From Elioraea rosea (lineage in GTDB: Bacteria; Pseudomonadota; Alphaproteobacteria; Acetobacterales; Acetobacteraceae), in contig NZ_VFAC01000005.1 of the NCBI RefSeq assembly GCF_007644105.1, positions 62,001 through 126,000 of the forward strand: a stretch of DNA of 64,000 nucleotides. Reading direction: 5' to 3'. This document shows positions 1-64,000 of the stretch, in pieces. Position numbers and translations under genes: made by a program. Every line of letters starts with the position of its first letter. The first letter of the stretch is position 1. Under the pieces are notes generated by a model. The model was not told the origin of the DNA, searched no databases, and was given only the letters and a program-made list of their open reading frames with translations.

Positions 1-412
1 GCTCGGCGCGGTCCCACAAGGCGAAGGCGAACATCGCGTCGAGCTTCGCGAGGGCCCGCTCGAGGCCCCAGGCGGCGATGGCCTCGAGAAGCACAGCCGT
101 GTCGGACGCGCTGTCGATGACCACGCCTTCGGCGGCAAGCTCGTTCCGCAGGGCGACGTAGTTGTAGAGCTCGCCGTTGTAGCTGATCGCGTATCGGCCC
201 GAGGCCGACAGCATCGGCTGCGCGCCGCCGGGCGAGAGGTCGATGATCGCGAGGCGGCGGTGAGCGAGCGCGAGCCCGGCCTCCTCGTCAGCCCACTGCC
301 CCTCCCCATCGGGGCCACGATGGGCGATCGCCTCGCCCATCGCACGGGCACGCGCGAGCAGCGCCGCGCGATCGTCCGGCCGGCGCAGGAACAGCCCGGC
401 GATGCCGCACAT
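1..412 (-). CDS. asnB: Asparagine synthetase B-like, glutamine-hydrolysing (partial)
   Basis: Only the N-terminal part, about 137 residues, is in the window; the rest continues past base 1. The protein begins MCGIAGLF, so Cys2 is the nucleophile of a class II glutamine amidotransferase domain. Further family motifs follow: AHRGPDGEG, HRRLAIIDLSPGGAQPM, YNGELYNY and SDTAVLLEA. In this family the domain releases ammonia from glutamine, and a C-terminal synthetase domain, not visible here, amidates an acyl-adenylate. GAGGG-like bases lie just upstream of the ATG. The gene starts 18 nt after the heparinase-like stop, so the two are probably co-transcribed. It could be true AsnB or one of the AsnB-like amidotransferases of surface polysaccharide loci; the N-terminus cannot decide. 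Confidence 0.85.
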   Translation of the reverse strand, partial: MCGIAGLFLRRPDDRAALLARARAMGEAIAHRGPDGEGQWADEEAGLALAHRRLAIIDLSPGGAQPMLSASGRYAISYNGELYNYVALRNELAAEGVVIDSASDTAVLLEAIAAWGLERALAKLDAMFAFALWDRAE

Positions 413-430
413 GCCCCTCTTCCCTCTTGC

Positions 431-2053
431 TCAGCCGAGCTTGGAGATCGCCCATTTCACGAGGCACGGCCCGTCCTGCGGCGTGCCGGAGAGAACCACC
501 TGCTCGCTGCGGCGCGGCTCGGACGTGCCTGCATAGATGCTCTCCTCGAGCGCGAGCTTCGCGCCCTCGGCGCGCAGCACCCAGCCCGTGCCGGATGGCG
601 TGCGCAGCAGGACGCCCGATCCGTCCTGCTGCATCGAGGCATCGACCGTGGGGTGGAGATGGAAGCGGATGGCGAAGGGCTGCGGGTTCGGGGCCTCGAT
701 GCTGTCCTCGCCGCGCACATCCTCACCGCTCTCGCCGAGATAGAGGCGGCGGCGATGGATCGCGCCGAACGGCTTCTTCCACCCGTCATGGCTCGCATCG
801 AGCCAGTGCGCCCCATTGGCCTCGTGCCGCTGCACCGACACCTGCTCGGGCCGGCGGCCGAGCCCCTCCTCCTTCAGCTCGGAGGAGTTCACGTCGGCGA
901 TCACCAGCGTCGAATGCGCGGCGGTGGCGCGCAGCGCGTCGCGCCATTCGGCCCCCGCCGCGGGGGCGGCGCCGCAATTGACGATCAGCCGGTCGCGGCC
1001 GACGGACATCTCGAAGGCAAGCGTTCCGGCGTGGGCGAGGCGGTCCTGCCCCCTCGGCGGCGGCGCGCCGGTATCGAGAACGAGCACGGTCCGGCCGGCG
1101 GCAAGGCGCTGGAACCCCATGTCCGGCAGGCGCTGCGCTGCGCGGGCCCGCGGCTGGGCCTGGGCGAAGGCGGCTGAGAGCGCGCCCGCGATCTCCTCGC
1201 GCGTGCCGTTGAACAGCGCCGGGCCACCGTCGCCATGGCGAAGTGCGGCGAGCGCCGGGGCGATGCGGTCGATCGCCGAACCGAGCGCCTCCGGCACCGG
1301 CTGCTTCACCGCGCCGAGCAGGCCGCGGATCTCGAGAAGGTCCTGCAGCACAGAGAGCAGCGCGGCGGGGCTGCGCTCCACATGCCCGCCATCGGGGAGA
1401 ACCTGGCGGCCGAGCTCCTGGTCGAGGAACCGCATCGCGCGCGTGTAGTAGGCCTCGGCCCCCGGAAGCGCGACGCCGGCAACGGCAAGGCCACGCAGCG
1501 CTGCGAAGGCGCGCGCATCCATCTCCTCCGCCGGAAGGGCCGCGGCGAGCGCGCGCGCGTCCTCGACGATCTGCGCCATCACCGCGGCACGGAACTGGTC
1601 CTCCCCGCTTTCGGCGACGAAGTCCCAATGGCAGAGCAGGGCGGAGACCCGATTGCCCAGGACGTCAGCCCGCGCGGCGACGGGGGCGCCTCGGCCGGCG
1701 CCGGCGATCCAGGCCGAGACCAGCGCGCGCGCCTTCATCCGCGCGGCATCGGACCCGACGGCACGAAGATCGCGCAGCCAAAGGAACCCATGCGCCGCGG
1801 CAGCCCAAAACGCCGTGGGTTCCGCCCCGCCCCACACGGCCGTGTCGAGCGGCCGCGTGGTGCCTTCGACGGCGAACTCGCCCTTCAGCACCCGCGCGCC
1901 CGATTGCGGGTCGCCCGCCCAAGGGTCGCGCACGGGAATGGAAGGCGCGTCGGGAAGCCGGCTCATCCGCACGCCAGGCTGCGGCAGGCGCCCGAAGAGG
2001 CGGCCCGCGGCGCGGAGCCAGGCGCGGGGGTCGAGCCCCTCCGGTGCCGTCAT
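431..2053 (-). CDS. Heparinase II/III family protein
   Basis: This 540-residue protein is recognised as heparinase II/III-like from its overall layout. An alpha-helical first half includes WLRDLRAVG and LPDGGHVERSPA. A beta-rich C-terminal half includes HAGTLAFEMS, RLIVNCGA, AHSTLVIADVNSSEL and FHLHPTVDAS. Family members are polysaccharide lyases acting on uronate-containing glycans. This one has no signal peptide, so its substrate and compartment are unclear. The start is MTAPEGLD, whose ATG overlaps the rpe stop as ATGA; a longer frame into rpe exists but is not needed. An rpe-heparinase pair is, to my knowledge, common in alphaproteobacteria. Confidence 0.82.
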   Translation of the reverse strand: MTAPEGLDPRAWLRAAGRLFGRLPQPGVRMSRLPDAPSIPVRDPWAGDPQSGARVLKGEFAVEGTTRPLDTAVWGGAEPTAFWAAAAHGFLWLRDLRAVGSDAARMKARALVSAWIAGAGRGAPVAARADVLGNRVSALLCHWDFVAESGEDQFRAAVMAQIVEDARALAAALPAEEMDARAFAALRGLAVAGVALPGAEAYYTRAMRFLDQELGRQVLPDGGHVERSPAALLSVLQDLLEIRGLLGAVKQPVPEALGSAIDRIAPALAALRHGDGGPALFNGTREEIAGALSAAFAQAQPRARAAQRLPDMGFQRLAAGRTVLVLDTGAPPPRGQDRLAHAGTLAFEMSVGRDRLIVNCGAAPAAGAEWRDALRATAAHSTLVIADVNSSELKEEGLGRRPEQVSVQRHEANGAHWLDASHDGWKKPFGAIHRRRLYLGESGEDVRGEDSIEAPNPQPFAIRFHLHPTVDASMQQDGSGVLLRTPSGTGWVLRAEGAKLALEESIYAGTSEPRRSEQVVLSGTPQDGPCLVKWAISKLG

Positions 2054-2727
2054 TCGGCAGCGACCGTCAAAGGCGCCTTCAGCGCCGCGATCGCACCCGC
2101 ATAGTCGGGCGCGCCGAACACGGCGGTTCCGGCCACCAGCACGTTCGCGCCTGCCTCGCGAACCAGAGGGCCGGTCCTCGCGGTGATGCCGCCATCGACC
2201 TCGAGGTCGATCTCCCGGCCGGAGCCGTCGATCAGCCGGCGGAGCGCGGCGATCTTGCCGAGCTGATTCTCGATGAAGCCCTGGCCGCCGAAGCCGGGGT
2301 TGACCGTCATCGCCAGGATCAGGTCGGTGCTGTCGAGGACCCACTTCACCGTCGAGATCGGCGTGCCGGGGTTGAGCGCTACGCCGGCCTTGCAGCCGAG
2401 GCCGCGAATCGCCTGAAGCGTGCGGTGCAGATGCGGCGAGGCTTCGGGGTGAACGGTGATCACGTCCGCCCCCGCTTCGGCGAAGGCGGCGAGGAAGGCG
2501 TCGGCCGGCGCGATCATCAGGTGCACGTCGAGCGGCTTCGTGGCCACGCGCTTGATCGCCTTCACGAGCGCGGGACCGAAAGTGATGTTGGGCACGAAAT
2601 GCCCGTCCATCACGTCGAGATGCAGCCAGTCGGCGCCCGCCGCCTCGACGGCGCGCACCTCTTCGGCCAGCCGCGCGAAGTCGGACGCGAGCAGGCTCGG
2701 GGCGATTCTGAGAGGGGCCGGTGCCAT
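2050..2727 (-). CDS. rpe: Ribulose-phosphate 3-epimerase
   Basis: This 225-residue TIM-barrel enzyme interconverts ribulose 5-phosphate and xylulose 5-phosphate in the cytosolic pentose phosphate pathway. The family signature is plain: IAPSLLASDFARL at the N-terminus, the metal-binding HLDVMDGHFVPN (His36, Asp38) and DVHLMI (His69). NPGFGGQ, LEVDGGI and VAGTAVFGAPDYA follow in the C-terminal half. Length is normal for Rpe. It is the first gene of a minus-strand unit and shares an ATGA overlap with the heparinase-like gene downstream. Confidence 0.96.
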   Translation of the reverse strand: MAPAPLRIAPSLLASDFARLAEEVRAVEAAGADWLHLDVMDGHFVPNITFGPALVKAIKRVATKPLDVHLMIAPADAFLAAFAEAGADVITVHPEASPHLHRTLQAIRGLGCKAGVALNPGTPISTVKWVLDSTDLILAMTVNPGFGGQGFIENQLGKIAALRRLIDGSGREIDLEVDGGITARTGPLVREAGANVLVAGTAVFGAPDYAGAIAALKAPLTVAAE

Positions 2728-2758
2728 CGCGAGGTTCTAGCCGCGAGGGGCCCGCGCT

Positions 2759-3187
2759 TCAAGGAACCGGGGGTGGCGGTGGCTCATCCATCCGGATGGA
2801 GACGGCAATGCCTTGGCGCAGCGAGTTGGCGACGGTGCAGTTGGCCGTCGCGTGGTCGAAGACCCGACCTGGCGAACTCCCGTCCAGGGTCTCGCACGTG
2901 ACGGACATCCGTGCGCTGGTGACGATGAGGGGGCTGCCGGACAGCTCGAGCGTTACGCTCACGCCGATGCGGCCGAGGGCAACGCCGAGGGCCTCGGCGG
3001 CGTATCGGAGGTCGTTGCAGAAGCACCCGCCGAGCGCGAGCGCCAGCAACTCGCCCCCATTGAACCCGAGCCCGGTGCCCCCGGCGCGGTCCTGCGGTCG
3101 GTCGACGACGAGCGTGTGGCTCCCGGCCCAGCCCATGGCCGCCCCGGTCCCTTCGACATTCGCGAGGGAGACGGTGATCGCAGGCAT
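2759..3187 (-). CDS. OsmC family peroxide-detoxifying protein
   Basis: This 142-residue protein matches the OsmC/Ohr superfamily, dimeric thiol peroxidases that reduce organic hydroperoxides. The first redox cysteine lies in LALGGCFCNDLRYAAEALG (Cys55 or Cys57). The second lies in ANCTVANSLRQG (Cys117), in the usual CPVSN-like position. GFNGGELLALALGGC is the typical helix entry. The C-terminus is a proline run. The gene lies 12 nt upstream of the Rid gene's stop on the same strand but follows it in transcription, so the Rid gene and this one may form a pair. Confidence 0.87.
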   Translation of the reverse strand: MPAITVSLANVEGTGAAMGWAGSHTLVVDRPQDRAGGTGLGFNGGELLALALGGCFCNDLRYAAEALGVALGRIGVSVTLELSGSPLIVTSARMSVTCETLDGSSPGRVFDHATANCTVANSLRQGIAVSIRMDEPPPPPVP

Positions 3188-3199
3188 GGCCCGGCCCGC

Positions 3200-3592
3200 T
3201 CAGTCGCAGGCGGTGACCTCGATCTCGACCTTGTATTCCGGCGCGGCGAGGCCGGCGATCACGAGCAGCGTCGTCGCCGGCGCATGCTCTGCCGGGAGCA
3301 CCTTCCGCCGCGCCGCCCTGTAGGCCTCGATGTCGGCAGCGCTCGTCAGATAGGTCGTCATCCGGACGATGTTGGCCGGGCCCATGCCGACCTCCTTCAG
3401 CAGTGCGAGGATGTTCTCGAACGCGACCTCGGTCTGGCCGGCGGCATCGGCCGGCACGGTGCCATCGACGTTCTTGCCGACCTGGCCTGCCAGATGCACC
3501 CAGCGCGTCGCCCCCTTCACCTCGGCGATATGGCTGTAGCGGCCGCCATTGTCGTGCACCGAGGGCGGGTTCCTGAAGACGGGAAGGACCAT
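3200..3592 (-). CDS. Rid family protein (YjgF/YER057c/UK114) lacking the catalytic arginine
   Basis: This 130-residue Rid fold protein has WVHLAGQVG, the helix AFENILALLKEVGMGPANIVRMTTYL (quoted in part) and the C-terminal strand EYKVEIEVTA. In RidA itself the imine deaminase arginine (Arg105 of the Salmonella protein) precedes the last strand. Here the aligned segment reads APATTLLVIAGL, with threonine in that position. It therefore resembles the Rid4-7 groups rather than classical RidA, and deaminase activity should not be assumed. The OsmC-like gene follows 12 nt downstream. The start ATG gives MVLPVFRNP. Confidence 0.85.
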   Translation of the reverse strand: MVLPVFRNPPSVHDNGGRYSHIAEVKGATRWVHLAGQVGKNVDGTVPADAAGQTEVAFENILALLKEVGMGPANIVRMTTYLTSAADIEAYRAARRKVLPAEHAPATTLLVIAGLAAPEYKVEIEVTACD

Positions 3593-3615
3593 GGGGACGT
3601 TTCCTCTGTTCTCTG

Positions 3616-4467
3616 TCAGCGCTGGACGGGCAGCGTGCCGAGCGTGCCCATGCCGGGCGTGCCGCCCGGGCCGGGCTGCAGGCCCGGGGGCGGCGTTGCG
3701 GGGTTCGTCACCCCCGGGGACGGTGCAGGCGCGGGGGCAGGCGCGGGGGCAGAAGGCGTGAGCTCGCGCGGGCCGGCGGACGGCGCGGGTGCGCCCCCGG
3801 GCGGGGAAAGCTGCTGCACCTCGACGGCCGCCGGGTTCGGGCGCGGCACGTCGTCGGGCACCAGGAGGCTGCGCAGCGCCTGGCGCACCTGGAACTCGAA
3901 CTCCACGTTCATGCCGCGCGGATCGTCCATCGCCTCGCGCAGCATTTCGTCCCAGATGCGCTCGCGCTGCGCGAGCGTCACGTCGTCATTCACAGACCGG
4001 GCCCGCTGGATACGCGCCTCGGCCCGGCCATTGATGCCGCCGCCGCGCCTTGCCCCGCCGCCGCGCACGTCGAGCGAGACCGCAAGCGTGAGCGTGTAGC
4101 GTTCGGAGGGCTGCGCGGCGAACAGGCTGCCGATCGTCGAGCGCTCGAGCTTCTGCTCTGTCATGGACGCGTCGGTGATGGTGATGGTGGCCGCGCCCTC
4201 GGTGCCCCAGGGCTGGATGCGGTCACGCGCCATCTGCGCGAGCGCCGCCCGCGGCTCGACCGGCATGCGGTGATCGACGTTCGGCGCCGAGCGGGGCGGC
4301 ATGTAGGCCTCGACCACCTCGACGCGGGCCACGTCGAGCCTGATCGTGCTCAGATAGGTGTAGTCGTAGGGCCGCACGGTGACGGGCCCGGAAGGCGGCT
4401 GCTCGCTCGCGCAGGCGGCGACGAGGCCGAGCGGCGCCAGGGCGATGATCGTTCGGCGAGACGTCAT
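3616..4467 (-). CDS. Putative lipoprotein of unknown function, proline-rich tail
   Basis: The N-terminus MTSRRTIIALAPLGLVAAC is a lipoprotein signal with lipobox LVAAC and acylation at Cys19. Residues about 30-190 form a globular domain with YDYTYLSTIRLDVARVEVVE and RYTLTLAVSLDVRG. An arginine- and glycine-rich insert follows, then a helix EFEFQVRQALRSLL. The last 80 residues are a proline/alanine/glycine tail with an APAPAPAPAPSP run and PGPGGTPGMGTLG. It is probably anchored in the inner leaflet of the outer membrane or in the periplasm. I do not recognise a domain. It stands between hslO and the Rid/OsmC pair on the same strand. Confidence 0.7.
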   Translation of the reverse strand: MTSRRTIIALAPLGLVAACASEQPPSGPVTVRPYDYTYLSTIRLDVARVEVVEAYMPPRSAPNVDHRMPVEPRAALAQMARDRIQPWGTEGAATITITDASMTEQKLERSTIGSLFAAQPSERYTLTLAVSLDVRGGGARRGGGINGRAEARIQRARSVNDDVTLAQRERIWDEMLREAMDDPRGMNVEFEFQVRQALRSLLVPDDVPRPNPAAVEVQQLSPPGGAPAPSAGPRELTPSAPAPAPAPAPSPGVTNPATPPPGLQPGPGGTPGMGTLGTLPVQR

Positions 4468-4518
4468 GCAGCGTGGAACCCCCCGGTCCTCGGCGCCAAA
4501 CCTGGCTGGCCCGGTGCG

Positions 4519-5469
4519 TCAGCCGGCGGCGCCACCCCGCCCCACATCGCCGCGGCGGAAGCGGAAGTCAACGTTGCAGAACTCGCAGGTGACTGTGATG
4601 GCCCCGTTCTCGGTCATGTGGTCGAGGTCATCGGTGCCGAATCCCTCCAGAATGCGCCCGATGCGCTCGCGCGTGCAGCGGCAGCCGAAGGAGACGGGCT
4701 TCGCCGCCTGCGCCTTCGGCCCGAGCTCGTGGAACAGGCGCCACAGGAGCCTTTCCGGAGACAGCGTGTCGTCAAGCATCTCGGCCGACGTGGCCGACCC
4801 CGCGAGCATCACAGCGGTCCGCCAGGCCTCATCCTCCTGCTCAGGGGTGCCCTTCACCCGCTCCTCGCCACCTTCGAAGGCAAGGCGCTCGAGCAGCAGC
4901 GCGGTCGCGCGCCAGCCGTCCGGCGTCGGCGCTGCGGCGAGCTTCACCGCTGCCTCGACCTGCTGCGAGGTGCGGAACCAAGTGTGCGTGAGGTCGGACA
5001 GGGTCGCGCCCTCGAGCGGCACGATGCCCTGGTAGCGCTCCATGTCCGGCCCCTGGTCCACCGTGAAGGCGAGGTGGCCGGCACCGAGCAACCGCGCGGC
5101 GGAGGGGTTGGCATCGAGCGTCGCAACCGCCTCGGCGTCGACCTTGGCGTAGCCACGAAGCGCGCCTTCGGCGGTGCAGTCGGCCAGAAGCATCGTCACC
5201 GGCCCGTCTCCGCGGGCCTGGAGGGAGAAGCTGCCCTGGAACTTCAGCGCCGCGGCAAGACCTGCCGTCAGCGCCAGCGCCTCGCCGAGAAGCGCGGTGA
5301 CGGGGGCGGGCATGGCGTGGCGGGACAGGACCGCATCGGCAAGCGGGCCGAGGCGGACGAGCTGGCCGCGTGCCGGCGCCCCCTCGAGATAGAAGGGACG
5401 AACCGCGTTCGGAACGGTCAGGTCAGGGACGGGGCTTGCGGCGTGATCGGGGATGTCGTGCGGGCTCAT
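4519..5469 (-). CDS. hslO: Hsp33 redox-regulated molecular chaperone
   Basis: This 316-residue protein matches Hsp33, a holdase activated by oxidation. The C-terminal zinc redox switch is present as [10 protein letters not shown] (CxC) and TCEFCNVDF (CxxC), about 27 residues apart. The folded core includes [32 protein letters not shown] and [20 protein letters not shown]. Its ATG overlaps the argF stop as ATGA, so it is the last gene of argD-argF-hslO. That order is frequent in alphaproteobacteria and has no known mechanistic explanation. Confidence 0.95.
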
Positions 5470-6524
5470 CGTGCCTGAGAACTGGGTGCTGCGGCACGGG
5501 CGTCATCCCCCGCGCCGAGGCACCAGGCGAGCACGCCGGCCTGGGCGTGCATGCGGTTCTCGGCCTCGTCGAACACCACGCTCTGCGGTCCGTCGAGCAC
5601 CCCATCGGTCACCTCCTCGCCGCGATGGGCGGGGAGGCAATGCAGGAACACGGCACCGGGCGCGGCCTTGGCCATCAGCGCCTCGTTCACCTGGAACGGG
5701 CGAAGCAGGTTGTGGCGGTTGGTGCCCGGCGCGTCATTCATGGACACCCAGGTGTCGGTGACCACCGCATCGGCGCCAGAGACGGCTTCGTCGGGGCTCT
5801 CGGTGAGCTCGATCGCCGCTCCCTCGCGTTTGGCCCAGTCGAGGATCTCCTGCGGCGGCCGGAGGGTTGCGGGCGTGGCGAGGCGAAGGGTGAAGCCGAA
5901 CCGCGCTGCGGCGTGGATCCAGCTTCGCGCAACGTTGTTGCCGTCGCCGCACCAGGCCATCGTTCGGCCACGGATCGACCCGCGATGCTCCTCGAAGGTC
6001 ATGATGTCGGCCATGAGCTGGCATGGGTGCGACATGTCCGTCAGCCCGTTGATGACGGGCACGGTCGCGGCCGAGGCAAGCTCCTTCAGCTTCGATTCGC
6101 TGTCGGTGCGCAGCATGATCGCATCGACGTAGCGGGAGAGGACGCGGGCTGTGTCGGCCACCGTCTCGCCGCGGCCGAGCTGCATCTCGCGGGCGGAGAG
6201 CACCACAACGTCGCCGCCGAGGCGCCGCATCGCCACCTCGAAGGAGACGCGCGTGCGGGTGGACGGCTTCTCGAAGATGAGCGCGAGCGCACGGCCGGCC
6301 AGGGGACGCTCAGCCAACACCCCCTCGCGCGCCTTGAAGGCCGTGCCGAGGCTCAGCATGCGGCGGAGCTCCGCCTCAGGCAGATCCGCGATGTCGAGGA
6401 AGTGGCGCGGCGAGGCGGGGATGGGGGCAGCCGAAGCCGGCTGCCCCTTTCCCTGAGCCGCTGGGCCCGGTGCCGCTGAACCCTGTGCGGCCGGCTTGAG
6501 CCGGACCGCGCGCTGGACGTTCAT
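5466..6524 (-). CDS. argF: Ornithine carbamoyltransferase
   Basis: ArgF joins ornithine and carbamoyl phosphate to citrulline in arginine biosynthesis. The carbamoyl phosphate site is [13 protein letters not shown]. The [31 protein letters not shown] and [13 protein letters not shown] motifs follow in order. The 352-residue length exceeds the usual 305-310 because of about 38 extra N-terminal residues rich in Ala, Pro, Gly and Gln (for example [18 protein letters not shown]). No internal start codon lies before the conserved [11 protein letters not shown]. The extension is therefore probably translated. ATG overlaps the argD stop and the stop overlaps hslO. Confidence 0.95.
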
Positions 6525-7729
6525 TGCGCCGCCGCCTGCGGGGTCGCGGCCGCGGCACGGAGGCGGCCAAGCGCCCGCCCGAGCAGGTCGACCGCCTCGT
6601 CCGCCTCCGCCTCGGTGATGATGAGCGGCGGGGCGAGGCGAAGCACGTTCTGTCCCGCCGCCACGGTGAGCAGCCCCTCGGCCACGGCGGCCGCCTGAAA
6701 GTCGGTGTTCAGGACGCCGTCGCGCAGCTTGATGCCGAGCAGCAGCCCCGCGCCGCGGATGTCCTCGACGAGGTCGCTGTTCCTCTCCTTGAGCGCGAGA
6801 AGTGCGCGCCAGAGATGCCGCGCCACGCGGTCCACCTGGTCGAGGAAGCCTGGGGCGAGGATGATGTCGAGCACCGCGTTGCCCGCGGCGCAGGCAAGCG
6901 GGTTGCCGCCATAGGTCGTGCCGTGCGTGCCGGGCTTGAGGTGCTTGGCGACATGCTCCTTGGCGAGGATGGCGCCGAGCGGGAAGCCGCCGCCGATACC
7001 CTTCGCGGCCGACATCACGTCAGGCTCGATCCCGGCCCATTGATGCGCCCAGAGCTTGCCTGACCGGCCCATGCCGATCTGCACCTCGTCGAGCCCGAGC
7101 AGCAGCCCGTACTCGTCGCACATCGCGCGGAGCTCGCGCAGGAAGCGGAGCTCGGCCGGGCGCACGCCGCCCTCGCCCTGCACCGGCTCGATGATCACGC
7201 CGGCCGTTGCGGGGCCGACGGCATCACGCACCGCGTTCATGTTGCCGAACGGCACCTGGTCGAAGCCATCGACCTTCGGGCCGAAGCCCTCTAGGTACTT
7301 GGCGTTGCCCGTGGCCGCGAGGGTCGCGAGGGTGCGGCCGTGGAAGGCGCCTTCGAAGGTGATGAAGCGGAAGCGCTCGCCCCGGCCGGTCTCGGCCATG
7401 GTCTTGCGCATTGCCTTGATCATGCCCTCGTTCGCTTCCGCGCCCGAGTTGCAGAAGAACACGCTGTCGGCGAAGGACGCGGCGACGTGCCGCGCCGCGA
7501 GACGCTCTGCCTGCGGAACCCTGTAGAGGTTCGAGACGTGCATCACCTTCGCGGCCTGCTCGGCGATCGTCTTGACCAGATGCGGGTGCGCGTGGCCCAC
7601 GCTCGAGGTCGCGATGCCGGAACCGAAATCGAGGAATCGTCGGCCATCCTCCGTCCACAGACGCGCGCCCTCGCCCCGCTCGAAAGCGAGGTCGGCGCGG
7701 TTGTAGGTCGGCATCAGGGCGGCGATCAC
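6521..7729 (-). CDS. argD: Acetylornithine/succinyldiaminopimelate aminotransferase
   Basis: This class III PLP aminotransferase makes N-acetylornithine in the arginine pathway. Motifs include [69 protein letters not shown] and the PLP-lysine segment [16 protein letters not shown] place the start at GTG 7729 ([19 protein letters not shown]). AGGAAAGAG stands just upstream, and the N-terminus then aligns with the usual xxPALMPTYxRxD. ATG 7714 is the alternative and costs five residues. It heads the argD-argF-hslO unit with ATGA overlap to argF. Confidence 0.94.
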
Positions 7730-7920
7730 GGCTCTTTCCTCTGTCCTTGTTCTGTTCCCAGGACCGTTCCGGGGAAAGAGGCAAGAGTGGGGACCGACCC
7801 GGCCAAAGTCAAATGAAGGGCCGCCGATCACAATCTGCGGTGGCGATGCATCCGGAAGCGGTCCTCGCGCATAGACCCTGTGACAGGCTTGAGGAGCAGC
7901 AGACCAGAGGGAGCGATGCC
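7730..7920. other. Intergenic region between divergent argD and small ORF
   Basis: No gene is supported here. On the minus strand, TTGACT (complement of 7807-7812) could be a -35 element for argD. The hexamer 17 nt further, CACTCT, is a poor -10, so this is weak. The plus strand carries the upstream region of the 7921 ORF. I see no strong inverted repeat or ARG-box-like palindrome. Confidence 0.3.
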
Positions 7921-8064
7921 ATGCCTCGCCTTGCCGCCGCGCTGTTCGCCGCCGCAATCGCGATCGCTGCGATCCTCGTCGCGCGCGGAAGGCACGAGGT
8001 TCCGACCCTCCTGCCTGCAAGCATGACCTTCATCGAGCATCAGGCGCCCTTCCTGATCTGGTGA
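7921..8064 (+). CDS. Possible small single-pass membrane peptide (47 aa)
   Basis: The ORF begins MPRLAAALFAAAIAIAAILVARGRH, one hydrophobic helix of about 18 residues followed by a charged stop-transfer, and ends with EHQAPFLIW. A GAGGGAG stretch lies about 8 nt upstream of the ATG. These are the only supports: hydrophobic small ORFs also arise by chance in GC-rich DNA. It lies alone between argD (divergent) and recX (63 nt downstream, same strand). No function can be named. Confidence 0.35.
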   Translation: MPRLAAALFAAAIAIAAILVARGRHEVPTLLPASMTFIEHQAPFLIW

Positions 8065-8127
8065 GCGCATGGCGGCCCCCGCGCGCTGCGGGGTGCGGCC
8101 GGCTTCGGGCTTTGCCATGCTCCCAGG

Positions 8128-8721
8128 ATGCCGCGCCGGACAGATGCGAAACGGGCCAGCCCAAGCCGCCCGACCGAAGCCTCCCTGCACGAGGCGGCGC
8201 TTGCGCATCTCGCCCGCTATGCGACGACCGAGGCAGGCCTCGCCCGCGTGCTCGGCAACCGCGTCGCCCGCTGGGTTCGCTCTTCGGATCTCGATGCGGA
8301 GGAGGCCGAAGCCGCTCTCGCCGAAGGCCGCGCGACGGTTTCGCGCATCGTCGCGCGGCTGGCCAAGGCAGGCGCGGTCTCCGATGCGGCCTTCGCCACG
8401 GCCCGCGCCCGAAGCCTGGCGCGGGGCGGCCGCTCCCGCGCGCAGATCGCCGCACGGCTCGCTGCCAAGGGTGCCGGAGCGGCTTCGGAGACGGCCATCG
8501 CGGAGGCCCTGCCTGACCGCGAGGCGGAGATCGCCGCGGCCTGCATCGCCGCGCGCCGCCGGCGCATCGGGCCCTATGCCAGATCCGCCGAGGACGCCGC
8601 CGGCCGGCTGAAGGCGCTCGCGGCACTCGCCCGCGCGGGCTTCCCCCGCGCCGTGGCCGAGGCGGTGCTGCGCATGGGTGAGGACGAGGCAGAGGCGCGC
8701 ATCGCGGCCTTCCGGGCATGA
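8128..8721 (+). CDS. recX: RecX family regulatory protein
   Basis: This 197-residue, wholly helical, Ala/Arg-rich protein has the tandem three-helix layout of RecX. It includes LHEAALAHLARYATTEAGLARVL, an internal GAVSDAAFATARARSLARGGRS, and the C-terminal ALARAGFPRAVAEAVL (the first quoted in part). RecX proteins bind RecA filaments and modulate recombination and the SOS response. recA is not adjacent. No clear Shine-Dalgarno precedes ATG 8128. The stop overlaps the azlC start as ATGA, so the three genes recX-azlC-azlD are probably one transcript. Confidence 0.82.
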   Translation: MPRRTDAKRASPSRPTEASLHEAALAHLARYATTEAGLARVLGNRVARWVRSSDLDAEEAEAALAEGRATVSRIVARLAKAGAVSDAAFATARARSLARGGRSRAQIAARLAAKGAGAASETAIAEALPDREAEIAAACIAARRRRIGPYARSAEDAAGRLKALAALARAGFPRAVAEAVLRMGEDEAEARIAAFRA

Positions 8722-9422
8722 CGGTCATCGCCACGCGGGAGGGCTTCTGGCGCGGCATGCGCGCCTGCGTTCCGCTCATCATCGGGCTCCTGCCCTTCGG
8801 CCTCGTCGTCGGCGTCGTTGCGCAGTCGAAGGGCTTGAGCATGTTCGAGACGGCGCTGATGAGCGCCATCGTCTTTGCCGGTACCGCGCAAATCCTCGCG
8901 CTCGAGACCTGGCAGGAGGCCGCACCCGTCCTGCCCGCGACCGTCGCGGCTCTCGCGGTCAATCTCCGCTTCGCGCTCATGGGCCCCTCGCTCGCGCCGT
9001 GGTTCGACGCGATGAGGGGCTGGCGAAGGTGGCTCTCCGTCGCCGCGGTGGTCGACCATGCCTGGGCCCTGTCGCTCGCAGAGATGCGGAACGGCCGGCA
9101 CGACGCGATGTTCTATCTCGGCGCGGCCTTCGGGCTGTGGGCGCCGTGGATGGTGTCCACCGTGATCGGCCACGCCATGGGCTCGGTGGTCGCGCTGCCG
9201 CCCGGGCACCCGCTGTTCTTCGCCGCCCCGGCCTGCCTGATCGCCCTGCTCGTGCCGGTTTGGCGGGGCGCAGGCATCGACATCCTCCCTTGGGCGGTCG
9301 CCGCGGCGACGTCGCTTCTGGTCACGCCGATGCTGCCCATTCCCGCTCTCGCGGTGGTCATCGGCGCGGTCTCGGGAAGCCTCGTAGGCGCCTGGCGGGA
9401 CACCGCGGGAGGCCGGGCATGA
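8718..9422 (+). CDS. azlC: AzlC family permease (branched-chain amino acid exporter large subunit)
   Basis: This 234-residue membrane protein has the AzlC pattern: FWRGMRACVPLIIGLLPFGLVVGVVA at the N-terminus (quoted in part as FWRGMRACVPLIIG), then MSAIVFAGTAQILALE, and the conserved AALAVNLRFALMGPSLAPW. Several hydrophobic segments follow. AzlC works with a small AzlD partner in efflux of branched-chain amino acids and analogues. That partner is encoded immediately downstream with an ATGA overlap. The start overlaps recX. Confidence 0.92.
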   Translation: MTVIATREGFWRGMRACVPLIIGLLPFGLVVGVVAQSKGLSMFETALMSAIVFAGTAQILALETWQEAAPVLPATVAALAVNLRFALMGPSLAPWFDAMRGWRRWLSVAAVVDHAWALSLAEMRNGRHDAMFYLGAAFGLWAPWMVSTVIGHAMGSVVALPPGHPLFFAAPACLIALLVPVWRGAGIDILPWAVAAATSLLVTPMLPIPALAVVIGAVSGSLVGAWRDTAGGRA

Positions 9423-9727
9423 TCGGGGCCGATCTTGCGACGCTGCTCGCCATCCTCGGGATGGCGGCGGCCACTTTCGCCGTGCGCGCCTCGGGCTACC
9501 TGGTGCTGCGGAGGATCCAGCCGGGGCCCTTCCTGCGCGCCTTCCTCAGCCACCTCCCCGGCACGCTCTTCGTCGCCTTCGCCGCCCCTGCCGTGGCCAA
9601 GGCGGGACTTGCGGGGCTCGGCGGCGCCGTCGTCACCCTGGTCGTGATGGCAACGACGCGCTCCACCACCTGGTCCCTCCTCGCCGGCGTCGGCGCGTTC
9701 TGGGCGGTGCGCTCACTGGCGTTTTGA
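9419..9727 (+). CDS. azlD: AzlD family small permease subunit
   Basis: This 102-residue protein has about three to four membrane helices and the AzlD hallmarks AATFAVRASGYLVLRR, FLSHLPGTLFVAFAAPAV and VATTRSTTWSLLAG-like text. It completes the AzlCD exporter. The ATG overlaps the azlC stop (ATGA), and the gene is followed by 70 nt before the acyltransferase. Confidence 0.9.
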   Translation: MIGADLATLLAILGMAAATFAVRASGYLVLRRIQPGPFLRAFLSHLPGTLFVAFAAPAVAKAGLAGLGGAVVTLVVMATTRSTTWSLLAGVGAFWAVRSLAF

Positions 9728-9797
9728 GCGCGCTTGCGGCCGCCGCCTCCGCATGGGTTGATCGGTTGACCGGTGCCGGTGACCGAAGGGAGGACGC

Positions 9798-10415
9798 ATG
9801 ACGCTCGTCGAGCGCCTGACGCGTCAGCTGAGATATGTCGTCGCCTCGGAAGCGGAGATCCCGTCCGAGGTGCTCGCTGACGCGGAGCGGCGGATGGCGC
9901 ACTGCATCGCCAATGTCGCGATCAAGCGCTACGAGACGTTCCGGCCCGAGCACACGGCGCAGTACGCGATCTTCCTGTACTTCCTGTCAAACTCCGCCTT
10001 CCGCATGGGAGTACTGCCGCTCGCCGAGGGAGCCTACGCGCTCAACAAGGCCCTGCATGCGGTCGAGCTCTTCTACGAGGTCGAGCTTCCAGCGGTCTTC
10101 GTCTGCGACCATCCGCTTGGCAGCGTGATGGGCCGAGCACGCTATGGGGAACGGTTCTCGTTCGCACAAGGCTGCACGGTCGGCAACAGCGGCGGTATCT
10201 ATCCGGTGATCGGGTCGAATGTCGCGATGTGCGCGAACGCGACGGTGCTCGGCCGCGCGACGGTGGGAGACGGTGCGATCATCGCGGCTGGAACCCTCGT
10301 GGTGGATCAGGACGTGCCGGCGGGGATGATTGCTTTCGGCCGCTCGCCTGCGCTCGTCTTCAAGCCGGTCAAACCCGTTACTCGTGCGTTGTTCAGTTTC
10401 TTCAGGACGAGCTGA
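9798..10415 (+). CDS. Hexapeptide-repeat acyltransferase (serine acetyltransferase-like fold)
   Basis: The first 105 residues are helical, as in serine acetyltransferases. Residues about 110-185 are left-handed beta-helix hexapeptides: VIGSNVAMCANATVLG, RATVGDGAIIAAGTLVV and DVPAGMIAFG. The catalytic histidines of CysE are not obvious; the turn reads YGERFSFAQGCTVGNS. I therefore call only an acyltransferase of unknown acceptor, perhaps acting on a glycan or small molecule. AGGGAGG lies 6 nt upstream of ATG. It stands alone downstream of azlD and converges with the MscS gene. Confidence 0.72.
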   Translation: MTLVERLTRQLRYVVASEAEIPSEVLADAERRMAHCIANVAIKRYETFRPEHTAQYAIFLYFLSNSAFRMGVLPLAEGAYALNKALHAVELFYEVELPAVFVCDHPLGSVMGRARYGERFSFAQGCTVGNSGGIYPVIGSNVAMCANATVLGRATVGDGAIIAAGTLVVDQDVPAGMIAFGRSPALVFKPVKPVTRALFSFFRTS

Positions 10416-10485
10416 TGACGCATCGTGGAGGCTTCCCCTGCGGCGCCGTGGGCTACAGGCTCGGGCGCGAACCGGTTCTCGCCCA

Positions 10486-10542
10486 CGGCTACGCCGGTCT
10501 GGCTCCTGACCGCGGCTACGCCGCCAAGACTCTTGACCGCGG

Positions 10543-10566
<24 letters not shown>
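10486..10566. repeat. Short 27-bp tandem repeat between convergent genes
   Basis: The 11-mer CGGCTACGCCG occurs at 10486, 10513 and 10540, exactly 27 nt apart. Units one and two match at about 21 of 27 positions, both ending TGACCG. The third keeps only the head. The head is itself an inverted repeat, CGGC-TAC-GCCG. The array sits between the convergent acyltransferase and MscS genes, and the MscS stop codon lies in the third unit. Confidence 0.7.
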
Positions 10567-13014
<2,448 letters not shown>

Positions 13015-13096
13015 GTCGGTTCGTGCACGGCGCGCACGGAACAGACGCAGGCGAGGGGTGTCAAGCACGCACCAGTCGCCTAGACTGCTCAACGAA

Positions 13097-14329
13097 ATGT
13101 CATCTCACCCGCCCCACGCGTCTAAGCCATCCATTACGCTCGTCCTGCTCGCATTGCTGGGCACGCATCTCGCGGCCATGGGAGCATTCCTCGGCGTGCC
13201 CGTGCTCGCCCCGCTGATCGCGGCAGAAACCGGCATTCCGCCTGAGCTCGCCGGCATCAACGTCGCGCTCGTCTATGGCGGGTCGCTGCTCTCGACGCCG
13301 TCGACGGGCATGCTGATCTCCCGGCTCGGCCCGGTTCGGCTGTGCCAGGCCGCGCTGTTCACGATCGCGTTCGGATTGATGATCGCGACGCTCGGTCATC
13401 CCGTCGCGCTGTTCCTGTCCGCGCTCATCTGTGGCGTGGGCCACGGGCCGCTGACGCCCGCGGGAAGCCACTTGCTGCATGAGCGGGCGCCGCAGAAGAG
13501 CCGCGCGCTCGTGTTCTCCGTGAAGCAGACGGGCGTGCCCGTCGGCGCGATGGTGATCGGGCTGATCGCTCCGCCGCTCGGCCTCGCCTTCGGCTGGCGT
13601 GGCGGCATCGCCGGCCTCGCCCTGCTGGCCGTGTTCACCGCCGTGGCGCTGCAACCCCTCCGGGCATCCCTGGACGCCGACCGTGACCCCAGCCAGAAAT
13701 TCGGGTTGCAAGGCGCGCGCTCGAGCCTTGGGCTGTTCCGGTCAAACCCCAAGCTCCGCGCCATCGCGCTCGTCGGCTCGGCCTACGGGGTGTCGCAGTT
13801 CTGCTTCTCCTCCTTTTTCGTGGTGTTCCAGACCGAAGCGCTGAAATACGACCTCCTGCTCGCCGGCCTGAACCTGGCCCTTGCCCAGGCCGCCGGCGCG
13901 GCCGGGCGCGTGCTCTGGGGCCTGGTCGCGGACATGACGGGGCCGATCGTGGTGCTTTCGGGCCTGGGGCTCGCCACGGCCGCCGCCGCCGTCGCGCTTG
14001 CGCTCGCCACGCCCGACTGGCCGCCTGTGCTGGTGGCGGCGGCCGGCGTCGCGATGGGCGCGACGGCCATCGGCTGGAACGGGGTGCTGCTGTCGGAGAC
14101 GGCCCGTCTCGCCCCGGTCGGCCAGGTTGCGGCCGCGACGGGCATGCTCTCCTTCGTGTTCGCCCTGGCCATGCTCGTGGCGCCCCCCACCTTCTCGGGG
14201 CTTGTCCAGGTGACGGGCGCCTACGTGGCCGGGTTCGTCGCGTGCGGCATATGCGCGTTGTTCGGCGTCGCGCTGCTGGCCCCGCTGCGGCGCGCCCCGG
14301 CGGCGGGTGTGCGCGCCCCGCACCATTGA
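13097..14329 (+). CDS. MFS transporter
   Basis: This 410-residue major facilitator has about twelve hydrophobic segments. Family signs are the loop after helix two (GMLISRLGPVRLCQ), the motif around VFSVKQTGVPVGAMVIGL in the first half, and the symmetric second half starting near LRAIALVGSAYGVSQF. KQTGVPVG resembles transporters of the CynX/NimT or nitrate-type groups, so the substrate may be a small anion, but this is a guess. I chose ATG 13097 (MSSHPPHASKP) over an upstream frame extension rich in arginine. Confidence 0.86.
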   Translation: MSSHPPHASKPSITLVLLALLGTHLAAMGAFLGVPVLAPLIAAETGIPPELAGINVALVYGGSLLSTPSTGMLISRLGPVRLCQAALFTIAFGLMIATLGHPVALFLSALICGVGHGPLTPAGSHLLHERAPQKSRALVFSVKQTGVPVGAMVIGLIAPPLGLAFGWRGGIAGLALLAVFTAVALQPLRASLDADRDPSQKFGLQGARSSLGLFRSNPKLRAIALVGSAYGVSQFCFSSFFVVFQTEALKYDLLLAGLNLALAQAAGAAGRVLWGLVADMTGPIVVLSGLGLATAAAAVALALATPDWPPVLVAAAGVAMGATAIGWNGVLLSETARLAPVGQVAAATGMLSFVFALAMLVAPPTFSGLVQVTGAYVAGFVACGICALFGVALLAPLRRAPAAGVRAPHH

Positions 14330-14332
14330 ACG

Positions 14333-14359
14333 ACCCGTCCGGGAACCTGCCGGGCGGGT
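14333..14359 (+). terminator. Hairpin downstream of the MFS gene, possible terminator
   Basis: ACCCGTCCGG (14333-14342) pairs with CCGGGCGGGT (14350-14359) as a 10-bp stem with one G-T wobble and a 7-nt loop, starting 4 nt after the MFS stop codon. No T-run follows, so intrinsic termination is uncertain. It might instead protect the 3' end. Confidence 0.4.
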
Positions 14360-14392
14360 GACGGCGCACCGGCGCCATGGCAGGGTCAGGGC

Positions 14393-14584
14393 ATGGAAAC
14401 GCTTCTGATCATCCTCGTCGCGGCAGCCATGCTCGCGACCCTCGGCGTGCTTCTCGCCGGCGTGTTCGGCCTCGCCCGCGGCTCCGACCCGGCGCGGAGC
14501 AACGCGCTGATGCGCTGGCGCGTCGTGCTGCAGGCCACCGCGCTCGTCCTGTTCCTCATCCTCGTCTGGGTCATCCGACGCTGA
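14393..14584 (+). CDS. Twin-transmembrane protein with HIG1-like domain
   Basis: This 63-residue protein has two membrane helices. The loop between them, GLARGSDPARSNALMRWRVVLQATAL, quoted here as RGSDPARSNALMRWR and VVLQATAL, carries the HIG1 pattern RG-x(5)-SN-x-LMR-x-R-x-x-LQ. HIG1 proteins in mitochondria and alphaproteobacteria are linked to assembly or stability of respiratory cytochrome oxidases. It lies 63 nt after the MFS stop and 182 nt before etfB, with no obvious partner. Confidence 0.75.
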   Translation: METLLIILVAAAMLATLGVLLAGVFGLARGSDPARSNALMRWRVVLQATALVLFLILVWVIRR

Positions 14585-14766
14585 ACGCAAGGCTGGGCTT
14601 GCTTGCGCAACCGGGCCTTCGCCGCTAGGGTCCGCGCCGTTTTGTTGCACGTGCGAAGAAGAGGCGCAGGCTCCACGGACCGCGCCGGACGCAGGACGGG
14701 GTGGGACCGCGGCGCGCGCCGGCCCTATTCTGCTGCCTCGCGCCCAGGAAACATGGCAGGTCAGCG

Positions 14767-15516
14767 ATGAAGATCCTCGTCCCCGTGAAGCGGGTGGTCG
14801 ACTACAACGTGAAGATCCGCGTGAAGGCGGACGGTTCGGGCGTCGACACCACGAACGTGAAGATGTCGATGAACCCGTTCGACGAGATCGCCGTGGAGGA
14901 AGCGGTGCGCCTCAAGGAGAAGGGCGCCGCGACGGAGATCGTTGCCGTCTCCGCCGGCACCGCGGCCTCGGCCGAGACGCTTCGCACCGCGCTCGCCATG
15001 GGCGCGGACAGGGGCATCCTGATCGAGACGGACGCTGAGCTTCAGCCCCTCGCCGTGGCCAAGCTCCTGAAGGCCGTCGTGGGCAAGGAGCAGCCCGGGC
15101 TCATCATCATGGGCAAGCAGGCGATCGACGACGACATGAACGCCACGGGCCAGATGCTCGCCGCGCTGCTCGGCTGGCCGCAGGGCACCTTCGCCTCGAA
15201 GATCGCGCTGGCGGATGGGCGCATCGCCGTGACGCGGGAGATCGACGGCGGGCTTGAGACGGTCGACCTCGCGCTTCCCGCGGTGGTCACGGCCGATCTC
15301 CGCCTGAACGAGCCGCGTTACGCGTCGCTTCCGAACATCATGAAAGCACGCAAGAAGCCGATCGAGACGCTGAAGCCGGACGCGCTCGGCGTCGATGTCA
15401 CGCCGCGGCTGACTGTCCTGAAGGTGGAGGAGCCCGGCAAGCGCAAGGCCGGTGCGAAGGTGGCGTCGGTGTCGGAGCTTGTCTCGAAGCTCCGCACCGA
15501 GGCCAAGGTGATCTGA
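14767..15516 (+). CDS. etfB: Electron transfer flavoprotein beta subunit
   Basis: This 249-residue ETF beta subunit (FixA-type) begins [19 protein letters not shown] (in full 19 residues). The signature [45 protein letters not shown] and [20 protein letters not shown] follow. With EtfA it forms the FAD/AMP heterodimer that accepts electrons from acyl-CoA and other flavin dehydrogenases and passes them to ETF:ubiquinone oxidoreductase. The etfA ATG follows the stop by 11 nt. The 182 nt upstream hold no other gene. Confidence 0.97.
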
Positions 15517-15527
15517 GGGAGGGCGCG

Positions 15528-16466
15528 ATGGCGATCCTGGTTCTGGCCGATCACGACGGCGCCCACATCAAGCAGCCGACGCGCTCCGCGCTCGCGGCCG
15601 CGGCCGCCATCGGCGGCGAGGTGCATCTCCTTGTCGCCGGGGAGAACTGCGGTGCGGCGGCGGAGGCCGCTTCGAAGCTGCCGGGGGTGGCGAAGGTGCT
15701 GCATGCGGAGGCGCCGGCGCTCGCGCATGCGCTCGCCGAGCCGATGTCGGCCCTGCTTGCCAGGCTTGCGCCCGGCTACTCGCACCTCCTCGCCGCGGCG
15801 ACGACGACGGGCAAGAACGTGATGCCGCGCCTTGGCGCGCTGCTCGACGCCCAGCCGATCTCCGACATCGCTGGCGTCGTCGATGCCGATACCTTCGTCC
15901 GCCCGATCTATGCGGGCAACGCGCTGGCGACGGTGAAGTCCTCGGACGCGACGAAGGTGATCACGGTGCGCGCGGCGAGCTTCGATCCCGTCCCGGCCGA
16001 GGGCGGGTCGGCTCCGGTCGAGAAGATCGAGGCGGCCGATGATCCCGGCCTGTCACGCTTCGTCGGGCAGGAGGTCTCCGCCTCCGAGCGTCCGGAGCTG
16101 ACGGCCGCGCGCGTCGTCGTCTCGGGCGGCCGCGGCATGGGGTCGGGCGAGAACTTCAAGCTTCTCGAGGCGGTGGCCGACAAGCTCGGCGCCGCTGTCG
16201 GCGCCTCGCGGGCCGCGGTCGATGCCGGCTTCGTGCCGAACGACTACCAGGTCGGGCAGACAGGCAAGATCGTCGCTCCCGAGCTCTACATCGCCGTCGG
16301 CATCTCGGGGGCGATCCAGCACCTCGCCGGCATGAAGGACAGCAAGGTGATCGTCGCGATCAACAAGGACGAGGAGGCGCCGATCTTCCAGGTCGCCGAT
16401 TACGGCCTGGTGGGCGACCTGTTCGCCGTGCTGCCCGAGCTTGCCGCAGAGCTGGAGAAGAAATGA
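15528..16466 (+). CDS. etfA: Electron transfer flavoprotein alpha subunit
   Basis: This 312-residue ETF alpha subunit begins [18 protein letters not shown]. The C-terminal FAD domain is intact: [20 protein letters not shown] (in part), [40 protein letters not shown] and [18 protein letters not shown]. It holds the FAD of the ETF dimer. GAGGGAGGGCGCG precedes the ATG. The stop overlaps the 3-hydroxybutyryl-CoA dehydrogenase start (ATGA), so etfB-etfA-hbd form one unit. Confidence 0.97.
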
Positions 16467-17362
16467 TGGCCTCCGCGATCGGCCCCCGGGCGATCAACAA
16501 GGTCGGCGTCATCGGCGCCGGCCAGATGGGCTCGGGCATCGCGCATGTCTGCGCCCTCGCCGGCCTCGACGTCGCGCTGGTCGATGTGAACGCCGCCGCC
16601 CTCGAGAAGGCGGTCGCCTCCATCGGCAAGAACATGGACCGCCAGGTGGCGAAGGGCACCGTCGCGGCCGAGGCGAAGGACGGCGCGCTCGCGCGGATCG
16701 CGACAGCGACCGACTATGCGCCCTTCGGCGACGCCGATCTCGTGATCGAGGCGGCGACCGAGAAGGCCGAGGTCAAGAAGTCGATCTTCAAGGCGCTCTG
16801 CCCGGCGCTGAAGGCCGACGCGATCATCGCGACCAACACCTCCTCCATCTCCATCACCGGCCTTGCCGCGGTGACGGACAGGCCGGCGAAGTTCATCGGC
16901 ATGCACTTCATGAACCCCGTGCCGGTGATGAAGCTCGTCGAGGTGATCCGCGGCATCGCGACCGACGATGCGACGTTCGAGGCGATCGACGCGCTTGCCG
17001 CGAAGCTCGGCAAGACCACCGCGGTCTCGGCCGATTTCCCCGGCTTCATCGTCAACCGCATACTTGTGCCGATGATCAACGAGGGCGTCTACGCGCTGCA
17101 GGAAGGCGTGGGCGACGTCGCCTCGATTGATACGGCGATGAAGCTCGGCGCCAACCACCCCATGGGGCCGCTCGAGCTCGCCGACCTGATCGGCCTCGAC
17201 ACCTGCCTCTCGATCATGCAGGTGCTGCACGAAGGACTCGGCGACAGCAAGTACCGACCCTCGCCCCTGTTGGTGAAATACGTCGAGGCAGGTTGGTTGG
17301 GGCGCAAGACGGGGCGCGGCTTCTACGACTATTCCTCGACGCCGCCGAAGCCGACACGATGA
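16463..17362 (+). CDS. 3-hydroxybutyryl-CoA dehydrogenase
   Basis: This 299-residue NAD(P)-dependent dehydrogenase oxidises or reduces 3-hydroxyacyl-CoA, in short-chain beta-oxidation or polyhydroxybutyrate-linked metabolism. The dinucleotide motif is [27 protein letters not shown], the catalytic-histidine segment [17 protein letters not shown] and [19 protein letters not shown] complete the family pattern. The C-terminal [11 protein letters not shown] is also typical. Two adjacent ATG codons (16463, 16466) could start it. Coupling to etfBA suggests a shared role in fatty-acid oxidation. Confidence 0.95.
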
Positions 17363-17404
17363 AACACCGCCGGAACGGGGCGGTTGCCGCATCGTTCCGG
17401 TGCA

Positions 17405-17418
17405 GTGATCTGGATCAC
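17405..17418. promoter_or_regulatory. CRP/FNR-type palindrome upstream of the 17476 gene
   Basis: GTGATCTGGATCAC is a near-perfect palindrome matching the FNR/FixK pattern TTGAT-N4-ATCAA except at the outermost bases. With its flanks it also matches the CRP pattern GTGA-N6-TCAC. Its centre lies 64 nt upstream of ATG 17476. The core TGATCTGGATCA recurs exactly at 47080-47091. Confidence 0.6.
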
Positions 17419-17475
17419 AGAAATTCGGCGCGGCGCCGGCGCACACTCCCCTCACACCGGATGAGGGCGAGAGAC

Positions 17476-17847
17476 ATGCGACAGAACACGACGATACCAG
17501 TGGATGTTCGGCTCGCGATGCTACGCGATGCCGTCGCCATGCTTGACCCGCGGCGCAACCCGGGAACGCGAGCCGAGGCCGCCGCCGTGCTCTGCGAGTC
17601 GCTCGTGGCCGAAGGGGCACGCGCCAACAACCGCCGCCTCATCGCCGAGGCCCTGATGCTCGCAGCGGAGACGGTCGCCGAGCAGCCGTTGCCCGCAGTG
17701 GCGCGCGGCGCGCTCCTCGATGCGATGCGCGATGCCGCCGGGCTGCTTACGGACCGGTACGAGGAGGAGATGACCGCGGCGTTCGGCCTCGCCGCAGCAT
17801 CTCCGCAGAAGCAGCGGCGCCGCCCGGCCGTGCGCACGGCGCGGTAG
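17476..17847 (+). CDS. Hypothetical helical protein behind a CRP/FNR-type site
   Basis: This 123-residue protein starts MRQNTTIPVDVRLAMLRDAV. It appears all-helical (RAEAAAVLCESLVAEGA, RLIAEALMLAAETVAEQP, GALLDAMRDAAGLLTDRY) and ends in a basic tail RRRPAVRTAR. There is no signal peptide or membrane helix. GAGGGCGAGAG precedes the ATG; ATG 17461 is an in-frame alternative. I do not recognise a family. The palindrome at 17405 suggests control by oxygen, nitric oxide or cAMP-type signals. Helical proteins of this size are often small regulators, but that is speculation. Confidence 0.65.
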   Translation: MRQNTTIPVDVRLAMLRDAVAMLDPRRNPGTRAEAAAVLCESLVAEGARANNRRLIAEALMLAAETVAEQPLPAVARGALLDAMRDAAGLLTDRYEEEMTAAFGLAAASPQKQRRRPAVRTAR

Positions 17848-17966
17848 CGGGGTCTCAAGCGTTCATCCCATCACCGAAACCACGCGCAGGACGTCCCGCG
17901 CGTCCGCACCCCAACCTCTCCGCTCCTGGTAGGATCGCCGCTCGGTGACGATGCGGAGGCGGACTC

Positions 17967-18590
17967 GTGTCTGCAGGGCATGAAGCAGTATCGTGGCGCG
18001 ACCGCTGGCAGGCACGCTACAGAACCGGCGCCTGGCTGTTCGGCGAGGAGCCGAACGAGTGGCTTCGCTCGAATGCCTGGCGCCTCAGGCCCGGCATGCG
18101 CGCCCTTTGTCCCGGCGAGGGCGAGGGCCGCAATGCCGTGTTCCTCACCTCGCTCGGCCTCGACGTCACCGCCGTCGACTTCGCTCCCGCCGCGCTCGCC
18201 CATGCGCGTGACCTCGCCGCGCGGCAGGGCGTCGCCATCGCCACCGTCGAGGCCGACCTCGCGCGCTGGGCCTGGCCGGAGGCGGCGTTCGATCTCGTCG
18301 CGCTGATCTTCGTCCAGCTTTCCGCCGATGAGCGTGGTCCGGTCCATCGCGGCGCCATGCGGTCGCTCGCGCCAGGCGGACTGCTCGTTCTCGAGGCGTT
18401 CGGGCGCGGCCCGGTGCGAGCCTGCGGCCCGCGCGGGGAGGAGAGCCGCTACGACGCGACCATGCTCGAGGCAGATTTCGCCGGCCTCGAGACGCTCGCG
18501 CTCACGGAGGGCACGGTGCGGCTTGCGGAGGGCGAGGGCCATCGCGGTCCTGCATCCGTGGTTCGCCTCCTGGCGCAGAAGCCGAATTGA
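17967..18590 (+). CDS. SAM-dependent methyltransferase, TehB/thiopurine-like
   Basis: This 207-residue class I methyltransferase has the early WRDRWQARYRTGAWLFGEEPNEWL (quoted as WLFGEEPNEWL) found in TehB-like enzymes. SAM motif I is LCPGEGEGRNAVFLTSLG, followed by VTAVDFAPAALAHARDLA and DLVALIFVQL. Relatives methylate tellurite, thiols or small molecules; the substrate here is unknown. I use GTG 17967, preceded by GGAGGCGG. It lies between the orphan 17476 gene and a Bug-family gene on the same strand. Confidence 0.85.
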   Translation: MSAGHEAVSWRDRWQARYRTGAWLFGEEPNEWLRSNAWRLRPGMRALCPGEGEGRNAVFLTSLGLDVTAVDFAPAALAHARDLAARQGVAIATVEADLARWAWPEAAFDLVALIFVQLSADERGPVHRGAMRSLAPGGLLVLEAFGRGPVRACGPRGEESRYDATMLEADFAGLETLALTEGTVRLAEGEGHRGPASVVRLLAQKPN

Positions 18591-18650
18591 TGGAATCGTG
18601 CCGGCCAACGGCGCACGCGCGATGCGCCGAGACAGGAAGGGGAATCCGTC

Positions 18651-19601
18651 ATGCCGGCCCGCCGTCGTTCGCTTCTAGCCGCCCCGCTTGTGCTTGCCCT
18701 GCCCGCACGCGCCCAAGCCCAATGGCAGCCGACGCGGCCGGTGCAGCTCATCGTCGGCTTCGCGCCGGGCGGCGGATCCGACGTGATCGCGCGGGTGATC
18801 GCGCAGGCCGCTGCGCCGCTCTATCCGCAGCCACTTGTGGTGATGAACCGGCCCGGCGCGGGAGGCGGCATCGCGGCCGAGGCAGTGGCGCGCGCCGAGG
18901 CCGATGGCCACACGCTTCTGCTCGCCGGCGGCTCGGAAAGCACGTCGATCCCGGCGCACAGGCAGGTTCCGTATGATCCAAAGCGGAGCTTCCGCACCAT
19001 CATCCGGCTGACGCGCAACGGGCAGTTCATCGTCGCAAAGGGCAACGGCCGCTTCCGCACGATGCAGGACGTGATCGCCGCGGCGAAGGAGAAGCCGGAG
19101 GCGGTGACGCACGCCTCGGCCGGGGCGGGCACGCTCTCGCACAGCCTCTTCCTCGTGCTCGGCCGGGAGGCCGGCGTGCAGTTCCTGCACGTGCCCTTCC
19201 AGGGCGGCGGCCCCAGCCTGCAGGCCGTCGTCGCCGGCCAGGTGGACGTGTCCGTCGCAGCGCCCGAGGAGATGCGCGGCCTCGTCGATTCGGGCGATCT
19301 CCGCGTGCTGGCCGTCGCCTCGCGCGAGCGCGCGCCGCTCTACCCCGATGCGCCGACGCTCGCCGAGCTCGGCTACCCCGTTTTCGTCGAGAACATGAAG
19401 GGCTGGGTCGGCCCGGCAGGGATGACCGACGCGATGGTCGCCTTTCATCACGACAGGATGCGCCAGGCCATGGGTTCGGATGCCTGGAAGCAGTTCATGC
19501 AGCGAACCGGCGAGCCGGACGGATACGCGGACGGGCCCGGCTTCCAGCGCGACATGGACGAGCTGCTTGACCGCATCGCCGCGTCGGTTCGCGCGACCTG
19601 A
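18651..19601 (+). CDS. Tripartite tricarboxylate transporter (Bug/TctC) substrate-binding protein
   Basis: This 316-residue periplasmic protein has a signal peptide (RRRSLLAAPLVLALPARAQA) and the Bug pattern RPVQLIVGFAPGGGSDVIARV, VVMNRPGAGGGIAAEAVA, HASAGAGTLSHSLFLVL and FLHVPFQGGGPSLQAVVAGQ (quoted in parts). Bug proteins bind carboxylates or other small acids. No TctA or TctB membrane gene is nearby, so it is an orphan receptor, as is common. The dehydrogenase gene starts 17 nt downstream and may act on the imported acid. Confidence 0.92.
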   Translation: MPARRRSLLAAPLVLALPARAQAQWQPTRPVQLIVGFAPGGGSDVIARVIAQAAAPLYPQPLVVMNRPGAGGGIAAEAVARAEADGHTLLLAGGSESTSIPAHRQVPYDPKRSFRTIIRLTRNGQFIVAKGNGRFRTMQDVIAAAKEKPEAVTHASAGAGTLSHSLFLVLGREAGVQFLHVPFQGGGPSLQAVVAGQVDVSVAAPEEMRGLVDSGDLRVLAVASRERAPLYPDAPTLAELGYPVFVENMKGWVGPAGMTDAMVAFHHDRMRQAMGSDAWKQFMQRTGEPDGYADGPGFQRDMDELLDRIAASVRAT

Positions 19602-19618
19602 CGGAGAGGGAACACCTG

Positions 19619-20530
19619 ATGCAGCCTCTTGCCGCCGGCGACACCGTCGCCTTCGTCGGGCTCGGCACCATGGGCGTGTCGATGGCCGGGAACATCGCGC
19701 GCGCGGGGTTCCGGCTCGTCGTGCACAGCCGCACGAAGGCGAAGGCCGACGCCCTCCTCGCCGCAGGCGCGCGCTGGGCCGCAACGCCCGCCGAAGCGGC
19801 CAAGGGAGCGCAGGCCGTCTGCCTCTGCGTTCCCGACGCGCCGGATGTCGAGGCGGTGCTGTTCGGCGCCGGCGGCGCGGCGGAGGGGCTGGGCCAGGGC
19901 GCGATCGTGATCGACTTCTCGACGATCGCGCCCTCCCCCGCCGCTTCCTTCGCGCAACGGCTCGGCGGGCAGGGCGTGGCGATGCTCGACAGCCCTGTCT
20001 CCGGCGGGCCGAAGGGCGCGGCGGACGGCACGCTCACCTGCATGGTCGGCGGCGAGCGCGCGGCCTTCGACGCCGCGGCGACGCTGTTCTCCGCCGTGGG
20101 CAAGACGATCACCTATCTCGGGCCAGCGGGCTCTGGGCAGGTATGCAAGGCGGCAAACCAGCTCATCATCTGCGCCGCGATGCAGGCCGCCGCCGAAGGG
20201 CTCGCGCTCGGCGCCAAGGCGGGGCTCGATGTCGAGGCGATGCGCCAGGCCCTGCTCGGCGGCAGCGCGCGCTCTGCCGTGCTCGAGAACCATGCCGTGC
20301 GCATGCTGAAGGAGAGCTTCTCGCCGCCGAACTTCCGCGCCGCCCTGATGCGCAAGGACATCCGCATCGCGCTCGAGGCCGTGCAGGCGCACGGGGTGTT
20401 CGCCCCGGCAACGGCGCATGTGGCGCAGATGTTCGAGGCGATCGCCAACCAGGGCAGGGCGGACCAGGACTGCACCGTGCTGGGCCAGCTCGTCGCCGAA
20501 CTGTCGGGGCTGCCCCGCCTGAAGGGCTGA
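19619..20530 (+). CDS. NAD(P)-dependent beta-hydroxyacid dehydrogenase
   Basis: This 303-residue protein belongs to the 3-hydroxyisobutyrate/tartronate-semialdehyde reductase family. The cofactor motif is FVGLGTMGVSMAGNIARAG. The substrate motif DSPVSGGPKGAADGTLTCMV and the catalytic-lysine segment GSGQVCKAANQLIICAAM follow, and the C-terminal helical domain is complete. It would reduce or oxidise a small hydroxyacid. Its position right after the Bug gene suggests a short carboxylate-utilisation unit. The exact substrate is not readable. Confidence 0.9.
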   Translation: MQPLAAGDTVAFVGLGTMGVSMAGNIARAGFRLVVHSRTKAKADALLAAGARWAATPAEAAKGAQAVCLCVPDAPDVEAVLFGAGGAAEGLGQGAIVIDFSTIAPSPAASFAQRLGGQGVAMLDSPVSGGPKGAADGTLTCMVGGERAAFDAAATLFSAVGKTITYLGPAGSGQVCKAANQLIICAAMQAAAEGLALGAKAGLDVEAMRQALLGGSARSAVLENHAVRMLKESFSPPNFRAALMRKDIRIALEAVQAHGVFAPATAHVAQMFEAIANQGRADQDCTVLGQLVAELSGLPRLKG

Positions 20531-20580
20531 CGGCTCCGGCTTGGCGGGAGCGGCCCGGCGGGTGATGCTGCCGCTTCGGC

Positions 20581-21906
20581 ATGCACGCGCCACCGCCCCC
20601 CGCCCCAGCCCCTTACGGCCGCATCACGCGCATGTCGCTGCCGACGATCGGCGTCGCCTTCGCACAGGCCGCGTGCCAGACCGTCGAGGTCGCCTTCATC
20701 GGCCGCCTCGGTACCGAGGTCCTGGCGGCCTACGCGCTCGTGCTGCCGCTGCTTCTGCTGATGCAGATGATGTCCACGGGTGCGATGGGCGGCGGCGTCT
20801 CCTCCGCCATCGCCCGCGCGCTCGGAGCCGGGCGGCGCGAGGAGGCGTCAGACCTTGTTCTGCATGCGGGCCTGATCGGCCTCTTCATGGGGCTTCTCTT
20901 CACGCTGGTGATCGAAACGTCCGGGCCGGCCATCTTCCGCGCCATGGGCGGGTCGGAGGCGGCGGTGATGCACGCCACCACCTATGCCCGCATCCTGTTC
21001 GCCGGAAGCGTGCTCGTGTGGCTCGCCAACACGCTCGGCGCGGTGCTGCGCGGGGCGGGCAACATGCGCCTTCCCGCCCTGATCATGGTGGTCGGCTGGG
21101 CGTTCGATGCGGCGCTGTCGATCTTCCTCCTCACGCAGACGCGCCTCGGTATCGCCGGCGCGGCCATCGCCTATGTCGCGACCTTCCTCGCCTCCTGCGC
21201 GGCAATGGTCGTCGCCATCCTGCGCGGCGGGGCGGGGTTCGTGCCGTCGCTTCGCGCGCGGCTCGACGGCGCGCTGTTCAAGCGCATCCTCTCGGTCGGG
21301 CTGATCGCCTCGATGATGGCGGCGATCGCGAACCTGACGACCATCTTCGTCACCGCGCTCGTCTCGCGGCACGGCTCGGCCGCCATCGCTGCCTACGGCG
21401 TCGGCGTACGCCTCGAGTTCCTGATGATCCCGCTCGCCTACGGCATCGGTGCCGCGCTGACCGCGCTCGTCGGCATGCGCGTCGGCGCCGGTGACTGGGC
21501 GGGCGCGCGCATCACCGCCTGGCGTGGTGCGGCGCTTGCCGGCGTGATCTCGGGGATGATCGGCGCGATGGTGACGGCCTTCCCCACCCCCTTCGCGCGC
21601 GCCTTCGCGGCTGACCCCGCGGTGCAGGAGGCCATCCGGCTCTACCTCGTCATTGTCGGCCCTGCCTTCGCCGCGCTCGGCGTCGGCATGGCGCTCTACT
21701 TCGCCTCGCAGGGCGCGGGGCGGATGCGCCTTCCCTTCGTCGCGAGCCTCGCGCGCATCACCGTTGCGGTGGCGGGAGGAAGCTGGGCGGGAGACCGGTT
21801 CGGCCTGCCTGGGCTGTTTGCGGCGGTGGCCGCCGCGCTCGCGAGCTATGGTCTGATCGTCGCCTCATCGGTCACGCCGCGCGTGTGGTCAGGCCGGGGA
21901 GCATAG
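20581..21906 (+). CDS. MATE family efflux transporter
   Basis: This 441-residue protein has twelve hydrophobic segments and two homologous MatE halves. Clear family segments are FAQAACQTVEVAFIGRLGTE, GGVSSAIARALGAGRREEA, RGAGNMRLPALIMVVGWAFD and GIGAALTALVGMRVGAGDW. MATE pumps export cationic compounds using sodium or proton gradients. It starts 50 nt after the dehydrogenase and ends 11 nt before hutI. Confidence 0.92.
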   Translation: MHAPPPPAPAPYGRITRMSLPTIGVAFAQAACQTVEVAFIGRLGTEVLAAYALVLPLLLLMQMMSTGAMGGGVSSAIARALGAGRREEASDLVLHAGLIGLFMGLLFTLVIETSGPAIFRAMGGSEAAVMHATTYARILFAGSVLVWLANTLGAVLRGAGNMRLPALIMVVGWAFDAALSIFLLTQTRLGIAGAAIAYVATFLASCAAMVVAILRGGAGFVPSLRARLDGALFKRILSVGLIASMMAAIANLTTIFVTALVSRHGSAAIAAYGVGVRLEFLMIPLAYGIGAALTALVGMRVGAGDWAGARITAWRGAALAGVISGMIGAMVTAFPTPFARAFAADPAVQEAIRLYLVIVGPAFAALGVGMALYFASQGAGRMRLPFVASLARITVAVAGGSWAGDRFGLPGLFAAVAAALASYGLIVASSVTPRVWSGRGA

Positions 21907-21917
21907 GGGAGGGCGCG

Positions 21918-23129
21918 ATGTGGGACGATCTCTGGCTCGGCGCAACGGTGGCGACGATGCAGGGCGACGGCCTCGGCCTCATCGAGGAGGGCGCGGTCGC
22001 GGCGAAGGATGGGCGCATCGCCTTCGCGGGCCCTGCGGGGTCGCTTCCCGGCCCCGCCTTGTCGCTTGCCCGCCGCGTCCATGACGTTAGCGGAACGCTC
22101 ATGACGCCGGGGCTCGTCGACTGCCATACGCATCTCGTCTTCGGCGGCGATCGCATCGCAGAGTTCCGGCTTTCGCTCGCCGGCGCGACACGGGCGGAAA
22201 TTGCCGCCTCCGGAGGCGGCATCGTCGCGACGATGCGCGCAACCCGCGCTGCCTCCGAGGCGCAGCTGCTCGAGGGCGCGCGCGGGAGGCTTCGCTGCCT
22301 GATGGCAGAGGGCGTGACGACGGTCGAGATCAAGTCTGGCTACGGGCTCGACCGGGAGACGGAACTCCGCATGCTCCGCGTCGCGCGGCGCCTCGGCCGC
22401 GAGGAAGGCATCCGCGTCGTCACCTCCTTCCTCGGCGCGCACGCGCTGCCGCCCGAGTATACGGGACGCCCGGACGACTATCTCGATTTCCTGGCCGAGG
22501 ACGTGCTCCCCGCGGCACACGCGGAAGCCCTCGTGGACATGTGCGACGGTGGCATCGAGGGGCTCTCGATCCCGAGGGAGGCGATGCTCCGCCTCTACGC
22601 GAAGGCCACGGCGCTGGGCCTGCCGCTGCGCGGGCACACCGACCAGTATCGCGATGTCGGCGGCGCGGCCGCCTACGCCGCGCTCGGCGCGCGCTCGGCC
22701 GACCATCTCGAGTACGCCAACGAGGCAGGCATCGAGGCGATGGGGCGTGCCGGCACGACCGCGGTGCTCCTGCCTGGCTCCACTCTCTTCCTGCGCGAGA
22801 CCGAGCGCCCGCCCGTCGCGCTGTTCCGCAAGCACGGCGTGCGCATGGCGATCGCGACCAACTGCAACCCCGGCTCCTCGCCCACGCGCTCGCCGCTTCT
22901 CGTGCTCGCCCTGGCAGCGACGATGTTCCGCCTCACGCCAGAGGAAGCGCTGCGCGGCTACACGGCCGAGGCCGCGCGCGTGCTTGCCCGCGAGAACGAG
23001 GTCGGCACCATAGCGGAAGGCTTCGCGGCCGACCTTGCCATCTGGAACGTGAAGGACCTCGCAGAGCTCTGCTACTGGCTCGGCGGCAATCCGCTTCGCG
23101 CTGTGGTGCGCGGGGGCATCACCGCCTGA
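21918..23129 (+). CDS. hutI: Imidazolonepropionase
   Basis: HutI opens imidazolone-5-propionate to N-formimino-glutamate in histidine degradation. The 403-residue length is normal. Metal and active-site segments are PGLVDCHTHLVFGGDR, EIKSGYGLD, FLGAHALPPEY, LRGHTDQYRDVGGAA and NCNPGSSPTRSP. I chose ATG 21918 (MWDDLWLGATVATMQ), with GGGGAGGG upstream, not the frame extension into the MATE gene. The other hut genes are not in the window. Confidence 0.95.
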   Translation: MWDDLWLGATVATMQGDGLGLIEEGAVAAKDGRIAFAGPAGSLPGPALSLARRVHDVSGTLMTPGLVDCHTHLVFGGDRIAEFRLSLAGATRAEIAASGGGIVATMRATRAASEAQLLEGARGRLRCLMAEGVTTVEIKSGYGLDRETELRMLRVARRLGREEGIRVVTSFLGAHALPPEYTGRPDDYLDFLAEDVLPAAHAEALVDMCDGGIEGLSIPREAMLRLYAKATALGLPLRGHTDQYRDVGGAAAYAALGARSADHLEYANEAGIEAMGRAGTTAVLLPGSTLFLRETERPPVALFRKHGVRMAIATNCNPGSSPTRSPLLVLALAATMFRLTPEEALRGYTAEAARVLARENEVGTIAEGFAADLAIWNVKDLAELCYWLGGNPLRAVVRGGITA

Positions 23130-23133
23130 GCGG

Positions 23134-25182
23134 TCACGCCCAGCCGAGCGCAGGCGGCACGGCGGCAAGCGTCTCGAGCGGGAGGTGGCAGGCAATGCGG
23201 TGCCCCTTCTTCGGCTCGAGCACGGGAGGGACAACGGTGTCGCACACCGGCCCGATGCGCCGCGGGCAGCGATGCGCGAACGGGCATCCCCCCGCTCCTG
23301 CAGCGGAGGATACATCGCCCGCAAGGCGAATCCGCGCCGCCGCACGGCCGGAGGAGCCGACGAGCGGCACGGCAGAGAGAAGCGCCTCCGTGTACGGGTG
23401 ATAGGGCGGTGCGAGCACGGCGCGGGCCGGTCCCTCCTCGACCACCTTGCCGCGATACATCACGGCGATCCGGTCAGCCACATGGGCGATCACGCCGATG
23501 TCGTGACTGATGAAGAGATAGGCGACGCCGAGCCTGTCGCGCAGGTCATCGAGCAGGTTGAGCACGGCGGCCTGGACCGACACATCGAGCGCCGAGACGG
23601 CCTCGTCGCACACCAGGAAATCGGGCCGCGAGGCGAGCGCGCGGGCAATGCCGATGCGCTGCTTCTCGCCGCCAGACAACTGGTGCGGATAGCGGCCGCG
23701 ATAGGCGGGCGAGAGCCGGACGAGCTCGAGCAGGCGATCGACCTCCGCGTCCGCCTCCGCGCCGCGGGCGATGCCGAACAGCGTGACGGGACGGCGGATG
23801 ATCTCCGCGACCGTCTTGCGCGGGTTCAACGAGCTGTCGGGGTTCTGGAACACGATCTGCGCGCGACGACGAAAGGCCGCGCCGGGCTTGTCGGGCACGA
23901 GCTCGCCGGCGAAGCGAAGAGTTCCGCTATCGGAAGCGATCAGGCGAAGCACGAGGCGCCCGAGCGTCGTCTTGCCACAGCCCGATTCCCCGACGAGGCC
24001 AAGCACCTCGCCTGCGCGCACCGAGAGTGTCACGCCATCGACGGCGCGCACCTCCGCCTGCGGCGCGAGGCGGGGAATGCCGTTGCGGAAACTCAATCGC
24101 CCAAGCAGGCCACCGAGCGCGAAGCTGCGCGACAGGCCCTCGGCGGCGAGGAGGATGTCGCCCTCCCCCCGGTGCCGGCGGACCGCTTCATCGGGAACCG
24201 GCCAGATGAGGTTCTCGCCCGCCTTGTGGCAACGCGCGAGCCGGCTCGCATCGGCGCCACTGCGGACGGGGGCGAGCACCTGTGGCGCTGCGCAGGCGGG
24301 TTCGGCAAAGGCGCAGCGGGCGCGGAAATTGCAGCCGGGGTCGGGCTGGGTGAGGTCAGGCAATCCGCCCGGAATCGGAACGAGCCGCCCGATCCGCCCG
24401 CGATCCGCACGCGGCAGGGCGCCGAGCAGGCCGCGCGTGTAGGGATGCGACGGGACGCCGAGAAGTGCCTCTGCTGGTCCCTGTTCGACCACGCGGCCGG
24501 CATACAGCACGGTGAGGTCGTCGCAGAGCCGGTCGACGATGCCGAGATTGTGGCTGACGAGAAGAAGCGACAAGCCGCGTGATTTGCGCAGCCCCTCGAG
24601 CAGGTCGAGGATCTGCGCCTCGACCGTCACGTCGAGCGCCGTCGTCGGCTCATCGAGAAGCAGGAGGTCGGGTTCGCACGCGAGCGCTCCGGCGATCACC
24701 GCACGCTGCTTCATCCCCCCCGAGAGCTGGTGCGGATAGGCGCGCGCGACGGCCTCGGCACGCGGCAGCCCGACCTCGGACAGGAGAGAAACCGCACGCG
24801 CCGCCGCATCCTCCTGCGACATGCCGCGGTGCAGGACGAGCGGCTCGGCGACCTGCGAGCCGACCGTGAGCGCGGGGTTCAGCGCGGCGGACGGGTCCTG
24901 GAACACCACGCCGATCCGCCTGCCGCGCAACGCCGGCGCTTCGGCGAAGAGATCATGCCCATCGAACCGGGCAGCCGCAGCGGTGACGCGCGCACCCTCG
25001 CCGAGCAGGCCGAGGATGGCGAGCACGACCGAGGACTTGCCCGAGCCGCTTTCGCCGACGAGGCCCATCGCGCCGCCCTTGGGGATCGCGAGCGAAACGT
25101 CCTGGAGCGCGGCGAGCGGCCCGCGCCCCGTGGCGTAGGTGACGGACAGCGCATCGAGGGAGAGTAGCGGCGCGTCAGCCAC
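23134..25182 (-). CDS. Fused dipeptide/oligopeptide ABC transporter ATPase (two cassettes)
   Basis: This 682-residue protein carries two ABC domains in tandem, the GsiA-like arrangement of DppD plus DppF. Domain one has Walker A GESGSGKSS, signature LSGGMKQR and Walker B LLLLDEPTTALD. Domain two has GESGCGKTT, LSGGEKQR and FLVCDEAVSALD. Each is followed by an oligopeptide-type tail with Cys clusters (CNFRARCAFAEPAC; CPFAHRCPR). All catalytic residues are present. I place the start at GTG 25182, overlapping the permease stop by 8 nt; TTG 25203 is possible. It energises the importer encoded just upstream. Confidence 0.94.
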   Translation of the reverse strand: MADAPLLSLDALSVTYATGRGPLAALQDVSLAIPKGGAMGLVGESGSGKSSVVLAILGLLGEGARVTAAAARFDGHDLFAEAPALRGRRIGVVFQDPSAALNPALTVGSQVAEPLVLHRGMSQEDAAARAVSLLSEVGLPRAEAVARAYPHQLSGGMKQRAVIAGALACEPDLLLLDEPTTALDVTVEAQILDLLEGLRKSRGLSLLLVSHNLGIVDRLCDDLTVLYAGRVVEQGPAEALLGVPSHPYTRGLLGALPRADRGRIGRLVPIPGGLPDLTQPDPGCNFRARCAFAEPACAAPQVLAPVRSGADASRLARCHKAGENLIWPVPDEAVRRHRGEGDILLAAEGLSRSFALGGLLGRLSFRNGIPRLAPQAEVRAVDGVTLSVRAGEVLGLVGESGCGKTTLGRLVLRLIASDSGTLRFAGELVPDKPGAAFRRRAQIVFQNPDSSLNPRKTVAEIIRRPVTLFGIARGAEADAEVDRLLELVRLSPAYRGRYPHQLSGGEKQRIGIARALASRPDFLVCDEAVSALDVSVQAAVLNLLDDLRDRLGVAYLFISHDIGVIAHVADRIAVMYRGKVVEEGPARAVLAPPYHPYTEALLSAVPLVGSSGRAAARIRLAGDVSSAAGAGGCPFAHRCPRRIGPVCDTVVPPVLEPKKGHRIACHLPLETLAAVPPALGWA

Positions 25183-26017
25183 GGCCGCGCAGCCTCGGGT
25201 CAAGCAGTTCGCGCAAGCCCTCGCCGAGGAGGTTCACGGCGATGAGCAGAATGCAGAGGCAGAGGCCAGGGGCGAGGCCGATCCACGGCGCCTGCTCGAT
25301 GAAGGGGCGGCTCTCTGCGATCATCAGGCCCCACTCGCTCGCCGGCGGCTGCGCGCCGAGGCCGAGGAAGGACAGGGCAGAGCCGAGCAGGATGGCGAAG
25401 GTGATGCGCAGCGCCGTCTCGACGATGATAGGCGGCCAGGCATTCGGCAGGATGTCGACGGCGAGGATCCAGGCCGCGCTCTCGCCCCGCGCCCGCGCCG
25501 CCTGCACGAAATCCTCCGCGAGCAGGCCAAGACCGACGGCACGGACGATGCGCGTCATGATCGGGACGTAGACGAGGCCGACGGCGACGACCGTCTTCCA
25601 CAAGGCGGGCTCGGTAACGGCGAGCACGAGAAGCCCGAGCAGGATGGGCGGGACGGAAATCAGCACGTCCACCGCGCGCATGATCGCCTCGCTCAGCCAC
25701 CCGCGGTCGAACGCAGCGATCAGCCCGAGCGGAATGCCGAAGGCGAGCGACAGCGCCGTTGCGCCGAAGCCCATCGCGAGCGAGTAGTGCGCGCCCGCAA
25801 GCACGCGCGAGAACACGTCGCGGCCGAACTCGTCGGTGCCGAACCAGAACGTTCCCGACGGCGGCTGGAGCCTGTTGCGTACCGAGAAGGCATCGGGATC
25901 GTAGGGGACGATCCAGGGGCCGAGCACGGCGAGCAGCGCAATCGCGCCGACGATGATCCCACCCCAGACGAGCGCGCCCGGAATCGCCCGGCGCCTGACG
26001 GCCACCGCGCCGCTCAT
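25175..26017 (-). CDS. ABC transporter permease, DppC type
   Basis: This 280-residue inner-membrane permease has an N-terminal helix and a BPD_transp_1 domain. It contains NRLQPPSGTFWFGTDEFGRDVFSRV, the classic DppC/OppC periplasmic segment (here in part GTFWFGTDEFGRD). The EAA-like loop is FVQAARARGESAAWIL followed by DILPNAWPPIIVETAL. It pairs with the DppB-type subunit, whose stop overlaps its ATG (ATGA). Confidence 0.94.
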   Translation of the reverse strand: MSGAVAVRRRAIPGALVWGGIIVGAIALLAVLGPWIVPYDPDAFSVRNRLQPPSGTFWFGTDEFGRDVFSRVLAGAHYSLAMGFGATALSLAFGIPLGLIAAFDRGWLSEAIMRAVDVLISVPPILLGLLVLAVTEPALWKTVVAVGLVYVPIMTRIVRAVGLGLLAEDFVQAARARGESAAWILAVDILPNAWPPIIVETALRITFAILLGSALSFLGLGAQPPASEWGLMIAESRPFIEQAPWIGLAPGLCLCILLIAVNLLGEGLRELLDPRLRGRG

Positions 26018-26973
26018 GCCGCAGCGCGCCCGTAGCGGATGCGCGGGTTGAGGAACGCATAGAGGATGTCCGCCACCAGGTTGGCGACGGCATAGACGGT
26101 GGTGACCACCATCATCCCGGCCATCAGGAGCGGCACGTCATGGTTCTCGATCGCGAAGATCAGGAGCCGCCCAAGGCCGGGATAGGCGAACACCGTCTCG
26201 ACGACGACGATGCCGCCGATGAGGATGCCGACATCGACGGCGAGGACCGTCACCGTCGGCAGGAGCGCGTTTGGAAGCGCATGGCGGCGAAGCACGAGCC
26301 GCTCCGGCACGCCGCGGGCGCGCGCGGCGAGAACGTAGCCGCTATCCAGGGTCTCGAGCATGGAGGAGCGCGTCAGGCGCGACACATGCGCGATCAGGCC
26401 GCTGACGAGCGTGAACACCGGCAGGATCAGGTGCACGCCCCAGCCGACGAGCCCGCCCTCGGCAAGCGGCGTGTAGCCGGTTGCCGGCAGCCAGCCGAGC
26501 CAGGCGGCGAAGAAGAGGATGAGCAGGATACACCAGAAGAACTCGGGCACGGCAATGAAGAAGTACTGGAGCAGCGTCAGCAGCCGGTCCGACAGCGTGC
26601 CCTTGTGCACGGCGGAGTGGATGCCGAGCGCGATGCCGATGATGGCGACGAGCACGATCGAGATGCCGGCGAGGATGGCAGAGCGGCCGAGCGCCTCGGC
26701 GATCAGCGGGCCGGCCGGCCTGTCCATCACCAGCGACTGGCCAAAATCACCGCCGAGCAGGCCGGTGAACCACCGCCAGTACTGGACGTAGATCGGATCA
26801 TTGAGCCCGAGCCGCGCCTCGAGCGTGGCGATGGCATCGGCCGTCGCATACTCGCCGAGGATCATGTAGGCGACGTTGCCGGGCAGGAGATGCACGATGC
26901 CGAAGATCAGCAGCGTCATCGCCCACAGAACACCCAGCACGGCGACGAGGCGGCGCGCGATATAGCTTGCCAT
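26014..26973 (-). CDS. ABC transporter permease, DppB type
   Basis: This 319-residue permease begins MASYIARRLVAVLGVLWAMT, the usual DppB N-terminus. RLGLNDPIYVQYWRWFTGLL and GDFGQSLVMDRPAGPLI are periplasmic family motifs. The EAA loop reads YVLAARARGVPERLVLRRH followed by ALPNALLPTVTV. It forms the channel with the DppC-type subunit. The gene starts 39 nt after the binding-protein gene. Confidence 0.94.
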   Translation of the reverse strand: MASYIARRLVAVLGVLWAMTLLIFGIVHLLPGNVAYMILGEYATADAIATLEARLGLNDPIYVQYWRWFTGLLGGDFGQSLVMDRPAGPLIAEALGRSAILAGISIVLVAIIGIALGIHSAVHKGTLSDRLLTLLQYFFIAVPEFFWCILLILFFAAWLGWLPATGYTPLAEGGLVGWGVHLILPVFTLVSGLIAHVSRLTRSSMLETLDSGYVLAARARGVPERLVLRRHALPNALLPTVTVLAVDVGILIGGIVVVETVFAYPGLGRLLIFAIENHDVPLLMAGMMVVTTVYAVANLVADILYAFLNPRIRYGRAAA

Positions 26974-27012
26974 GACGCGCGCCGCCTTCCCGTACCTTCG
27001 TCTCGCTTCGCC

Positions 27013-28527
27013 TCAGGCGCCGATCGAACCGCGGCGGAGATCGAACCACCGCATCGGGTGCGTGGCCACATCGCGCACCGATGCGCGGTAGGCGCAGGCG
27101 AAGTTCACCGAATAGGCAAAGAAGCCAGGCGGGTCGGCTGCAAGCGCCCGCTGCATGGCCAGATACTCGACCTTCTGCTTCTCCGGGTCGCCCGTCAGCC
27201 TTGCGGCGGCAAGGGCACGATCGACCTCGGCGTTCTTGTAGTGCCACAGGCGCGCGTTCCAGCTGCCCTCCGAGTGGAGGAACGGGTGCGTTCCCGTATC
27301 GAGCGTCGGCCGCGCGAAGTAGCCGTCGATGTAGAACGGTGCCTTGCCCGAGACCTCCGCGTTGTAGCGCGCGAAGGGAACGCGCTGGATCTCGATGTCG
27401 AACCCGGCGGGGCGGGCGAGCTGCTGCAGCGTCACGCCAAGCCGCTCGCGGATCGGCCGCCCGACCGGCACGACCAGCGGCACCTTCACCCCGTTGCGAT
27501 GCCCGGCCTCGGCGAGAAGCCGCCGCGCTGCAGCGGGATCGGCCTTCTGCTGCTCGATATCGGTTGCGAAGAACGGGTGGTTCGGCGGGATCGGGCTGAA
27601 GGTCGGCGCCCCCTCGCCGAACAGGGTGAGCTCGACCACGTCCCGCTTGTCGACGGCAATGTGGAAGGCACGGCGCACGCGGGCATCGTTGAACGGCGCG
27701 ATGCCGTTGTGCATGATCGCCGCATCCCAGGATCCCGTCGGCACGCTCTCGATGCGCAGCGCCGAGTTGCCCGAAAGCGGCTTCACCTGCTCTGGCGGAA
27801 TGTCCCACACCACCTCGACGTCGCCGGCCTGGAGCGCGGCAAGCCGTACGCTCATCTCCGGAACGATGCGCAGTTCCACCTGGTCGAACCGCGGCTGGCC
27901 CTGCTCGAAATAGTCCGGGTTCCGGGCAAGGATCATGCGGTCGCCCGGCGTGTAGCTCCGCATCACGAACGGGCCGGTGCCGACGGGCGCGGTCGCGAGC
28001 TGCTCGATCCCGTCATGCGGAACGATCTTCACCTGCCGGTCAGACAGGATGTCGGCGAAGCCGCCATAGGGATAGGAGAGCCGGAAGATCACCGTGTACG
28101 GGTCGGGCGCCTCCATCTTGTCGATCATCGTGTAGTTGGTCCGCGGCGCGGCGGCGGTGGCGGGATCGAGGATGCGCTCATACGTCGCGATCACGTCGCG
28201 GGCCGTCATCTCGCGGCCGTTGTGGAACTTCACGCCGCGGCGAAGCGTGAACGTCCAGGTCTTCAGATCCTCGCTGTAGGCCCACTTCTCCGCGAGCTCG
28301 GGCTCGACCGCGAGGTCCTCGCGCATGCGCGTGAGCCCGTTGAAGACGAGGTTGTCGTAGATGTACTCCTCGCCGATCGTCGTCTTCGCCGGGTCGAGCG
28401 TGCGCAGCGACGCGCCGACGGCGATGCGAAGCGTGCCGCCGCCTGCCTGGGCGCGGGCGGCCGTGGAGAGAACGAAAGGCGCGGCAAGCGCCGCCGCACC
28501 GAGATCGCGTCGCGTCAGTCTCACCAT
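27013..28527 (-). CDS. ABC transporter peptide-type substrate-binding protein (SBP family 5)
   Basis: This 504-residue periplasmic protein starts MVRLTRRDLGAAALAAPFV, a twin-arginine-like signal. The family 5 body has LRIAVGASLRTLDPAKTTIG, LRRGVKFHNGREMTARDVI, PVGTGPFVMRSYTPGDRMIL and HIAVDKRDVVEL. Family 5 proteins bind peptides, opines, nickel or other N-compounds. AGGAGG lies 6 nt upstream of ATG. It heads the importer genes and follows a DUF1028 gene by 43 nt. Confidence 0.94.
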   Translation of the reverse strand: MVRLTRRDLGAAALAAPFVLSTAARAQAGGGTLRIAVGASLRTLDPAKTTIGEEYIYDNLVFNGLTRMREDLAVEPELAEKWAYSEDLKTWTFTLRRGVKFHNGREMTARDVIATYERILDPATAAAPRTNYTMIDKMEAPDPYTVIFRLSYPYGGFADILSDRQVKIVPHDGIEQLATAPVGTGPFVMRSYTPGDRMILARNPDYFEQGQPRFDQVELRIVPEMSVRLAALQAGDVEVVWDIPPEQVKPLSGNSALRIESVPTGSWDAAIMHNGIAPFNDARVRRAFHIAVDKRDVVELTLFGEGAPTFSPIPPNHPFFATDIEQQKADPAAARRLLAEAGHRNGVKVPLVVPVGRPIRERLGVTLQQLARPAGFDIEIQRVPFARYNAEVSGKAPFYIDGYFARPTLDTGTHPFLHSEGSWNARLWHYKNAEVDRALAAARLTGDPEKQKVEYLAMQRALAADPPGFFAYSVNFACAYRASVRDVATHPMRWFDLRRGSIGA

Positions 28528-28570
28528 GGAAGCCTCCTGTTTCTCGTGGGCGGCGGTGCCGCCGTTCGGA

Positions 28571-29230
28571 TCAAGACGATCCCTTGGCGCGGTTCGGTTC
28601 GACCGCGCGGATCACGAACTCCTCCATCCAGGGCCGGTATTCTTCCCACAGCGCGCGCAGCCGCTCGATCGGGTCTTCGCCGGAATCGATGCGCAGGTCG
28701 ACGAGCGGGAACACCTCGCGGTCGACCACGAGCAGGCTCGCCGACAGCACGGGCCCGTGCTCGCCTCCCGCAGCAAGCCCGGCCTCGAGGCCGCGAAGCA
28801 GGCGCTCGGCCAGGTGCGCCGAGGGGTCCGCGCCGAAGGCATCGGCCATCGCCTGCGGCACGCGGTCATTGGCGAGGATGTTGCCGATCGCGATGCAATC
28901 GGCTGCGTGGCCCGCTCCCGAGGCCGGCTTCACATGCTTGCCGTGGAACACCGCCGTGCGGCCCTCGCCATCGATGACCGCGAGCTGCCGCCACCCATGG
29001 TCGGGTGTGGAGGCGACGAGGGCATCGATCGTTTCCTGCGCCGTGCAACCAGAGCGAAGCAGGGCGAGCCCACGCGGCCCGAGGCGGGGATCGGTACGGT
29101 GCTGCGTGAGTACGGCGCCGACGCCGGCCGCCGCGAACGGCACGCGGGAGCCGACGGCGATGTTCGACGTCGACACCGCGGCACCGAGCTGTCCCGTGCG
29201 GGAACAGCGCCCGATCAGAGAGAACGTCAT
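28571..29230 (-). CDS. DUF1028 family protein (putative Ntn-hydrolase fold)
   Basis: This 219-residue protein matches DUF1028: MTFSLIGRCSRTGQLGAAVS at the start, then GVGAVLTQHRTDPRLGPRGL, LLRSGCTAQETIDALVA, IAIGNILANDRVPQAMADAF and EHGPVLSASLLVVDREVFP. Thr2 may become an N-terminal nucleophile after Met removal, as in Ntn hydrolases, but the activity is not established. It is the first gene of the peptide-importer operon, which suggests it processes an imported amide or peptide. Confidence 0.85.
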   Translation of the reverse strand: MTFSLIGRCSRTGQLGAAVSTSNIAVGSRVPFAAAGVGAVLTQHRTDPRLGPRGLALLRSGCTAQETIDALVASTPDHGWRQLAVIDGEGRTAVFHGKHVKPASGAGHAADCIAIGNILANDRVPQAMADAFGADPSAHLAERLLRGLEAGLAAGGEHGPVLSASLLVVDREVFPLVDLRIDSGEDPIERLRALWEEYRPWMEEFVIRAVEPNRAKGSS

Positions 29231-29381
29231 CGCCTGCTACCTCGCTCGTGCCGTTCGTTGCGCGGCACATTCAGTCCCCCGGGTATTCAAGTCAGCCATG
29301 CTGCGCTTGTCCACCCCTTGTGTGACCGGCGCATCGGTGCTGCGATCGTCCACGGAACGAACGGCACGAGGGGAGGCGACG

Positions 29382-29786
29382 ATGGCGCACACGCGGCTTC
29401 GCAAGTTCAACACGCGCGATGTGTACGGCCCGCAGGCGCTGGACAACGACGTGTGCATGGTTGTGCGCGCCGGCAACCACGTCTATCTGCGCGGCCAGAC
29501 GGGGTTCGATCTCGAGAACAATTTCGTCGGCGTGGGTGACCCGGCCGCGCAGACCGAGCAGGCGATGAAGAACGTGAAGGTGCTGCTCGAGGAGGCGGGC
29601 GCGAGGCTCGAGCATATCTGCCAGCTCCACATCTACCTGCTTGACCGGAACCACCGCAGCCTCGTCTATCCCGTGATCGGGCGGCACCTGAAGGGCGTGC
29701 ATCCGGTGATGACCGGGCTGATCATCGCGGGGCTGGCCATCCCCGAGATGCTCGTCGAGATCGACGTGACGGCGGTGATCGCCTGA
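29382..29786 (+). CDS. Rid family protein lacking the catalytic arginine
   Basis: This 134-residue Rid protein reads MAHTRLRKFNTRDVYGP, YLRGQTGFDLENNFVG, EQAMKNVKVLLEEAGARLEH and IAGLAIPEMLVEIDVTAVIA. The position of RidA Arg105 falls in HPVMTGLIIAGL, where a methionine stands, so canonical imine deaminase chemistry is doubtful. AGGGGAGGCGAC precedes ATG 29382. It is divergent from the DUF1028 gene across 151 nt and convergent with the M28 gene. Confidence 0.86.
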   Translation: MAHTRLRKFNTRDVYGPQALDNDVCMVVRAGNHVYLRGQTGFDLENNFVGVGDPAAQTEQAMKNVKVLLEEAGARLEHICQLHIYLLDRNHRSLVYPVIGRHLKGVHPVMTGLIIAGLAIPEMLVEIDVTAVIA

Positions 29787-29804
29787 ACGGTGCGGGCGCG
29801 GCGT

Positions 29805-31091
29805 TCAGCCGGCCGTGATGCGCGCTGCCTCCTCGGCCGCGAGCGCCGGCGGCAACGCGCGGTCGGCGCAGGCTGCGAGCAGGATCGCCGCGGTGACGGA
29901 TGCGGCCGTCTTGAGCTGATGCGGATGAACCTTGTCGCGCGTGTCGGCGCGCGTCAGCAGGAGCGACAGCGGGGTGGCCGGCCGCTCGAAACCGGCGCAG
30001 AGGCGGAACGCCGGAATGCCCGCGCGGAGGTAGTTCGCGTGGTCGGAGTTGCCCATGTAGCGCGGCGCGATGCCGAGGCCGAGGCCTGCAGGCGCAAGCG
30101 CCGCATGCAGGAACCCGGCGAGGCCAGGCACGCCGGAGGTGAGCGCGGTCAGCGCATCGTCGCCGGCCACGCTGTCGAGGTTGACGTTGAGCCTACGCCG
30201 GCGACGCTCGGCCTCCGGCATGGCGGCGAGATGCTCGGCAGAGCCCCACAGCGCCCATTCCTCGACCGTGAACAGCGCGACCTCGAGCCCATGCGCGAGC
30301 GTCGGCACGATTTCGGCGACAGCGCGGGCGGCAGCGAGCACGCAGGCAACCCCGGAGGCGTTGTCGATGGCGCTCTCCGCGAGATCATGCCCGTCATAGT
30401 GCGCCGACAGAACGATCAGCCCATCGCCGCGCCCGGCAATCGTGGCGAAGAGGTTCGTCGCCGTCTCGTCACGGAACGTGCCGCGGACGTGGAGTGTTAC
30501 CCTCGCGCCATCGAGCGCGGAGATCCTCGCCGCCGCCTCGTGGCTGATGCCTGCGCACGGGATATGGCCGGACGACCCGTCGCCGGAGGACCCGGTGACA
30601 GGCCCAGTGCCCGGGACGTGGTTGGCGATCAGGAAGCCCGCCGCACCTGCGGCGCGCGCGGCATCGTACTTCTTCCGCCGATGCACGTGGTCCCGCCCGA
30701 TCATGAACTCATGGCGGACGAGCACGATGGCGCCGCAGACCGCCTCGCCGGCGCGGGCGATGTCCTCAGGCGTTCCGCGCCCGCAATCGACGAGCCGCGC
30801 GCTGAGCCCTCCCTCCTCGGTTGCGGGCGAGCGCACGAGGGCCTGGGCTTCGAGCGTTGCACCTTCGGGCAGCACGACCTCCGCCGGCCCCCGCGACCAA
30901 CCGCGATAGCTCACCGTCTCGCGCCGTACCGGCGCGATGGCGGCAAGGCGATCGGCCAGCAGGTCGCGCGCCTTCGCCTCGCTTGCGGTTCCGGAGAAGC
31001 GGCCGCCGCAGTCGCAGATCGCGTGGAAGTCCTCCACGATCGTCGGATCCGCCCAGATGCGGCCGAGAACCGTCGCGAGCGCCTCGTTCAT
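29805..31091 (-). CDS. M28 family zinc peptidase with PA domain
   Basis: This 428-residue protein has a protease-associated insert (about residues 110-210, including AVCGAIVLVRHEFMIGR and GAAGFLIANHVPGTGP). The M28 zinc site follows: SAHYDGHDLAESAIDNASGV (His, Asp), the EE pair in FTVEEWALWGS, NLDSVAGDDAL (Asp) and DKVHPHQLKT (His). All ligands are present. M28 enzymes are aminopeptidases or carboxypeptidases. No signal peptide is seen from ATG 31091, so it probably acts on imported peptides in the cytosol. It is divergent from the M20 gene by 65 nt. Confidence 0.9.
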   Translation of the reverse strand: MNEALATVLGRIWADPTIVEDFHAICDCGGRFSGTASEAKARDLLADRLAAIAPVRRETVSYRGWSRGPAEVVLPEGATLEAQALVRSPATEEGGLSARLVDCGRGTPEDIARAGEAVCGAIVLVRHEFMIGRDHVHRRKKYDAARAAGAAGFLIANHVPGTGPVTGSSGDGSSGHIPCAGISHEAAARISALDGARVTLHVRGTFRDETATNLFATIAGRGDGLIVLSAHYDGHDLAESAIDNASGVACVLAAARAVAEIVPTLAHGLEVALFTVEEWALWGSAEHLAAMPEAERRRRRLNVNLDSVAGDDALTALTSGVPGLAGFLHAALAPAGLGLGIAPRYMGNSDHANYLRAGIPAFRLCAGFERPATPLSLLLTRADTRDKVHPHQLKTAASVTAAILLAACADRALPPALAAEEAARITAG

Positions 31092-31156
31092 GTCATGCCC
31101 CTGCCGTTCCTGACGGACGCAGCATGGCACCGGAAGCACGACAGAGGGAGAGACCA

Positions 31157-32326
31157 ATGACCGACCCGAAGACGCACGAAGCGGCGCTTGCGCCGCTCCT
31201 GCCCGAGATCCTCGCGATGACCGAGCGCGTCGTCTCGATCGACAGCGGCACCTACGACGCTGCCGGCGTCAATGCCGTGATCGACGTGTGGGCTGGCATG
31301 CTGAGCGGCATGGGCTTCACGGTGGAGCGCACGCCGCTTCCCGGCCGCGGCGACCAGATGACGGCGACGCTTTCGCTCGGCAACGGACCGCGGCTTCTCG
31401 TGCTGGGCCACGCCGACACGGTCTGGCCTGCCGGCACGGTGGCGCAATGGCCGTTCAAGCGGGACGGCGACCGGATCACAGGCCCCGGCGTCGGCGACAT
31501 GAAGACGAACGTCGTGATGGCGCTGCACACGATCCGCCATCTGCTCGGTGCCGGGCTGAAGGGCCTCGGCTCGATCACCGTGCTGATCGTGCCGGACGAG
31601 GAGATCGGCTCGCCGCAGAGCCGCGGCTGGATCGAAAGTCACGCGCGCGAAGCCGATCTCTGCCTCACCCTCGAGCCCTGCCGGCCGAATGGCGGCGTCG
31701 TCGTCGGCCGCGGCGCGGTGGGCGCGCTCTACGTCACGGCCACTGGGGTGACAGCGCATTGCGGCTCGTACCGCGAGATGGGCGCCTCGGCCGTCTCGGC
31801 GCTTGCGGCGCTGGTCGCCGAGTTCGAGGCCTTGACCGATGCGTCACGCGGGCTTGCCGCGACCGTCGGCATCTTCCGCGGCGGGGCGGCCCGCCAGGTG
31901 GTTCCGGGAGAGGCGGAAATCCATCTCGACCTGCGCGCGCCCGACAAGGCCGGTGCGGACGAGCTTCTCGCGAAGGCCCGCGCAATCGCCGAGCGCAAGC
32001 CGCAGGACGGGCGCGTCTCCGTCACCGTCACCGGCGGCTTCGGGCGCCCTCCCTTCCCGACGACGCCTGGCACGCGCTTGCTCTATTCCTGGGCCGAGGA
32101 GGCGTGCAAGGCGCTCGGTCAGCCGATCCACGAGGTGGTGGCGCGCGGCGGCTCGGATGGCAGCTTCGCGGCAGGGCTGGGCGTGCCGACGCTCGATGGG
32201 CTTGGCGCGGTCGCGCATGACACGTGCAGCCGGCGCGAGACGGTGGAGGTATCCTCCATCATCCCGCGCTCGGCCGTCATCGCGCACCTGATCGCGAGCG
32301 CAGCGGCCGGGCGCAAGCTGGCCTGA
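31157..32326 (+). CDS. M20 family metallopeptidase, glutamate carboxypeptidase-like
   Basis: This 389-residue protein resembles carboxypeptidase G2. Zinc-site segments are VLGHADTVWPAGT (His, Asp), GVGDMKTNVVMAL (Asp) and VPDEEIGSPQSR (Glu pair). A dimerisation domain follows (TGVTAHCGSYREMGASAV). The last ligand region is unusual: AVAHDTCSRRETVEV has Cys357 where the family normally has a His four residues before Glu, with His354 nearby. GAGGGAGAG precedes ATG 31157. It would release amino acids from N-acyl or peptide substrates. Confidence 0.9.
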   Translation: MTDPKTHEAALAPLLPEILAMTERVVSIDSGTYDAAGVNAVIDVWAGMLSGMGFTVERTPLPGRGDQMTATLSLGNGPRLLVLGHADTVWPAGTVAQWPFKRDGDRITGPGVGDMKTNVVMALHTIRHLLGAGLKGLGSITVLIVPDEEIGSPQSRGWIESHAREADLCLTLEPCRPNGGVVVGRGAVGALYVTATGVTAHCGSYREMGASAVSALAALVAEFEALTDASRGLAATVGIFRGGAARQVVPGEAEIHLDLRAPDKAGADELLAKARAIAERKPQDGRVSVTVTGGFGRPPFPTTPGTRLLYSWAEEACKALGQPIHEVVARGGSDGSFAAGLGVPTLDGLGAVAHDTCSRRETVEVSSIIPRSAVIAHLIASAAAGRKLA

Positions 32327-32342
32327 GGCCGCCGGCGCGCCG

Positions 32343-33794
32343 TTACGCGAAAGGCAGGGAGAGCGGCGCGATCTGGTCGCCGCTCCGCCCGGCGTAGTCG
32401 TGCTGACCACTGTCGCGCAGCATCTTTGCCTGGCTCTCGGCAAGGATGCCTGCCGCTTCGCTGACATCGAGCATCGTCGGGCTGCCGTCGGCCAGCACAT
32501 GCCGGCCGGCGACGAAGACATGCTTCACCGCACGGTCAGCCGCGTGGAACACGAGGCTGCGCAGAGGGTCGCGCGGCGGAACCATCTGCGGATGCGCGAG
32601 GTCGACGAGCACGACATCCGCCGCGGACCCGACTGCGAGGCGCCCCATGTCCGACCGCCCGAGCGCATCGGCGCCGCCCACCGTCGCTGCGTGGAACACC
32701 GCAGCCGTGTCGGCTGCGGTGATGTCGCGCGAGGCGTTGCGCGCGAGGATGATGGCAAGCCGCATCTCCTCGATGATGTTATGGGGCGCGACATCCGTCC
32801 CCATCGCCATGCGGACGCCGCGCGAGCGGTACTTGCCGAAATGCCTGAGGTGCTCGCCGTAGCGCGCGAATGGAGACGGGCAGTGCGCGACAGCGACGCC
32901 ATGCTCGGCCATCAGCGCAAGGTCCTGCGTCGTGTGCCAGCCGATCGAGGGATGCTCGTCGATGAAGATGGCGTGGCCGAGGATGGCGGTGGGGCCGAGA
33001 ATGCCGATCGAGGCGGCCCACTGGATCGGGGTCATGCCGTGGCGGCGCACCATCTCCCGCACCTCCACCACCGCCTGGGAGATGTGCGTGGTGAAGGGTC
33101 GGCCCTTCTCCTTGGCGAGTGCGGCCGAGTCGCGCAGCAGCCCTTCCTCGACCGTGTCGATCTGCGCCGGAAACACGATTCCGCGCAGCAGGCCCGAAGG
33201 GTCTGCCTCGGCCTCGTCCATCACCGACTGGGCGCGCTGGAACCCGCTGCGGCCGCGCGCCTCGTCCCAGTTCCAGGTGACGCTCTGCGGCGCCGTCATG
33301 CCCCACCGCGCGCTCGCATAGCCAGGCCCCACCCACACGCGGAGTCCGCTCTCGCGCATCACGTCCATCCAGCCATCGAACGGCGCGGTGAGATCGACCA
33401 CCGCCGTGACGCCCGCGCCCATGAGCTCCGCGTAGGCGAGTCGCATCGCCGCCTCGTTGCCTGCACGGTCGAGCCGGAACGCCTGGAGCCGTTCGAACAG
33501 GCCCGACATCTGCTGTTCAGGCACGCCGTGGTCCTCGCGCACGCCGCGATAGGCGGGCTCGGATGTCGGGTGCGTGTGCACGTTGACGAGACCGGGCATC
33601 ACGAGCATGCGCCGCGCGTCGATCACCGTCGCGCCATCGGGCGGCGGCGCATCGGTCGCCGGAGAGATCGAGGCAACCTTCCCGCCAGAGAGAAGCACAT
33701 CGACGTCACGCGCATAGACATGCCGCTTCGCGGCGGCATTCCACAGCACGGCCCAGGACGCGCCGCGAAGCAGTGTGGGGCTCGTGGCGATCAT
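32343..33794 (-). CDS. Amidohydrolase of the ATZ/TRZ type
   Basis: This 483-residue metal-dependent hydrolase has HTH in LVNVHTHPTSEP, His in FTTHISQAVVEV, His in ILGHAIFIDEHPS and Asp in MAMGTDVAPHNIIEE. These are the metal ligands of mononuclear amidohydrolases such as deaminases and chlorohydrolases. The N- and C-terminal beta-sandwich parts (VIDARRMLVMPG; GSAADVVLVDL) are present. The start is ATG 33794 with GGGAGACGAGAG upstream. The substrate is unknown, likely an N-heterocycle or guanidine compound. It is divergent from a second ATZ/TRZ gene across 89 nt. Confidence 0.9.
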   Translation of the reverse strand: MIATSPTLLRGASWAVLWNAAAKRHVYARDVDVLLSGGKVASISPATDAPPPDGATVIDARRMLVMPGLVNVHTHPTSEPAYRGVREDHGVPEQQMSGLFERLQAFRLDRAGNEAAMRLAYAELMGAGVTAVVDLTAPFDGWMDVMRESGLRVWVGPGYASARWGMTAPQSVTWNWDEARGRSGFQRAQSVMDEAEADPSGLLRGIVFPAQIDTVEEGLLRDSAALAKEKGRPFTTHISQAVVEVREMVRRHGMTPIQWAASIGILGPTAILGHAIFIDEHPSIGWHTTQDLALMAEHGVAVAHCPSPFARYGEHLRHFGKYRSRGVRMAMGTDVAPHNIIEEMRLAIILARNASRDITAADTAAVFHAATVGGADALGRSDMGRLAVGSAADVVLVDLAHPQMVPPRDPLRSLVFHAADRAVKHVFVAGRHVLADGSPTMLDVSEAAGILAESQAKMLRDSGQHDYAGRSGDQIAPLSLPFA

Positions 33795-33883
33795 CTCTCT
33801 CGTCTCCCGTGTTTGCGAAGCGACGCGATGATGCGACACTGACGACACGGGATCAATCCGGCAACAGGACGGACGCCGCGGCG

Positions 33884-35278
33884 ATGGACCTTCTGATCAC
33901 CGACACGCTGGTGGTGACCTGCGACGACGAGAGGCGGATCCTCGAGCGTGCTGCGGTGGCGATATCCGGAGACAGGATCGTAGCGATAGGCGATACGGAA
34001 ACGCTCCGGCGCAATTGGCCGCGCCACGAGGCCCTCAACGGACGCGGCCTTGCGGTTCTCCCGGGCTTCATCAATGCCCACACCCACACCATCCTCACCT
34101 CCCTTCGCGGAACCGTGGAGGACTGGGACGGCAACGCCGTCTACAGCTACATGTCGCCCATCTCCTATACGATGGACGATGGCGAGCGCGCGGTGATGGC
34201 CGAGCTCGGCTGCCTCGAGGCCATCCGCTCCGGCTGCACGACGCTCGTCGATCCGTTCCGGCATGTTCCAGCCTACGCGCGCCGCATGGCAGCGCCGGGG
34301 CTGCGCCTCTGGCTCTCGGAGAACTGCGCCGACATCGACACGCGCAGGATCCGCTTCGGCGAGTATGCCGTGGACGAGGCGTTCGGCCGCACGTTCCTCG
34401 ATCGCACCGTCGCCGGCATCGAGGCCTTCCATGGCACGGAGAACGGCCGCCTCCGCTGCCAGATCGCTGCACACGCGACCGACAATTGCAGCCCGGCGAT
34501 GCTTCGGTCGCTGCTCGACCTCGCCTCGAAGCACAACCTCACCCGCACCATCCACCTGGCGCAGGGAGCCGACGAGGTCGCCGCCGTACGCGCGATGCAT
34601 GGCTGCACGCCGGCGGAGTACCTTCATCGCGAGGGGTTCCTCGGCCCCGATCTCGTCGGTGCGCACTGGACGTTCTGCACTCGCTCCGACATCGAGCTTC
34701 TCGCGCGCACCCGCACGCAGATGGTGCATTGCCCGGCGAACTCCTCGCGTCGCGGCCCTCATCCCGTCCTGATCGGCCTGATCCGCGATGCCGGCATCAC
34801 GATCTCCCTCGGCACGGACAACATGACCGAGGACATGTTCCAGGCGATGAAGATCGGGCAGATCGTCCATCGCGGCGGGCGGGGTCGCGAAAAGGAGCTC
34901 GGCGTCACGCCGCAGCCGCAGGACACGCTCGACATGATCACGCGCAATGCCGCTGGCTCCGTCGGCGCCGCAGAGGAGATCGGCCAGGTCCGCCCGGGCA
35001 TGAAGGCCGACCTGACGCTGATCGACCTCAACCAGCCCGTGATGCGCCCGTTGATCCGGCCCGTTGCGAACCTGGTCCATTACGGCCACCCGGGGATCGT
35101 CCACTCCGTCCTGGTCGACGGCCAGTTCGTCATGCGCGACCGCCGGGTGCTGACGATCGACGAGCCAGCGCTCCTTGCCGAGGCGCAGGTGGTGACGCGG
35201 CGCGTGTGGGAGCGGATGATCGCGGCCAACCCCGACATCCCGCCGCCGCCCGGAGGCTTGCGCTGGTTCGATGCCTGA
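33884..35278 (+). CDS. Amidohydrolase of the ATZ/TRZ type, head of a three-gene operon
   Basis: This 464-residue protein has metal ligands in GFINAHTHTILTSLRG (HTH), RTIHLAQGADEV, GAHWTFCTRSDIELL and ISLGTDNMTEDMFQAM. HCPANSSRRGPHP fits the ATZ/TRZ HCP(x)SN position. It is only distantly similar to the divergent neighbour. Start ATG 33884 has a modest AGGACGG upstream. Its stop overlaps the PLP gene start by 8 nt, which in turn overlaps the deacylase gene, so the three products should act in one pathway. Confidence 0.9.
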   Translation: MDLLITDTLVVTCDDERRILERAAVAISGDRIVAIGDTETLRRNWPRHEALNGRGLAVLPGFINAHTHTILTSLRGTVEDWDGNAVYSYMSPISYTMDDGERAVMAELGCLEAIRSGCTTLVDPFRHVPAYARRMAAPGLRLWLSENCADIDTRRIRFGEYAVDEAFGRTFLDRTVAGIEAFHGTENGRLRCQIAAHATDNCSPAMLRSLLDLASKHNLTRTIHLAQGADEVAAVRAMHGCTPAEYLHREGFLGPDLVGAHWTFCTRSDIELLARTRTQMVHCPANSSRRGPHPVLIGLIRDAGITISLGTDNMTEDMFQAMKIGQIVHRGGRGREKELGVTPQPQDTLDMITRNAAGSVGAAEEIGQVRPGMKADLTLIDLNQPVMRPLIRPVANLVHYGHPGIVHSVLVDGQFVMRDRRVLTIDEPALLAEAQVVTRRVWERMIAANPDIPPPPGGLRWFDA

Positions 35279-36245
35279 GCCCGACCGCCCGACACCGCTC
35301 GACGCCGCGCCGCGACTCGCCGCCGCTCTCGGCCTCGCGCGGCTCTGGATCAAGCGGGAGGACCTCGCCGGCCTCGGCTTTGGCGGCAACAAGATCCGCC
35401 AGATACGCCTCATTCTCGCCGAGGCGAAGGCCGCCGGCGCCGACACGGTGATCACCACGGCGGCGAGCCAGTCGAATTTCTGCCGTGCGCTCGCCGGCTG
35501 CGCGGCGCGCGAAGGGCTTGCCTGCCATCTGCTTCTCCGCCGCGCCGGCGGAATGGAGATGCAGGGCAACCTGCTGCTCGACCACATCTTCGGTACGCAT
35601 ATATCGTGGACCGACGTGACAGACCCGTGGGACCCGGCGATCGAGGGCGAGCTTGAGGCCATCGCCGCAGCGGTTCGCGCCCGAGGAGGCACGCCGCATC
35701 TCGTTCGCCTACCTGGGAGAACCGCTGCGCTCGCTGCCTCCGCCTGGGCGCATGGCGCGGCGGAGCTTGCGGCAGACCTCGCGGCGGTGGATGCACGACC
35801 CGATGCGGTCGTCGTCGCCTGCGGGTCCGCGCTGACCGCCTGCGGCCTCGCGCTCGGCCTCACGCGGGCAGGGCTCTCGAGCCGCGTGGTCGGCGTCTCG
35901 GTGCAGCAGCCGCTCGCGCGCCTGCGCCCCTGGTGCGATGACGTGATCGCCCGCACCGCGGCGCTGCTCGGCTGGCTGCCCCGCGATGCGGCGGAGCGCC
36001 TCGTTCTGACGGAGGACCAGATCGCGCCTGGCTATGGCCGCGCGAGCGAGGCCTCGCGCGAGGCGGTGCTGCTCGCGGGTCGCACCGAGGGGCTCGTGCT
36101 TGACCCCGTGTACACGGGCAAGGCGCTCGCCGGCCTCGCGGCAACGGTCGGCAAGCTGGTCCCCAGCGGCGGCTCGGCCGTGCTGCTCCATTCCGGCGGT
36201 GCGCCGGGTCTGTTCCTCCATGCCTCGGAGATGGTGCCACGATGA
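35271..36245 (+). CDS. PLP-dependent D-cysteine desulfhydrase/ACC deaminase-like enzyme
   Basis: This 324-residue fold type II PLP enzyme has the cofactor lysine in GFGGNKIRQIRL (Lys41), the substrate loop TAASQSNFCRALAG, and the phosphate-binding turn ACGSALTACGLALGL. GYGRASEASREAV and DPVYTGKALAGL fit the D-cysteine desulfhydrase/ACC deaminase group. It would eliminate or deaminate a small amino acid, perhaps a product of the preceding amidohydrolase. The ATG lies inside the preceding gene end (8-nt overlap). Confidence 0.9.
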   Translation: MPEPDRPTPLDAAPRLAAALGLARLWIKREDLAGLGFGGNKIRQIRLILAEAKAAGADTVITTAASQSNFCRALAGCAAREGLACHLLLRRAGGMEMQGNLLLDHIFGTHISWTDVTDPWDPAIEGELEAIAAAVRARGGTPHLVRLPGRTAALAASAWAHGAAELAADLAAVDARPDAVVVACGSALTACGLALGLTRAGLSSRVVGVSVQQPLARLRPWCDDVIARTAALLGWLPRDAAERLVLTEDQIAPGYGRASEASREAVLLAGRTEGLVLDPVYTGKALAGLAATVGKLVPSGGSAVLLHSGGAPGLFLHASEMVPR

Positions 36246-37237
36246 GCGCGACGCTCGACCTCGATCTCGGCAGGCCCGGGCTGTGCCACGGCGCACTGCG
36301 TGTGGCGCATTCCGATGACCGCTCGGCCTATGGCGAGATCGTCATTCCCGTCGCCGCGGTCGTCGGCGGTGCGGGCCCGGCTGTCCTGCTCTCGGCCGGC
36401 ATCCATGGCGACGAGGCAGAGGGCCCGCTCGCGCTGATCCGGCTGATCCACGCGCTCGACCCGGCCGTGGTGGCGGGAACCGTCATCATCTCTCCGGTGA
36501 TGCACCATCCTGCGGTGAAGGCGAGCCGGCGCACGAGTCCGCTCGATGGCGGCAACCTCGCCCGCTGCTTCCCCGGCGACCCGCGCGGCTCGCTCACACA
36601 GCGCATTGCCGCGGCCATCTCGTCGCTGCTGCTTCCGCACGTCGAAGCCGTGCTCGACCTCCACGGCGGAGGCAGGACGCTCGAATACATCCCCTGCGCG
36701 TGGGGCAGGCTGAACCCCGAGCCGGCACTTGCTCGCCGGAGCCTCGAGGCGCTGAAGGCGCTGGGGCAGGAGCGAACCGTCGTCGTCGGGGCGACGGCCC
36801 ATGGCGGAACGTTGACCTCGGAGTCGATCGCGCAGGGCAAGGTGATCGCCGGAACCGAGATCGGCGGTGCAGGTGGCGTCACGCCGGACACCGTTGCCCA
36901 CGCAGAACGCGCTGCGCGCCGTTTCCTCGCGCATCTCGGTGTCCTGCCGCCCGAACCGCCGCTGCCGACGCGGCTGATGACGCTGAAGCCACCCCATTTC
37001 GTGCGCGCCCCAGGCCGCGGCCTGTTCGACCCAGCCGTCACCCTCGGCGACACGGTGCGGGCAGGCGACCCCGCCGGCACGCTCTACGACGCCGATCGGC
37101 CCTGGCGCACGCCGGAGGTGCTTCGCTTCGCGGCCGACGGACTCGTGGTCGCGCGCGGCGTGCCGGCGATGGTCGAACCCGGAGATGTCGTCGTGCACCT
37201 CGCCGAGGATACGGACGAAGCGGCGCTGCTTCCCTGA
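36242..37237 (+). CDS. Succinylglutamate desuccinylase/aspartoacylase family deacylase
   Basis: This 331-residue M14-related deacylase has the zinc motif AGIHGDEAEGPLALIRL (His55, Glu58), the substrate-binding GGNLARCFPGDPRGS and the second zinc His in LDLHGGGRTLEYI. A TEIGGAGG segment may carry the general base. The C-terminal domain has VRAPGRGLFDP and PAMVEPGDVVVHL. Relatives remove acyl groups from N-acyl amino acids; DoeB/EutE-type enzymes of ectoine breakdown are in this family. ATGA overlap with the PLP gene. It converges with the ABC operon with no spacer. Confidence 0.9.
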   Translation: MSATLDLDLGRPGLCHGALRVAHSDDRSAYGEIVIPVAAVVGGAGPAVLLSAGIHGDEAEGPLALIRLIHALDPAVVAGTVIISPVMHHPAVKASRRTSPLDGGNLARCFPGDPRGSLTQRIAAAISSLLLPHVEAVLDLHGGGRTLEYIPCAWGRLNPEPALARRSLEALKALGQERTVVVGATAHGGTLTSESIAQGKVIAGTEIGGAGGVTPDTVAHAERAARRFLAHLGVLPPEPPLPTRLMTLKPPHFVRAPGRGLFDPAVTLGDTVRAGDPAGTLYDADRPWRTPEVLRFAADGLVVARGVPAMVEPGDVVVHLAEDTDEAALLP

Positions 37238-38077
37238 TCAGCCCTTGAGCGCGCCGGCCATCAACCCCGCGACGATGCGCCTCTGCAGGACGAGCACGAG
37301 TGCAACCAGCGGCAGGGTGACGATGACGGAAGCGGCCATGATGCGCCCCCACGGAAGCTCGAACCGGCTCGCGCCGCTGATCAGCGCGATGGCAACGGGT
37401 ACGGTGCGCTGCTCGTCTGTCAGCGTGAAGGTCAAGGCGAAGAGGAACTCGTTCCAGGCGATCATGAAGGCAAGCACGCCCGTGGTCGCGAGCGCGGGCA
37501 TCAGGAGCGGGAGGTAGACGCGGGTGAGCACGACGAAGGGTGTCGCCCCGTCGAGCATCGCGGCCTCCTCGAGCTCGCGCGGCATGGCGCGGAGGAACCC
37601 GGTCATCACCCAGACGGTGAACGGAAGCGTCAGGATCATCGTCGCCAGGACCAGTCCGGCGAGCGTGTTGTAGAGGCCGAGCGTACGGATGAGCTCGAAC
37701 AGGCCGGAGAGCACGGCAACCTGCGGGAACATCGAGACCGAAAGGATGCCTGCGAGCAGGAACCCGCGGCCGCGGAACCGCACACGGCCGAGCGCGTAGG
37801 CGGCAGGCAGGGCCAGGATGAGCGAGAGGGCGACGACCGCACCCGAAACGATCACCGAGTTGAGGATGTTGCGCGCGAAGGGTGCTTCGCGAAACACGGC
37901 GGCGTAGTTGTCGAAGGTCACCGAGCTCGGCAGGAGTGGCCCGCCGAGCTGATCGCCAGGCTTGATGGACGAGAGAATGGCCCAAGCGAAGGGGAACACC
38001 GTGTAGAGAACGAGCGCTGCGACGAGGAGGCCGAAGAGGGCGCGGCCGAGCGCGGCACGTGACCGTCGGCGCATCAC
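37238..38077 (-). CDS. Carbohydrate ABC transporter permease, MalG type
   Basis: This 279-residue permease has six hydrophobic segments and the MalG-type EAA loop ELEEAAMLDGATPFVVLTRV (20 residues), then YLPLLMPALATTGVLAF. TLTDEQRTVPVAIALISG fits the P3-P4 region of sugar permeases. It is the last gene of a minus-strand set: binding protein, MalF type, MalG type. No ATPase follows. Confidence 0.93.
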   Translation of the reverse strand: MMRRRSRAALGRALFGLLVAALVLYTVFPFAWAILSSIKPGDQLGGPLLPSSVTFDNYAAVFREAPFARNILNSVIVSGAVVALSLILALPAAYALGRVRFRGRGFLLAGILSVSMFPQVAVLSGLFELIRTLGLYNTLAGLVLATMILTLPFTVWVMTGFLRAMPRELEEAAMLDGATPFVVLTRVYLPLLMPALATTGVLAFMIAWNEFLFALTFTLTDEQRTVPVAIALISGASRFELPWGRIMAASVIVTLPLVALVLVLQRRIVAGLMAGALKG

Positions 38078-38979
38078 CCCGCCTCCTCGTCACCGGCGAG
38101 GCTCACGCGTCCGAGCGTCAGAAGCGCGGCGGCGAGGACGGCGATCGTCAGGAAGAGCAGGGTCGAGGCAGCAGAGCCCATGCCGACATCCTGGAAGTCG
38201 ACGAGCTGCTCGCGCGCGTAGACCGACATCGACGCGGTGGCGCGGCCGCTTCCGGCCAGAACGTAGATGAGGTCGAACACACGCAGGGCGTCGAGGCTTC
38301 GGAACAGGATCGCGACGAGAAGCGCAGGCCAGATCAGCGGCAGGGTTATGCGCCAGAACGCGCCGACCGGGCCGAGGCCATCGACCTCGGCCGCCTCGTA
38401 GAGCTCGCCGGGGAGCATCTGAAGCGCGGCGAGAACGAGAAGCGCCATGAAGGGCGTGGCCTTCCAGACATCGACTGCGATGATGGCGCCCAGGACGAGG
38501 CCCGGTTCGGCCGTCCAGGCGATCGGCGCACCGATGATGCCGAGCGAAAGAAGCCCCGCATTGATGACGCCAAGCTGGTCATGCAGCATCCAAGCCCAGA
38601 GCTGAGCGGAGACGACGGTGGGGATCGCCCAGGGGATGAGCATCGCTGCGCGCATCAGCCCGCGCCCACGCATCCGCACGTTCAGCACCAGCGCGATGAC
38701 GATGCCGAGCACCGTCTCGATCGCGACGGAGGCGACCGTGAACACCACGGTGTTCGACACGGCGCGCCACCAGTCGGGGTCGGTCACGAGGAAGGCGTAG
38801 TTCTCGAAGCCGACGAATGAGGCAGGCTCGAGATCGTCGAGCCGTGCGTCGGTGAAGGAGAACCAGATCGTCCGCGCGAGCGGCCAGAGCGCGACCAGCG
38901 CGAGCGCTCCCAGCAATGGTGCGAGGAAGACTGCCGCGGCCCGCCTGCGTTCGCGCGCGACGGCGCTGCCGGCTACCAC
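38074..38979 (-). CDS. Carbohydrate ABC transporter permease, MalF type
   Basis: This 301-residue permease has FLAPLLGALALVALWPLART near the N-terminus and the EAA loop ELYEAAEVDGLGPVGAFWRI followed by TLPLIWPALLVAIL. LVFGLIYVLAGSGRATASMSV-like text (here DLIYVLAGSGRATASMSVY) is the typical segment near the last helices. GTG 38979 starts it within the binding-protein stop (GTGGTAG overlap). Its stop overlaps the MalG-type gene (ATGA). Confidence 0.92.
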   Translation of the reverse strand: MVAGSAVARERRRAAAVFLAPLLGALALVALWPLARTIWFSFTDARLDDLEPASFVGFENYAFLVTDPDWWRAVSNTVVFTVASVAIETVLGIVIALVLNVRMRGRGLMRAAMLIPWAIPTVVSAQLWAWMLHDQLGVINAGLLSLGIIGAPIAWTAEPGLVLGAIIAVDVWKATPFMALLVLAALQMLPGELYEAAEVDGLGPVGAFWRITLPLIWPALLVAILFRSLDALRVFDLIYVLAGSGRATASMSVYAREQLVDFQDVGMGSAASTLLFLTIAVLAAALLTLGRVSLAGDEEAG

Positions 38980-40217
38980 CTGCCGCCGCGCGAAAGCCGC
39001 TGCAGCCTTCGGTCCAATCGCGCAAGTGCGGCTTCGGCGTCCGCCCGGCCCGAGAGAACCTCGTGCACCGCATTCCAGAACTCCGCCGAGACCTGGTTGT
39101 AGCGCCCGCCCGTTTGCGCAGAAGGCCGCGCGACGGCTTCAGCCAGCGTGGCGGAGAAGTCGGCCAGGAAAGGGTTCGCGGCCAGCACCTCAGCATCCGC
39201 ATAGAGGCTCATGATGGTCGGGGCGAGCCCAGCGGCGATGGCACGGCGTTTCTGTTCTGACACCGAAGCGAGATACCGAACGAGGCTTACCGCCGCCTCG
39301 CCATTCTGCGAATAGGCGGAAACGGCGAGCTGCTCGCCGCCCAGAACGGCGCCGCGCGGCAATGGGGCAACGCCGACGCGCCCGCGCACGGGACTGTCCT
39401 CGCCATTCACGAGCGGCCACGCATAGGGCCAGTTTCGCATGAACACGGCGTCGCCCGACTGGAACACCCCCCGCGCCTCCTCCTCGGCGTAGGTGAGCAC
39501 GCCTGGTGGCGCGATCGTGCCGACCCAGGATGCCGCGGCGGCGAGCGCATCCGCCGCGCGCGGATTGTTCACGGTAACCGCCCCGTCATGGTCGATGATC
39601 GTGCCGCCGCCACGGGCCGAGACCCACTCCAGAGCGTTGACGGTCAGCCCCTCATAGGCGCGGCCCTGGAAAACGAGGCCCCAGAGTCGCTCCGCTCCAT
39701 CGCGACGCTCGGCCTCCATCACCACGCGTGCGGTCTCGGCGAGCTCGTCCCAATCCTGCGGCACGGTGCGGCCATGCTTCGCAAGCAGGTCACGCCGATA
39801 GTAGAGCACGCCGGCATTGGTGAACCACGGCAGCGCGACGAGCCTGCCGTCCACCGTGTTGTTGGCGATCGCGGCATCGAGATGCGCGGCCCGCTCCTCT
39901 TCCGGGATGTCGCCGGCGAGGTCGCGCAAGTGCCGCGCAAGCAGGCCAGGCCAGACCACGTCGATCTGGAACACGTCGATGTCGGCGGAGCGGGCGGCGA
40001 GAAGCTGCTGGAACAGGGCAAGCCGCTCCGTCGCGCCGCTCGGCGTCGAGACGAAGGTGACGCGATTGCCCGTCTCCTTCGCCCAGGCTTCGGCACCCTC
40101 GCGGCAAAGCTGCGCCTCTATGCCGACGGAGCCGCAGGCAAGTGTGACGGCCGTCTGCGCCACGGCAGGCGCGGCGACGAACATGGCGACGAGCAGAGCG
40201 GCGGCTCTCGGCAGCAT
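38973..40217 (-). CDS. Sugar-type ABC transporter substrate-binding protein
   Basis: This 414-residue periplasmic protein has a signal peptide (RAAALLVAMFVAAPAVAQ) and the family 1 pattern seen in trehalose/maltose binders. Examples are SADIDVFQIDVVWPGLLAR, LVALPWFTNAGVLYYRRDLL, GRAYEGLTVNALEWV and GDAVFMRNWPYAWPLV. AGGGAGGATC precedes ATG. It lies 75 nt after the RraA-like stop, so it could belong to that transcript or have its own promoter. Confidence 0.92.
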   Translation of the reverse strand: MLPRAAALLVAMFVAAPAVAQTAVTLACGSVGIEAQLCREGAEAWAKETGNRVTFVSTPSGATERLALFQQLLAARSADIDVFQIDVVWPGLLARHLRDLAGDIPEEERAAHLDAAIANNTVDGRLVALPWFTNAGVLYYRRDLLAKHGRTVPQDWDELAETARVVMEAERRDGAERLWGLVFQGRAYEGLTVNALEWVSARGGGTIIDHDGAVTVNNPRAADALAAAASWVGTIAPPGVLTYAEEEARGVFQSGDAVFMRNWPYAWPLVNGEDSPVRGRVGVAPLPRGAVLGGEQLAVSAYSQNGEAAVSLVRYLASVSEQKRRAIAAGLAPTIMSLYADAEVLAANPFLADFSATLAEAVARPSAQTGGRYNQVSAEFWNAVHEVLSGRADAEAALARLDRRLQRLSRGGRW

Positions 40218-40292
40218 GCGGATCCTCCCTCCGCATGCATTACCCTGGGGCGGCGCAGCACGTTGCCCGTTCTCACAGGATCGTGAACCGCC

Positions 40293-40991
40293 TCACGTCA
40301 GTCGGTTCGGGTCCGATCCATTCGCGCGCCAGCGTGCGAAGGCGTCTCGCACCGCCTCGGTGGGCGGATAAAGGCCACGCACCGGCTCGCCCGCCTCGAC
40401 GCGCAGGCGAACATAGGCCTCGATCGCCTCGCGCGATGCGACCTCCTCCAGCGCCTTCTCCCAGGAGGATGCGGGGCACACCACCACTCCGTCCTCATCG
40501 CCCACGAGCATGTCACCCGGGAACACCGTCACTCCGCCGATCGCGACGGGCACTCCGTGGTCGACGAGCATCAGCCCGGCGGTGGACGAGGCAGGGGCAG
40601 GGCCACGGCAGAACACGGGCATGCCGAGCGCGCGCAGCGCCACCACATCGCGCATGCCGCCATCGCACACCACCGCCGCAGCGCCCCGACGATGCAGCCG
40701 GGTGGCCAGCATCTCACCGAGGATGCCGGCATCCTCGCGCCCGGCGGCATCGATCACCACCACGTCGCCGGGGCCCGCCTGCTCCCACGCGTCGAAGAAG
40801 GGCGCGGCCTCGTTGTAGGGGGAGAGCGCGGCCGCGCGATCCTCGCGCAGGGGCAGGTAGCGTACCGTCACCGCACGACCGGCGAAGCAGCACGCGGCGG
40901 GGTGAAGCGGCGCGAGGCCACGCGGCGAGATCGCTCGCAGGCCCTCGGCGCGTAGCAGCACGGAGGAGAGCGCGGCGGTCGGCGGCGTCAT
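40293..40991 (-). CDS. RraA/HMG-aldolase-like family protein
   Basis: This 232-residue protein belongs to the RraA-like family, which holds RNase E inhibitors and 4-hydroxy-4-methyl-2-oxoglutarate/oxaloacetate aldolases. The signature is VVCDGGMRDVVALRALGMPV, then VTVFPGDMLVGDEDGVVVCP. The GD-x(20)-R-D metal and substrate motif of the aldolases appears present (GDVVVIDAAGRED and GGMRD). Between an ABC binding-protein gene and a second one, an aldolase role on a 2-keto acid is more likely than RNase E control. ATGA overlap with the upstream gene. Confidence 0.85.
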   Translation of the reverse strand: MTPPTAALSSVLLRAEGLRAISPRGLAPLHPAACCFAGRAVTVRYLPLREDRAAALSPYNEAAPFFDAWEQAGPGDVVVIDAAGREDAGILGEMLATRLHRRGAAAVVCDGGMRDVVALRALGMPVFCRGPAPASSTAGLMLVDHGVPVAIGGVTVFPGDMLVGDEDGVVVCPASSWEKALEEVASREAIEAYVRLRVEAGEPVRGLYPPTEAVRDAFARWRANGSDPNRLT

Positions 40992-42265
40992 TTCGGCAGA
41001 AGCGGCGTGACGCGGGAAACGACGTTCGCCATCGCCGCCTCCGGCGTCTTCATGCCAAGCACGGCGGCTTCCGCCTCCTCCTTGAAGATGTCGCCCGCGC
41101 GGGCGGCCTCGTCGAAAGCCGGGAGCGGCACGCGCGCGACCGTCAGAACCCGGCGCTCCTCATCGGCATAGGGAACGTTGTCGCGGAACTTCGCATCCTG
41201 GTAGGTGGAGGCGCGCACCGGACCGTTGCCGTTCAGAGCGGCCGCAAGTGTCGCCTGCTTGGAGACCATTGCCTTGATGAAGCTCCAGGACAGCTCCTTT
41301 CGCCTGGCGTTGCGTGGAATGGCCATGCCCCAGAACTCGACTTTGGCGGGCGCGACGTCGAACTTCGACTTCAGGGTCTCGCTGATCGGCACAGCGATGG
41401 TCTTCACCTGGCCGGGGAACTTGCTCCGCTGCGGGTCATTATAGATGCGGTTGCGGCCCATCGAGTTGAGCGCCATCGCCGCACGGCCCTGCTGCACCCA
41501 GGTGTTCACGTCCTCCGACTGGATGGTCGCGAAGTTGCGCGGGAACGCGCCGGCCTGGAACAGCTCGCGGATGGTACGGATCGCGTTCAGCATCGGCGGC
41601 TGGTCGGCAACACAGCGAAAATCGGGCGTGATGAAGTCGCCGTCCCAGGCGCGCGCGAGATCGATCACGTTCGGGTAGGTCACGCCCGGCATCACGAGGC
41701 CGACGACCGGGGTGCCGTCGCTCCGCCGGTAGCTGCATCGCTTCGCGACCTCGACGACCTCCTCGATCGTCTCGGGCGGCTTGGCGATGCCGCGCTCCTC
41801 GAGGAGGGCGGCGTTGTAGTGCAGGCCCGAGCTCGCATGGCGGAACGGCATGGCAGCGAGCGAGCCACCGACGCGGAAGCCATCGAGGAGACCCTTGAAC
41901 ACGTCCTCTGGCGCCTCGATCGGGTCACGCGCCATCCAGGGGTCGAGCGGTTCGAAGAGCGCCGCGACGCGCGGCACGACCTGCGGGTTCAGCACGAAGC
42001 CCACATCCACGGTCGTTTCCGACAGGGAGGCCTCGCGGAAAAGCCGTTCCGAGAGCGGCCCGGTATCGAAGGTCGTCCACTGCACCGCGGGGTTCCCGTC
42101 CCGCGTCCAGCCATCTGCGATGTTGCCGCCCTGCGCGCCGGTCGCCACGGTCTGGTGAACCCGATGGGCGAACACGTTCAGCGGCGCACCGCCCTGCGCG
42201 AAGGCCGAGGCCGCTGGCATCGCGGCTGCGGCGCCGAGAAGCGTGCGGCGTGTGATCCCGGTCAT
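40988..42265 (-). CDS. ABC transporter substrate-binding protein, family 1
   Basis: This 425-residue protein starts MTGITRRTLLGAAAAMPAAS, a likely Tat signal. The mature part fits extracellular solute-binding proteins (VDVGFVLNPQVVPRVAALFE, AAMPFRHASSGLHYNAALLE, INEL-type region GRAAMALNSMGRNRIY, FWGMAIPRNARRKELSW). It lies directly after the FadR-type regulator (ATGA overlap) and before the RraA-like gene. The divergent enolase/permease operon probably supplies its permeases. Confidence 0.9.
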   Translation of the reverse strand: MTGITRRTLLGAAAAMPAASAFAQGGAPLNVFAHRVHQTVATGAQGGNIADGWTRDGNPAVQWTTFDTGPLSERLFREASLSETTVDVGFVLNPQVVPRVAALFEPLDPWMARDPIEAPEDVFKGLLDGFRVGGSLAAMPFRHASSGLHYNAALLEERGIAKPPETIEEVVEVAKRCSYRRSDGTPVVGLVMPGVTYPNVIDLARAWDGDFITPDFRCVADQPPMLNAIRTIRELFQAGAFPRNFATIQSEDVNTWVQQGRAAMALNSMGRNRIYNDPQRSKFPGQVKTIAVPISETLKSKFDVAPAKVEFWGMAIPRNARRKELSWSFIKAMVSKQATLAAALNGNGPVRASTYQDAKFRDNVPYADEERRVLTVARVPLPAFDEAARAGDIFKEEAEAAVLGMKTPEAAMANVVSRVTPLLPK

Positions 42266-43035
42266 GGCGTCTTCCTCCGTCGTGTCGTTCTGGCTTTCGG
42301 TCCCTGCCCGGCGAAGATCGCGGCGATGGCTGCCTCCGCCGTCTCGAAATGCGCCGCCATCGCCCGCTCGGCCGCGTCAGGGTTATGGGCGGCGATGGCG
42401 GAGACGACGCGGGTGTGGCGCTTCAGCGTCGCCTGCCAGTCGGTCGCGTCGCGCGGCGTGCGGCCGTTCAGCAGCACCATCACCTCATGCGTCAGCGGCC
42501 TGAGGCTTGCGACCTGAAGCCGCACCAGCCTGTTGCCGGAGAGTGCGGCGAGATGGTCATGGAAGTCGAGATCGGCATCGATCCAGGCCGGCACGTCGCC
42601 GCAGGCCGCGGCGAGGCGATCGGCGATCCTGCGCAGCGCCGCGATACCCGCCTCATCGGCCCGCATGGCGGCCAGCCGCGCGACCTGCGGTTCGATGATG
42701 CGGCGAAGCTCCACAGCCTCCGCCAGGCCCTCGCGGGAGCGGCCAACGGCGAAGCGCAGGATGCGGGCAAGCGGCGCGGCATCAGGCGCGCGAACCCGCG
42801 TCGCTCGACCCTGCCCGATCTCGACGACGCCGACGGCGGCGAGCTGGTGAAGCGCCTCGCGCACCACCTGCTTCGATACGCCGAACCGCTCCGCGAGGCG
42901 CGCCTCCGAAGGCAGCGCCTCGCCGGGGCCCAGCCTTCCCTCGAGCACGGCCTCGGAAAGCTGCGCGACGATGCCGTCGGCAAGCTTCACAGGTGCCAAC
43001 GCGACGGCGCCGATCGGATCGTGGACCGCGTCCAT
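42262..43035 (-). CDS. GntR family transcriptional regulator, FadR subfamily
   Basis: This 257-residue regulator has an N-terminal winged helix (GIVAQLSEAVLEGRLGPGEA, LPSEARLAERFGVSKQVVRE, ALHQLAAVGVVEIGQGRATR). A C-terminal helical FCD ligand domain follows, with VELRRIIEPQVARLAAMRAD and DADLDFHDHLAALSGNRLV, where Asp/His residues usually bind a metal and a carboxylate ligand. It stands divergent from the enolase-superfamily gene and first in the minus operon. It therefore probably controls both directions in response to the imported acid. Confidence 0.93.
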   Translation of the reverse strand: MDAVHDPIGAVALAPVKLADGIVAQLSEAVLEGRLGPGEALPSEARLAERFGVSKQVVREALHQLAAVGVVEIGQGRATRVRAPDAAPLARILRFAVGRSREGLAEAVELRRIIEPQVARLAAMRADEAGIAALRRIADRLAAACGDVPAWIDADLDFHDHLAALSGNRLVRLQVASLRPLTHEVMVLLNGRTPRDATDWQATLKRHTRVVSAIAAHNPDAAERAMAAHFETAEAAIAAIFAGQGPKARTTRRRKTP

Positions 43036-43101
43036 TCCGGCAGGCTAGCCCCGTAACGACCTGCCTAGCAACTCCCCAACTGTTCGGATAGGTTTGGTCG
43101 C
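43036..43101. promoter_or_regulatory. Divergent promoter region of the GntR and enolase-superfamily operons
   Basis: These 66 nt separate the starts of two divergent operons and are less GC-rich than the flanks. Loose inverted bases CCTA (43063 area) and TAGG (43090 area) flank an AACTCCCCAACTGTTC core. A FadR-type operator is expected here but no clean TGGT-N-ACCA-like palindrome is visible. Confidence 0.4.
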
Positions 43102-44232
43102 ATGACCGAGCTCACCATCGCCGCGATCCGCGCCCATCCACTCCGCGCCACGCTCGCGACCGTGCAGCGGACGAGCCAGGGAGACTGGCCAGCGCTGGAG
43201 GTCGTGGCTGTCGAGGTCGAGACCGAATGCGGTCTCACCGGCATTGGCGAGTGCCTCGCGCGCCGCGGTGCAGCCGGCTATGCGCGCTTCATCGAGGCCG
43301 CGCTCGCACCGAAACTCATCGGCCGCTCGGCGCATGACAGGCGGGCGTTGTGGTCGGCGATGCGCGGCACGCTCACGGGCCGCACGGGCGGGATGCTGAT
43401 CGAGGCGATCGCCGGCATAGACATCGCGCTGTGGGATCTCGCGGGCCAGGCGGCGAAGCAGCCGATCTGGCGCCTGCTCGGCGGCGCAGGGCGGCGAAGC
43501 GTCGTCGCCTATGCCTCCTCGTTGAACTGGGGAGACAATGCGCGAGCGGAACAGGAGCTCGCCTCGGCGCTCGCGCGCGGATTCCGACAGGTGAAGGTGA
43601 AGATCGGCAAGCCTGCCGATGCGGCAATCCGCCGCGTGCGGATGCTGCGCAGGCTCGCGGGCGACAAGGTGATGCTCGCCGTCGATGCGAACTGGATCTA
43701 TGACGCAGACGAGGCGCTCGCCGTCGGCAAGGCGCTCGCTGATGAGGGCTATGGCTGGTTCGAGGAGCCGATCCATCCGGACGATCACGCGGGCTACAGG
43801 CACCTTCGCCGCCACCTGCCCGTGCGGCTCGCGGCAGGGGAGAGCGACTTCACGGCAGCCGATAGCGCCGATCTCGTGGAGGATCGCACGCTTGGTCTGA
43901 TCCAGCCCGATGTCGCGCGCTCGGGCGGCATCACCGAGACCTGGCGCATCGCCGAGCACGCGGCGCTGCACCACGTCGCCTATGCCCCGCATGTCGGCTG
44001 GTCTGGCGGGATCTGCTCGGCTGCCTCGGTGCATCTTGCCGCCGCGGCGGACAGCTTCCTCACCTTCGAGTGCATGGTATTCGACAACCCGCTTCGCCAG
44101 GCGCTGACGGTTCCCGTGCTCGGCGATGTCGGACGCCTCGAGGCGGACGGAACGCTTGCGGTGCCCGATACGCCCGGCCTCGGCGTAACGCTCGACCGCG
44201 AGGCCCTGGCGCGGCACCTGATCCGCGACTGA
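43102..44232 (+). CDS. Mandelate racemase/muconate lactonizing enzyme family protein
   Basis: This 376-residue enolase-superfamily protein has the KxK base in RQVKVKIGKP. Metal ligands lie in LAVDANWIYD (Asp), GWFEEPIHPDD (Glu) and LAAGESDFTAAD (Glu). The opposite-face His lies in YAPHVGWSGGICSAA. These enzymes abstract a proton alpha to a carboxylate: sugar-acid dehydratases, racemases or lactonases. The exact subgroup cannot be read. The permease genes start 2 nt after its stop. Confidence 0.93.
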   Translation: MTELTIAAIRAHPLRATLATVQRTSQGDWPALEVVAVEVETECGLTGIGECLARRGAAGYARFIEAALAPKLIGRSAHDRRALWSAMRGTLTGRTGGMLIEAIAGIDIALWDLAGQAAKQPIWRLLGGAGRRSVVAYASSLNWGDNARAEQELASALARGFRQVKVKIGKPADAAIRRVRMLRRLAGDKVMLAVDANWIYDADEALAVGKALADEGYGWFEEPIHPDDHAGYRHLRRHLPVRLAAGESDFTAADSADLVEDRTLGLIQPDVARSGGITETWRIAEHAALHHVAYAPHVGWSGGICSAASVHLAAAADSFLTFECMVFDNPLRQALTVPVLGDVGRLEADGTLAVPDTPGLGVTLDREALARHLIRD

Positions 44233-44234
44233 CG

Positions 44235-45104
44235 ATGCGCGAGGGTATCCTCACGCGGCTTGGCATGATCGCGCCCGCGCAGGGGCTGATCGCGGCCGTC
44301 ATCGCCGGGCCTGCGCTCTATCTCGTCTGGCTTTCCTTCCAGGCCTCTTCCTACGGCTCGGCGCCGAGCTTCGTCGGCTTCTCGAACTATGCGCGCGTCC
44401 TGGGCGATGCGTATTTCTGGCGCGCGCTCGGCAACACGGCGATCGTCGTGCTCGTCGTCGTCCATCTCGAGCTTCTGCTCGGGCTCCTGATGGCGCTTCT
44501 CTTCGCCTCCGGAATCCCCTTCCGCCGCGTCATGCTCGCGATCGTCATCGCGCCCTATGCGGTGAGCGAGGTGGCGGCGGTGGTGATGTGGCGCTTCATG
44601 ACCGACCCCGATGTCGGCCATGTCTCGGCGCTGCTGCGCGCGGTCGGGCTGCCGATGCTCGAGTGGTCGGTGGTGCCGGCGCACGGGCTCGTGCTCGTCT
44701 CGCTTCTATCGGTGTGGCTGCACCTGCCCTTCACCTTCCTGATCCTCTACGCCGCACGGCTCGCGCTGCCCGGGGAGATCTACGAGGCGGCGCGGATCGA
44801 CGGGGCGAGCCCGTTCCAGGCGTTCCAGCGCATCACCCTGCCGCTTCTCATCCCGGCTATCCTGATCGCGGCGCTGTTCCGGCTGATCTTCGCCTTCCGC
44901 CTGTTCAGCGAGGTTTGGCTGCTGACGCAGGGAGGCCCAGCGCGGTCGACCGAGGTGGTCGCCGTCTATCTCTATCTCGAGGCGTTCCGCTACAACGCGT
45001 TCGGCGGCGCGGCTGCGACGGGCTGGCTGATGGTGATCGGCTCGCTCCTTCTCGCAGCCCCCTATCTCATCCGTCTCCGCAAGGCGGCGCGCGATGCGGC
45101 GTAG
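44235..45104 (+). CDS. Sugar-type ABC transporter permease, MalF type
   Basis: This 289-residue permease begins MREGILTRLGMIAPAQGLIA. The EAA loop is EIYEAARIDGASPFQAFQRI followed by TLPLLIPAILIAALF. LLTQGGPARSTEVVAVYLYL fits the MalF/UgpA class. The next permease starts 11 nt before its stop. It likely pairs with that permease and with the binding protein at 40988-42265. Confidence 0.92.
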   Translation: MREGILTRLGMIAPAQGLIAAVIAGPALYLVWLSFQASSYGSAPSFVGFSNYARVLGDAYFWRALGNTAIVVLVVVHLELLLGLLMALLFASGIPFRRVMLAIVIAPYAVSEVAAVVMWRFMTDPDVGHVSALLRAVGLPMLEWSVVPAHGLVLVSLLSVWLHLPFTFLILYAARLALPGEIYEAARIDGASPFQAFQRITLPLLIPAILIAALFRLIFAFRLFSEVWLLTQGGPARSTEVVAVYLYLEAFRYNAFGGAAATGWLMVIGSLLLAAPYLIRLRKAARDAA

Positions 45105-45924
45105 CCCCCTCGTCACCCTCGGCAAGCTCGCCGCGCTCGCGCTCATCGCCGTGTGGTCGCTCGCGCCGATCGTGCTGATCGTCACCTCCTCGCTGAAGCC
45201 GGAGAACCAGATCTTCGCCGTTCCGCCGACGCTCGCCTTCTCGCCCACGCTGAAGCACTACGCGGCACTGCTCGAGCGCTGGCCGGACTTCTTCACTGCA
45301 CTCGGCAACAGTCTGATCGTGACGGCGGGGGCTACGGTGATCGCGCTCGCCGCCTCCATTCCCGCAGGCTACGCCTATTCGCGCTTCCAGCAGGGCTGGG
45401 TGCAGGGCTCGGCCTTCTGGCTGATCGTCGTGCGCCTGATCCCGCCCATCGTCGTCACCCTGCCGCTGTTCCCGCTCGTCAACGCGCTCGGGCTCGCCGA
45501 CACGCATCTTCTGCTCGCGATCCTCTACGCGACGTTCTTCGTCTCGCTCGGCGCCGTCGTGATGCGTGCCTTCTTCGACCAGGTTCCGCGCGAGCTCGAC
45601 GAGGCGGCGGCCGTCGATGGCGCGGGACGGTGGATGACCCTGATCCGCATCGTCGCCCCGCTCGGCGCGCAGGGGGCGCTTGCGGTCGCGGTGTTCGTGA
45701 TCGTCTTCGCCTGGAACGACTTCCTGTTCGCCTTCATCTTCGCCGCGACGCGGGCGAAGACGGCGCCGCTCGTTCTCTCCGAGATGATCGGCAATTTTGA
45801 CGGCGTCGATTGGGGCGTTCTGTTCGCTGCCGCCACCGTGCAGCTCGCCCCCGTGCTCGCCTTCGTCATCCTCGCGCAGAAGCACCTCGTCGCCGGGCTC
45901 AGTGCGGGCGCAACGAAGGGCTAG
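45094..45924 (+). CDS. Sugar-type ABC transporter permease, MalG type
   Basis: This 276-residue permease has SLAPIVLIVTSSLKPENQIF near the N-terminus and the EAA loop ELDEAAAVDGAGRWMTLIRI, then VAPLGAQGALAVAVFVI. VFAWNDFLFAFIFAATRAKT and QKHLVAGLSAGATKG at the C-terminus are typical MalG features. It ends the operon; the next gene on the other strand ends 3 nt beyond. No MalK-type ATPase is in the window. Confidence 0.93.
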   Translation: MRRSPLVTLGKLAALALIAVWSLAPIVLIVTSSLKPENQIFAVPPTLAFSPTLKHYAALLERWPDFFTALGNSLIVTAGATVIALAASIPAGYAYSRFQQGWVQGSAFWLIVVRLIPPIVVTLPLFPLVNALGLADTHLLLAILYATFFVSLGAVVMRAFFDQVPRELDEAAAVDGAGRWMTLIRIVAPLGAQGALAVAVFVIVFAWNDFLFAFIFAATRAKTAPLVLSEMIGNFDGVDWGVLFAAATVQLAPVLAFVILAQKHLVAGLSAGATKG

Positions 45925-45926
45925 CG

Positions 45927-46580
45927 TCAGGGCGGCGGCGTGCCGAGAAGCACTGGCCCCTCATGCCGCACGGCAAGCCGCGTCAGCGGCGCGGGAAGGC
46001 CGCCAAGGTCGCGCGCGGCGGCACGCTGCGCCCATCCGGTCTCGTCCACCACCGCCGTCGCCTCCTGGTCGACTGCGGTGATCACGACGTCGCCGAACAG
46101 CAGGCGCTCGGAACGGGCCTTCAGCAGGAACGTGCCGGCATAGAGGAGGGGCACGCCCGCAGGCACCGCGAGCCGCCAGCGCGGCACGGTCCTGTACCGC
46201 GCGCCGTAGGTGAACGCGTCTGTGCGGCGCGCACCCTGGATGGCGAGGTAGTAGTAGCCGGGTGCAAGGAGGAACACGATCAGCCCCTCGCCCTGCGCCG
46301 CCTCGCCCGGACTGCGCGCCGGCCACCGTCCCGGTTCGGGCAGCCCGCCGCTGTCGAAGTCGCCGAGCGCGAGGCCGAGGCTGTCGTCGCTCAATCCCGC
46401 CGAGAAGGGCGCGACCTGCTCGCCCGCCTCGTTCGTCACCACGAAGCGGAGCATGACCGCGGCCGTCTCGCCGCGCCGGATGGAGGCAAGCATGCTCTCG
46501 TCCAGCGGCCCGACGACCATGCAGCCTGCGAGCATCGGCAGGGCGGCGAGAACGAGACGCCTAGGAACAGGGCTTGCCAT
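45927..46580 (-). CDS. Putative lipoprotein of unknown function
   Basis: This 217-residue protein starts MASPVPRRLVLAALPMLAGC, a lipoprotein signal with Cys20. The mature part looks beta-rich: AAVMLRFVVTNEAGEQV, GLIVFLLAPGYYYLAIQGAR and VPLLYAGTFLLKARSERLLF. It resembles short surface-exposed beta-sandwich lipoproteins, but I cannot name a family. It overlaps the upstream lipoprotein gene by 20 nt, so the two are co-translated. Confidence 0.75.
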   Translation of the reverse strand: MASPVPRRLVLAALPMLAGCMVVGPLDESMLASIRRGETAAVMLRFVVTNEAGEQVAPFSAGLSDDSLGLALGDFDSGGLPEPGRWPARSPGEAAQGEGLIVFLLAPGYYYLAIQGARRTDAFTYGARYRTVPRWRLAVPAGVPLLYAGTFLLKARSERLLFGDVVITAVDQEATAVVDETGWAQRAAARDLGGLPAPLTRLAVRHEGPVLLGTPPP

Positions 46581-47043
46581 CCGCCCAGCCTCTCAGGAAG
46601 TCGCCGAACACGCTCGTCATCGGCCGGGTGCACCGTTCCGCACGCGTCACCGTTCCGGTGTCATCGAGCTGGATCAGCAGGAGATAGTGCGTCGGCACGT
46701 CGGCGATGCCGCCAGCGGCCCGGTATCCACCCGCGACGAGCCAGAGAAGCTTCAGGTGCACGCGGTCCCACGCATAGACGAGGATGCGCCGCTCCTCCCA
46801 GAGCGCACCTGGCTCGCCCAGGCGCTCGACAACCGCGGCGCGCGACCGGCCGAGAAGCGCCGGCACCTCGTTTGCCGGCAGCAGCACCTCGCGCCCCTCC
46901 GTCACCTCGCCCTCACCCATCGGCAGGGGAATGACGACGCAGCCGGCGAGCAGCAGCGCAGCGGCTGCAGGCCAAAGCGAGCCGGACCAGAGCGAGCCAG
47001 GCCAATGGCAGGCGTCCTTGCGGCGAGGGGTGGCGAACACCAT
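46561..47043 (-). CDS. Putative small lipoprotein, possible SmpA/BamE-like repeat
   Basis: This 160-residue protein has a long N-region followed by LWPAAAALLLAGC (lipobox, Cys35). The mature part includes PALLGRSRAAVVERLGEPGAL followed by WEERRILVYAWDRV, quoted in pieces. That G-x(6)-V-x-x-LGxP pattern resembles the SmpA/OmlA repeat of BamE-like proteins. The evidence is a short motif only. Downstream lies the second lipoprotein (20-nt overlap). The divergent region carries an FNR-like site. Confidence 0.7.
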   Translation of the reverse strand: MVFATPRRKDACHWPGSLWSGSLWPAAAALLLAGCVVIPLPMGEGEVTEGREVLLPANEVPALLGRSRAAVVERLGEPGALWEERRILVYAWDRVHLKLLWLVAGGYRAAGGIADVPTHYLLLIQLDDTGTVTRAERCTRPMTSVFGDFLRGWADGKPCS

Positions 47044-47078
47044 CCAGGCCGAGCCTAGGCGAGCGCCCTTTTGACGTC

Positions 47079-47092
47079 ATGATCCAGATCAA
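47079..47092. promoter_or_regulatory. FNR/FixK-type palindrome between lipoprotein and SbmA-like genes
   Basis: The minus strand reads TTGATCTGGATCAT, 13 of 14 bases of the FixK/FNR box TTGATCTGGATCAA. It lies 36 nt upstream of the lipoprotein start (47043) and 98 nt upstream of ATG 47190. The core TGATCTGGATCA is identical to that at 17406-17417. It overlaps the earlier candidate ATG 47079, which argues against that start. Confidence 0.6.
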
Positions 47093-47189
47093 GACGGCCG
47101 CGCGCGTCGCCGTCGCATGCCCCCTCACGATAGATGATACTGCCGGCACGCTGGCCGCGCGGCGCGGCCCACGACAGCGAACCGACGCC

Positions 47190-48968
47190 ATGCACACCGA
47201 CACGCCTTCGGCGATCATCGACCGTATCGGCCAGCACGGCGCCCTTCGTGCGCGCTTCGCTGCCCGGGTCCATCCCGGGCCTGCGGACCTGCGGATGCTG
47301 CGGCTGCTCGCAGGCATCTTCCGCACCGAAGCACGCTGGCGCGCGGTCGCGCTCACCGCCGCGATCATCGTCGCCACCGTTGCACTCATCGTCCTGATGG
47401 TGCGGTTCGCCATCTGGAATGGCGACTTCTTCGATGCGATCGAGCAGAAATCCTGGCCAGGCCTCGTGCGCCAGGCGTGGATGTTCGCAGCCATCCTCGC
47501 CGGCGGGATGATCACCCATGCCGCTGCGCTGCAGGCACGGCGCATGCTGCAGATTACGCTGCGCCGCCACCTCACCCTGGCGCTGATCGACACCTGGATG
47601 GCCGATGGCCACCACGCAAGGCTGCGTGACGTCGCGCCCGGGCTTGCCAACGAGGATGGTCGCATCGCCGAGGATGCCCGCGTGGTGTGCGAGCTGATGG
47701 TCGATTTCCTTGCCTCGCTCCTCTACGCGCTTCTGCAGTTCGTCGTGTTCGTCGGCATGCTGTGGCTGAGCTCCGGCCCGCTGAGGCTCAGCGCGGGTGG
47801 CATCGCGGTGACCGTGCCGGGCCACATGGTCTGGGTGGCACTGTTCTATGCCTCGCTCGGCGCGGCCATCACCATCCGGGTCGGCCACCCCCTCGTACGC
47901 GCGACCGACAGGCGCCAGACAGCCGAGGCCGCCTTCCGCGAAGGACTCGTCCACGCTGTCTCGCGCTCGGCCACCATCGCGCTCGGCCGGGCCGAGCCAG
48001 GAGAGAGGCGGCGCCTCGCAGGGCGTTTCGCTGCCGTGTCATCCACCTGGGCGGAGCAGACGATCTCCTTCCGGCGGATGACCTTCTTCACAGCAGGCTT
48101 CGGCTTCCTCACGGCCGCGCTGCCGATGCTCCTGCTCGCGCCACGGCATTTTGCCGGCGACATGAGCCTCGGCACGCTGATGCAGGTCACCGTCGCCTTC
48201 GGGCAGGTGACGGCGGCGCTGTTCTGGATGTCCGACAACTACCCGTTCATCGCGCAATGGGAAGCCTCCGCGGCGCGCGTGCTCGCTCTCCACGAGGCGG
48301 CATCGGACATCGGCGAGGAGCAGGAGACGGATCGGCCAGGCGAGATCGAGCGCGTCGCCAAGAACGGGCCGGGGCTTTCCTTCCTCGACCTCAGCCTCGT
48401 CTCCGCTTCGGGCGAAGTGCTTGTGCGGCGGTTCAACGCCTCCGTCGCACCGGGGGAACGACTGCTCGTCGAGGCGACGCCGCCGGCAGCGGCCGCGCTG
48501 TTCCGTGCCGTCGCCGGGCTCTCGGCCTGGGGAAGCGGCACGATCGAGCTGCCGGAGGGCGCCGTGCCGTTCTTCCTCGGCGAGCGGCCCTATCTTCCCG
48601 AGGCGACGCTCGCAGAGATCCTCGCCGACCCGCGCGCGCCAGGAGAGGTCTCCCGCGCGCAGATGACGGCTGCGATGGTCGAGGCGGGCCTCGCGGCGCT
48701 GATCCCCTCTCTCTCCGTCGCCGCCGCCTGGGAACAGGAGCTGAGCGTCGAGGACCAGCAGCGCCTCGGCATCGCGCGCGCCATCCTGCACCGGCCGGCA
48801 TGGCTTTTCATGCATGACGCGATGAGCGCGCTCGATGCGGAGCAGGAGGACCGCCTGATGGGCGTTCTCGTCGCCTCGCTGCAGGGCTCTGCGATCGTGA
48901 CCATCGCGCACCGTGCGGCGCTCGACCGGTTCCACCAGCGTCGCATCGCGCTCACCCGCGCGGGGTGA
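47190..48968 (+). CDS. SbmA/YddA-like ABC membrane protein with degenerate ATPase domain
   Basis: This protein of about 592 residues has the SbmA/YddA-type membrane domain: FAIWNGDFFDAIEQKSW, QARRMLQITLRRHLTLALID, VGHPLVRATDRRQTAEAAFR and FRREGLVHAV-like text. An ABC-shaped C-terminal half follows. Its nucleotide-binding motifs are lost: the P-loop position reads EATPPAAAALFRAV with no GKS, the signature is LSVEDQQRLGIARAI (Gly to Glu), and Walker B reads WLFMHDAMSALD (Asp to His). Only the switch region IAHRAAL persists. ATP hydrolysis is therefore unlikely. ATG 47190 is preferred; ATG 47079 lies in the FNR-like site. Confidence 0.85.
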   Translation: MHTDTPSAIIDRIGQHGALRARFAARVHPGPADLRMLRLLAGIFRTEARWRAVALTAAIIVATVALIVLMVRFAIWNGDFFDAIEQKSWPGLVRQAWMFAAILAGGMITHAAALQARRMLQITLRRHLTLALIDTWMADGHHARLRDVAPGLANEDGRIAEDARVVCELMVDFLASLLYALLQFVVFVGMLWLSSGPLRLSAGGIAVTVPGHMVWVALFYASLGAAITIRVGHPLVRATDRRQTAEAAFREGLVHAVSRSATIALGRAEPGERRRLAGRFAAVSSTWAEQTISFRRMTFFTAGFGFLTAALPMLLLAPRHFAGDMSLGTLMQVTVAFGQVTAALFWMSDNYPFIAQWEASAARVLALHEAASDIGEEQETDRPGEIERVAKNGPGLSFLDLSLVSASGEVLVRRFNASVAPGERLLVEATPPAAAALFRAVAGLSAWGSGTIELPEGAVPFFLGERPYLPEATLAEILADPRAPGEVSRAQMTAAMVEAGLAALIPSLSVAAAWEQELSVEDQQRLGIARAILHRPAWLFMHDAMSALDAEQEDRLMGVLVASLQGSAIVTIAHRAALDRFHQRRIALTRAG

Positions 48969-48979
48969 GGGGCCGGGCC

Positions 48980-49900
48980 TCAGCCGCCCCCATCCTTGGC
49001 CAGGGCGAGCGCACGGGCATAGACCTCCCGGCGCGGCCGGCCCGTCTCGGCGGCGACGGCGGCGGCGGCGTCCTTCACCGTCGCGCCAGCCTCGAGCGCG
49101 CGGCCGAGACGGGCGTCCACCTCGTCGTCGGCGGCCGTCTCCGCGCCGGCGCCTGGCCCAACGACGATCGTCACCTCGCCGCGCGGCGCCTCCGCGGCGA
49201 AGCGGGCGGCGAGCTCCGGCAACGTGCCGCGGGCGACAGTCTCGAACAGCTTGGTCAACTCCCGCGCGAGCGCGGCAGGCCGGGGGCCGAGCACCTTGGC
49301 AAGGTCGGCAAGCGTCGCCGCGGCGCGCTGCGGCGCCTCGAAGAGCACGAGCGTGGCGACCAGTCCGGCCGCTTCCGCCTCCCGGATGGCGGCGAGCCGC
49401 GCCCGCCTCGGCCCTGGCTTCGGCGGCAGGAAACCGAGGAAGAGGAACGGGTGCGGCGGCAGGCCGGAAAGCGCCAGCGCCGTCAGCGCGGCCGAGGGTC
49501 CCGGCACGGCGGTGACGCGCAGGCCCGCGCCGGCCGCAGCCGCCACGAGGCGGTAGCCGGGGTCGGAGACAAGCGGCATGCCGGCATCGGAGGCGAGCGC
49601 GACGCGCTTTCCGGCCGCGAGCCAGGCAACCACGCGCGGTGTCATCGCGCTTTCATTGTGTTCGTGGTAGGCCACGAGGGGTCGGGAGATGCCGTTGCGG
49701 GCGAGCAGCCGCGCCGTGACCCTGGTATCTTCGCACAGGACCGCATCGGCCGCCGCGAGAACGGCCAGCCCGCGCGGCGGCATGTCGCCAAGATTGCCGA
49801 TCGGTGTGGCGACCAGGGTGAGCGTTCCGGGGGGGCCGGCAGCATCGTCTCCGCCCGGACCTGAAGAACGAAGGGGGAGATCCGGTGTTTCGTCGTGCAT
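48980..49900 (-). CDS. rsmI: 16S rRNA (cytidine1402-2'-O)-methyltransferase
   Basis: RsmI methylates the ribose of C1402 in the ribosomal P site using SAM. This 306-residue protein has TLVATPIGNLGDMPPRGLAV, CEDTRVTARLL, HEHNESAMTPRVV, LASDAGMPLVSDPGYRLV and VTAVPGPSAALTALALSGLP, all family hallmarks. The C-terminal domain is present (ETGRPRREVYARALAL). ATG 49900 with GGGACGAGGC upstream lies inside the start of the divergent lipoprotein gene (16-nt overlap of the 5' ends). Confidence 0.95.
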   Translation of the reverse strand: MHDETPDLPLRSSGPGGDDAAGPPGTLTLVATPIGNLGDMPPRGLAVLAAADAVLCEDTRVTARLLARNGISRPLVAYHEHNESAMTPRVVAWLAAGKRVALASDAGMPLVSDPGYRLVAAAAGAGLRVTAVPGPSAALTALALSGLPPHPFLFLGFLPPKPGPRRARLAAIREAEAAGLVATLVLFEAPQRAAATLADLAKVLGPRPAALARELTKLFETVARGTLPELAARFAAEAPRGEVTIVVGPGAGAETAADDEVDARLGRALEAGATVKDAAAAVAAETGRPRREVYARALALAKDGGG

Positions 49901-51153
49901 GCCTCGTCCCGCTCTCTCTGGCGAGCCTAGCCCTTGCCGCCTGTGCCGGGCCACAGCCGCAGGCAACGCGCCCTTCGGGGCAGGCCCCGATGGCCGCCCC
50001 GCAGATGATGCAGCGCCCGGCCTTGGGGCCGGACGGGATGGTCCGCGCCGGGCTGCTTCTACCGCTTTCGGGGCCGCAGGCCGCCGTCGGACGCGCGATG
50101 CTTGATGCGGCCACGCTCGCGGTGTTCCAGAACAACGCACCGCTCGTGCTCCTGCCGAAGGATACGGGCGGCACGCCCGCCGGCGCGGCCGCGGCCGCGC
50201 AGGCCGCCCTGGCAGAGGGCGCCTCGATCATCCTCGGCCCTCTCTTCTCGGGCGAGACCGAGGCGGTCGGGCCCATCGCTCGGGCGGCGGGCGTGAACGT
50301 CCTTGCCTTCACGACCGATGCAGCGGTCGCGCGCGACAACGTGTTCGTGCTCGGACAGCTTCCCGGCCCGGCGGTGCGGCGCGTCGTCGCCGCCGCGCGC
50401 GCGGGCGGGGCCGAGCGGTTCGCCGCGATCGTGCCCGACACGGCTTATGGCCGCGTGGTGCTCGAGGCCTTCCGCCGGGCGGTGGCCGATGCCGGAGGCC
50501 AGGTGGTAAAGGCGGAGATCTACTCCGGCAACCCGAACCCGGCCGTGCAGCAGCTCGCCGACTATGCGCGACGCCGCGGGCCGATCGATGCGCAGATCCG
50601 CGCGGCCCGCGCGCAGGGCACGGCTGAGGGCCGCCGCCGCGCGGCAGAGCTTGCGCGCGAGGCACGCGTGCCGCCGCCCGATTTCGACGCGCTGATCCTC
50701 GCCGATGGCGGGGAGCGGCTGCGCGCCGTCGCCTCGCTGCTCCCCTACTACGACGTGGACAATCCGCCGGTGAAGTTCCTCGGCACACCGCTCATGGCCG
50801 CAATGTCCGATGCCGGGCGCGAGCCGGCGCTGGTGGGAACGATCTACGCCGCGCCGGACGAGTCCCGCCGCGCGGCGTTCGATGCGCGCTACAGCGAGGC
50901 GTTCGGCCCGGTTCCGCCGATCGTTGCCGGCGTCGCCTACGATGCCGCGGCGATCGCCGCCGTGCTCGCAGCCGGAGGTGACCTGTCGAGCGCCGCGCTG
51001 ACCGACCCGAACGGCTTCGCCGGCGTTCTCGGCATCATCCGGCTTCTGCCCGACGGCACAAACCAGCGCGGCCTGTCACTGATGGAGGTCACGCGCGGCG
51101 GCGCGAACGTCGTGGAACCCGCGCCGGACCGGTTCGACGCCGCGTCGTTCTGA
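49885..51153 (+). CDS. Penicillin-binding protein activator, LpoA/LppC-like lipoprotein
   Basis: This 422-residue lipoprotein starts with GTG: MFRRACLVPLSLASLALAAC (Cys20). The body is a periplasmic-binding-protein fold: VRAGLLLPLSGPQAAVGRAM, ASIILGPLFSGETEAVGPIA, FAAIVPDTAYGRVVLEAFRR and FAGVLGIIRLLPDGTNQRG. It corresponds to the C-terminal domain of E. coli LpoA, without the N-terminal TPR part. LpoA proteins activate PBP1A from the outer membrane. AAGGGGGAGATCCG precedes GTG. Next to rsmI, it follows a common proteobacterial arrangement. Confidence 0.88.
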   Translation: MFRRACLVPLSLASLALAACAGPQPQATRPSGQAPMAAPQMMQRPALGPDGMVRAGLLLPLSGPQAAVGRAMLDAATLAVFQNNAPLVLLPKDTGGTPAGAAAAAQAALAEGASIILGPLFSGETEAVGPIARAAGVNVLAFTTDAAVARDNVFVLGQLPGPAVRRVVAAARAGGAERFAAIVPDTAYGRVVLEAFRRAVADAGGQVVKAEIYSGNPNPAVQQLADYARRRGPIDAQIRAARAQGTAEGRRRAAELAREARVPPPDFDALILADGGERLRAVASLLPYYDVDNPPVKFLGTPLMAAMSDAGREPALVGTIYAAPDESRRAAFDARYSEAFGPVPPIVAGVAYDAAAIAAVLAAGGDLSSAALTDPNGFAGVLGIIRLLPDGTNQRGLSLMEVTRGGANVVEPAPDRFDAASF

Positions 51154-51159
51154 GGCGCG

Positions 51160-52581
51160 ATGCCGTCGCATCTTGCGCCGCCGACGCCGATCACTGCCCT
51201 GGCCGCAACGGTCGCTCTCGGCGCTGCGCCGGTCATCGTGCTCGGCCTCCTCGCGGCCGTGGGCGTGCTCGACGCGGGCGCTGCCCTGGCCGGATCTGCC
51301 GCGGTGCTCGCAACCTCTGGCGCCTGCGCCTGGCTGTGGCAGCGCGACATCGCGCGGCTGACGGATGCGCTGCGTGCCGCCGAGGCAGGTGCGCCGCGCG
51401 GCGCGCTGCCGGTGCTCCCGCCACTGCGACGGATCGCCGAGGCAGCGCAGCGCCTCGCCGAGGGCCTGCGCGAACGCGGCAGGGAGGCGGCGACGAACGC
51501 GTCGGCCGCCGTGCGCATCGTCGCCAGGCTGCCCGACCCGCTCGTCGTGCTCGGCGCCGAGGCACAGCCCGTGACGATGAACCCCGCTGCGCGCGCGCTT
51601 CTCGGCGAGGACGGGGCGGATTTGGCCGCCCTGCTGCGCAATCCCGGCCTGCGTGGGGCGGTCGATCGCACGCTTGCCGGCGCCGGACCGCAGACGGCGG
51701 AGGTGACCATCCCCGTGCCGATCGAGCGCGAGCTGCTCGCGCAGGCCATCCTGCTCGACCCGCCACTTGCCGATGGCGGCCGGCTCCTGCTCGTGCTGTC
51801 GGACCGCACCCGGGAGCGGCGGCTCGAGCAGATGCGGGCCGATTTCGTCGCCAATGCGAGCCACGAGCTGCGCACGCCGCTGACGAGCCTGATCGGCTTC
51901 ATCGACACGCTTCTCGGCCCCGCGGCTGACGACAAGGAGGCGCAGCTTCGCTTCCTGCCGATCATGGCCGAGCAGGCGAGCCGCATGGGGCGGCTGATCG
52001 AGGACCTCCTCAGCCTGTCGCGAATCGAGCTCTCGGAGCACACGCCGCCGACGGGGGAGCTCGACCTCGGCGTTCTTGCGCGCCGTGCGGCGGAGGCGCT
52101 CGGCCCCCGGCTCGCGGCCAGGCGGGTGACGCTCGACATCGCCGTCGAGGAGGCGGTGCCGCCGGTGCTCGGCGACGCCGACCAGCTTTCCCAGGTGCTC
52201 GCCAACCTTCTGGACAACGCCTTGAAGTACGGCCGCGAAGGCGGGCGGATCGCGCTTGCCCTGCGGCGCGACGGGCCTGGCGGAGACAAGGCGCGGCGCC
52301 GCCCGGGCGTTGCGCTCGCCGTCACCGACGACGGCGCGGGCATCCCCCGCGTGCACATCCCGCGTCTGACGGAACGGTTCTATCGCGTCGATGCTGCACG
52401 CTCGCGCGCCGTCGGCGGCACGGGGCTCGGGCTCGCCATCGTCAAGCACATCGTCAACCGGCACCGCGGCGTGCTCGAGATCGAGAGCGAGGAGGGGCGC
52501 GGCAGCACCTTCACCGTGTGGCTTCCCGCCGCGACCGCCGCGGCCGACGCGGCGAAGGTTCAGGTGGCCGAGCCGCGATAG
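51160..52581 (+). CDS. PhoR-like sensor histidine kinase
   Basis: This 473-residue kinase has two N-terminal membrane helices (residues about 10-60) and a linker with a PAS-like part (VARLPDPLVVLGAEAQPVTM). HisKA follows with VANASHELRTPLTSLIGFID (His235), then the ATPase N box ANLLDNALKYG, DDGAGIP, FYRVDAARSR and GGTGLGLAIVKHIV. All catalytic boxes are present. The PhoR resemblance suggests phosphate sensing with PhoB, but no response regulator is in the window. It ends 22 nt inside the convergent aldolase gene. Confidence 0.9.
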   Translation: MPSHLAPPTPITALAATVALGAAPVIVLGLLAAVGVLDAGAALAGSAAVLATSGACAWLWQRDIARLTDALRAAEAGAPRGALPVLPPLRRIAEAAQRLAEGLRERGREAATNASAAVRIVARLPDPLVVLGAEAQPVTMNPAARALLGEDGADLAALLRNPGLRGAVDRTLAGAGPQTAEVTIPVPIERELLAQAILLDPPLADGGRLLLVLSDRTRERRLEQMRADFVANASHELRTPLTSLIGFIDTLLGPAADDKEAQLRFLPIMAEQASRMGRLIEDLLSLSRIELSEHTPPTGELDLGVLARRAAEALGPRLAARRVTLDIAVEEAVPPVLGDADQLSQVLANLLDNALKYGREGGRIALALRRDGPGGDKARRRPGVALAVTDDGAGIPRVHIPRLTERFYRVDAARSRAVGGTGLGLAIVKHIVNRHRGVLEIESEEGRGSTFTVWLPAATAAADAAKVQVAEPR

Positions 52582-53195
52582 GCGGACCAGGCCGATCCGA
52601 GCGAGGCCATCTCGTCCGCCCCGAGCACGGGTGGCGCATCGGTGACGGCCAGAAGCGTGAGCCAGGTGCGCGCGAGTTCCTCGACGATCAGCGCCAGACC
52701 TACCGCGTCCTTCAGCGTCCGGCCGGCCGCCACGGCGCCGTGATGCGCGAGCAGGCAGGCATCGCGCGAGGCGAGCGCGGCGGCGGCATGCGCGGCAAGC
52801 GCCTCGCTTCCCGGCGTTGCGTAGGGTGCGCAGGGAATGTCCTCCCCACCCGCTGCGATGACGGTGTAGTGCACCGCCGGGATCGGACGGCGCAGCGCCG
52901 CGGCGGCCATCACGCTCGCCCCGTGGGTGTGCACCACCGCCGAAAGCTCGGGCCGCGCGTCGAGGATGGCGCGATGAAGCTGCCACTCGCTCGTCGGCCG
53001 GCCGCCGACGGCGACGTCGTTGGCGGCATCGAGCAGCACGATGTCGCCTTGCTCGAGCGTCGCGAGGTCACGCCCCGTGGGGGTGACGAGAAGCCCCGGC
53101 CCCTCGCGCAGCGAGAGGTTGCCTGCCGTGCCGGACACGAGGCCGAGGCGGGCAACCTCGCGTGACGCGGCGGCCAGCGCGGCGAAGGGACTCAC
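52560..53195 (-). CDS. Class II aldolase/adducin family protein
   Basis: This 211-residue protein has the family zinc sites VVHTHGASVMAAAALRRPI and LLAHHGAVAAGRTLKDAV, and the phosphate-binding GTAGNLSLRE and TPTGRDL. Relatives are L-fuculose-1-phosphate, ribulose-5-phosphate and related aldolases or dehydratases. The exact substrate is unknown. GTG 53195 overlaps the alanine dehydrogenase stop (GTGA), so the two are coupled. The 3' end overlaps the kinase gene on the other strand by 22 nt. Confidence 0.9.
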   Translation of the reverse strand: MSPFAALAAASREVARLGLVSGTAGNLSLREGPGLLVTPTGRDLATLEQGDIVLLDAANDVAVGGRPTSEWQLHRAILDARPELSAVVHTHGASVMAAAALRRPIPAVHYTVIAAGGEDIPCAPYATPGSEALAAHAAAALASRDACLLAHHGAVAAGRTLKDAVGLALIVEELARTWLTLLAVTDAPPVLGADEMASLGSAWSAYRGSAT

Positions 53196-54310
53196 GGAAC
53201 GATCGCCTCCTCCGCGCGGAGGAGCTTCTCGCCCAGCGCTGCGGCGACGGCCGGGTGCGTCACGCGCCCGGCATGCACGTTGAGGCCGTTGAGGAGATGC
53301 GGGTCCTCCGCCATCGCGCGGCGCCAGCCCTTGCCGGCGAGCGCGATGACGAAGGAAAGGGTGGCGTTGTTCAGCGCCACGGCCGATGTGCGCGCCACCG
53401 CTCCGGGCATGTTGGTGACGCAGTAGTGCACCACGCCATCGACCACGTAGGTCGGGTCGGCATGCGTGGTCGGGCGGGAGGTTTCGAAGCAGCCGCCCTG
53501 GTCGATCGCGACATCGACCATCACGCTGCCGGGCCGCATGCGCGAGACGGTGGCGCGCGAGACGAGCTTCGGCGCCGCCGCACCCGCGACGAGCACCGCG
53601 CCGATGACGAGATCGGATTCGAGCACGGCCGCCTCGATCGAATCGAAGGTCGCGTAGACTGTGGCGACGCGGCCGTCGAACTCCTGGTCGAGCGCATCGA
53701 GGCGCTTGAGGTTGCGGTCGAACACCGTCACCCGCGCGCGCATGCCTGCGGCGATCCGCGCCGCGTTGGAGCCGACCACCCCGCCGCCGATGATGGCGAC
53801 GCGCGCCCCACGCACCCCCGGCACGCCCGAGAGAAGGATGCCCGCGCCGCCATTCTCCTTCTCGAGGCAGCGCGCGCCGACCTGGATGGCCATCCGCCCG
53901 GCTACCTCGCTCATCGGCGCGAGAAGCGGCAGCGTGCCGGCACTGTCCGTCACCGTCTCGTATGCGATCGCCGTCGCGCCGGAGGCCATCAGCCCCTTCG
54001 TCTGCTCGGGGTCCGGCGCAAGGTGGAGATAGGTGAACAGAACCTGGCCAGGCCGCAGCATGGCGATCTCGGGTGCGAGCGGCTCCTTCACCTTCACGAC
54101 AAGCTCGGCCTCGGCGAACACGGCCGCGGCATCGGGTGCGATGCGCGCGCCAGCCGCCTCGTAGGCGGCATCGGGGAAGCCGATCGCTGCCCCGGCGCCG
54201 GACTGCACGAGCACCGCATGGCCGAGATGGGTGAGCTCGCGAACAGACGCCGGTACGAGCCCGACGCGGTATTCGTGGACCTTGGTTTCCTTCGGAACGC
54301 CGATCAGCAT
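53192..54310 (-). CDS. ald: Alanine dehydrogenase
   Basis: Ald interconverts L-alanine and pyruvate plus ammonia with NAD. The 372-residue length is standard. MLIGVPKETKVHEYRVGLVP, VKVKEPLAPE (substrate lysine), FTYLHLAPDPEQT (catalytic His), VAIIGGGVVGSNAARIAAGM and RPTTHADPTYVVDGVVHYCV are all hallmarks. The class II aldolase follows with a 4-nt overlap. The DUF486 gene ends 13 nt upstream, on the same strand. Confidence 0.97.
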   Translation of the reverse strand: MLIGVPKETKVHEYRVGLVPASVRELTHLGHAVLVQSGAGAAIGFPDAAYEAAGARIAPDAAAVFAEAELVVKVKEPLAPEIAMLRPGQVLFTYLHLAPDPEQTKGLMASGATAIAYETVTDSAGTLPLLAPMSEVAGRMAIQVGARCLEKENGGAGILLSGVPGVRGARVAIIGGGVVGSNAARIAAGMRARVTVFDRNLKRLDALDQEFDGRVATVYATFDSIEAAVLESDLVIGAVLVAGAAAPKLVSRATVSRMRPGSVMVDVAIDQGGCFETSRPTTHADPTYVVDGVVHYCVTNMPGAVARTSAVALNNATLSFVIALAGKGWRRAMAEDPHLLNGLNVHAGRVTHPAVAAALGEKLLRAEEAIVP

Positions 54311-54323
54311 CGCGTTATCCCCC

Positions 54324-54695
54324 TCATTTCCCCGTCGGAAGGAAGATGAATACCACGGCAGCGACCAGGCAGAGAGCGGCCGCGCCGTAGTTCCACGTCA
54401 GCCGCTCGCCGAGCACCATCACCGCGAAGCCCGCGAACACCGCCATGGTGATGACCTCCTGCATCACCTTGAGCTGCTGCGCCGAGTAGGTGCCGAAGCC
54501 GATCCGGTTGGCCGGCACGGCGAGGCAGTACTCGAAGAAGGCGATGCCCCAGGAGACCATGATCGCGAACGCCATCGACCATCCTGGCCGCTTCAGGTGC
54601 CCGTACCAGGCGAAGGTCATCAGCACGTTCGAGCCGATCAGCAGAACGGGGGGAAGAACGAACGCCATCCAGGAGCCTGTGGGAGGAAGCGTCAT
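54324..54695 (-). CDS. DMT family small membrane protein (DUF486)
   Basis: This 123-residue protein has four hydrophobic helices and the DUF486 core SNVLMTFAWYGHLKRP, WGIAFFEYCLAVPANRIG, SAQQLKVMQEVITMAVFAGF and GERLTWNYGAAALCLVAAV. DUF486 proteins are small relatives of drug/metabolite transporters with no settled role. The ATG overlaps the ampG stop as ATGA. Upstream text of the same frame belongs to the ampG shadow and is not counted. Confidence 0.88.
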   Translation of the reverse strand: MTLPPTGSWMAFVLPPVLLIGSNVLMTFAWYGHLKRPGWSMAFAIMVSWGIAFFEYCLAVPANRIGFGTYSAQQLKVMQEVITMAVFAGFAVMVLGERLTWNYGAAALCLVAAVVFIFLPTGK

Positions 54696-55945
54696 CGCGG
54701 AGCGTCCTTCGCGGGGGCGGGAAAGCGCCGAAGCAGCACGAGCATGATGGCAAGCCCGGGAACCGCGGCCGCGGTGGTGAGGAGGAAGAAGCGCGTCCAG
54801 CCCATCGCCTCGGCGAGATAGCCCGAAAGGCCGCCGATCGTGCGCAGCGGCAGCGCCGCGAGCGAGGAGAGAAGCGCATACTGCGTCGCGGTGAAGGCCG
54901 TGCTGGTCAGCGACGAGAGGTAGGCGACGAAGGCGGCATCGGCCAAGCCATCCGTTGCGTTCTCGACACCCACCTGGGCCCAGAGCATCGGCAGGCTCCG
55001 CCCCGCCTCGGCCAGCGCGACGTACATCAGGTTCGAGAGCATCTGCATCAGCCCGGTGATGACGAGCGACCGGCCCGTGCCGATCGCGGCGACCAGCAGG
55101 CCGCCGAGCGCGACGCCGCCGAGCGTCGCGAACAGCCCGAACACGCCCGAGACCGCCGCGACGTCCTCCCGCGAGAAGCCGATGGAGCGATAGAACGGCG
55201 CGGTCATGATGCCGGCGAGCGCCTCGCCGAGCTTGAACAGCGCCACGAAGGCGAGGATCAGCCACGCACCGGGGCGGGAGAGGAAGTCCCGGAACGGCGC
55301 GACGACGGCGGCGGCAAGCCATTCGCTCCAGCCCGCGCGCGAATAACCTCTCGGCGGTGGCGGTTCCTCGGCGAGGATCAGCGTCGTCGCAAGCCCGACG
55401 GCCATCAGCGAGGCCATGGCCACGAACGCGCCCTGCCAGCCGAGACGCGCGACCGAGTACAGCACCCCGGCATTGGCGACGAGCAGCGCGACGCGATAGC
55501 CCCAGACATAGGCGGCGAGCCCGAGGCCCTGGCGCTCCTGCGGCAGGCTTTCGATGCGGAACGCATCGATGGCGATGTCCTGCGTCGCGGAGAGGAACGC
55601 GACGGCGACGGCCACCGACACCGTCGCCGTCGGGTTGGACGCCGGGTCGGTCAAGGCCATCGCTGCGATGGAGAGCGCGAGCAGGGCCTGGACGGGCGCG
55701 AGCCAGCCGCGGCGCCGGCCCAGGCTCGGCATCGGGGCGCGCGCGTGGTCGAGCAGCGGCGCCCAGAGGAACTTCAGCGAGTAGGAGAGGCCGATGAGCG
55801 CGGTGAGCCCGATCTGGCCGAGCGGAACGTTGGCCTCAGAGAACCATTGCCGCAGCGTGAAGCCTGTGAGCGGCAGGGGCAGCCCGGCGGAGAAGCCGAG
55901 CAAGAGCATGACGAGGAGCTTGCGGTCGAACCAGGCCGCCCGCAT
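54692..55945 (-). CDS. ampG: AmpG family muropeptide permease
   Basis: This 417-residue MFS protein matches AmpG: LLLGFSAGLPLPLTGFTLRQ, YSLKFLWAPLLDHARAPMP, GRRRGWLAPVQALLALSIAA, SATQDIAIDAFRIESLPQERQ (quoted in part), and the second half with SRPGAWLILAFVALFKLGEA and TAFTATQYALLSSLAALPLR. AmpG imports anhydro-muropeptides for cell wall recycling. It shares an ATGA overlap with the DUF486 gene. Its own start lies 6 nt after the epimerase stop. Confidence 0.93.
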   Translation of the reverse strand: MRAAWFDRKLLVMLLLGFSAGLPLPLTGFTLRQWFSEANVPLGQIGLTALIGLSYSLKFLWAPLLDHARAPMPSLGRRRGWLAPVQALLALSIAAMALTDPASNPTATVSVAVAVAFLSATQDIAIDAFRIESLPQERQGLGLAAYVWGYRVALLVANAGVLYSVARLGWQGAFVAMASLMAVGLATTLILAEEPPPPRGYSRAGWSEWLAAAVVAPFRDFLSRPGAWLILAFVALFKLGEALAGIMTAPFYRSIGFSREDVAAVSGVFGLFATLGGVALGGLLVAAIGTGRSLVITGLMQMLSNLMYVALAEAGRSLPMLWAQVGVENATDGLADAAFVAYLSSLTSTAFTATQYALLSSLAALPLRTIGGLSGYLAEAMGWTRFFLLTTAAAVPGLAIMLVLLRRFPAPAKDAPR

Positions 55946-55951
55946 GCGGGC

Positions 55952-57892
55952 TCAGGTCCCGCCATGCGGAGCGGCGAACTCCGGCACCATGACGGAGAGG
56001 ATGGCAAGCGCCGGCTTCTCGCGCCCCTCGCGCGCGGCGGCGGCTGCCTCGTCCATCGCGCGCGCGACGATCGCAAGGTCGACCACCCGCGGGCGCGCGA
56101 CGAGCAGGCCCGCGATCTCGAGCGGCACCACCTCCTCGCGGCCGTGGAACAGCTCCTCGTAGAGCTTCTCGCCGGGGCGGAGGCCGGTGAAGGTGATCTT
56201 CACGTCCACCTCCGGGCGGAGGCCGGCGAGGCGGATCATCTTCCGCGCGAGATCGAGGATGCGGACGGGCTTGCCCATGTCGAGCACGAAGATCGCCCCG
56301 CGCTCCACCGTCTCGGCCACCGCCCCGCCCTGCACCATCGTTGCCATGGCGAGAAGAACGAGGCTCACCGCCTCCTTCGTCGTCATGAAGTAGCGCACCA
56401 TGTCGGGGTGCGTGACGGTGAGCGGCCCACCGCGGGCAAGCTGCGCCTGGAACAGCGGCACCACCGAGCCCGTGGAGCCGAGAACGTTGCCGAAGCGCAC
56501 CGTGACGAAGCGCGTGGGGTTCTTCGCGTCCTTCGTGCGCAGGTCGAGCCCCTGGCAGTACATCTCGGCGAGCCGCTTCGTCGCGCCCATCACCGAAGTG
56601 GGGTTCACCGCCTTGTCGGTCGAGATCAGCACCATCGCCTCGGCGCCGACGGAGACGGCGGCGTCGGCCACGTTGCGCGTGCCGTAGGCGTTGGTCAGCA
56701 CCGCCTCGAGCGGGTTGGCCTCGACGAGCGGGACGTGCTTCAGCGCTGCGGCGTGGAACACGAGCTCGGGGCGGGAGCGGGCGAAGAGGGCGGCGATGCG
56801 CTCGCGGTCGCGGATGTCGCCGATCACCGCCTCGCGTGCAAGCCGCGGGTGGGCGACGCCGATCTCCATGTCGATCGCGTAGAGGGCGTACTCGCCGTTG
56901 TCGAGAAGCGTCAGATGCGCCGGCCCGGCCTCGGCGATCTGGCGCACGAGCTCGGAGCCGATCGAGCCGCCCGCGCCGGTGACGAGCACGCGCTTGCCGC
57001 GCGATACCGCGGCGATGCTCGCACGGTCGATCGGCATCTCCGGCCGGTCGAGCAGGGCCTGCGGGTCGGTCGGCGCATCCTCACGGCGGCGATGCGGGCG
57101 GCGTGGCCGCAGATCGGACGGGCGGGGAACCTCGAACAGGGGCAGGCCGCGCGTCTCCGCCGCTGCGCGAAGCTGCGTCAGCGAAAGCCCCGAGATGGCG
57201 CGCGAGGCGACGGCGATGGCCGCGGGCGCATCGCCGGTCCCGGCAAGGCGGTCGAGCACCAGCGTGACGTCGCCGAGGCTCCCGAGCACCGGCGTGCCAT
57301 GCAGCCTCTGGCCCACCAGCGCCGGGTCGACCGAGAGCATGCCGACGATTCGGTACCGCGCCCCGCTCTGCCGCTCGAGCGCGCGAAGCAGGAGCTCGGC
57401 ATGGTCGCCCGCACCGGCGAGCAGAACCGGCGCCGCCTCTGGGTCGCGCCGCACGCTGACCAGAAGCGAGAGACGGTAGAGCCCGCGCGCGCCGATCAGC
57501 AGGCTCGGCAGGAACAGCAGCAGAAGCGCGATGGTGCCCGGCCGCGGCGGGTGCGGCAGCGCGAGATGGGCGGCGAGGCTGCCGAGGATAGCGGCGGCAA
57601 TCGCCCCGCCTGCCGCGCGCGCCATCTCGACCGTTCCGCCATGGCGCCAGGAATCGCGCGGCACGCCGAGGGCGGCGAGCACGATGGCAGCGATCGCCGC
57701 GGTGCCTGCCATGCGCACGGGCAGGACTGAGGCCGGCACGCCGAACCAGGCAACCTCCGGCAGCGACGCCGCCCCCGCGGCAAGCGCGGCGAGCACCGCA
57801 TCGGCGAGCAGGATGACGGGGCGTCGTGCGAGGGAGCGGCGGAGGGTCGGGGCCAGCATCGTCGAGGGGGTTGGGGACGGGGTTCGGGCCAC
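55952..57892 (-). CDS. Nucleoside-diphosphate sugar epimerase/dehydratase, CapD/WbpM type
   Basis: This 646-residue protein has four or five N-terminal membrane helices, a CoA-binding-like Rossmann part (VLLAGAGDHAELLLRALERQ) and a C-terminal polysaccharide-synthesis domain. The latter has KRVLVTGAGGSIGSELVRQI, FHAAALKHVPLVEANPLEAV, ISTDKAVNPTSVMGATKRLA (Met in place of the usual SDR Tyr, typical of WbpM) and VRFGNVLGSTGSVVPLFQAQ. It would make a UDP-4-keto-6-deoxy or epimerised sugar for surface glycans. GTG 57892 is used; ATG 57859 (MLAPTLRRS) is equally possible. Confidence 0.92.
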   Translation of the reverse strand: MARTPSPTPSTMLAPTLRRSLARRPVILLADAVLAALAAGAASLPEVAWFGVPASVLPVRMAGTAAIAAIVLAALGVPRDSWRHGGTVEMARAAGGAIAAAILGSLAAHLALPHPPRPGTIALLLLFLPSLLIGARGLYRLSLLVSVRRDPEAAPVLLAGAGDHAELLLRALERQSGARYRIVGMLSVDPALVGQRLHGTPVLGSLGDVTLVLDRLAGTGDAPAAIAVASRAISGLSLTQLRAAAETRGLPLFEVPRPSDLRPRRPHRRREDAPTDPQALLDRPEMPIDRASIAAVSRGKRVLVTGAGGSIGSELVRQIAEAGPAHLTLLDNGEYALYAIDMEIGVAHPRLAREAVIGDIRDRERIAALFARSRPELVFHAAALKHVPLVEANPLEAVLTNAYGTRNVADAAVSVGAEAMVLISTDKAVNPTSVMGATKRLAEMYCQGLDLRTKDAKNPTRFVTVRFGNVLGSTGSVVPLFQAQLARGGPLTVTHPDMVRYFMTTKEAVSLVLLAMATMVQGGAVAETVERGAIFVLDMGKPVRILDLARKMIRLAGLRPEVDVKITFTGLRPGEKLYEELFHGREEVVPLEIAGLLVARPRVVDLAIVARAMDEAAAAAREGREKPALAILSVMVPEFAAPHGGT

Positions 57893-57989
57893 GCGACTCG
57901 GCCGGGTTCACCCCCTGTCCACGCGGCGGGGCACCCTAGGCGAAGCGGCCCCGCCGATCAAACCGCGCGCCGACCCTTCGGCGATGATG

Positions 57990-59165
57990 TCACTCCCGCG
58001 CGAGTTCCTGCTCGACGAGCGTCGCCCAGTAGCTGGCCCCGAGCGGCAGGATCGCGTCGTTGAAATCGTACTTGGAGTTGTGCACGGGGGTGCCGCCCTT
58101 GCCGTCCGGCCCCCTCTGGCCGAAGCGGACGAAGCAGCCGGGCACCTTCTGCGCCATGTAGGCGAAATCCTCTCCGCCGAGGGTGAGCGGCTTCTCGCGG
58201 TGCACGCGGGAGGGGTCGATCACCTTCGCCGCCGCGGCGGCCGCACGCTCCGTCGCGTCGGGGTTGTTCATCACGATCGGGTAGCCGCGGCTGTACTCGA
58301 ACCGCACCGTCGCCCCCTGGCTCTCGGCGATGGCCCTGGCGATCGCGCCCATCTGCGCCTCGAGCATGTCCTGCGTCTCGGGCTTCATCGTGCGCACGGT
58401 GCCGTTGATGAAGGCCGTCTCGGGGATGACGTTGCCGGCAGAGCCCGCGTGGAACTGGGTGATCGAGAGCACCGCCGCGTCCGCCGGGTCGAGCCTGCGG
58501 GAGACGAGCGTCTGGTAGGCCATCACGATCTGCGCGCCGATGGTGATCGGGTCGATCGTGACGTGCGGGCGGGCGGCGTGGCCACCGCGGCCATCGACAT
58601 GGATGATGAAACGATCCGATGCCGCACTGTTCGGGCCGGCGACGACGTACATCTCGCCGATCGGCAGGTTGGTGTCGTTGTGCGCGCCGTACACGGCATC
58701 GGCCGGGAAGAGGTCGAACAGCCCTTCCTCGACCATGATGCGCCCGCCGCCCGCGCCTTCCTCGGCTGGCTGGAACACGAAATGCACCGTGCCGTCGAAG
58801 TTCTTCGTCTCGGCGAGGTAGCGCGCGGCGCCGAGCAGCATGGTGGTGTGCCCGTCATGCCCGCAGGCGTGCATCTTGCCTGCGAACTGGCTGCGATGGG
58901 GAAAGTCGTTCGCCTCCTCCATCGGCAGCGCATCCATGTCGGCGCGGATGGCGATGGCGCGGTTCGAGTTGCCCACCTTCAGCGTGCCGACGACGCCGGT
59001 GGTGGCGAGCCCGGCGTGTACCTTGATGCCCCAGGCGGCCAGCTTCTCGGCGACGATCGCGGCCGTGCGGTGCTCCTCGAGCCCGAGCTCGGGGTGCGCA
59101 TGCAGGTCGCGCCGCCAGGCAGTCATGTCGTCTGCGAAGGCGGCGATGCGGTTGTGGATGGGCAT
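57990..59165 (-). CDS. M20 family amidohydrolase, hippurate/aminoacylase type
   Basis: This 391-residue protein has the dinuclear metal motif MHACGHDGHTTMLLGAARYL, the Glu pair in FVFQPAEEGAGGG, and the C-terminal metal His site LGGEDFAYM. RRDLHAHPELGLEEHRTA and ADMDALPMEE are also typical. Relatives hydrolyse N-acyl amino acids, hippurate or N-acetyl-diaminopimelate derivatives. I chose ATG 59165 (MPIHNRIAAFADD) over an upstream extension. The next gene upstream is divergent. Confidence 0.92.
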   Translation of the reverse strand: MPIHNRIAAFADDMTAWRRDLHAHPELGLEEHRTAAIVAEKLAAWGIKVHAGLATTGVVGTLKVGNSNRAIAIRADMDALPMEEANDFPHRSQFAGKMHACGHDGHTTMLLGAARYLAETKNFDGTVHFVFQPAEEGAGGGRIMVEEGLFDLFPADAVYGAHNDTNLPIGEMYVVAGPNSAASDRFIIHVDGRGGHAARPHVTIDPITIGAQIVMAYQTLVSRRLDPADAAVLSITQFHAGSAGNVIPETAFINGTVRTMKPETQDMLEAQMGAIARAIAESQGATVRFEYSRGYPIVMNNPDATERAAAAAAKVIDPSRVHREKPLTLGGEDFAYMAQKVPGCFVRFGQRGPDGKGGTPVHNSKYDFNDAILPLGASYWATLVEQELARE

Positions 59166-59323
59166 GGGGTGCTCCGTGCCGGAAAGCGGGTCGGGCCGGA
59201 AGGAAGCACGGGGGGCGGGTGAGGGGAAGGGCACAGGCTCGAAACCCGGCCCTTCGACCAGCAATCACCCTGAAACAAACCCTCAGCACGGTCGCGCAAC
59301 CACACACACCCCGAGCCGCGAGC

Positions 59324-59761
59324 ATGCCGATGCAACGCCTTCCCCTCATCTTCCTCGCCACCGCCGCCTTCTGCCTTCTGCTCGGCACCGGTCTCGGCAT
59401 CGGCATGGGCATCGCGCATGACTTCCGCTTCTCGCCCGTACACGCCCACCTGAACCTGCTGGGCTGGACGTCGCTCGCGCTCATGGGGCTCACCTACGCG
59501 GTCTACCCTGCGCTCGGGCAGAACCGGCTCGCGGCCATCGCTCAGTTCACGCTCTCTGGCGTTTCGGCGCTGCTCTTCCCCGTCGGCATCGCGATCTCGA
59601 TCGACACGGGCAACCCGGGCTTCGCCATCGCCACCTCGCTCGCCTGGTTCGCAGGTGTCGCGCTGTTCCTCGCGAGAATCGTGCTGCTCGCCCTCCGGCC
59701 GGATGCCGCCGCACCGCGCCGCCGCGCGAGTGACCGGATGCTGCACGTACCCGCCGAGTGA
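59324..59761 (+). CDS. Small four-helix membrane protein with HAHLN motif
   Basis: This 145-residue protein starts MPMQRLPLIFLATAAFCLLL and has four membrane helices. After the first comes FSPVHAHLNLLGWTSLALMG, then GLTYAVYPALGQNRLAAIAQ. A FPVGIAISIDTGNPGFAIAT segment and a last helix LAWFAGVALFLARIVLLAL follow. The HAHLN(L)LGW motif resembles heme-ligand segments of cytochrome oxidase subunit I-like proteins, but no oxidase partner is here. The 60859 protein repeats the same layout. Confidence 0.75.
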   Translation: MPMQRLPLIFLATAAFCLLLGTGLGIGMGIAHDFRFSPVHAHLNLLGWTSLALMGLTYAVYPALGQNRLAAIAQFTLSGVSALLFPVGIAISIDTGNPGFAIATSLAWFAGVALFLARIVLLALRPDAAAPRRRASDRMLHVPAE

Positions 59762-59865
59762 TCCCGCCGGAACCGCGCCGCTTGCCACGGCATCACGCCG
59801 TTGCATCGCCGTCGCTCCCGCCATCCCGCGCCGCGCCCTTCCCGCGCGCCAGGGGCCGCAGCACC

Positions 59866-60747
59866 ATGCATGACAGCGCGTTCACGTTCGGAAGGCGCCG
59901 ATTCGGCTGCTGTGCGCGACCGATCTCTCCTCCTGCTCCGACAGGCCGATGCGGCGCGCCGGAATTCTGGCCCGGACGCGCCGCGCCGCGCTGACGCTTC
60001 TCTCCGTCGTTGATGACGATCAGCCCGCAGCGCTCGTGGAGAGCGAGCGGCGACAGGTCGCGGCGCTGCTCGCCGAGCTCGCCGCCACGGTGGCCGAGCT
60101 CCAGGGCATGACGCCCGAGCTCATTGTGGAACCCGGCGATCCGTTCGACACCATCCTCCGCTTCGCCGATGCGCACGACGTCGATCTGATCGTCATGGGC
60201 GAGCACAGGCGAAGGCTGCTGCGCGACATCATCGTCGGCACCACGGTCGAGCGCGTGATGCGGCTGGGGCGCCACCCTGTGCTGACGGCCAACGCGCCGG
60301 CGGAGTGCCCCTATCGCCGCGTGCTCGCCGCCGTCGATCTCGCCGAGGAGGGTGCACCGGCGCTTCCCGCTTCGTCCCGGCTCGGGCTGCTCGATGGCGC
60401 CGCGCTCACCCTGTTCCGCGCCTTCACGCCGCTCGCCCAGTCGGCGCTCGTGGTCGGCGATGCCGGGCGGCGGGAGCTGGAGCGGCAGGGCGCCGAGGAG
60501 GGTGCCCGGACGCGCGAGGCGCTGGCCCCGGCTCGCCGCGGCGCAGGGCCTCGGGTCATGCGAGATCGTGGTACAGCAGACGCCCGTGTTCGAGGCGCTC
60601 GCCGGCGCCGTGGCGGCGACGCTTCCCGACCGCGTGGTGATGGCAACGCGGGCGCCTGGGCCCCTGGGGCGGGTGATGCTCGGAAGCGTGGCCGAGCAGG
60701 CGCTATGCCCCTTCACCAGCGACGTGCTGTTGGTGCCGGCGCCGTGA
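59866..60747 (+). pseudogene. Broken tandem universal stress protein gene
   Basis: Two UspA domains are readable: IRLLCATDLSSCSDRPMRRA, DVDLIVMGEHRRRLLRDIIV plus GTTVERVMRLGRHPVLTA, then YRRVLAAVDLAEEGAPALPA. At 60526-60529 a CCCC run shifts the frame. After it, the correct text (GLGSCEIVVQQTPVFEALAG, DRVVMATRAPGPLGRVMLGS) continues in another frame to TGA 60745-60747. At the 5' end the domain-one frame has TGA at 59871 and no ATG, GTG or TTG before 59949, which lies inside the fold; ATG 59866 and 59870 are in other frames. So two frame disruptions are seen. Confidence 0.75.
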
Positions 60748-60784
60748 CCTGGCGCACAGCAACGGCGCCGATACACATCGGGCC

Positions 60785-60798
60785 GTGATCGACATCAC
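60785..60798. promoter_or_regulatory. FNR-like palindrome upstream of the second HAHLN gene
   Basis: GTGAT-CGAC-ATCAC is a perfect inverted repeat of FNR half-site type, centred 67 nt upstream of ATG 60859. An A/T-rich TAATAT (60803-60808) follows at once, unusual in this GC-rich DNA. If TAATAT is the -10 element, the site would overlap the promoter. Confidence 0.5.
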
Positions 60799-60858
60799 CC
60801 GGTAATATTTGCCCGGCATGCTCTGCTCGGTCATCGCAACGAGCAGCCTGGTGCCGCC

Positions 60859-61254
60859 ATGAAGCGCATCGCCCTCTTCCTCCTCGCAGCAGCCTCGGCG
60901 GCCGCAGCCGCTGCCGCTGCCGCCCTCGTCGCCACGGGTGGCCTCGGGCCGATCCGCATCGCGCCGGAGCATGCGCATCTCAACGTGCTGGCCTGGGCGG
61001 CGCTCGGCGTGATGTGGCTGACGATGCTCCGCAACCCCGTGCTGTTCGCCCATCGCGGCGCGGTGGCGGCCCAAGGCGCCCTCTCCGGCCTGCCCACGCT
61101 GCTCTTCCCGCTCGGCATCAGCCTCGCGCGCGACGGCGACCCCGCCATGCTGACGGCGCTGACGCTTCTCTGGTGCGCCGGCGCGGTGCTGTTTCTCGGG
61201 CGGCTGATCGCACTTCTCGCCCAGCGCGACGAGGGAGCGATCCCGGCGGCGTGA
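60859..61254 (+). CDS. Small four-helix membrane protein with HAHLN motif (paralogue)
   Basis: This 131-residue protein has the same order as the 59324 product: an N-terminal helix (ALFLLAAASAAAAAAAAALV), then IAPEHAHLNVLAWAALGVMW, GAVAAQGALSGLPTLLFPLG, ISLARDGDPAMLTALTLLWC and AGAVLFLGRLIALLAQ. The shared residues HAHLN, the following aromatic helix, and FP(V/L)GI(A/S) indicate a duplication. Its function is unknown. A strong FNR-like site and a broken stress-protein gene lie just upstream. Confidence 0.75.
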   Translation: MKRIALFLLAAASAAAAAAAAALVATGGLGPIRIAPEHAHLNVLAWAALGVMWLTMLRNPVLFAHRGAVAAQGALSGLPTLLFPLGISLARDGDPAMLTALTLLWCAGAVLFLGRLIALLAQRDEGAIPAA

Positions 61255-61285
61255 CGGCGCCCGCGCCGCGCGCCATGCTGCGGCG

Positions 61286-62053
61286 ATGGACGACGAACCG
61301 CCCCTGAACCCTGTCTCCTCCTACGGCCTGCGGCTCGTCATGGGCGTCATCGCGCCGGCGACGAACACGACCTCGCAGCCGGAGATGGAGGCGCTGCGGC
61401 CCGATGACGTCGTCAACGCCCATGCCCGCATCCCCAACCCCGACCGCGCCGTGTTCACCGATGCCGATCAGCGCGCCGTACGGGCCTCGATGGTCGAGGG
61501 CCTCGGCGCGGCGCTCGACACGCTCGCGCCCGCGCGGCCGGACCATGTCGTCATCGCGGTGATGGTCGAGACCTTCGTCGGCGGCGGCGAGCCGGGGGCG
61601 CGGCTTCTTGCCGATGCCACCGCGCGCATCGGCTGCCCGGTGACGGCGACGTCGCACGCGCTGCTCGCCGGGCTCGCCGCGTTGTCGGTCCGCCGCGTGG
61701 CGGTTCTGTCGCCCTTCCTCCCCGAGGGCCATGCGGCGGCGATCCGCTTCCTCGAGGAGGCGGGTCACCCGGTCGTCGCGAGCCACTCGATGAAGATCCA
61801 CGGGCCCGCGGCGATCGGCCGCGTGCCGCCGATGCGGATCAGGCAGGCGCTCGCCGCGCTCGACACGAAGGAGGCGGAGGCGGTCGTCCAGGTCGGCACC
61901 AACCTGCCCTTCGCGGCGGTCGCGCTCGAGGTGGAGAGGGCGCTCGGCAAGCCGGTTCTCGCGTCGAACCCGGTCGCCTACTGGCACGCCCTCCGCCGCG
62001 CCGGCATAGAGGATCGGCGCAGCGACGCGGGGATGCTCTTCGCTCTGGCGTGA
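61286..62053 (+). CDS. Maleate isomerase/Asp-Glu racemase-like protein without catalytic cysteines
   Basis: This 255-residue protein has the fold pattern of the maleate cis-trans isomerase/arylmalonate decarboxylase family: GLRLVMGVIAPATNTTSQPE, GCPVTATSHALLAGLAALS, RVAVLSPFLPEGHAAAIRFL and GKPVLASNPVAYWHALR. The family's two catalytic cysteines would fall at AVMVETFVGG (Glu95) and VQVGTNLPFA (Gly204). The only cysteine, Cys117, is elsewhere. Either a different chemistry or a non-catalytic role is implied. It stands alone, 31 nt after the HAHLN gene. Confidence 0.85.
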   Translation: MDDEPPLNPVSSYGLRLVMGVIAPATNTTSQPEMEALRPDDVVNAHARIPNPDRAVFTDADQRAVRASMVEGLGAALDTLAPARPDHVVIAVMVETFVGGGEPGARLLADATARIGCPVTATSHALLAGLAALSVRRVAVLSPFLPEGHAAAIRFLEEAGHPVVASHSMKIHGPAAIGRVPPMRIRQALAALDTKEAEAVVQVGTNLPFAAVALEVERALGKPVLASNPVAYWHALRRAGIEDRRSDAGMLFALA

Positions 62054-62094
62054 GCGATCAGGATTGCCGGCGGGCTGCCGACTGGCAGGCCTGC

Positions 62095-63933
62095 CTACGC
62101 CGCGTCGTCCTCGGCGCGGCGCTCGGCCTTCTTGCGGACATGCGGGTCGAGGTAGCGCTTGCGGAGGCGGATCGCGCCAGGCGTCACCTCCACGAGCTCG
62201 TCGTCCTCGATATAGGCGATGGCCTGCTCGAGGCTCATGCGCCGCGGCGGGGTCAGAAGCATCGCGTCATCCTTGCCGGCCGCGCGGATGTTTGTGAGCT
62301 TCTTCTCCTTGATCGGGTTCACCTCGAGGTCGCCGGCGCGGGAGTTCTCGCCGAGGATCATCCCCTCGTAGACCTTCTCGCCGGGGTTCACGAAGAGCGT
62401 GCCACGCTCCTGCAGGTAGAACAGCGCGTAGTGCACCGCCTCGCCGTCGGCGTTGCTGATCAGCGTGCCGTTGCGGCGCCCCTCGATCGGGCCCTTCCAG
62501 GGGCCGTAGCCGGCGAACAGCCGGTTCATGATGCCAGTGCCGCGCGTATCGGTCAGGAACTCGCCGTGGTAGCCGATCAGCCCGCGACTCGGGATCATGA
62601 AGGTAAGCCTGGTCTTGCCGCCGCCGGAGGGGCGCATGTCGCGAAGCTCGCCCTTCCTCTGCGACATCTTCTCGACGACCGCGCCCGTGTAGGCCTCGTC
62701 GACGTCGATCAGCACCTCCTCCATCGGCTCCTCGCGCGAGCCGGTCGCCTGGTCGCGGCGGAGGATGACGCGCGGGCGGCCGATAGCGAGCTCGAACCCC
62801 TCGCGGCGCATCGTCTCGATCAGCACGCCAAGCTGGAGCTCGCCGCGGCCGGACACCTCGAAGGCCTCCGCCTCCTCGCTGTCCTTCACCTTGATGGCGA
62901 TGTTGCCCTCTGCCTCGCGGTAGAGCCTGTCGCGGATCTGGCGGGAGGTGACCTTCTTGCCCTCGCGGCCGGCGAGTGGCCCGTCATTGATGCGGAAGGT
63001 CATCGACAGCGTCGGCGGGTCGACCGGCGTCGCGGGAAGCGGCACCTCCTGCTCGGGCGCGCAGATCGTGTCCGGCACCGTCGCCTCGGCCAGCCCAGCG
63101 ATGGCGATGATGTCGCCCGCCTCCGCTTCCTCCACCGGCACGCGCTCTAGGCCGCGGAAGCTCATCAGCTTGGAAAGCCGTCCGGTCTCGACCACCGTTC
63201 CGTCAGGCCGCATCACCTTCAGCGGCATGTTCACCCGCGCGCGGCCCTGCTCGAGGCGGCCGGTGAGAACGCGGCCGAGGAAGTTGTCGTAGTCGAGGAT
63301 CGTGGCAGCCATCGCGAAGGGGGCCTCGGGGTCGAGCTTCGGCGCCGGCACGTGCTTCAGGATCAGCTCGAACAGGGCAGAGAGATCCTTGCGCGGCCCG
63401 TCCATGCTCGTGTCGGCCCAGCCCTGGCGGCCGGAGGCATAGAGCATCGGGAAATCGAGCTGGTCGTCATCCGCGCCCATGGCGGCGAAGAGGTCGAACA
63501 CCTCGTTGTGCACCTCGTCGGCGCGCGCGTCCTGGCGGTCGACCTTGTTGACGACGACGATCGGGCGAAGCCCGCGCGCGAGCGCCTTGCCGACGACGAA
63601 CTTGGTCTGCGGCAGCGGCCCCTCGGCGGCATCGACCAGGACGATCGCGCCATCGACCATGTTCAGGATGCGCTCCACCTCGCCGCCGAAATCGGCGTGG
63701 CCTGGCGTGTCGACGATGTTGATGCGGTTGCCCTGCCAGACGACCGAGGTGCACTTGGCAAGGATGGTGATGCCCCGCTCGCGCTCGAGGTCATTCCTGT
63801 CGAGCGCCCGCTCCGCCACAAGCTGGTTCTCGCGGAATGCGCCCGACTGCTTGAGGAGCTGGTCGACGAGGGTCGTCTTCCCATGGTCGACATGCGCAAT
63901 GATCGCGACATTGCGGATCTCAGAAGTGCTCAC
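62095..63933 (-). CDS. typA: Ribosome-associated translational GTPase TypA/BipA
   Basis: This 612-residue GTPase has G1 AHVDHGKTTLVDQLLKQSGA, G2 RERGITILAK, G3 DTPGHADFGGEVER and G4 VVNKVDRQDARA. Domain II and BipA-specific C-terminal text follow (RDMRPSGGGKTRLTFMIPSR, GLIGYHGEFLTDTRGTGIMN). TypA associates with ribosomes under stress and in cold adaptation. It lies alone on the minus strand, convergent with the 61286 gene. The bases beyond its start (63934-64000) hold only the upstream region. Confidence 0.97.
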   Translation of the reverse strand: MSTSEIRNVAIIAHVDHGKTTLVDQLLKQSGAFRENQLVAERALDRNDLERERGITILAKCTSVVWQGNRINIVDTPGHADFGGEVERILNMVDGAIVLVDAAEGPLPQTKFVVGKALARGLRPIVVVNKVDRQDARADEVHNEVFDLFAAMGADDDQLDFPMLYASGRQGWADTSMDGPRKDLSALFELILKHVPAPKLDPEAPFAMAATILDYDNFLGRVLTGRLEQGRARVNMPLKVMRPDGTVVETGRLSKLMSFRGLERVPVEEAEAGDIIAIAGLAEATVPDTICAPEQEVPLPATPVDPPTLSMTFRINDGPLAGREGKKVTSRQIRDRLYREAEGNIAIKVKDSEEAEAFEVSGRGELQLGVLIETMRREGFELAIGRPRVILRRDQATGSREEPMEEVLIDVDEAYTGAVVEKMSQRKGELRDMRPSGGGKTRLTFMIPSRGLIGYHGEFLTDTRGTGIMNRLFAGYGPWKGPIEGRRNGTLISNADGEAVHYALFYLQERGTLFVNPGEKVYEGMILGENSRAGDLEVNPIKEKKLTNIRAAGKDDAMLLTPPRRMSLEQAIAYIEDDELVEVTPGAIRLRKRYLDPHVRKKAERRAEDDAA

Positions 63934-64000
63934 GCACGCATCCCTTCAGATGAGCCGGGCCAGAGGCGCGGCGCAGGCACGGCAAAGGCCGGCGTCCTGG

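Follow-up and report, generated by a model that had tools for sequence, protein, structure and literature searches.

A YddA/BclA-type half-transporter of Elioraea rosea belongs to a group of alphaproteobacterial proteins with a replaced ATPase site

Introduction

A gene of Elioraea rosea encodes a protein that looks like an ABC half-transporter and has lost the residues expected of an ABC ATPase. It lies in a 64,000-nucleotide stretch of DNA, which was analysed as a whole and is called the window below. The question raised by this locus is whether such a protein is a decaying transporter, a step on the way to SbmA, or a stable form of its own. SbmA, according to a 2026 study (PMC13316013), derives from a YddA-like ancestor and carries a ladder of glutamates (E193, E203, E269, E276, E287, and E378); E203 and E287 are given there as absent from YddA. 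The first-pass annotation had described a member of the YddA/SbmA superfamily with a destroyed ATPase domain and had suggested that it could be an intermediate form toward SbmA. Here we follow up this suggestion by comparing the protein with its relatives, with solved structures, and with SbmA.

Results

The reading frame is open from an ATG at 47190 to the stop codon at 48966-48968, and its codon-position composition is that of a real gene (features are listed in Table 1). A second in-frame ATG lies upstream at 47079, but the alignment with the orthologue L021 begins at the M1 encoded at 47190. In Pfam, the protein matched PF06472 (ABC_membrane_2; E 2.8e-27, 96.2 bits, cut-off 24.4) and PF05992 (SbmA_BacA; E 4.4e-18, 66.2 bits, cut-off 24). 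The PF05992 match does not discriminate SbmA/BacA membership, because canonical YddA/BclA relatives match this family too. PF00005 (ABC ATPase) was not matched at E 0.001. The closest solved structure over nearly the whole length was mycobacterial Rv1819c (6tqe, E 1.6e-41), with ABCD proteins next. The C-terminal domain aligned end to end with Rv1819c, the P-loop, signature, and Walker B residues being replaced. Superfamily membership is supported by both Pfam matches, the Rv1819c match, and the membrane-domain tree described below. More narrowly, PF06472, this tree, and the predicted fold of the nucleotide-binding domain (NBD) place the protein in the YddA/BclA ABC family by descent.

Table 1. 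Features of the half-transporter gene, in window coordinates
Feature	Coordinates	Strand	Remarks
Half-transporter gene P0001, YddA/BclA-type, dead ATPase domain	47190..48968	+	Open frame, 592 aa
Transmembrane domain, residues 45-372	47322..48305	+	Pfam span 43-320; long helices in model
Gly157, replacing Gln of the NPDQRI segment between TM2 and TM3	47658..47660	+	
Glu161, aligned with SbmA ladder E193	47670..47672	+	Acidic in all rows, all groups
Asp240, clade-typical acid one residue from the SbmA E269 column	47907..47909	+	
Glu246, aligned with SbmA ladder E276	47925..47927	+	Glu in every row, every group
Pseudo-ATPase domain (NBD), residues 386-592	48345..48965	+	AlphaFold of domain alone; structure matches
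Former P-loop (Walker A), residues 426-438, one residue short, without Lys	48465..48503	+	
Glu465, replacing the Q-loop Gln (GERPYLP)	48582..48584	+	E/D in 8/8 group I; Gln in 44/44 canonical
Former signature LSVEDQQR, Gly replaced by Glu521	48741..48764	+	Glu in 8/8 group I; Gly in 44/44 canonical
Former Walker B WLFMHD, Asp replaced by His542, catalytic Glu by Asp543	48801..48818	+	
H-loop His574 (IAHR), kept	48909..48911	+	

We aligned 74 different family proteins, of which 30 lacked the P-loop Lys (called dead here) and 44 had it (canonical); this proportion is not a prevalence, since the set was gathered by best matches. The dead proteins comprise group I (8 proteins, including that of the window), group II (19 proteins), and group III (3 proteins). 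Left out were L063 from a Hyphomicrobium MAG, whose frame is broken and whose visible motifs look canonical, and duplicates under two identifiers (L050, L051, L054, and several of L064-L113 and L118-L138). L068 ends at a contig edge and was used for motif counts only.

The motifs read in the window protein are GERLLVEATP-PAAAALFRAVAG (P-loop), ELSVEDQQR (signature), and LFMHDAMSALD (Walker B). In all 30 dead proteins the P-loop segment is 13 residues long and free of Lys; in all 44 canonical ones it is 14 residues long and includes the Lys, and no mixed P-loop occurred among the 74. In group I (8/8), neither the conserved Gly residues nor the Ser and Thr of GKST are left in the segment, three proteins having Thr at the Ser column. 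His542 is found in 8/8 group I proteins at a position that is Asp in 44/44 canonical proteins, and position 543, which is Glu in every canonical protein, is D in five, E in two, and A in one protein of group I. The H-loop His was kept in 7/8 proteins of group I, 1/19 of group II, and 0/3 of group III, compared with 44/44 canonical proteins. The D-loop SALD is kept in the window protein, with Asp549 in just 2/7 group I rows, and the Q-loop Gln is kept in all three group III proteins. Over all 30 dead proteins, the counts of retained residues were 0 for the P-loop Lys, 0 for the Walker B Asp, 1 for the signature Gly, 2 for the catalytic Glu, 8 for the H-loop His, and 4 for the Q-loop Gln; each of these residues is present in 44/44 canonical proteins. 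The lesions are not due to chance, because they are shared by all eight group I proteins, with the same Glu521 and His542, and the canonical residues are intact in 44/44 proteins. Judged by its sequence, the window protein lacks these marks of a functional ABC ATPase: the Walker A GxxGxGKS/T, the signature Gly, the Walker B Asp, and the catalytic Glu.

The three replaced motifs quoted in the first-pass annotation (P-loop, signature Gly, and Walker B Asp) were therefore real and, as the 8/8 count indicates, common to group I. Its list was incomplete: it lacked the replacement of the Q-loop Gln by Glu and of the catalytic Glu by Asp, the P-loop shortened by one residue, and the kept IAHR and SALD. 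The former ATP site of group I has been re-fixed on E428 (8/8), E/D465 (8/8), E521 (8/8), H542 (8/8), and H574 (7/8). Excess conservation at this site was not significant (12 of 16 positions versus 90 of 179 elsewhere, p 0.07). From these residues and the change at position 157 described below, we infer that the role of the domain was altered, perhaps toward gating.

Among 299 genomes of the window's family, the nearest relatives of the protein were found in G001 (76% identity), G196 (61%), and G152 (57%). The window genome itself, G000, is a 4.49-Mb assembly. The gene is present in two of three genus genomes and absent from G002, which makes its distribution patchy. A named collection yielded 14 loci: six of group I, six of group II, one canonical, and one broken. 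The named group I sources are Elioraea tepidiphila, an Elioraea MAG, Falsiroseomonas bella, a Phreatobacter MAG, and two Hyphomicrobiales/Rhizobiales MAGs; those of group II are Roseomonas and Neoroseomonas species and a Rhodospirillales MAG. When 397 family genomes were searched with a profile built on the ATPase domain of group I, five matched with E 5.4e-103 or better, followed by a match at 1e-59; in a class-wide draw of 385 genomes, the same profile found only the window's own genome and G610 at E 1e-54 or better. For group II, 12 of 249 family genomes had a match with E 1e-70 or better, and the group III proteins come from G610 and G774, which belong to another family. The dead proteins span at least two orders of Alphaproteobacteria. 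Homologues with the same replacements, for which the first-pass annotation had proposed a search, do exist: the 8 proteins of group I share them, and 30 proteins have the short Lys-free P-loop. Intact close relatives combined with frameshifts, which it had named as signs of recent decay, were not encountered: the relatives at 76, 61, and 57% identity share the lesions in near-full matches without internal stops. By sequence, then, the observation is larger than first stated and concerns a whole protein group, not a one-off. In the literature searched, we recognised no group of YddA/BclA proteins with a dead ATPase, which is no proof that it is unpublished.

Two further dead proteins deserve mention. 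The window genome has a distant paralogue, L002 (G000:C41:2700-4304), which belongs to group II and has also lost the H-loop His. In G774, two group III proteins are encoded in the same direction about 1 kb apart (L131:3916-8828) and may form a heterodimer of dead halves.

The membrane-domain tree was built from 57 rows hand-chosen out of 98, long rows included, and was rooted on SbmA/BacA; because it rests on the membrane domain alone, it is blind to the state of the ATPase. Groups I, II, and III fell together among YddA/BclA proteins (support 100/99), the split of the dead proteins from the others being a branch of an unrooted tree whose status as a clade needs a root outside the dead proteins. 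SbmA and nine alphaproteobacterial SbmA/BacA proteins formed a separate group (100/100), with the window protein outside. A long-branch warning applied to YddA, L061, L103, and BL151, and YddA stood next to SbmA. In the SbmA/BacA rows L150, L154, and L155, stops lay inside the matches and we kept just the open piece; L155 was among the tree rows. When a tree was built from the ATPase domain without its motif columns (46 rows), a single dead group was again obtained (94/92, not starred). The simplest reading of these trees is one loss of the ATPase followed by long retention. Since the dead group lies among YddA/BclA proteins and SbmA/BacA stand apart, this looks like a parallel loss, reached separately. 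An ancestor of SbmA, or an intermediate toward it as had been suggested, is unsupported by the membrane-domain tree.

Selection on the dead domain was estimated from pairs of relatives, YN00 values for both domains being at hand in 6 of 12 pairs. For the window protein and its nearest orthologue, YN00 gave a dN/dS of 0.098 for the membrane domain (dS 1.15) and 0.111 for the NBD (dS 1.35); the NG86 values for the same pair were 0.229 and 0.265. The NBD values by YN00 were 0.06-0.09 in group II (two pairs) and lower in canonical pairs, 0.03-0.05 (three pairs). Two more distant group I pairs gave NG86 values of 0.33 and 0.45 for the membrane domain and 0.39 and 0.36 for the NBD. The ratio of NBD to membrane-domain divergence was 1.13 in group I (7 rows), 1.43 in group II (10 rows), and 0.83 in canonical proteins (14 rows), and mean identity within group I was 0.58 for the membrane domain versus 0.53 for the NBD (21 pairs). 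Many residues that are conserved in canonical NBDs outside the active site are also conserved in the dead ones. The low dN/dS and the kept core, set against the relatively faster divergence of the NBD, indicate that constraint is relaxed but still strong. These substitution patterns indicate that the dead ATPase domain is under purifying selection. The view that an intact frame speaks against simple decay was strengthened by the lesions common to relatives and by dN/dS well below 1.

An AlphaFold model of the NBD alone (14-row alignment, one row canonical) had a pLDDT of 91.1 and a pTM of 0.87. It matched the Rv1819c NBD with a TM-score of 0.87 and an rmsd of 2.3, and the ABCD1 NBD with Z 23.4 and an rmsd of 2.3 over 204 residues. 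The dead domain is thus predicted to keep the ABC fold, in agreement with the first-pass annotation. The arrangement of the domains in the full-length model is unreliable, because its pTM is 0.56; full-length structural matches had rmsd values of about 14 to 23, and domain-level matches alone were used.

The membrane domain of the full model matched SbmA (9g3d) with Z 21.3 and an rmsd of 3.1 over 305 residues. ABC transporters tied at the same Z over both domains, but with an rmsd near 17. Before TM1 the model has only short helices (residues 6-13, 20-23, and 32-45), and almost nothing in the protein corresponds to the N-terminal ~60 residues of SbmA. Position 157 is Gly in 22/23 dead proteins of the tree set and Gln in 24/24 canonical and 10/10 SbmA/BacA proteins; it lies in the NPDQRI segment, which we take to be the coupling-helix region. 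Group I also has changes at columns 257 and 261, ahead of TM5.

Just two of the six glutamates of the full SbmA ladder (E193, E203, E269, E276, E287, and E378) are matched in the window protein, namely E193 and E276. The E269 column is Thr. The neighbouring position 240 is acidic in 22/23 dead proteins of the tree set and in 0/24 canonical ones; over all dead rows covering the region the count is 26/29, three group II rows having Asn. The alignment contained no equivalents of E203 and E287 in the window protein. The equivalent of E378 is lost in group I (Gln in 6/7) and is Glu or Asp in 23/24 canonical proteins. With Asp240 off the E269 column and the E378 equivalent lost in group I, a convergent SbmA ladder was found only weakly. 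An acid at residue 168 was dropped as a clade-specific feature; 14/24 canonical proteins also have one. The partial ladder speaks against a copy of the SbmA ladder, and proton coupling by other residues or downhill transport may be possible.

We also looked for partners of the dead protein. In G001 (99% complete, 5% contamination), the single protein matching PF06472/PF05992 is the dead one. The window genome has two such proteins, both dead; 18 further matches at E 0.001 cover the C-terminal domain only. Neither genome therefore has a canonical partner of the YddA/BclA family, and a heterodimer with a canonical family member was rejected for both, within the scope of PF06472/PF05992 and other ABC families apart. 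G196 has two family members and G152 four, one being dead in each. Canonical members of other group I genomes number three in G152, one in G196, and one in G288, where the one family protein found is canonical and the dead protein runs off the contig end.

Gene neighbourhoods were compared for the window and six named loci; genes were picked in the window and five of the loci, and ten proteins were checked with Pfam. In none of these neighbourhoods did a second family member turn up, and the gene order was shared with the Elioraea relative only. In the window genome, the gene has two small divergent genes upstream of it and a convergent rsmI downstream. Two of the six named loci (L053, by Pfam ABC_tran, and L052, by eye) have a free ABC ATPase gene within 10 kb, about 5 to 8 kb off; these genes look like parts of importer operons.

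Several other genes were seen near these loci. The two small divergent genes of the window, 45927-46580 and 46561-47043, adjacent on the minus strand, encode small proteins that look lipoprotein-like by eye and have no Pfam match at E 0.001. Two genes at 44070-45924, by eye ABC importer permeases, adjoin an enolase-superfamily-like gene, and the opposite strand carries a related pair at ~37241-38979. Near L050, L051, and L062 there are Pfam Iso_dh or Aconitase-family genes, read as leuB/leuC-like, in unlike arrangements. Of these, Aconitase-family (LeuC-like) genes are near the group I gene in L062:11768-13414 and L051:6365-9592, the latter also with Iso_dh (LeuB-like), and their order differs. 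TctC receptors near L052 and L062 are likewise in unlike arrangements.

Discussion

We consider it fairly probable that the protein transports without ATP, as a YddA/BclA-type homodimer of the inner membrane that retains a pseudo-ATPase domain. It would assemble as a homodimer, and its two membrane domains would alternate as they do in SbmA and ABC exporters. The drive would be an ion gradient, most likely of protons, or the substrate gradient alone, and the pseudo-ATPase domains would act on the dimer as a clamp or gate on its cytoplasmic face. A first guess at the substrate, from the kinship of the protein, would be a hydrophilic compound resembling a peptide or a vitamin. The ATP site is destroyed across the group and yet the domain is conserved; the transporter is therefore probably ATP-independent. 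This reading is also favoured by the absence of any other family member in G001 that could supply an active site and by the resemblance of the membrane domain to that of proton-driven SbmA (Z 21.3). Earlier work reports that LmrA without its NBD carries out ethidium-proton symport without ATP (PMC2704374) and that facilitator mutants of TAP are known (PMC10960864), so proton coupling or downhill transport is physically reasonable. As reported for mycobacterial BacA (PMC10960864) and for BclA (PMC12003926), transport by these relatives needs ATP hydrolysis, and a dead ATPase could therefore simply mean no transport. The partial ladder, the relatively faster divergence of the NBD with lower dN/dS in canonical pairs, the patchy gene, and the free ATPase genes near two of the named loci also count against the reading, and a partner could come from another ABC family. 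A bolder version, which we regard as doubtful, is that in this group a YddA-type ABC transporter was converted to ATP-independent transport for a second time and independently. The NBD would have been kept as a pseudo-ATPase clamp, and the group I site rebuilt into a His/Glu site (E428, E/D465, E521, H542, D/E543, and H574) that may bind metal and gate the transporter.

Other explanations have to be weighed against the ATP-independent homodimer. The protein could be the degenerate half of a heterodimer, as in TmrAB, TAP, and CydDC, or could borrow a separate ATPase subunit. Degenerate half-sites are common in heterodimeric ABC exporters, and canonical family members do occur in G152 (three), G196 (one), and G288 (one). 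Against a heterodimer, G001 has no other PF06472/PF05992 protein, the only other one of G000 is also dead, and the neighbourhoods compared (window and six named loci) contain no second family member. The degenerate halves of known heterodimers usually keep the P-loop Lys, which none of the dead proteins has. A borrowed subunit could come from the free ATPase genes within 10 kb in L052 and L053, but these look like importer operon parts, and we think both versions distinctly unlikely. We hold it very unlikely that the remodelled domain still binds a nucleotide or another phosphate compound without canonical motifs and thereby powers or gates transport. The H-loop His and an acid at 543 (each in 7/8 group I proteins), the Q-loop Gln of group III (3/3), and the SALD of the window protein would fit such binding, although Asp549 is present in 2/7 group I rows. 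They are countered by the group I P-loop, short and without Lys, conserved Gly, and Ser/Thr of GKST in 8/8 (three with Thr at the Ser column), by the Glu in place of the signature Gly in 8/8, and by an H-loop His in just 1/19 group II and 0/3 group III proteins.

It is also conceivable, if unlikely, that the protein has given up transport and serves as a membrane sensor or regulator, with a ligand in its cavity or in the remodelled ATP site, that signals to or scaffolds other proteins. Such a role would agree with the loss of the ATPase in a protein of kept domain order and predicted fold and with the re-fixing of the group I site on E428, E/D465, E521, H542, and H574. The clade-wide change at column 157 and the group I changes at columns 257 and 261 point the same way, as does the requirement of canonical mycobacterial BacA for ATP hydrolysis in transport (PMC10960864). 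However, no constant signalling neighbour was seen, the gene order being common to the Elioraea relative only (ten proteins with Pfam), and conservation within group I is higher for the membrane domain than for the NBD (0.58 versus 0.53, 21 pairs). Recent decay into a pseudogene on its way out was rejected on the shared lesions and the low dN/dS, and we give it almost no credence. The lost catalytic motifs, the somewhat faster divergence of the NBD than in canonical relatives, and the patchy gene, absent from G002, could be read that way. Yet 30 proteins, from two orders at the least, have the short Lys-free P-loop in common, both domains show a dN/dS well below 1, and no internal stop was reported in the search matches of the dead relatives, the named dead loci being open over the whole match.

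Compared with known systems, the protein shares with YddA/BclA ABC transporters the domain order, the PF06472 membrane domain, the predicted NBD fold (TM-score 0.87), and the tree position. It differs in its P-loop, Q-loop, signature, Walker B, and catalytic Glu, which are replaced here and intact there (44/44). Heterodimeric exporters such as TmrAB, TAP, and CydDC likewise have catalytic residues replaced in a folded NBD; in these, one composite site stays active, whereas G001 and G000 have no canonical family partner. The protein differs from the YddA/BclA transporters also in that BclA (PMC12003926) and mycobacterial BacA (PMC10960864) need ATP hydrolysis. With SbmA/BacA (SLiPT), the dead group shares the membrane-domain fold (Z 21.3) and a presumed ATP independence. 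SbmA has no NBD and has extra TM0 helices and the full glutamate ladder; the dead group has kept the NBD, has a partial ladder, and lies on a separate branch. LmrA-MD, an engineered protein without NBD, also uses an ABC membrane domain without ATP. It is a laboratory truncation (PMC2704374), in contrast to the dead group, which is natural, retains the NBD, and is known here from sequence. We thus see in the group, probably, a natural and conserved ABC-type transporter, homodimeric and without a working ATPase, as a parallel case to SbmA and not a step toward it.

In the current view (PMC13316013), SbmA-like transporters go back to a YddA-like ABC protein from which the ATPase domain was lost. 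The dead group suggests another stage and another route: the ATPase site died, most simply once, and the domain stayed, in at least two orders of Alphaproteobacteria. Its members may be annotated as ATP-driven transporters, which calls for caution. With this group, one can ask in a natural system what an ABC membrane domain does in the absence of ATP, whether proton coupling can arise via non-ladder residues, and why a pseudo-ATPase domain is kept.
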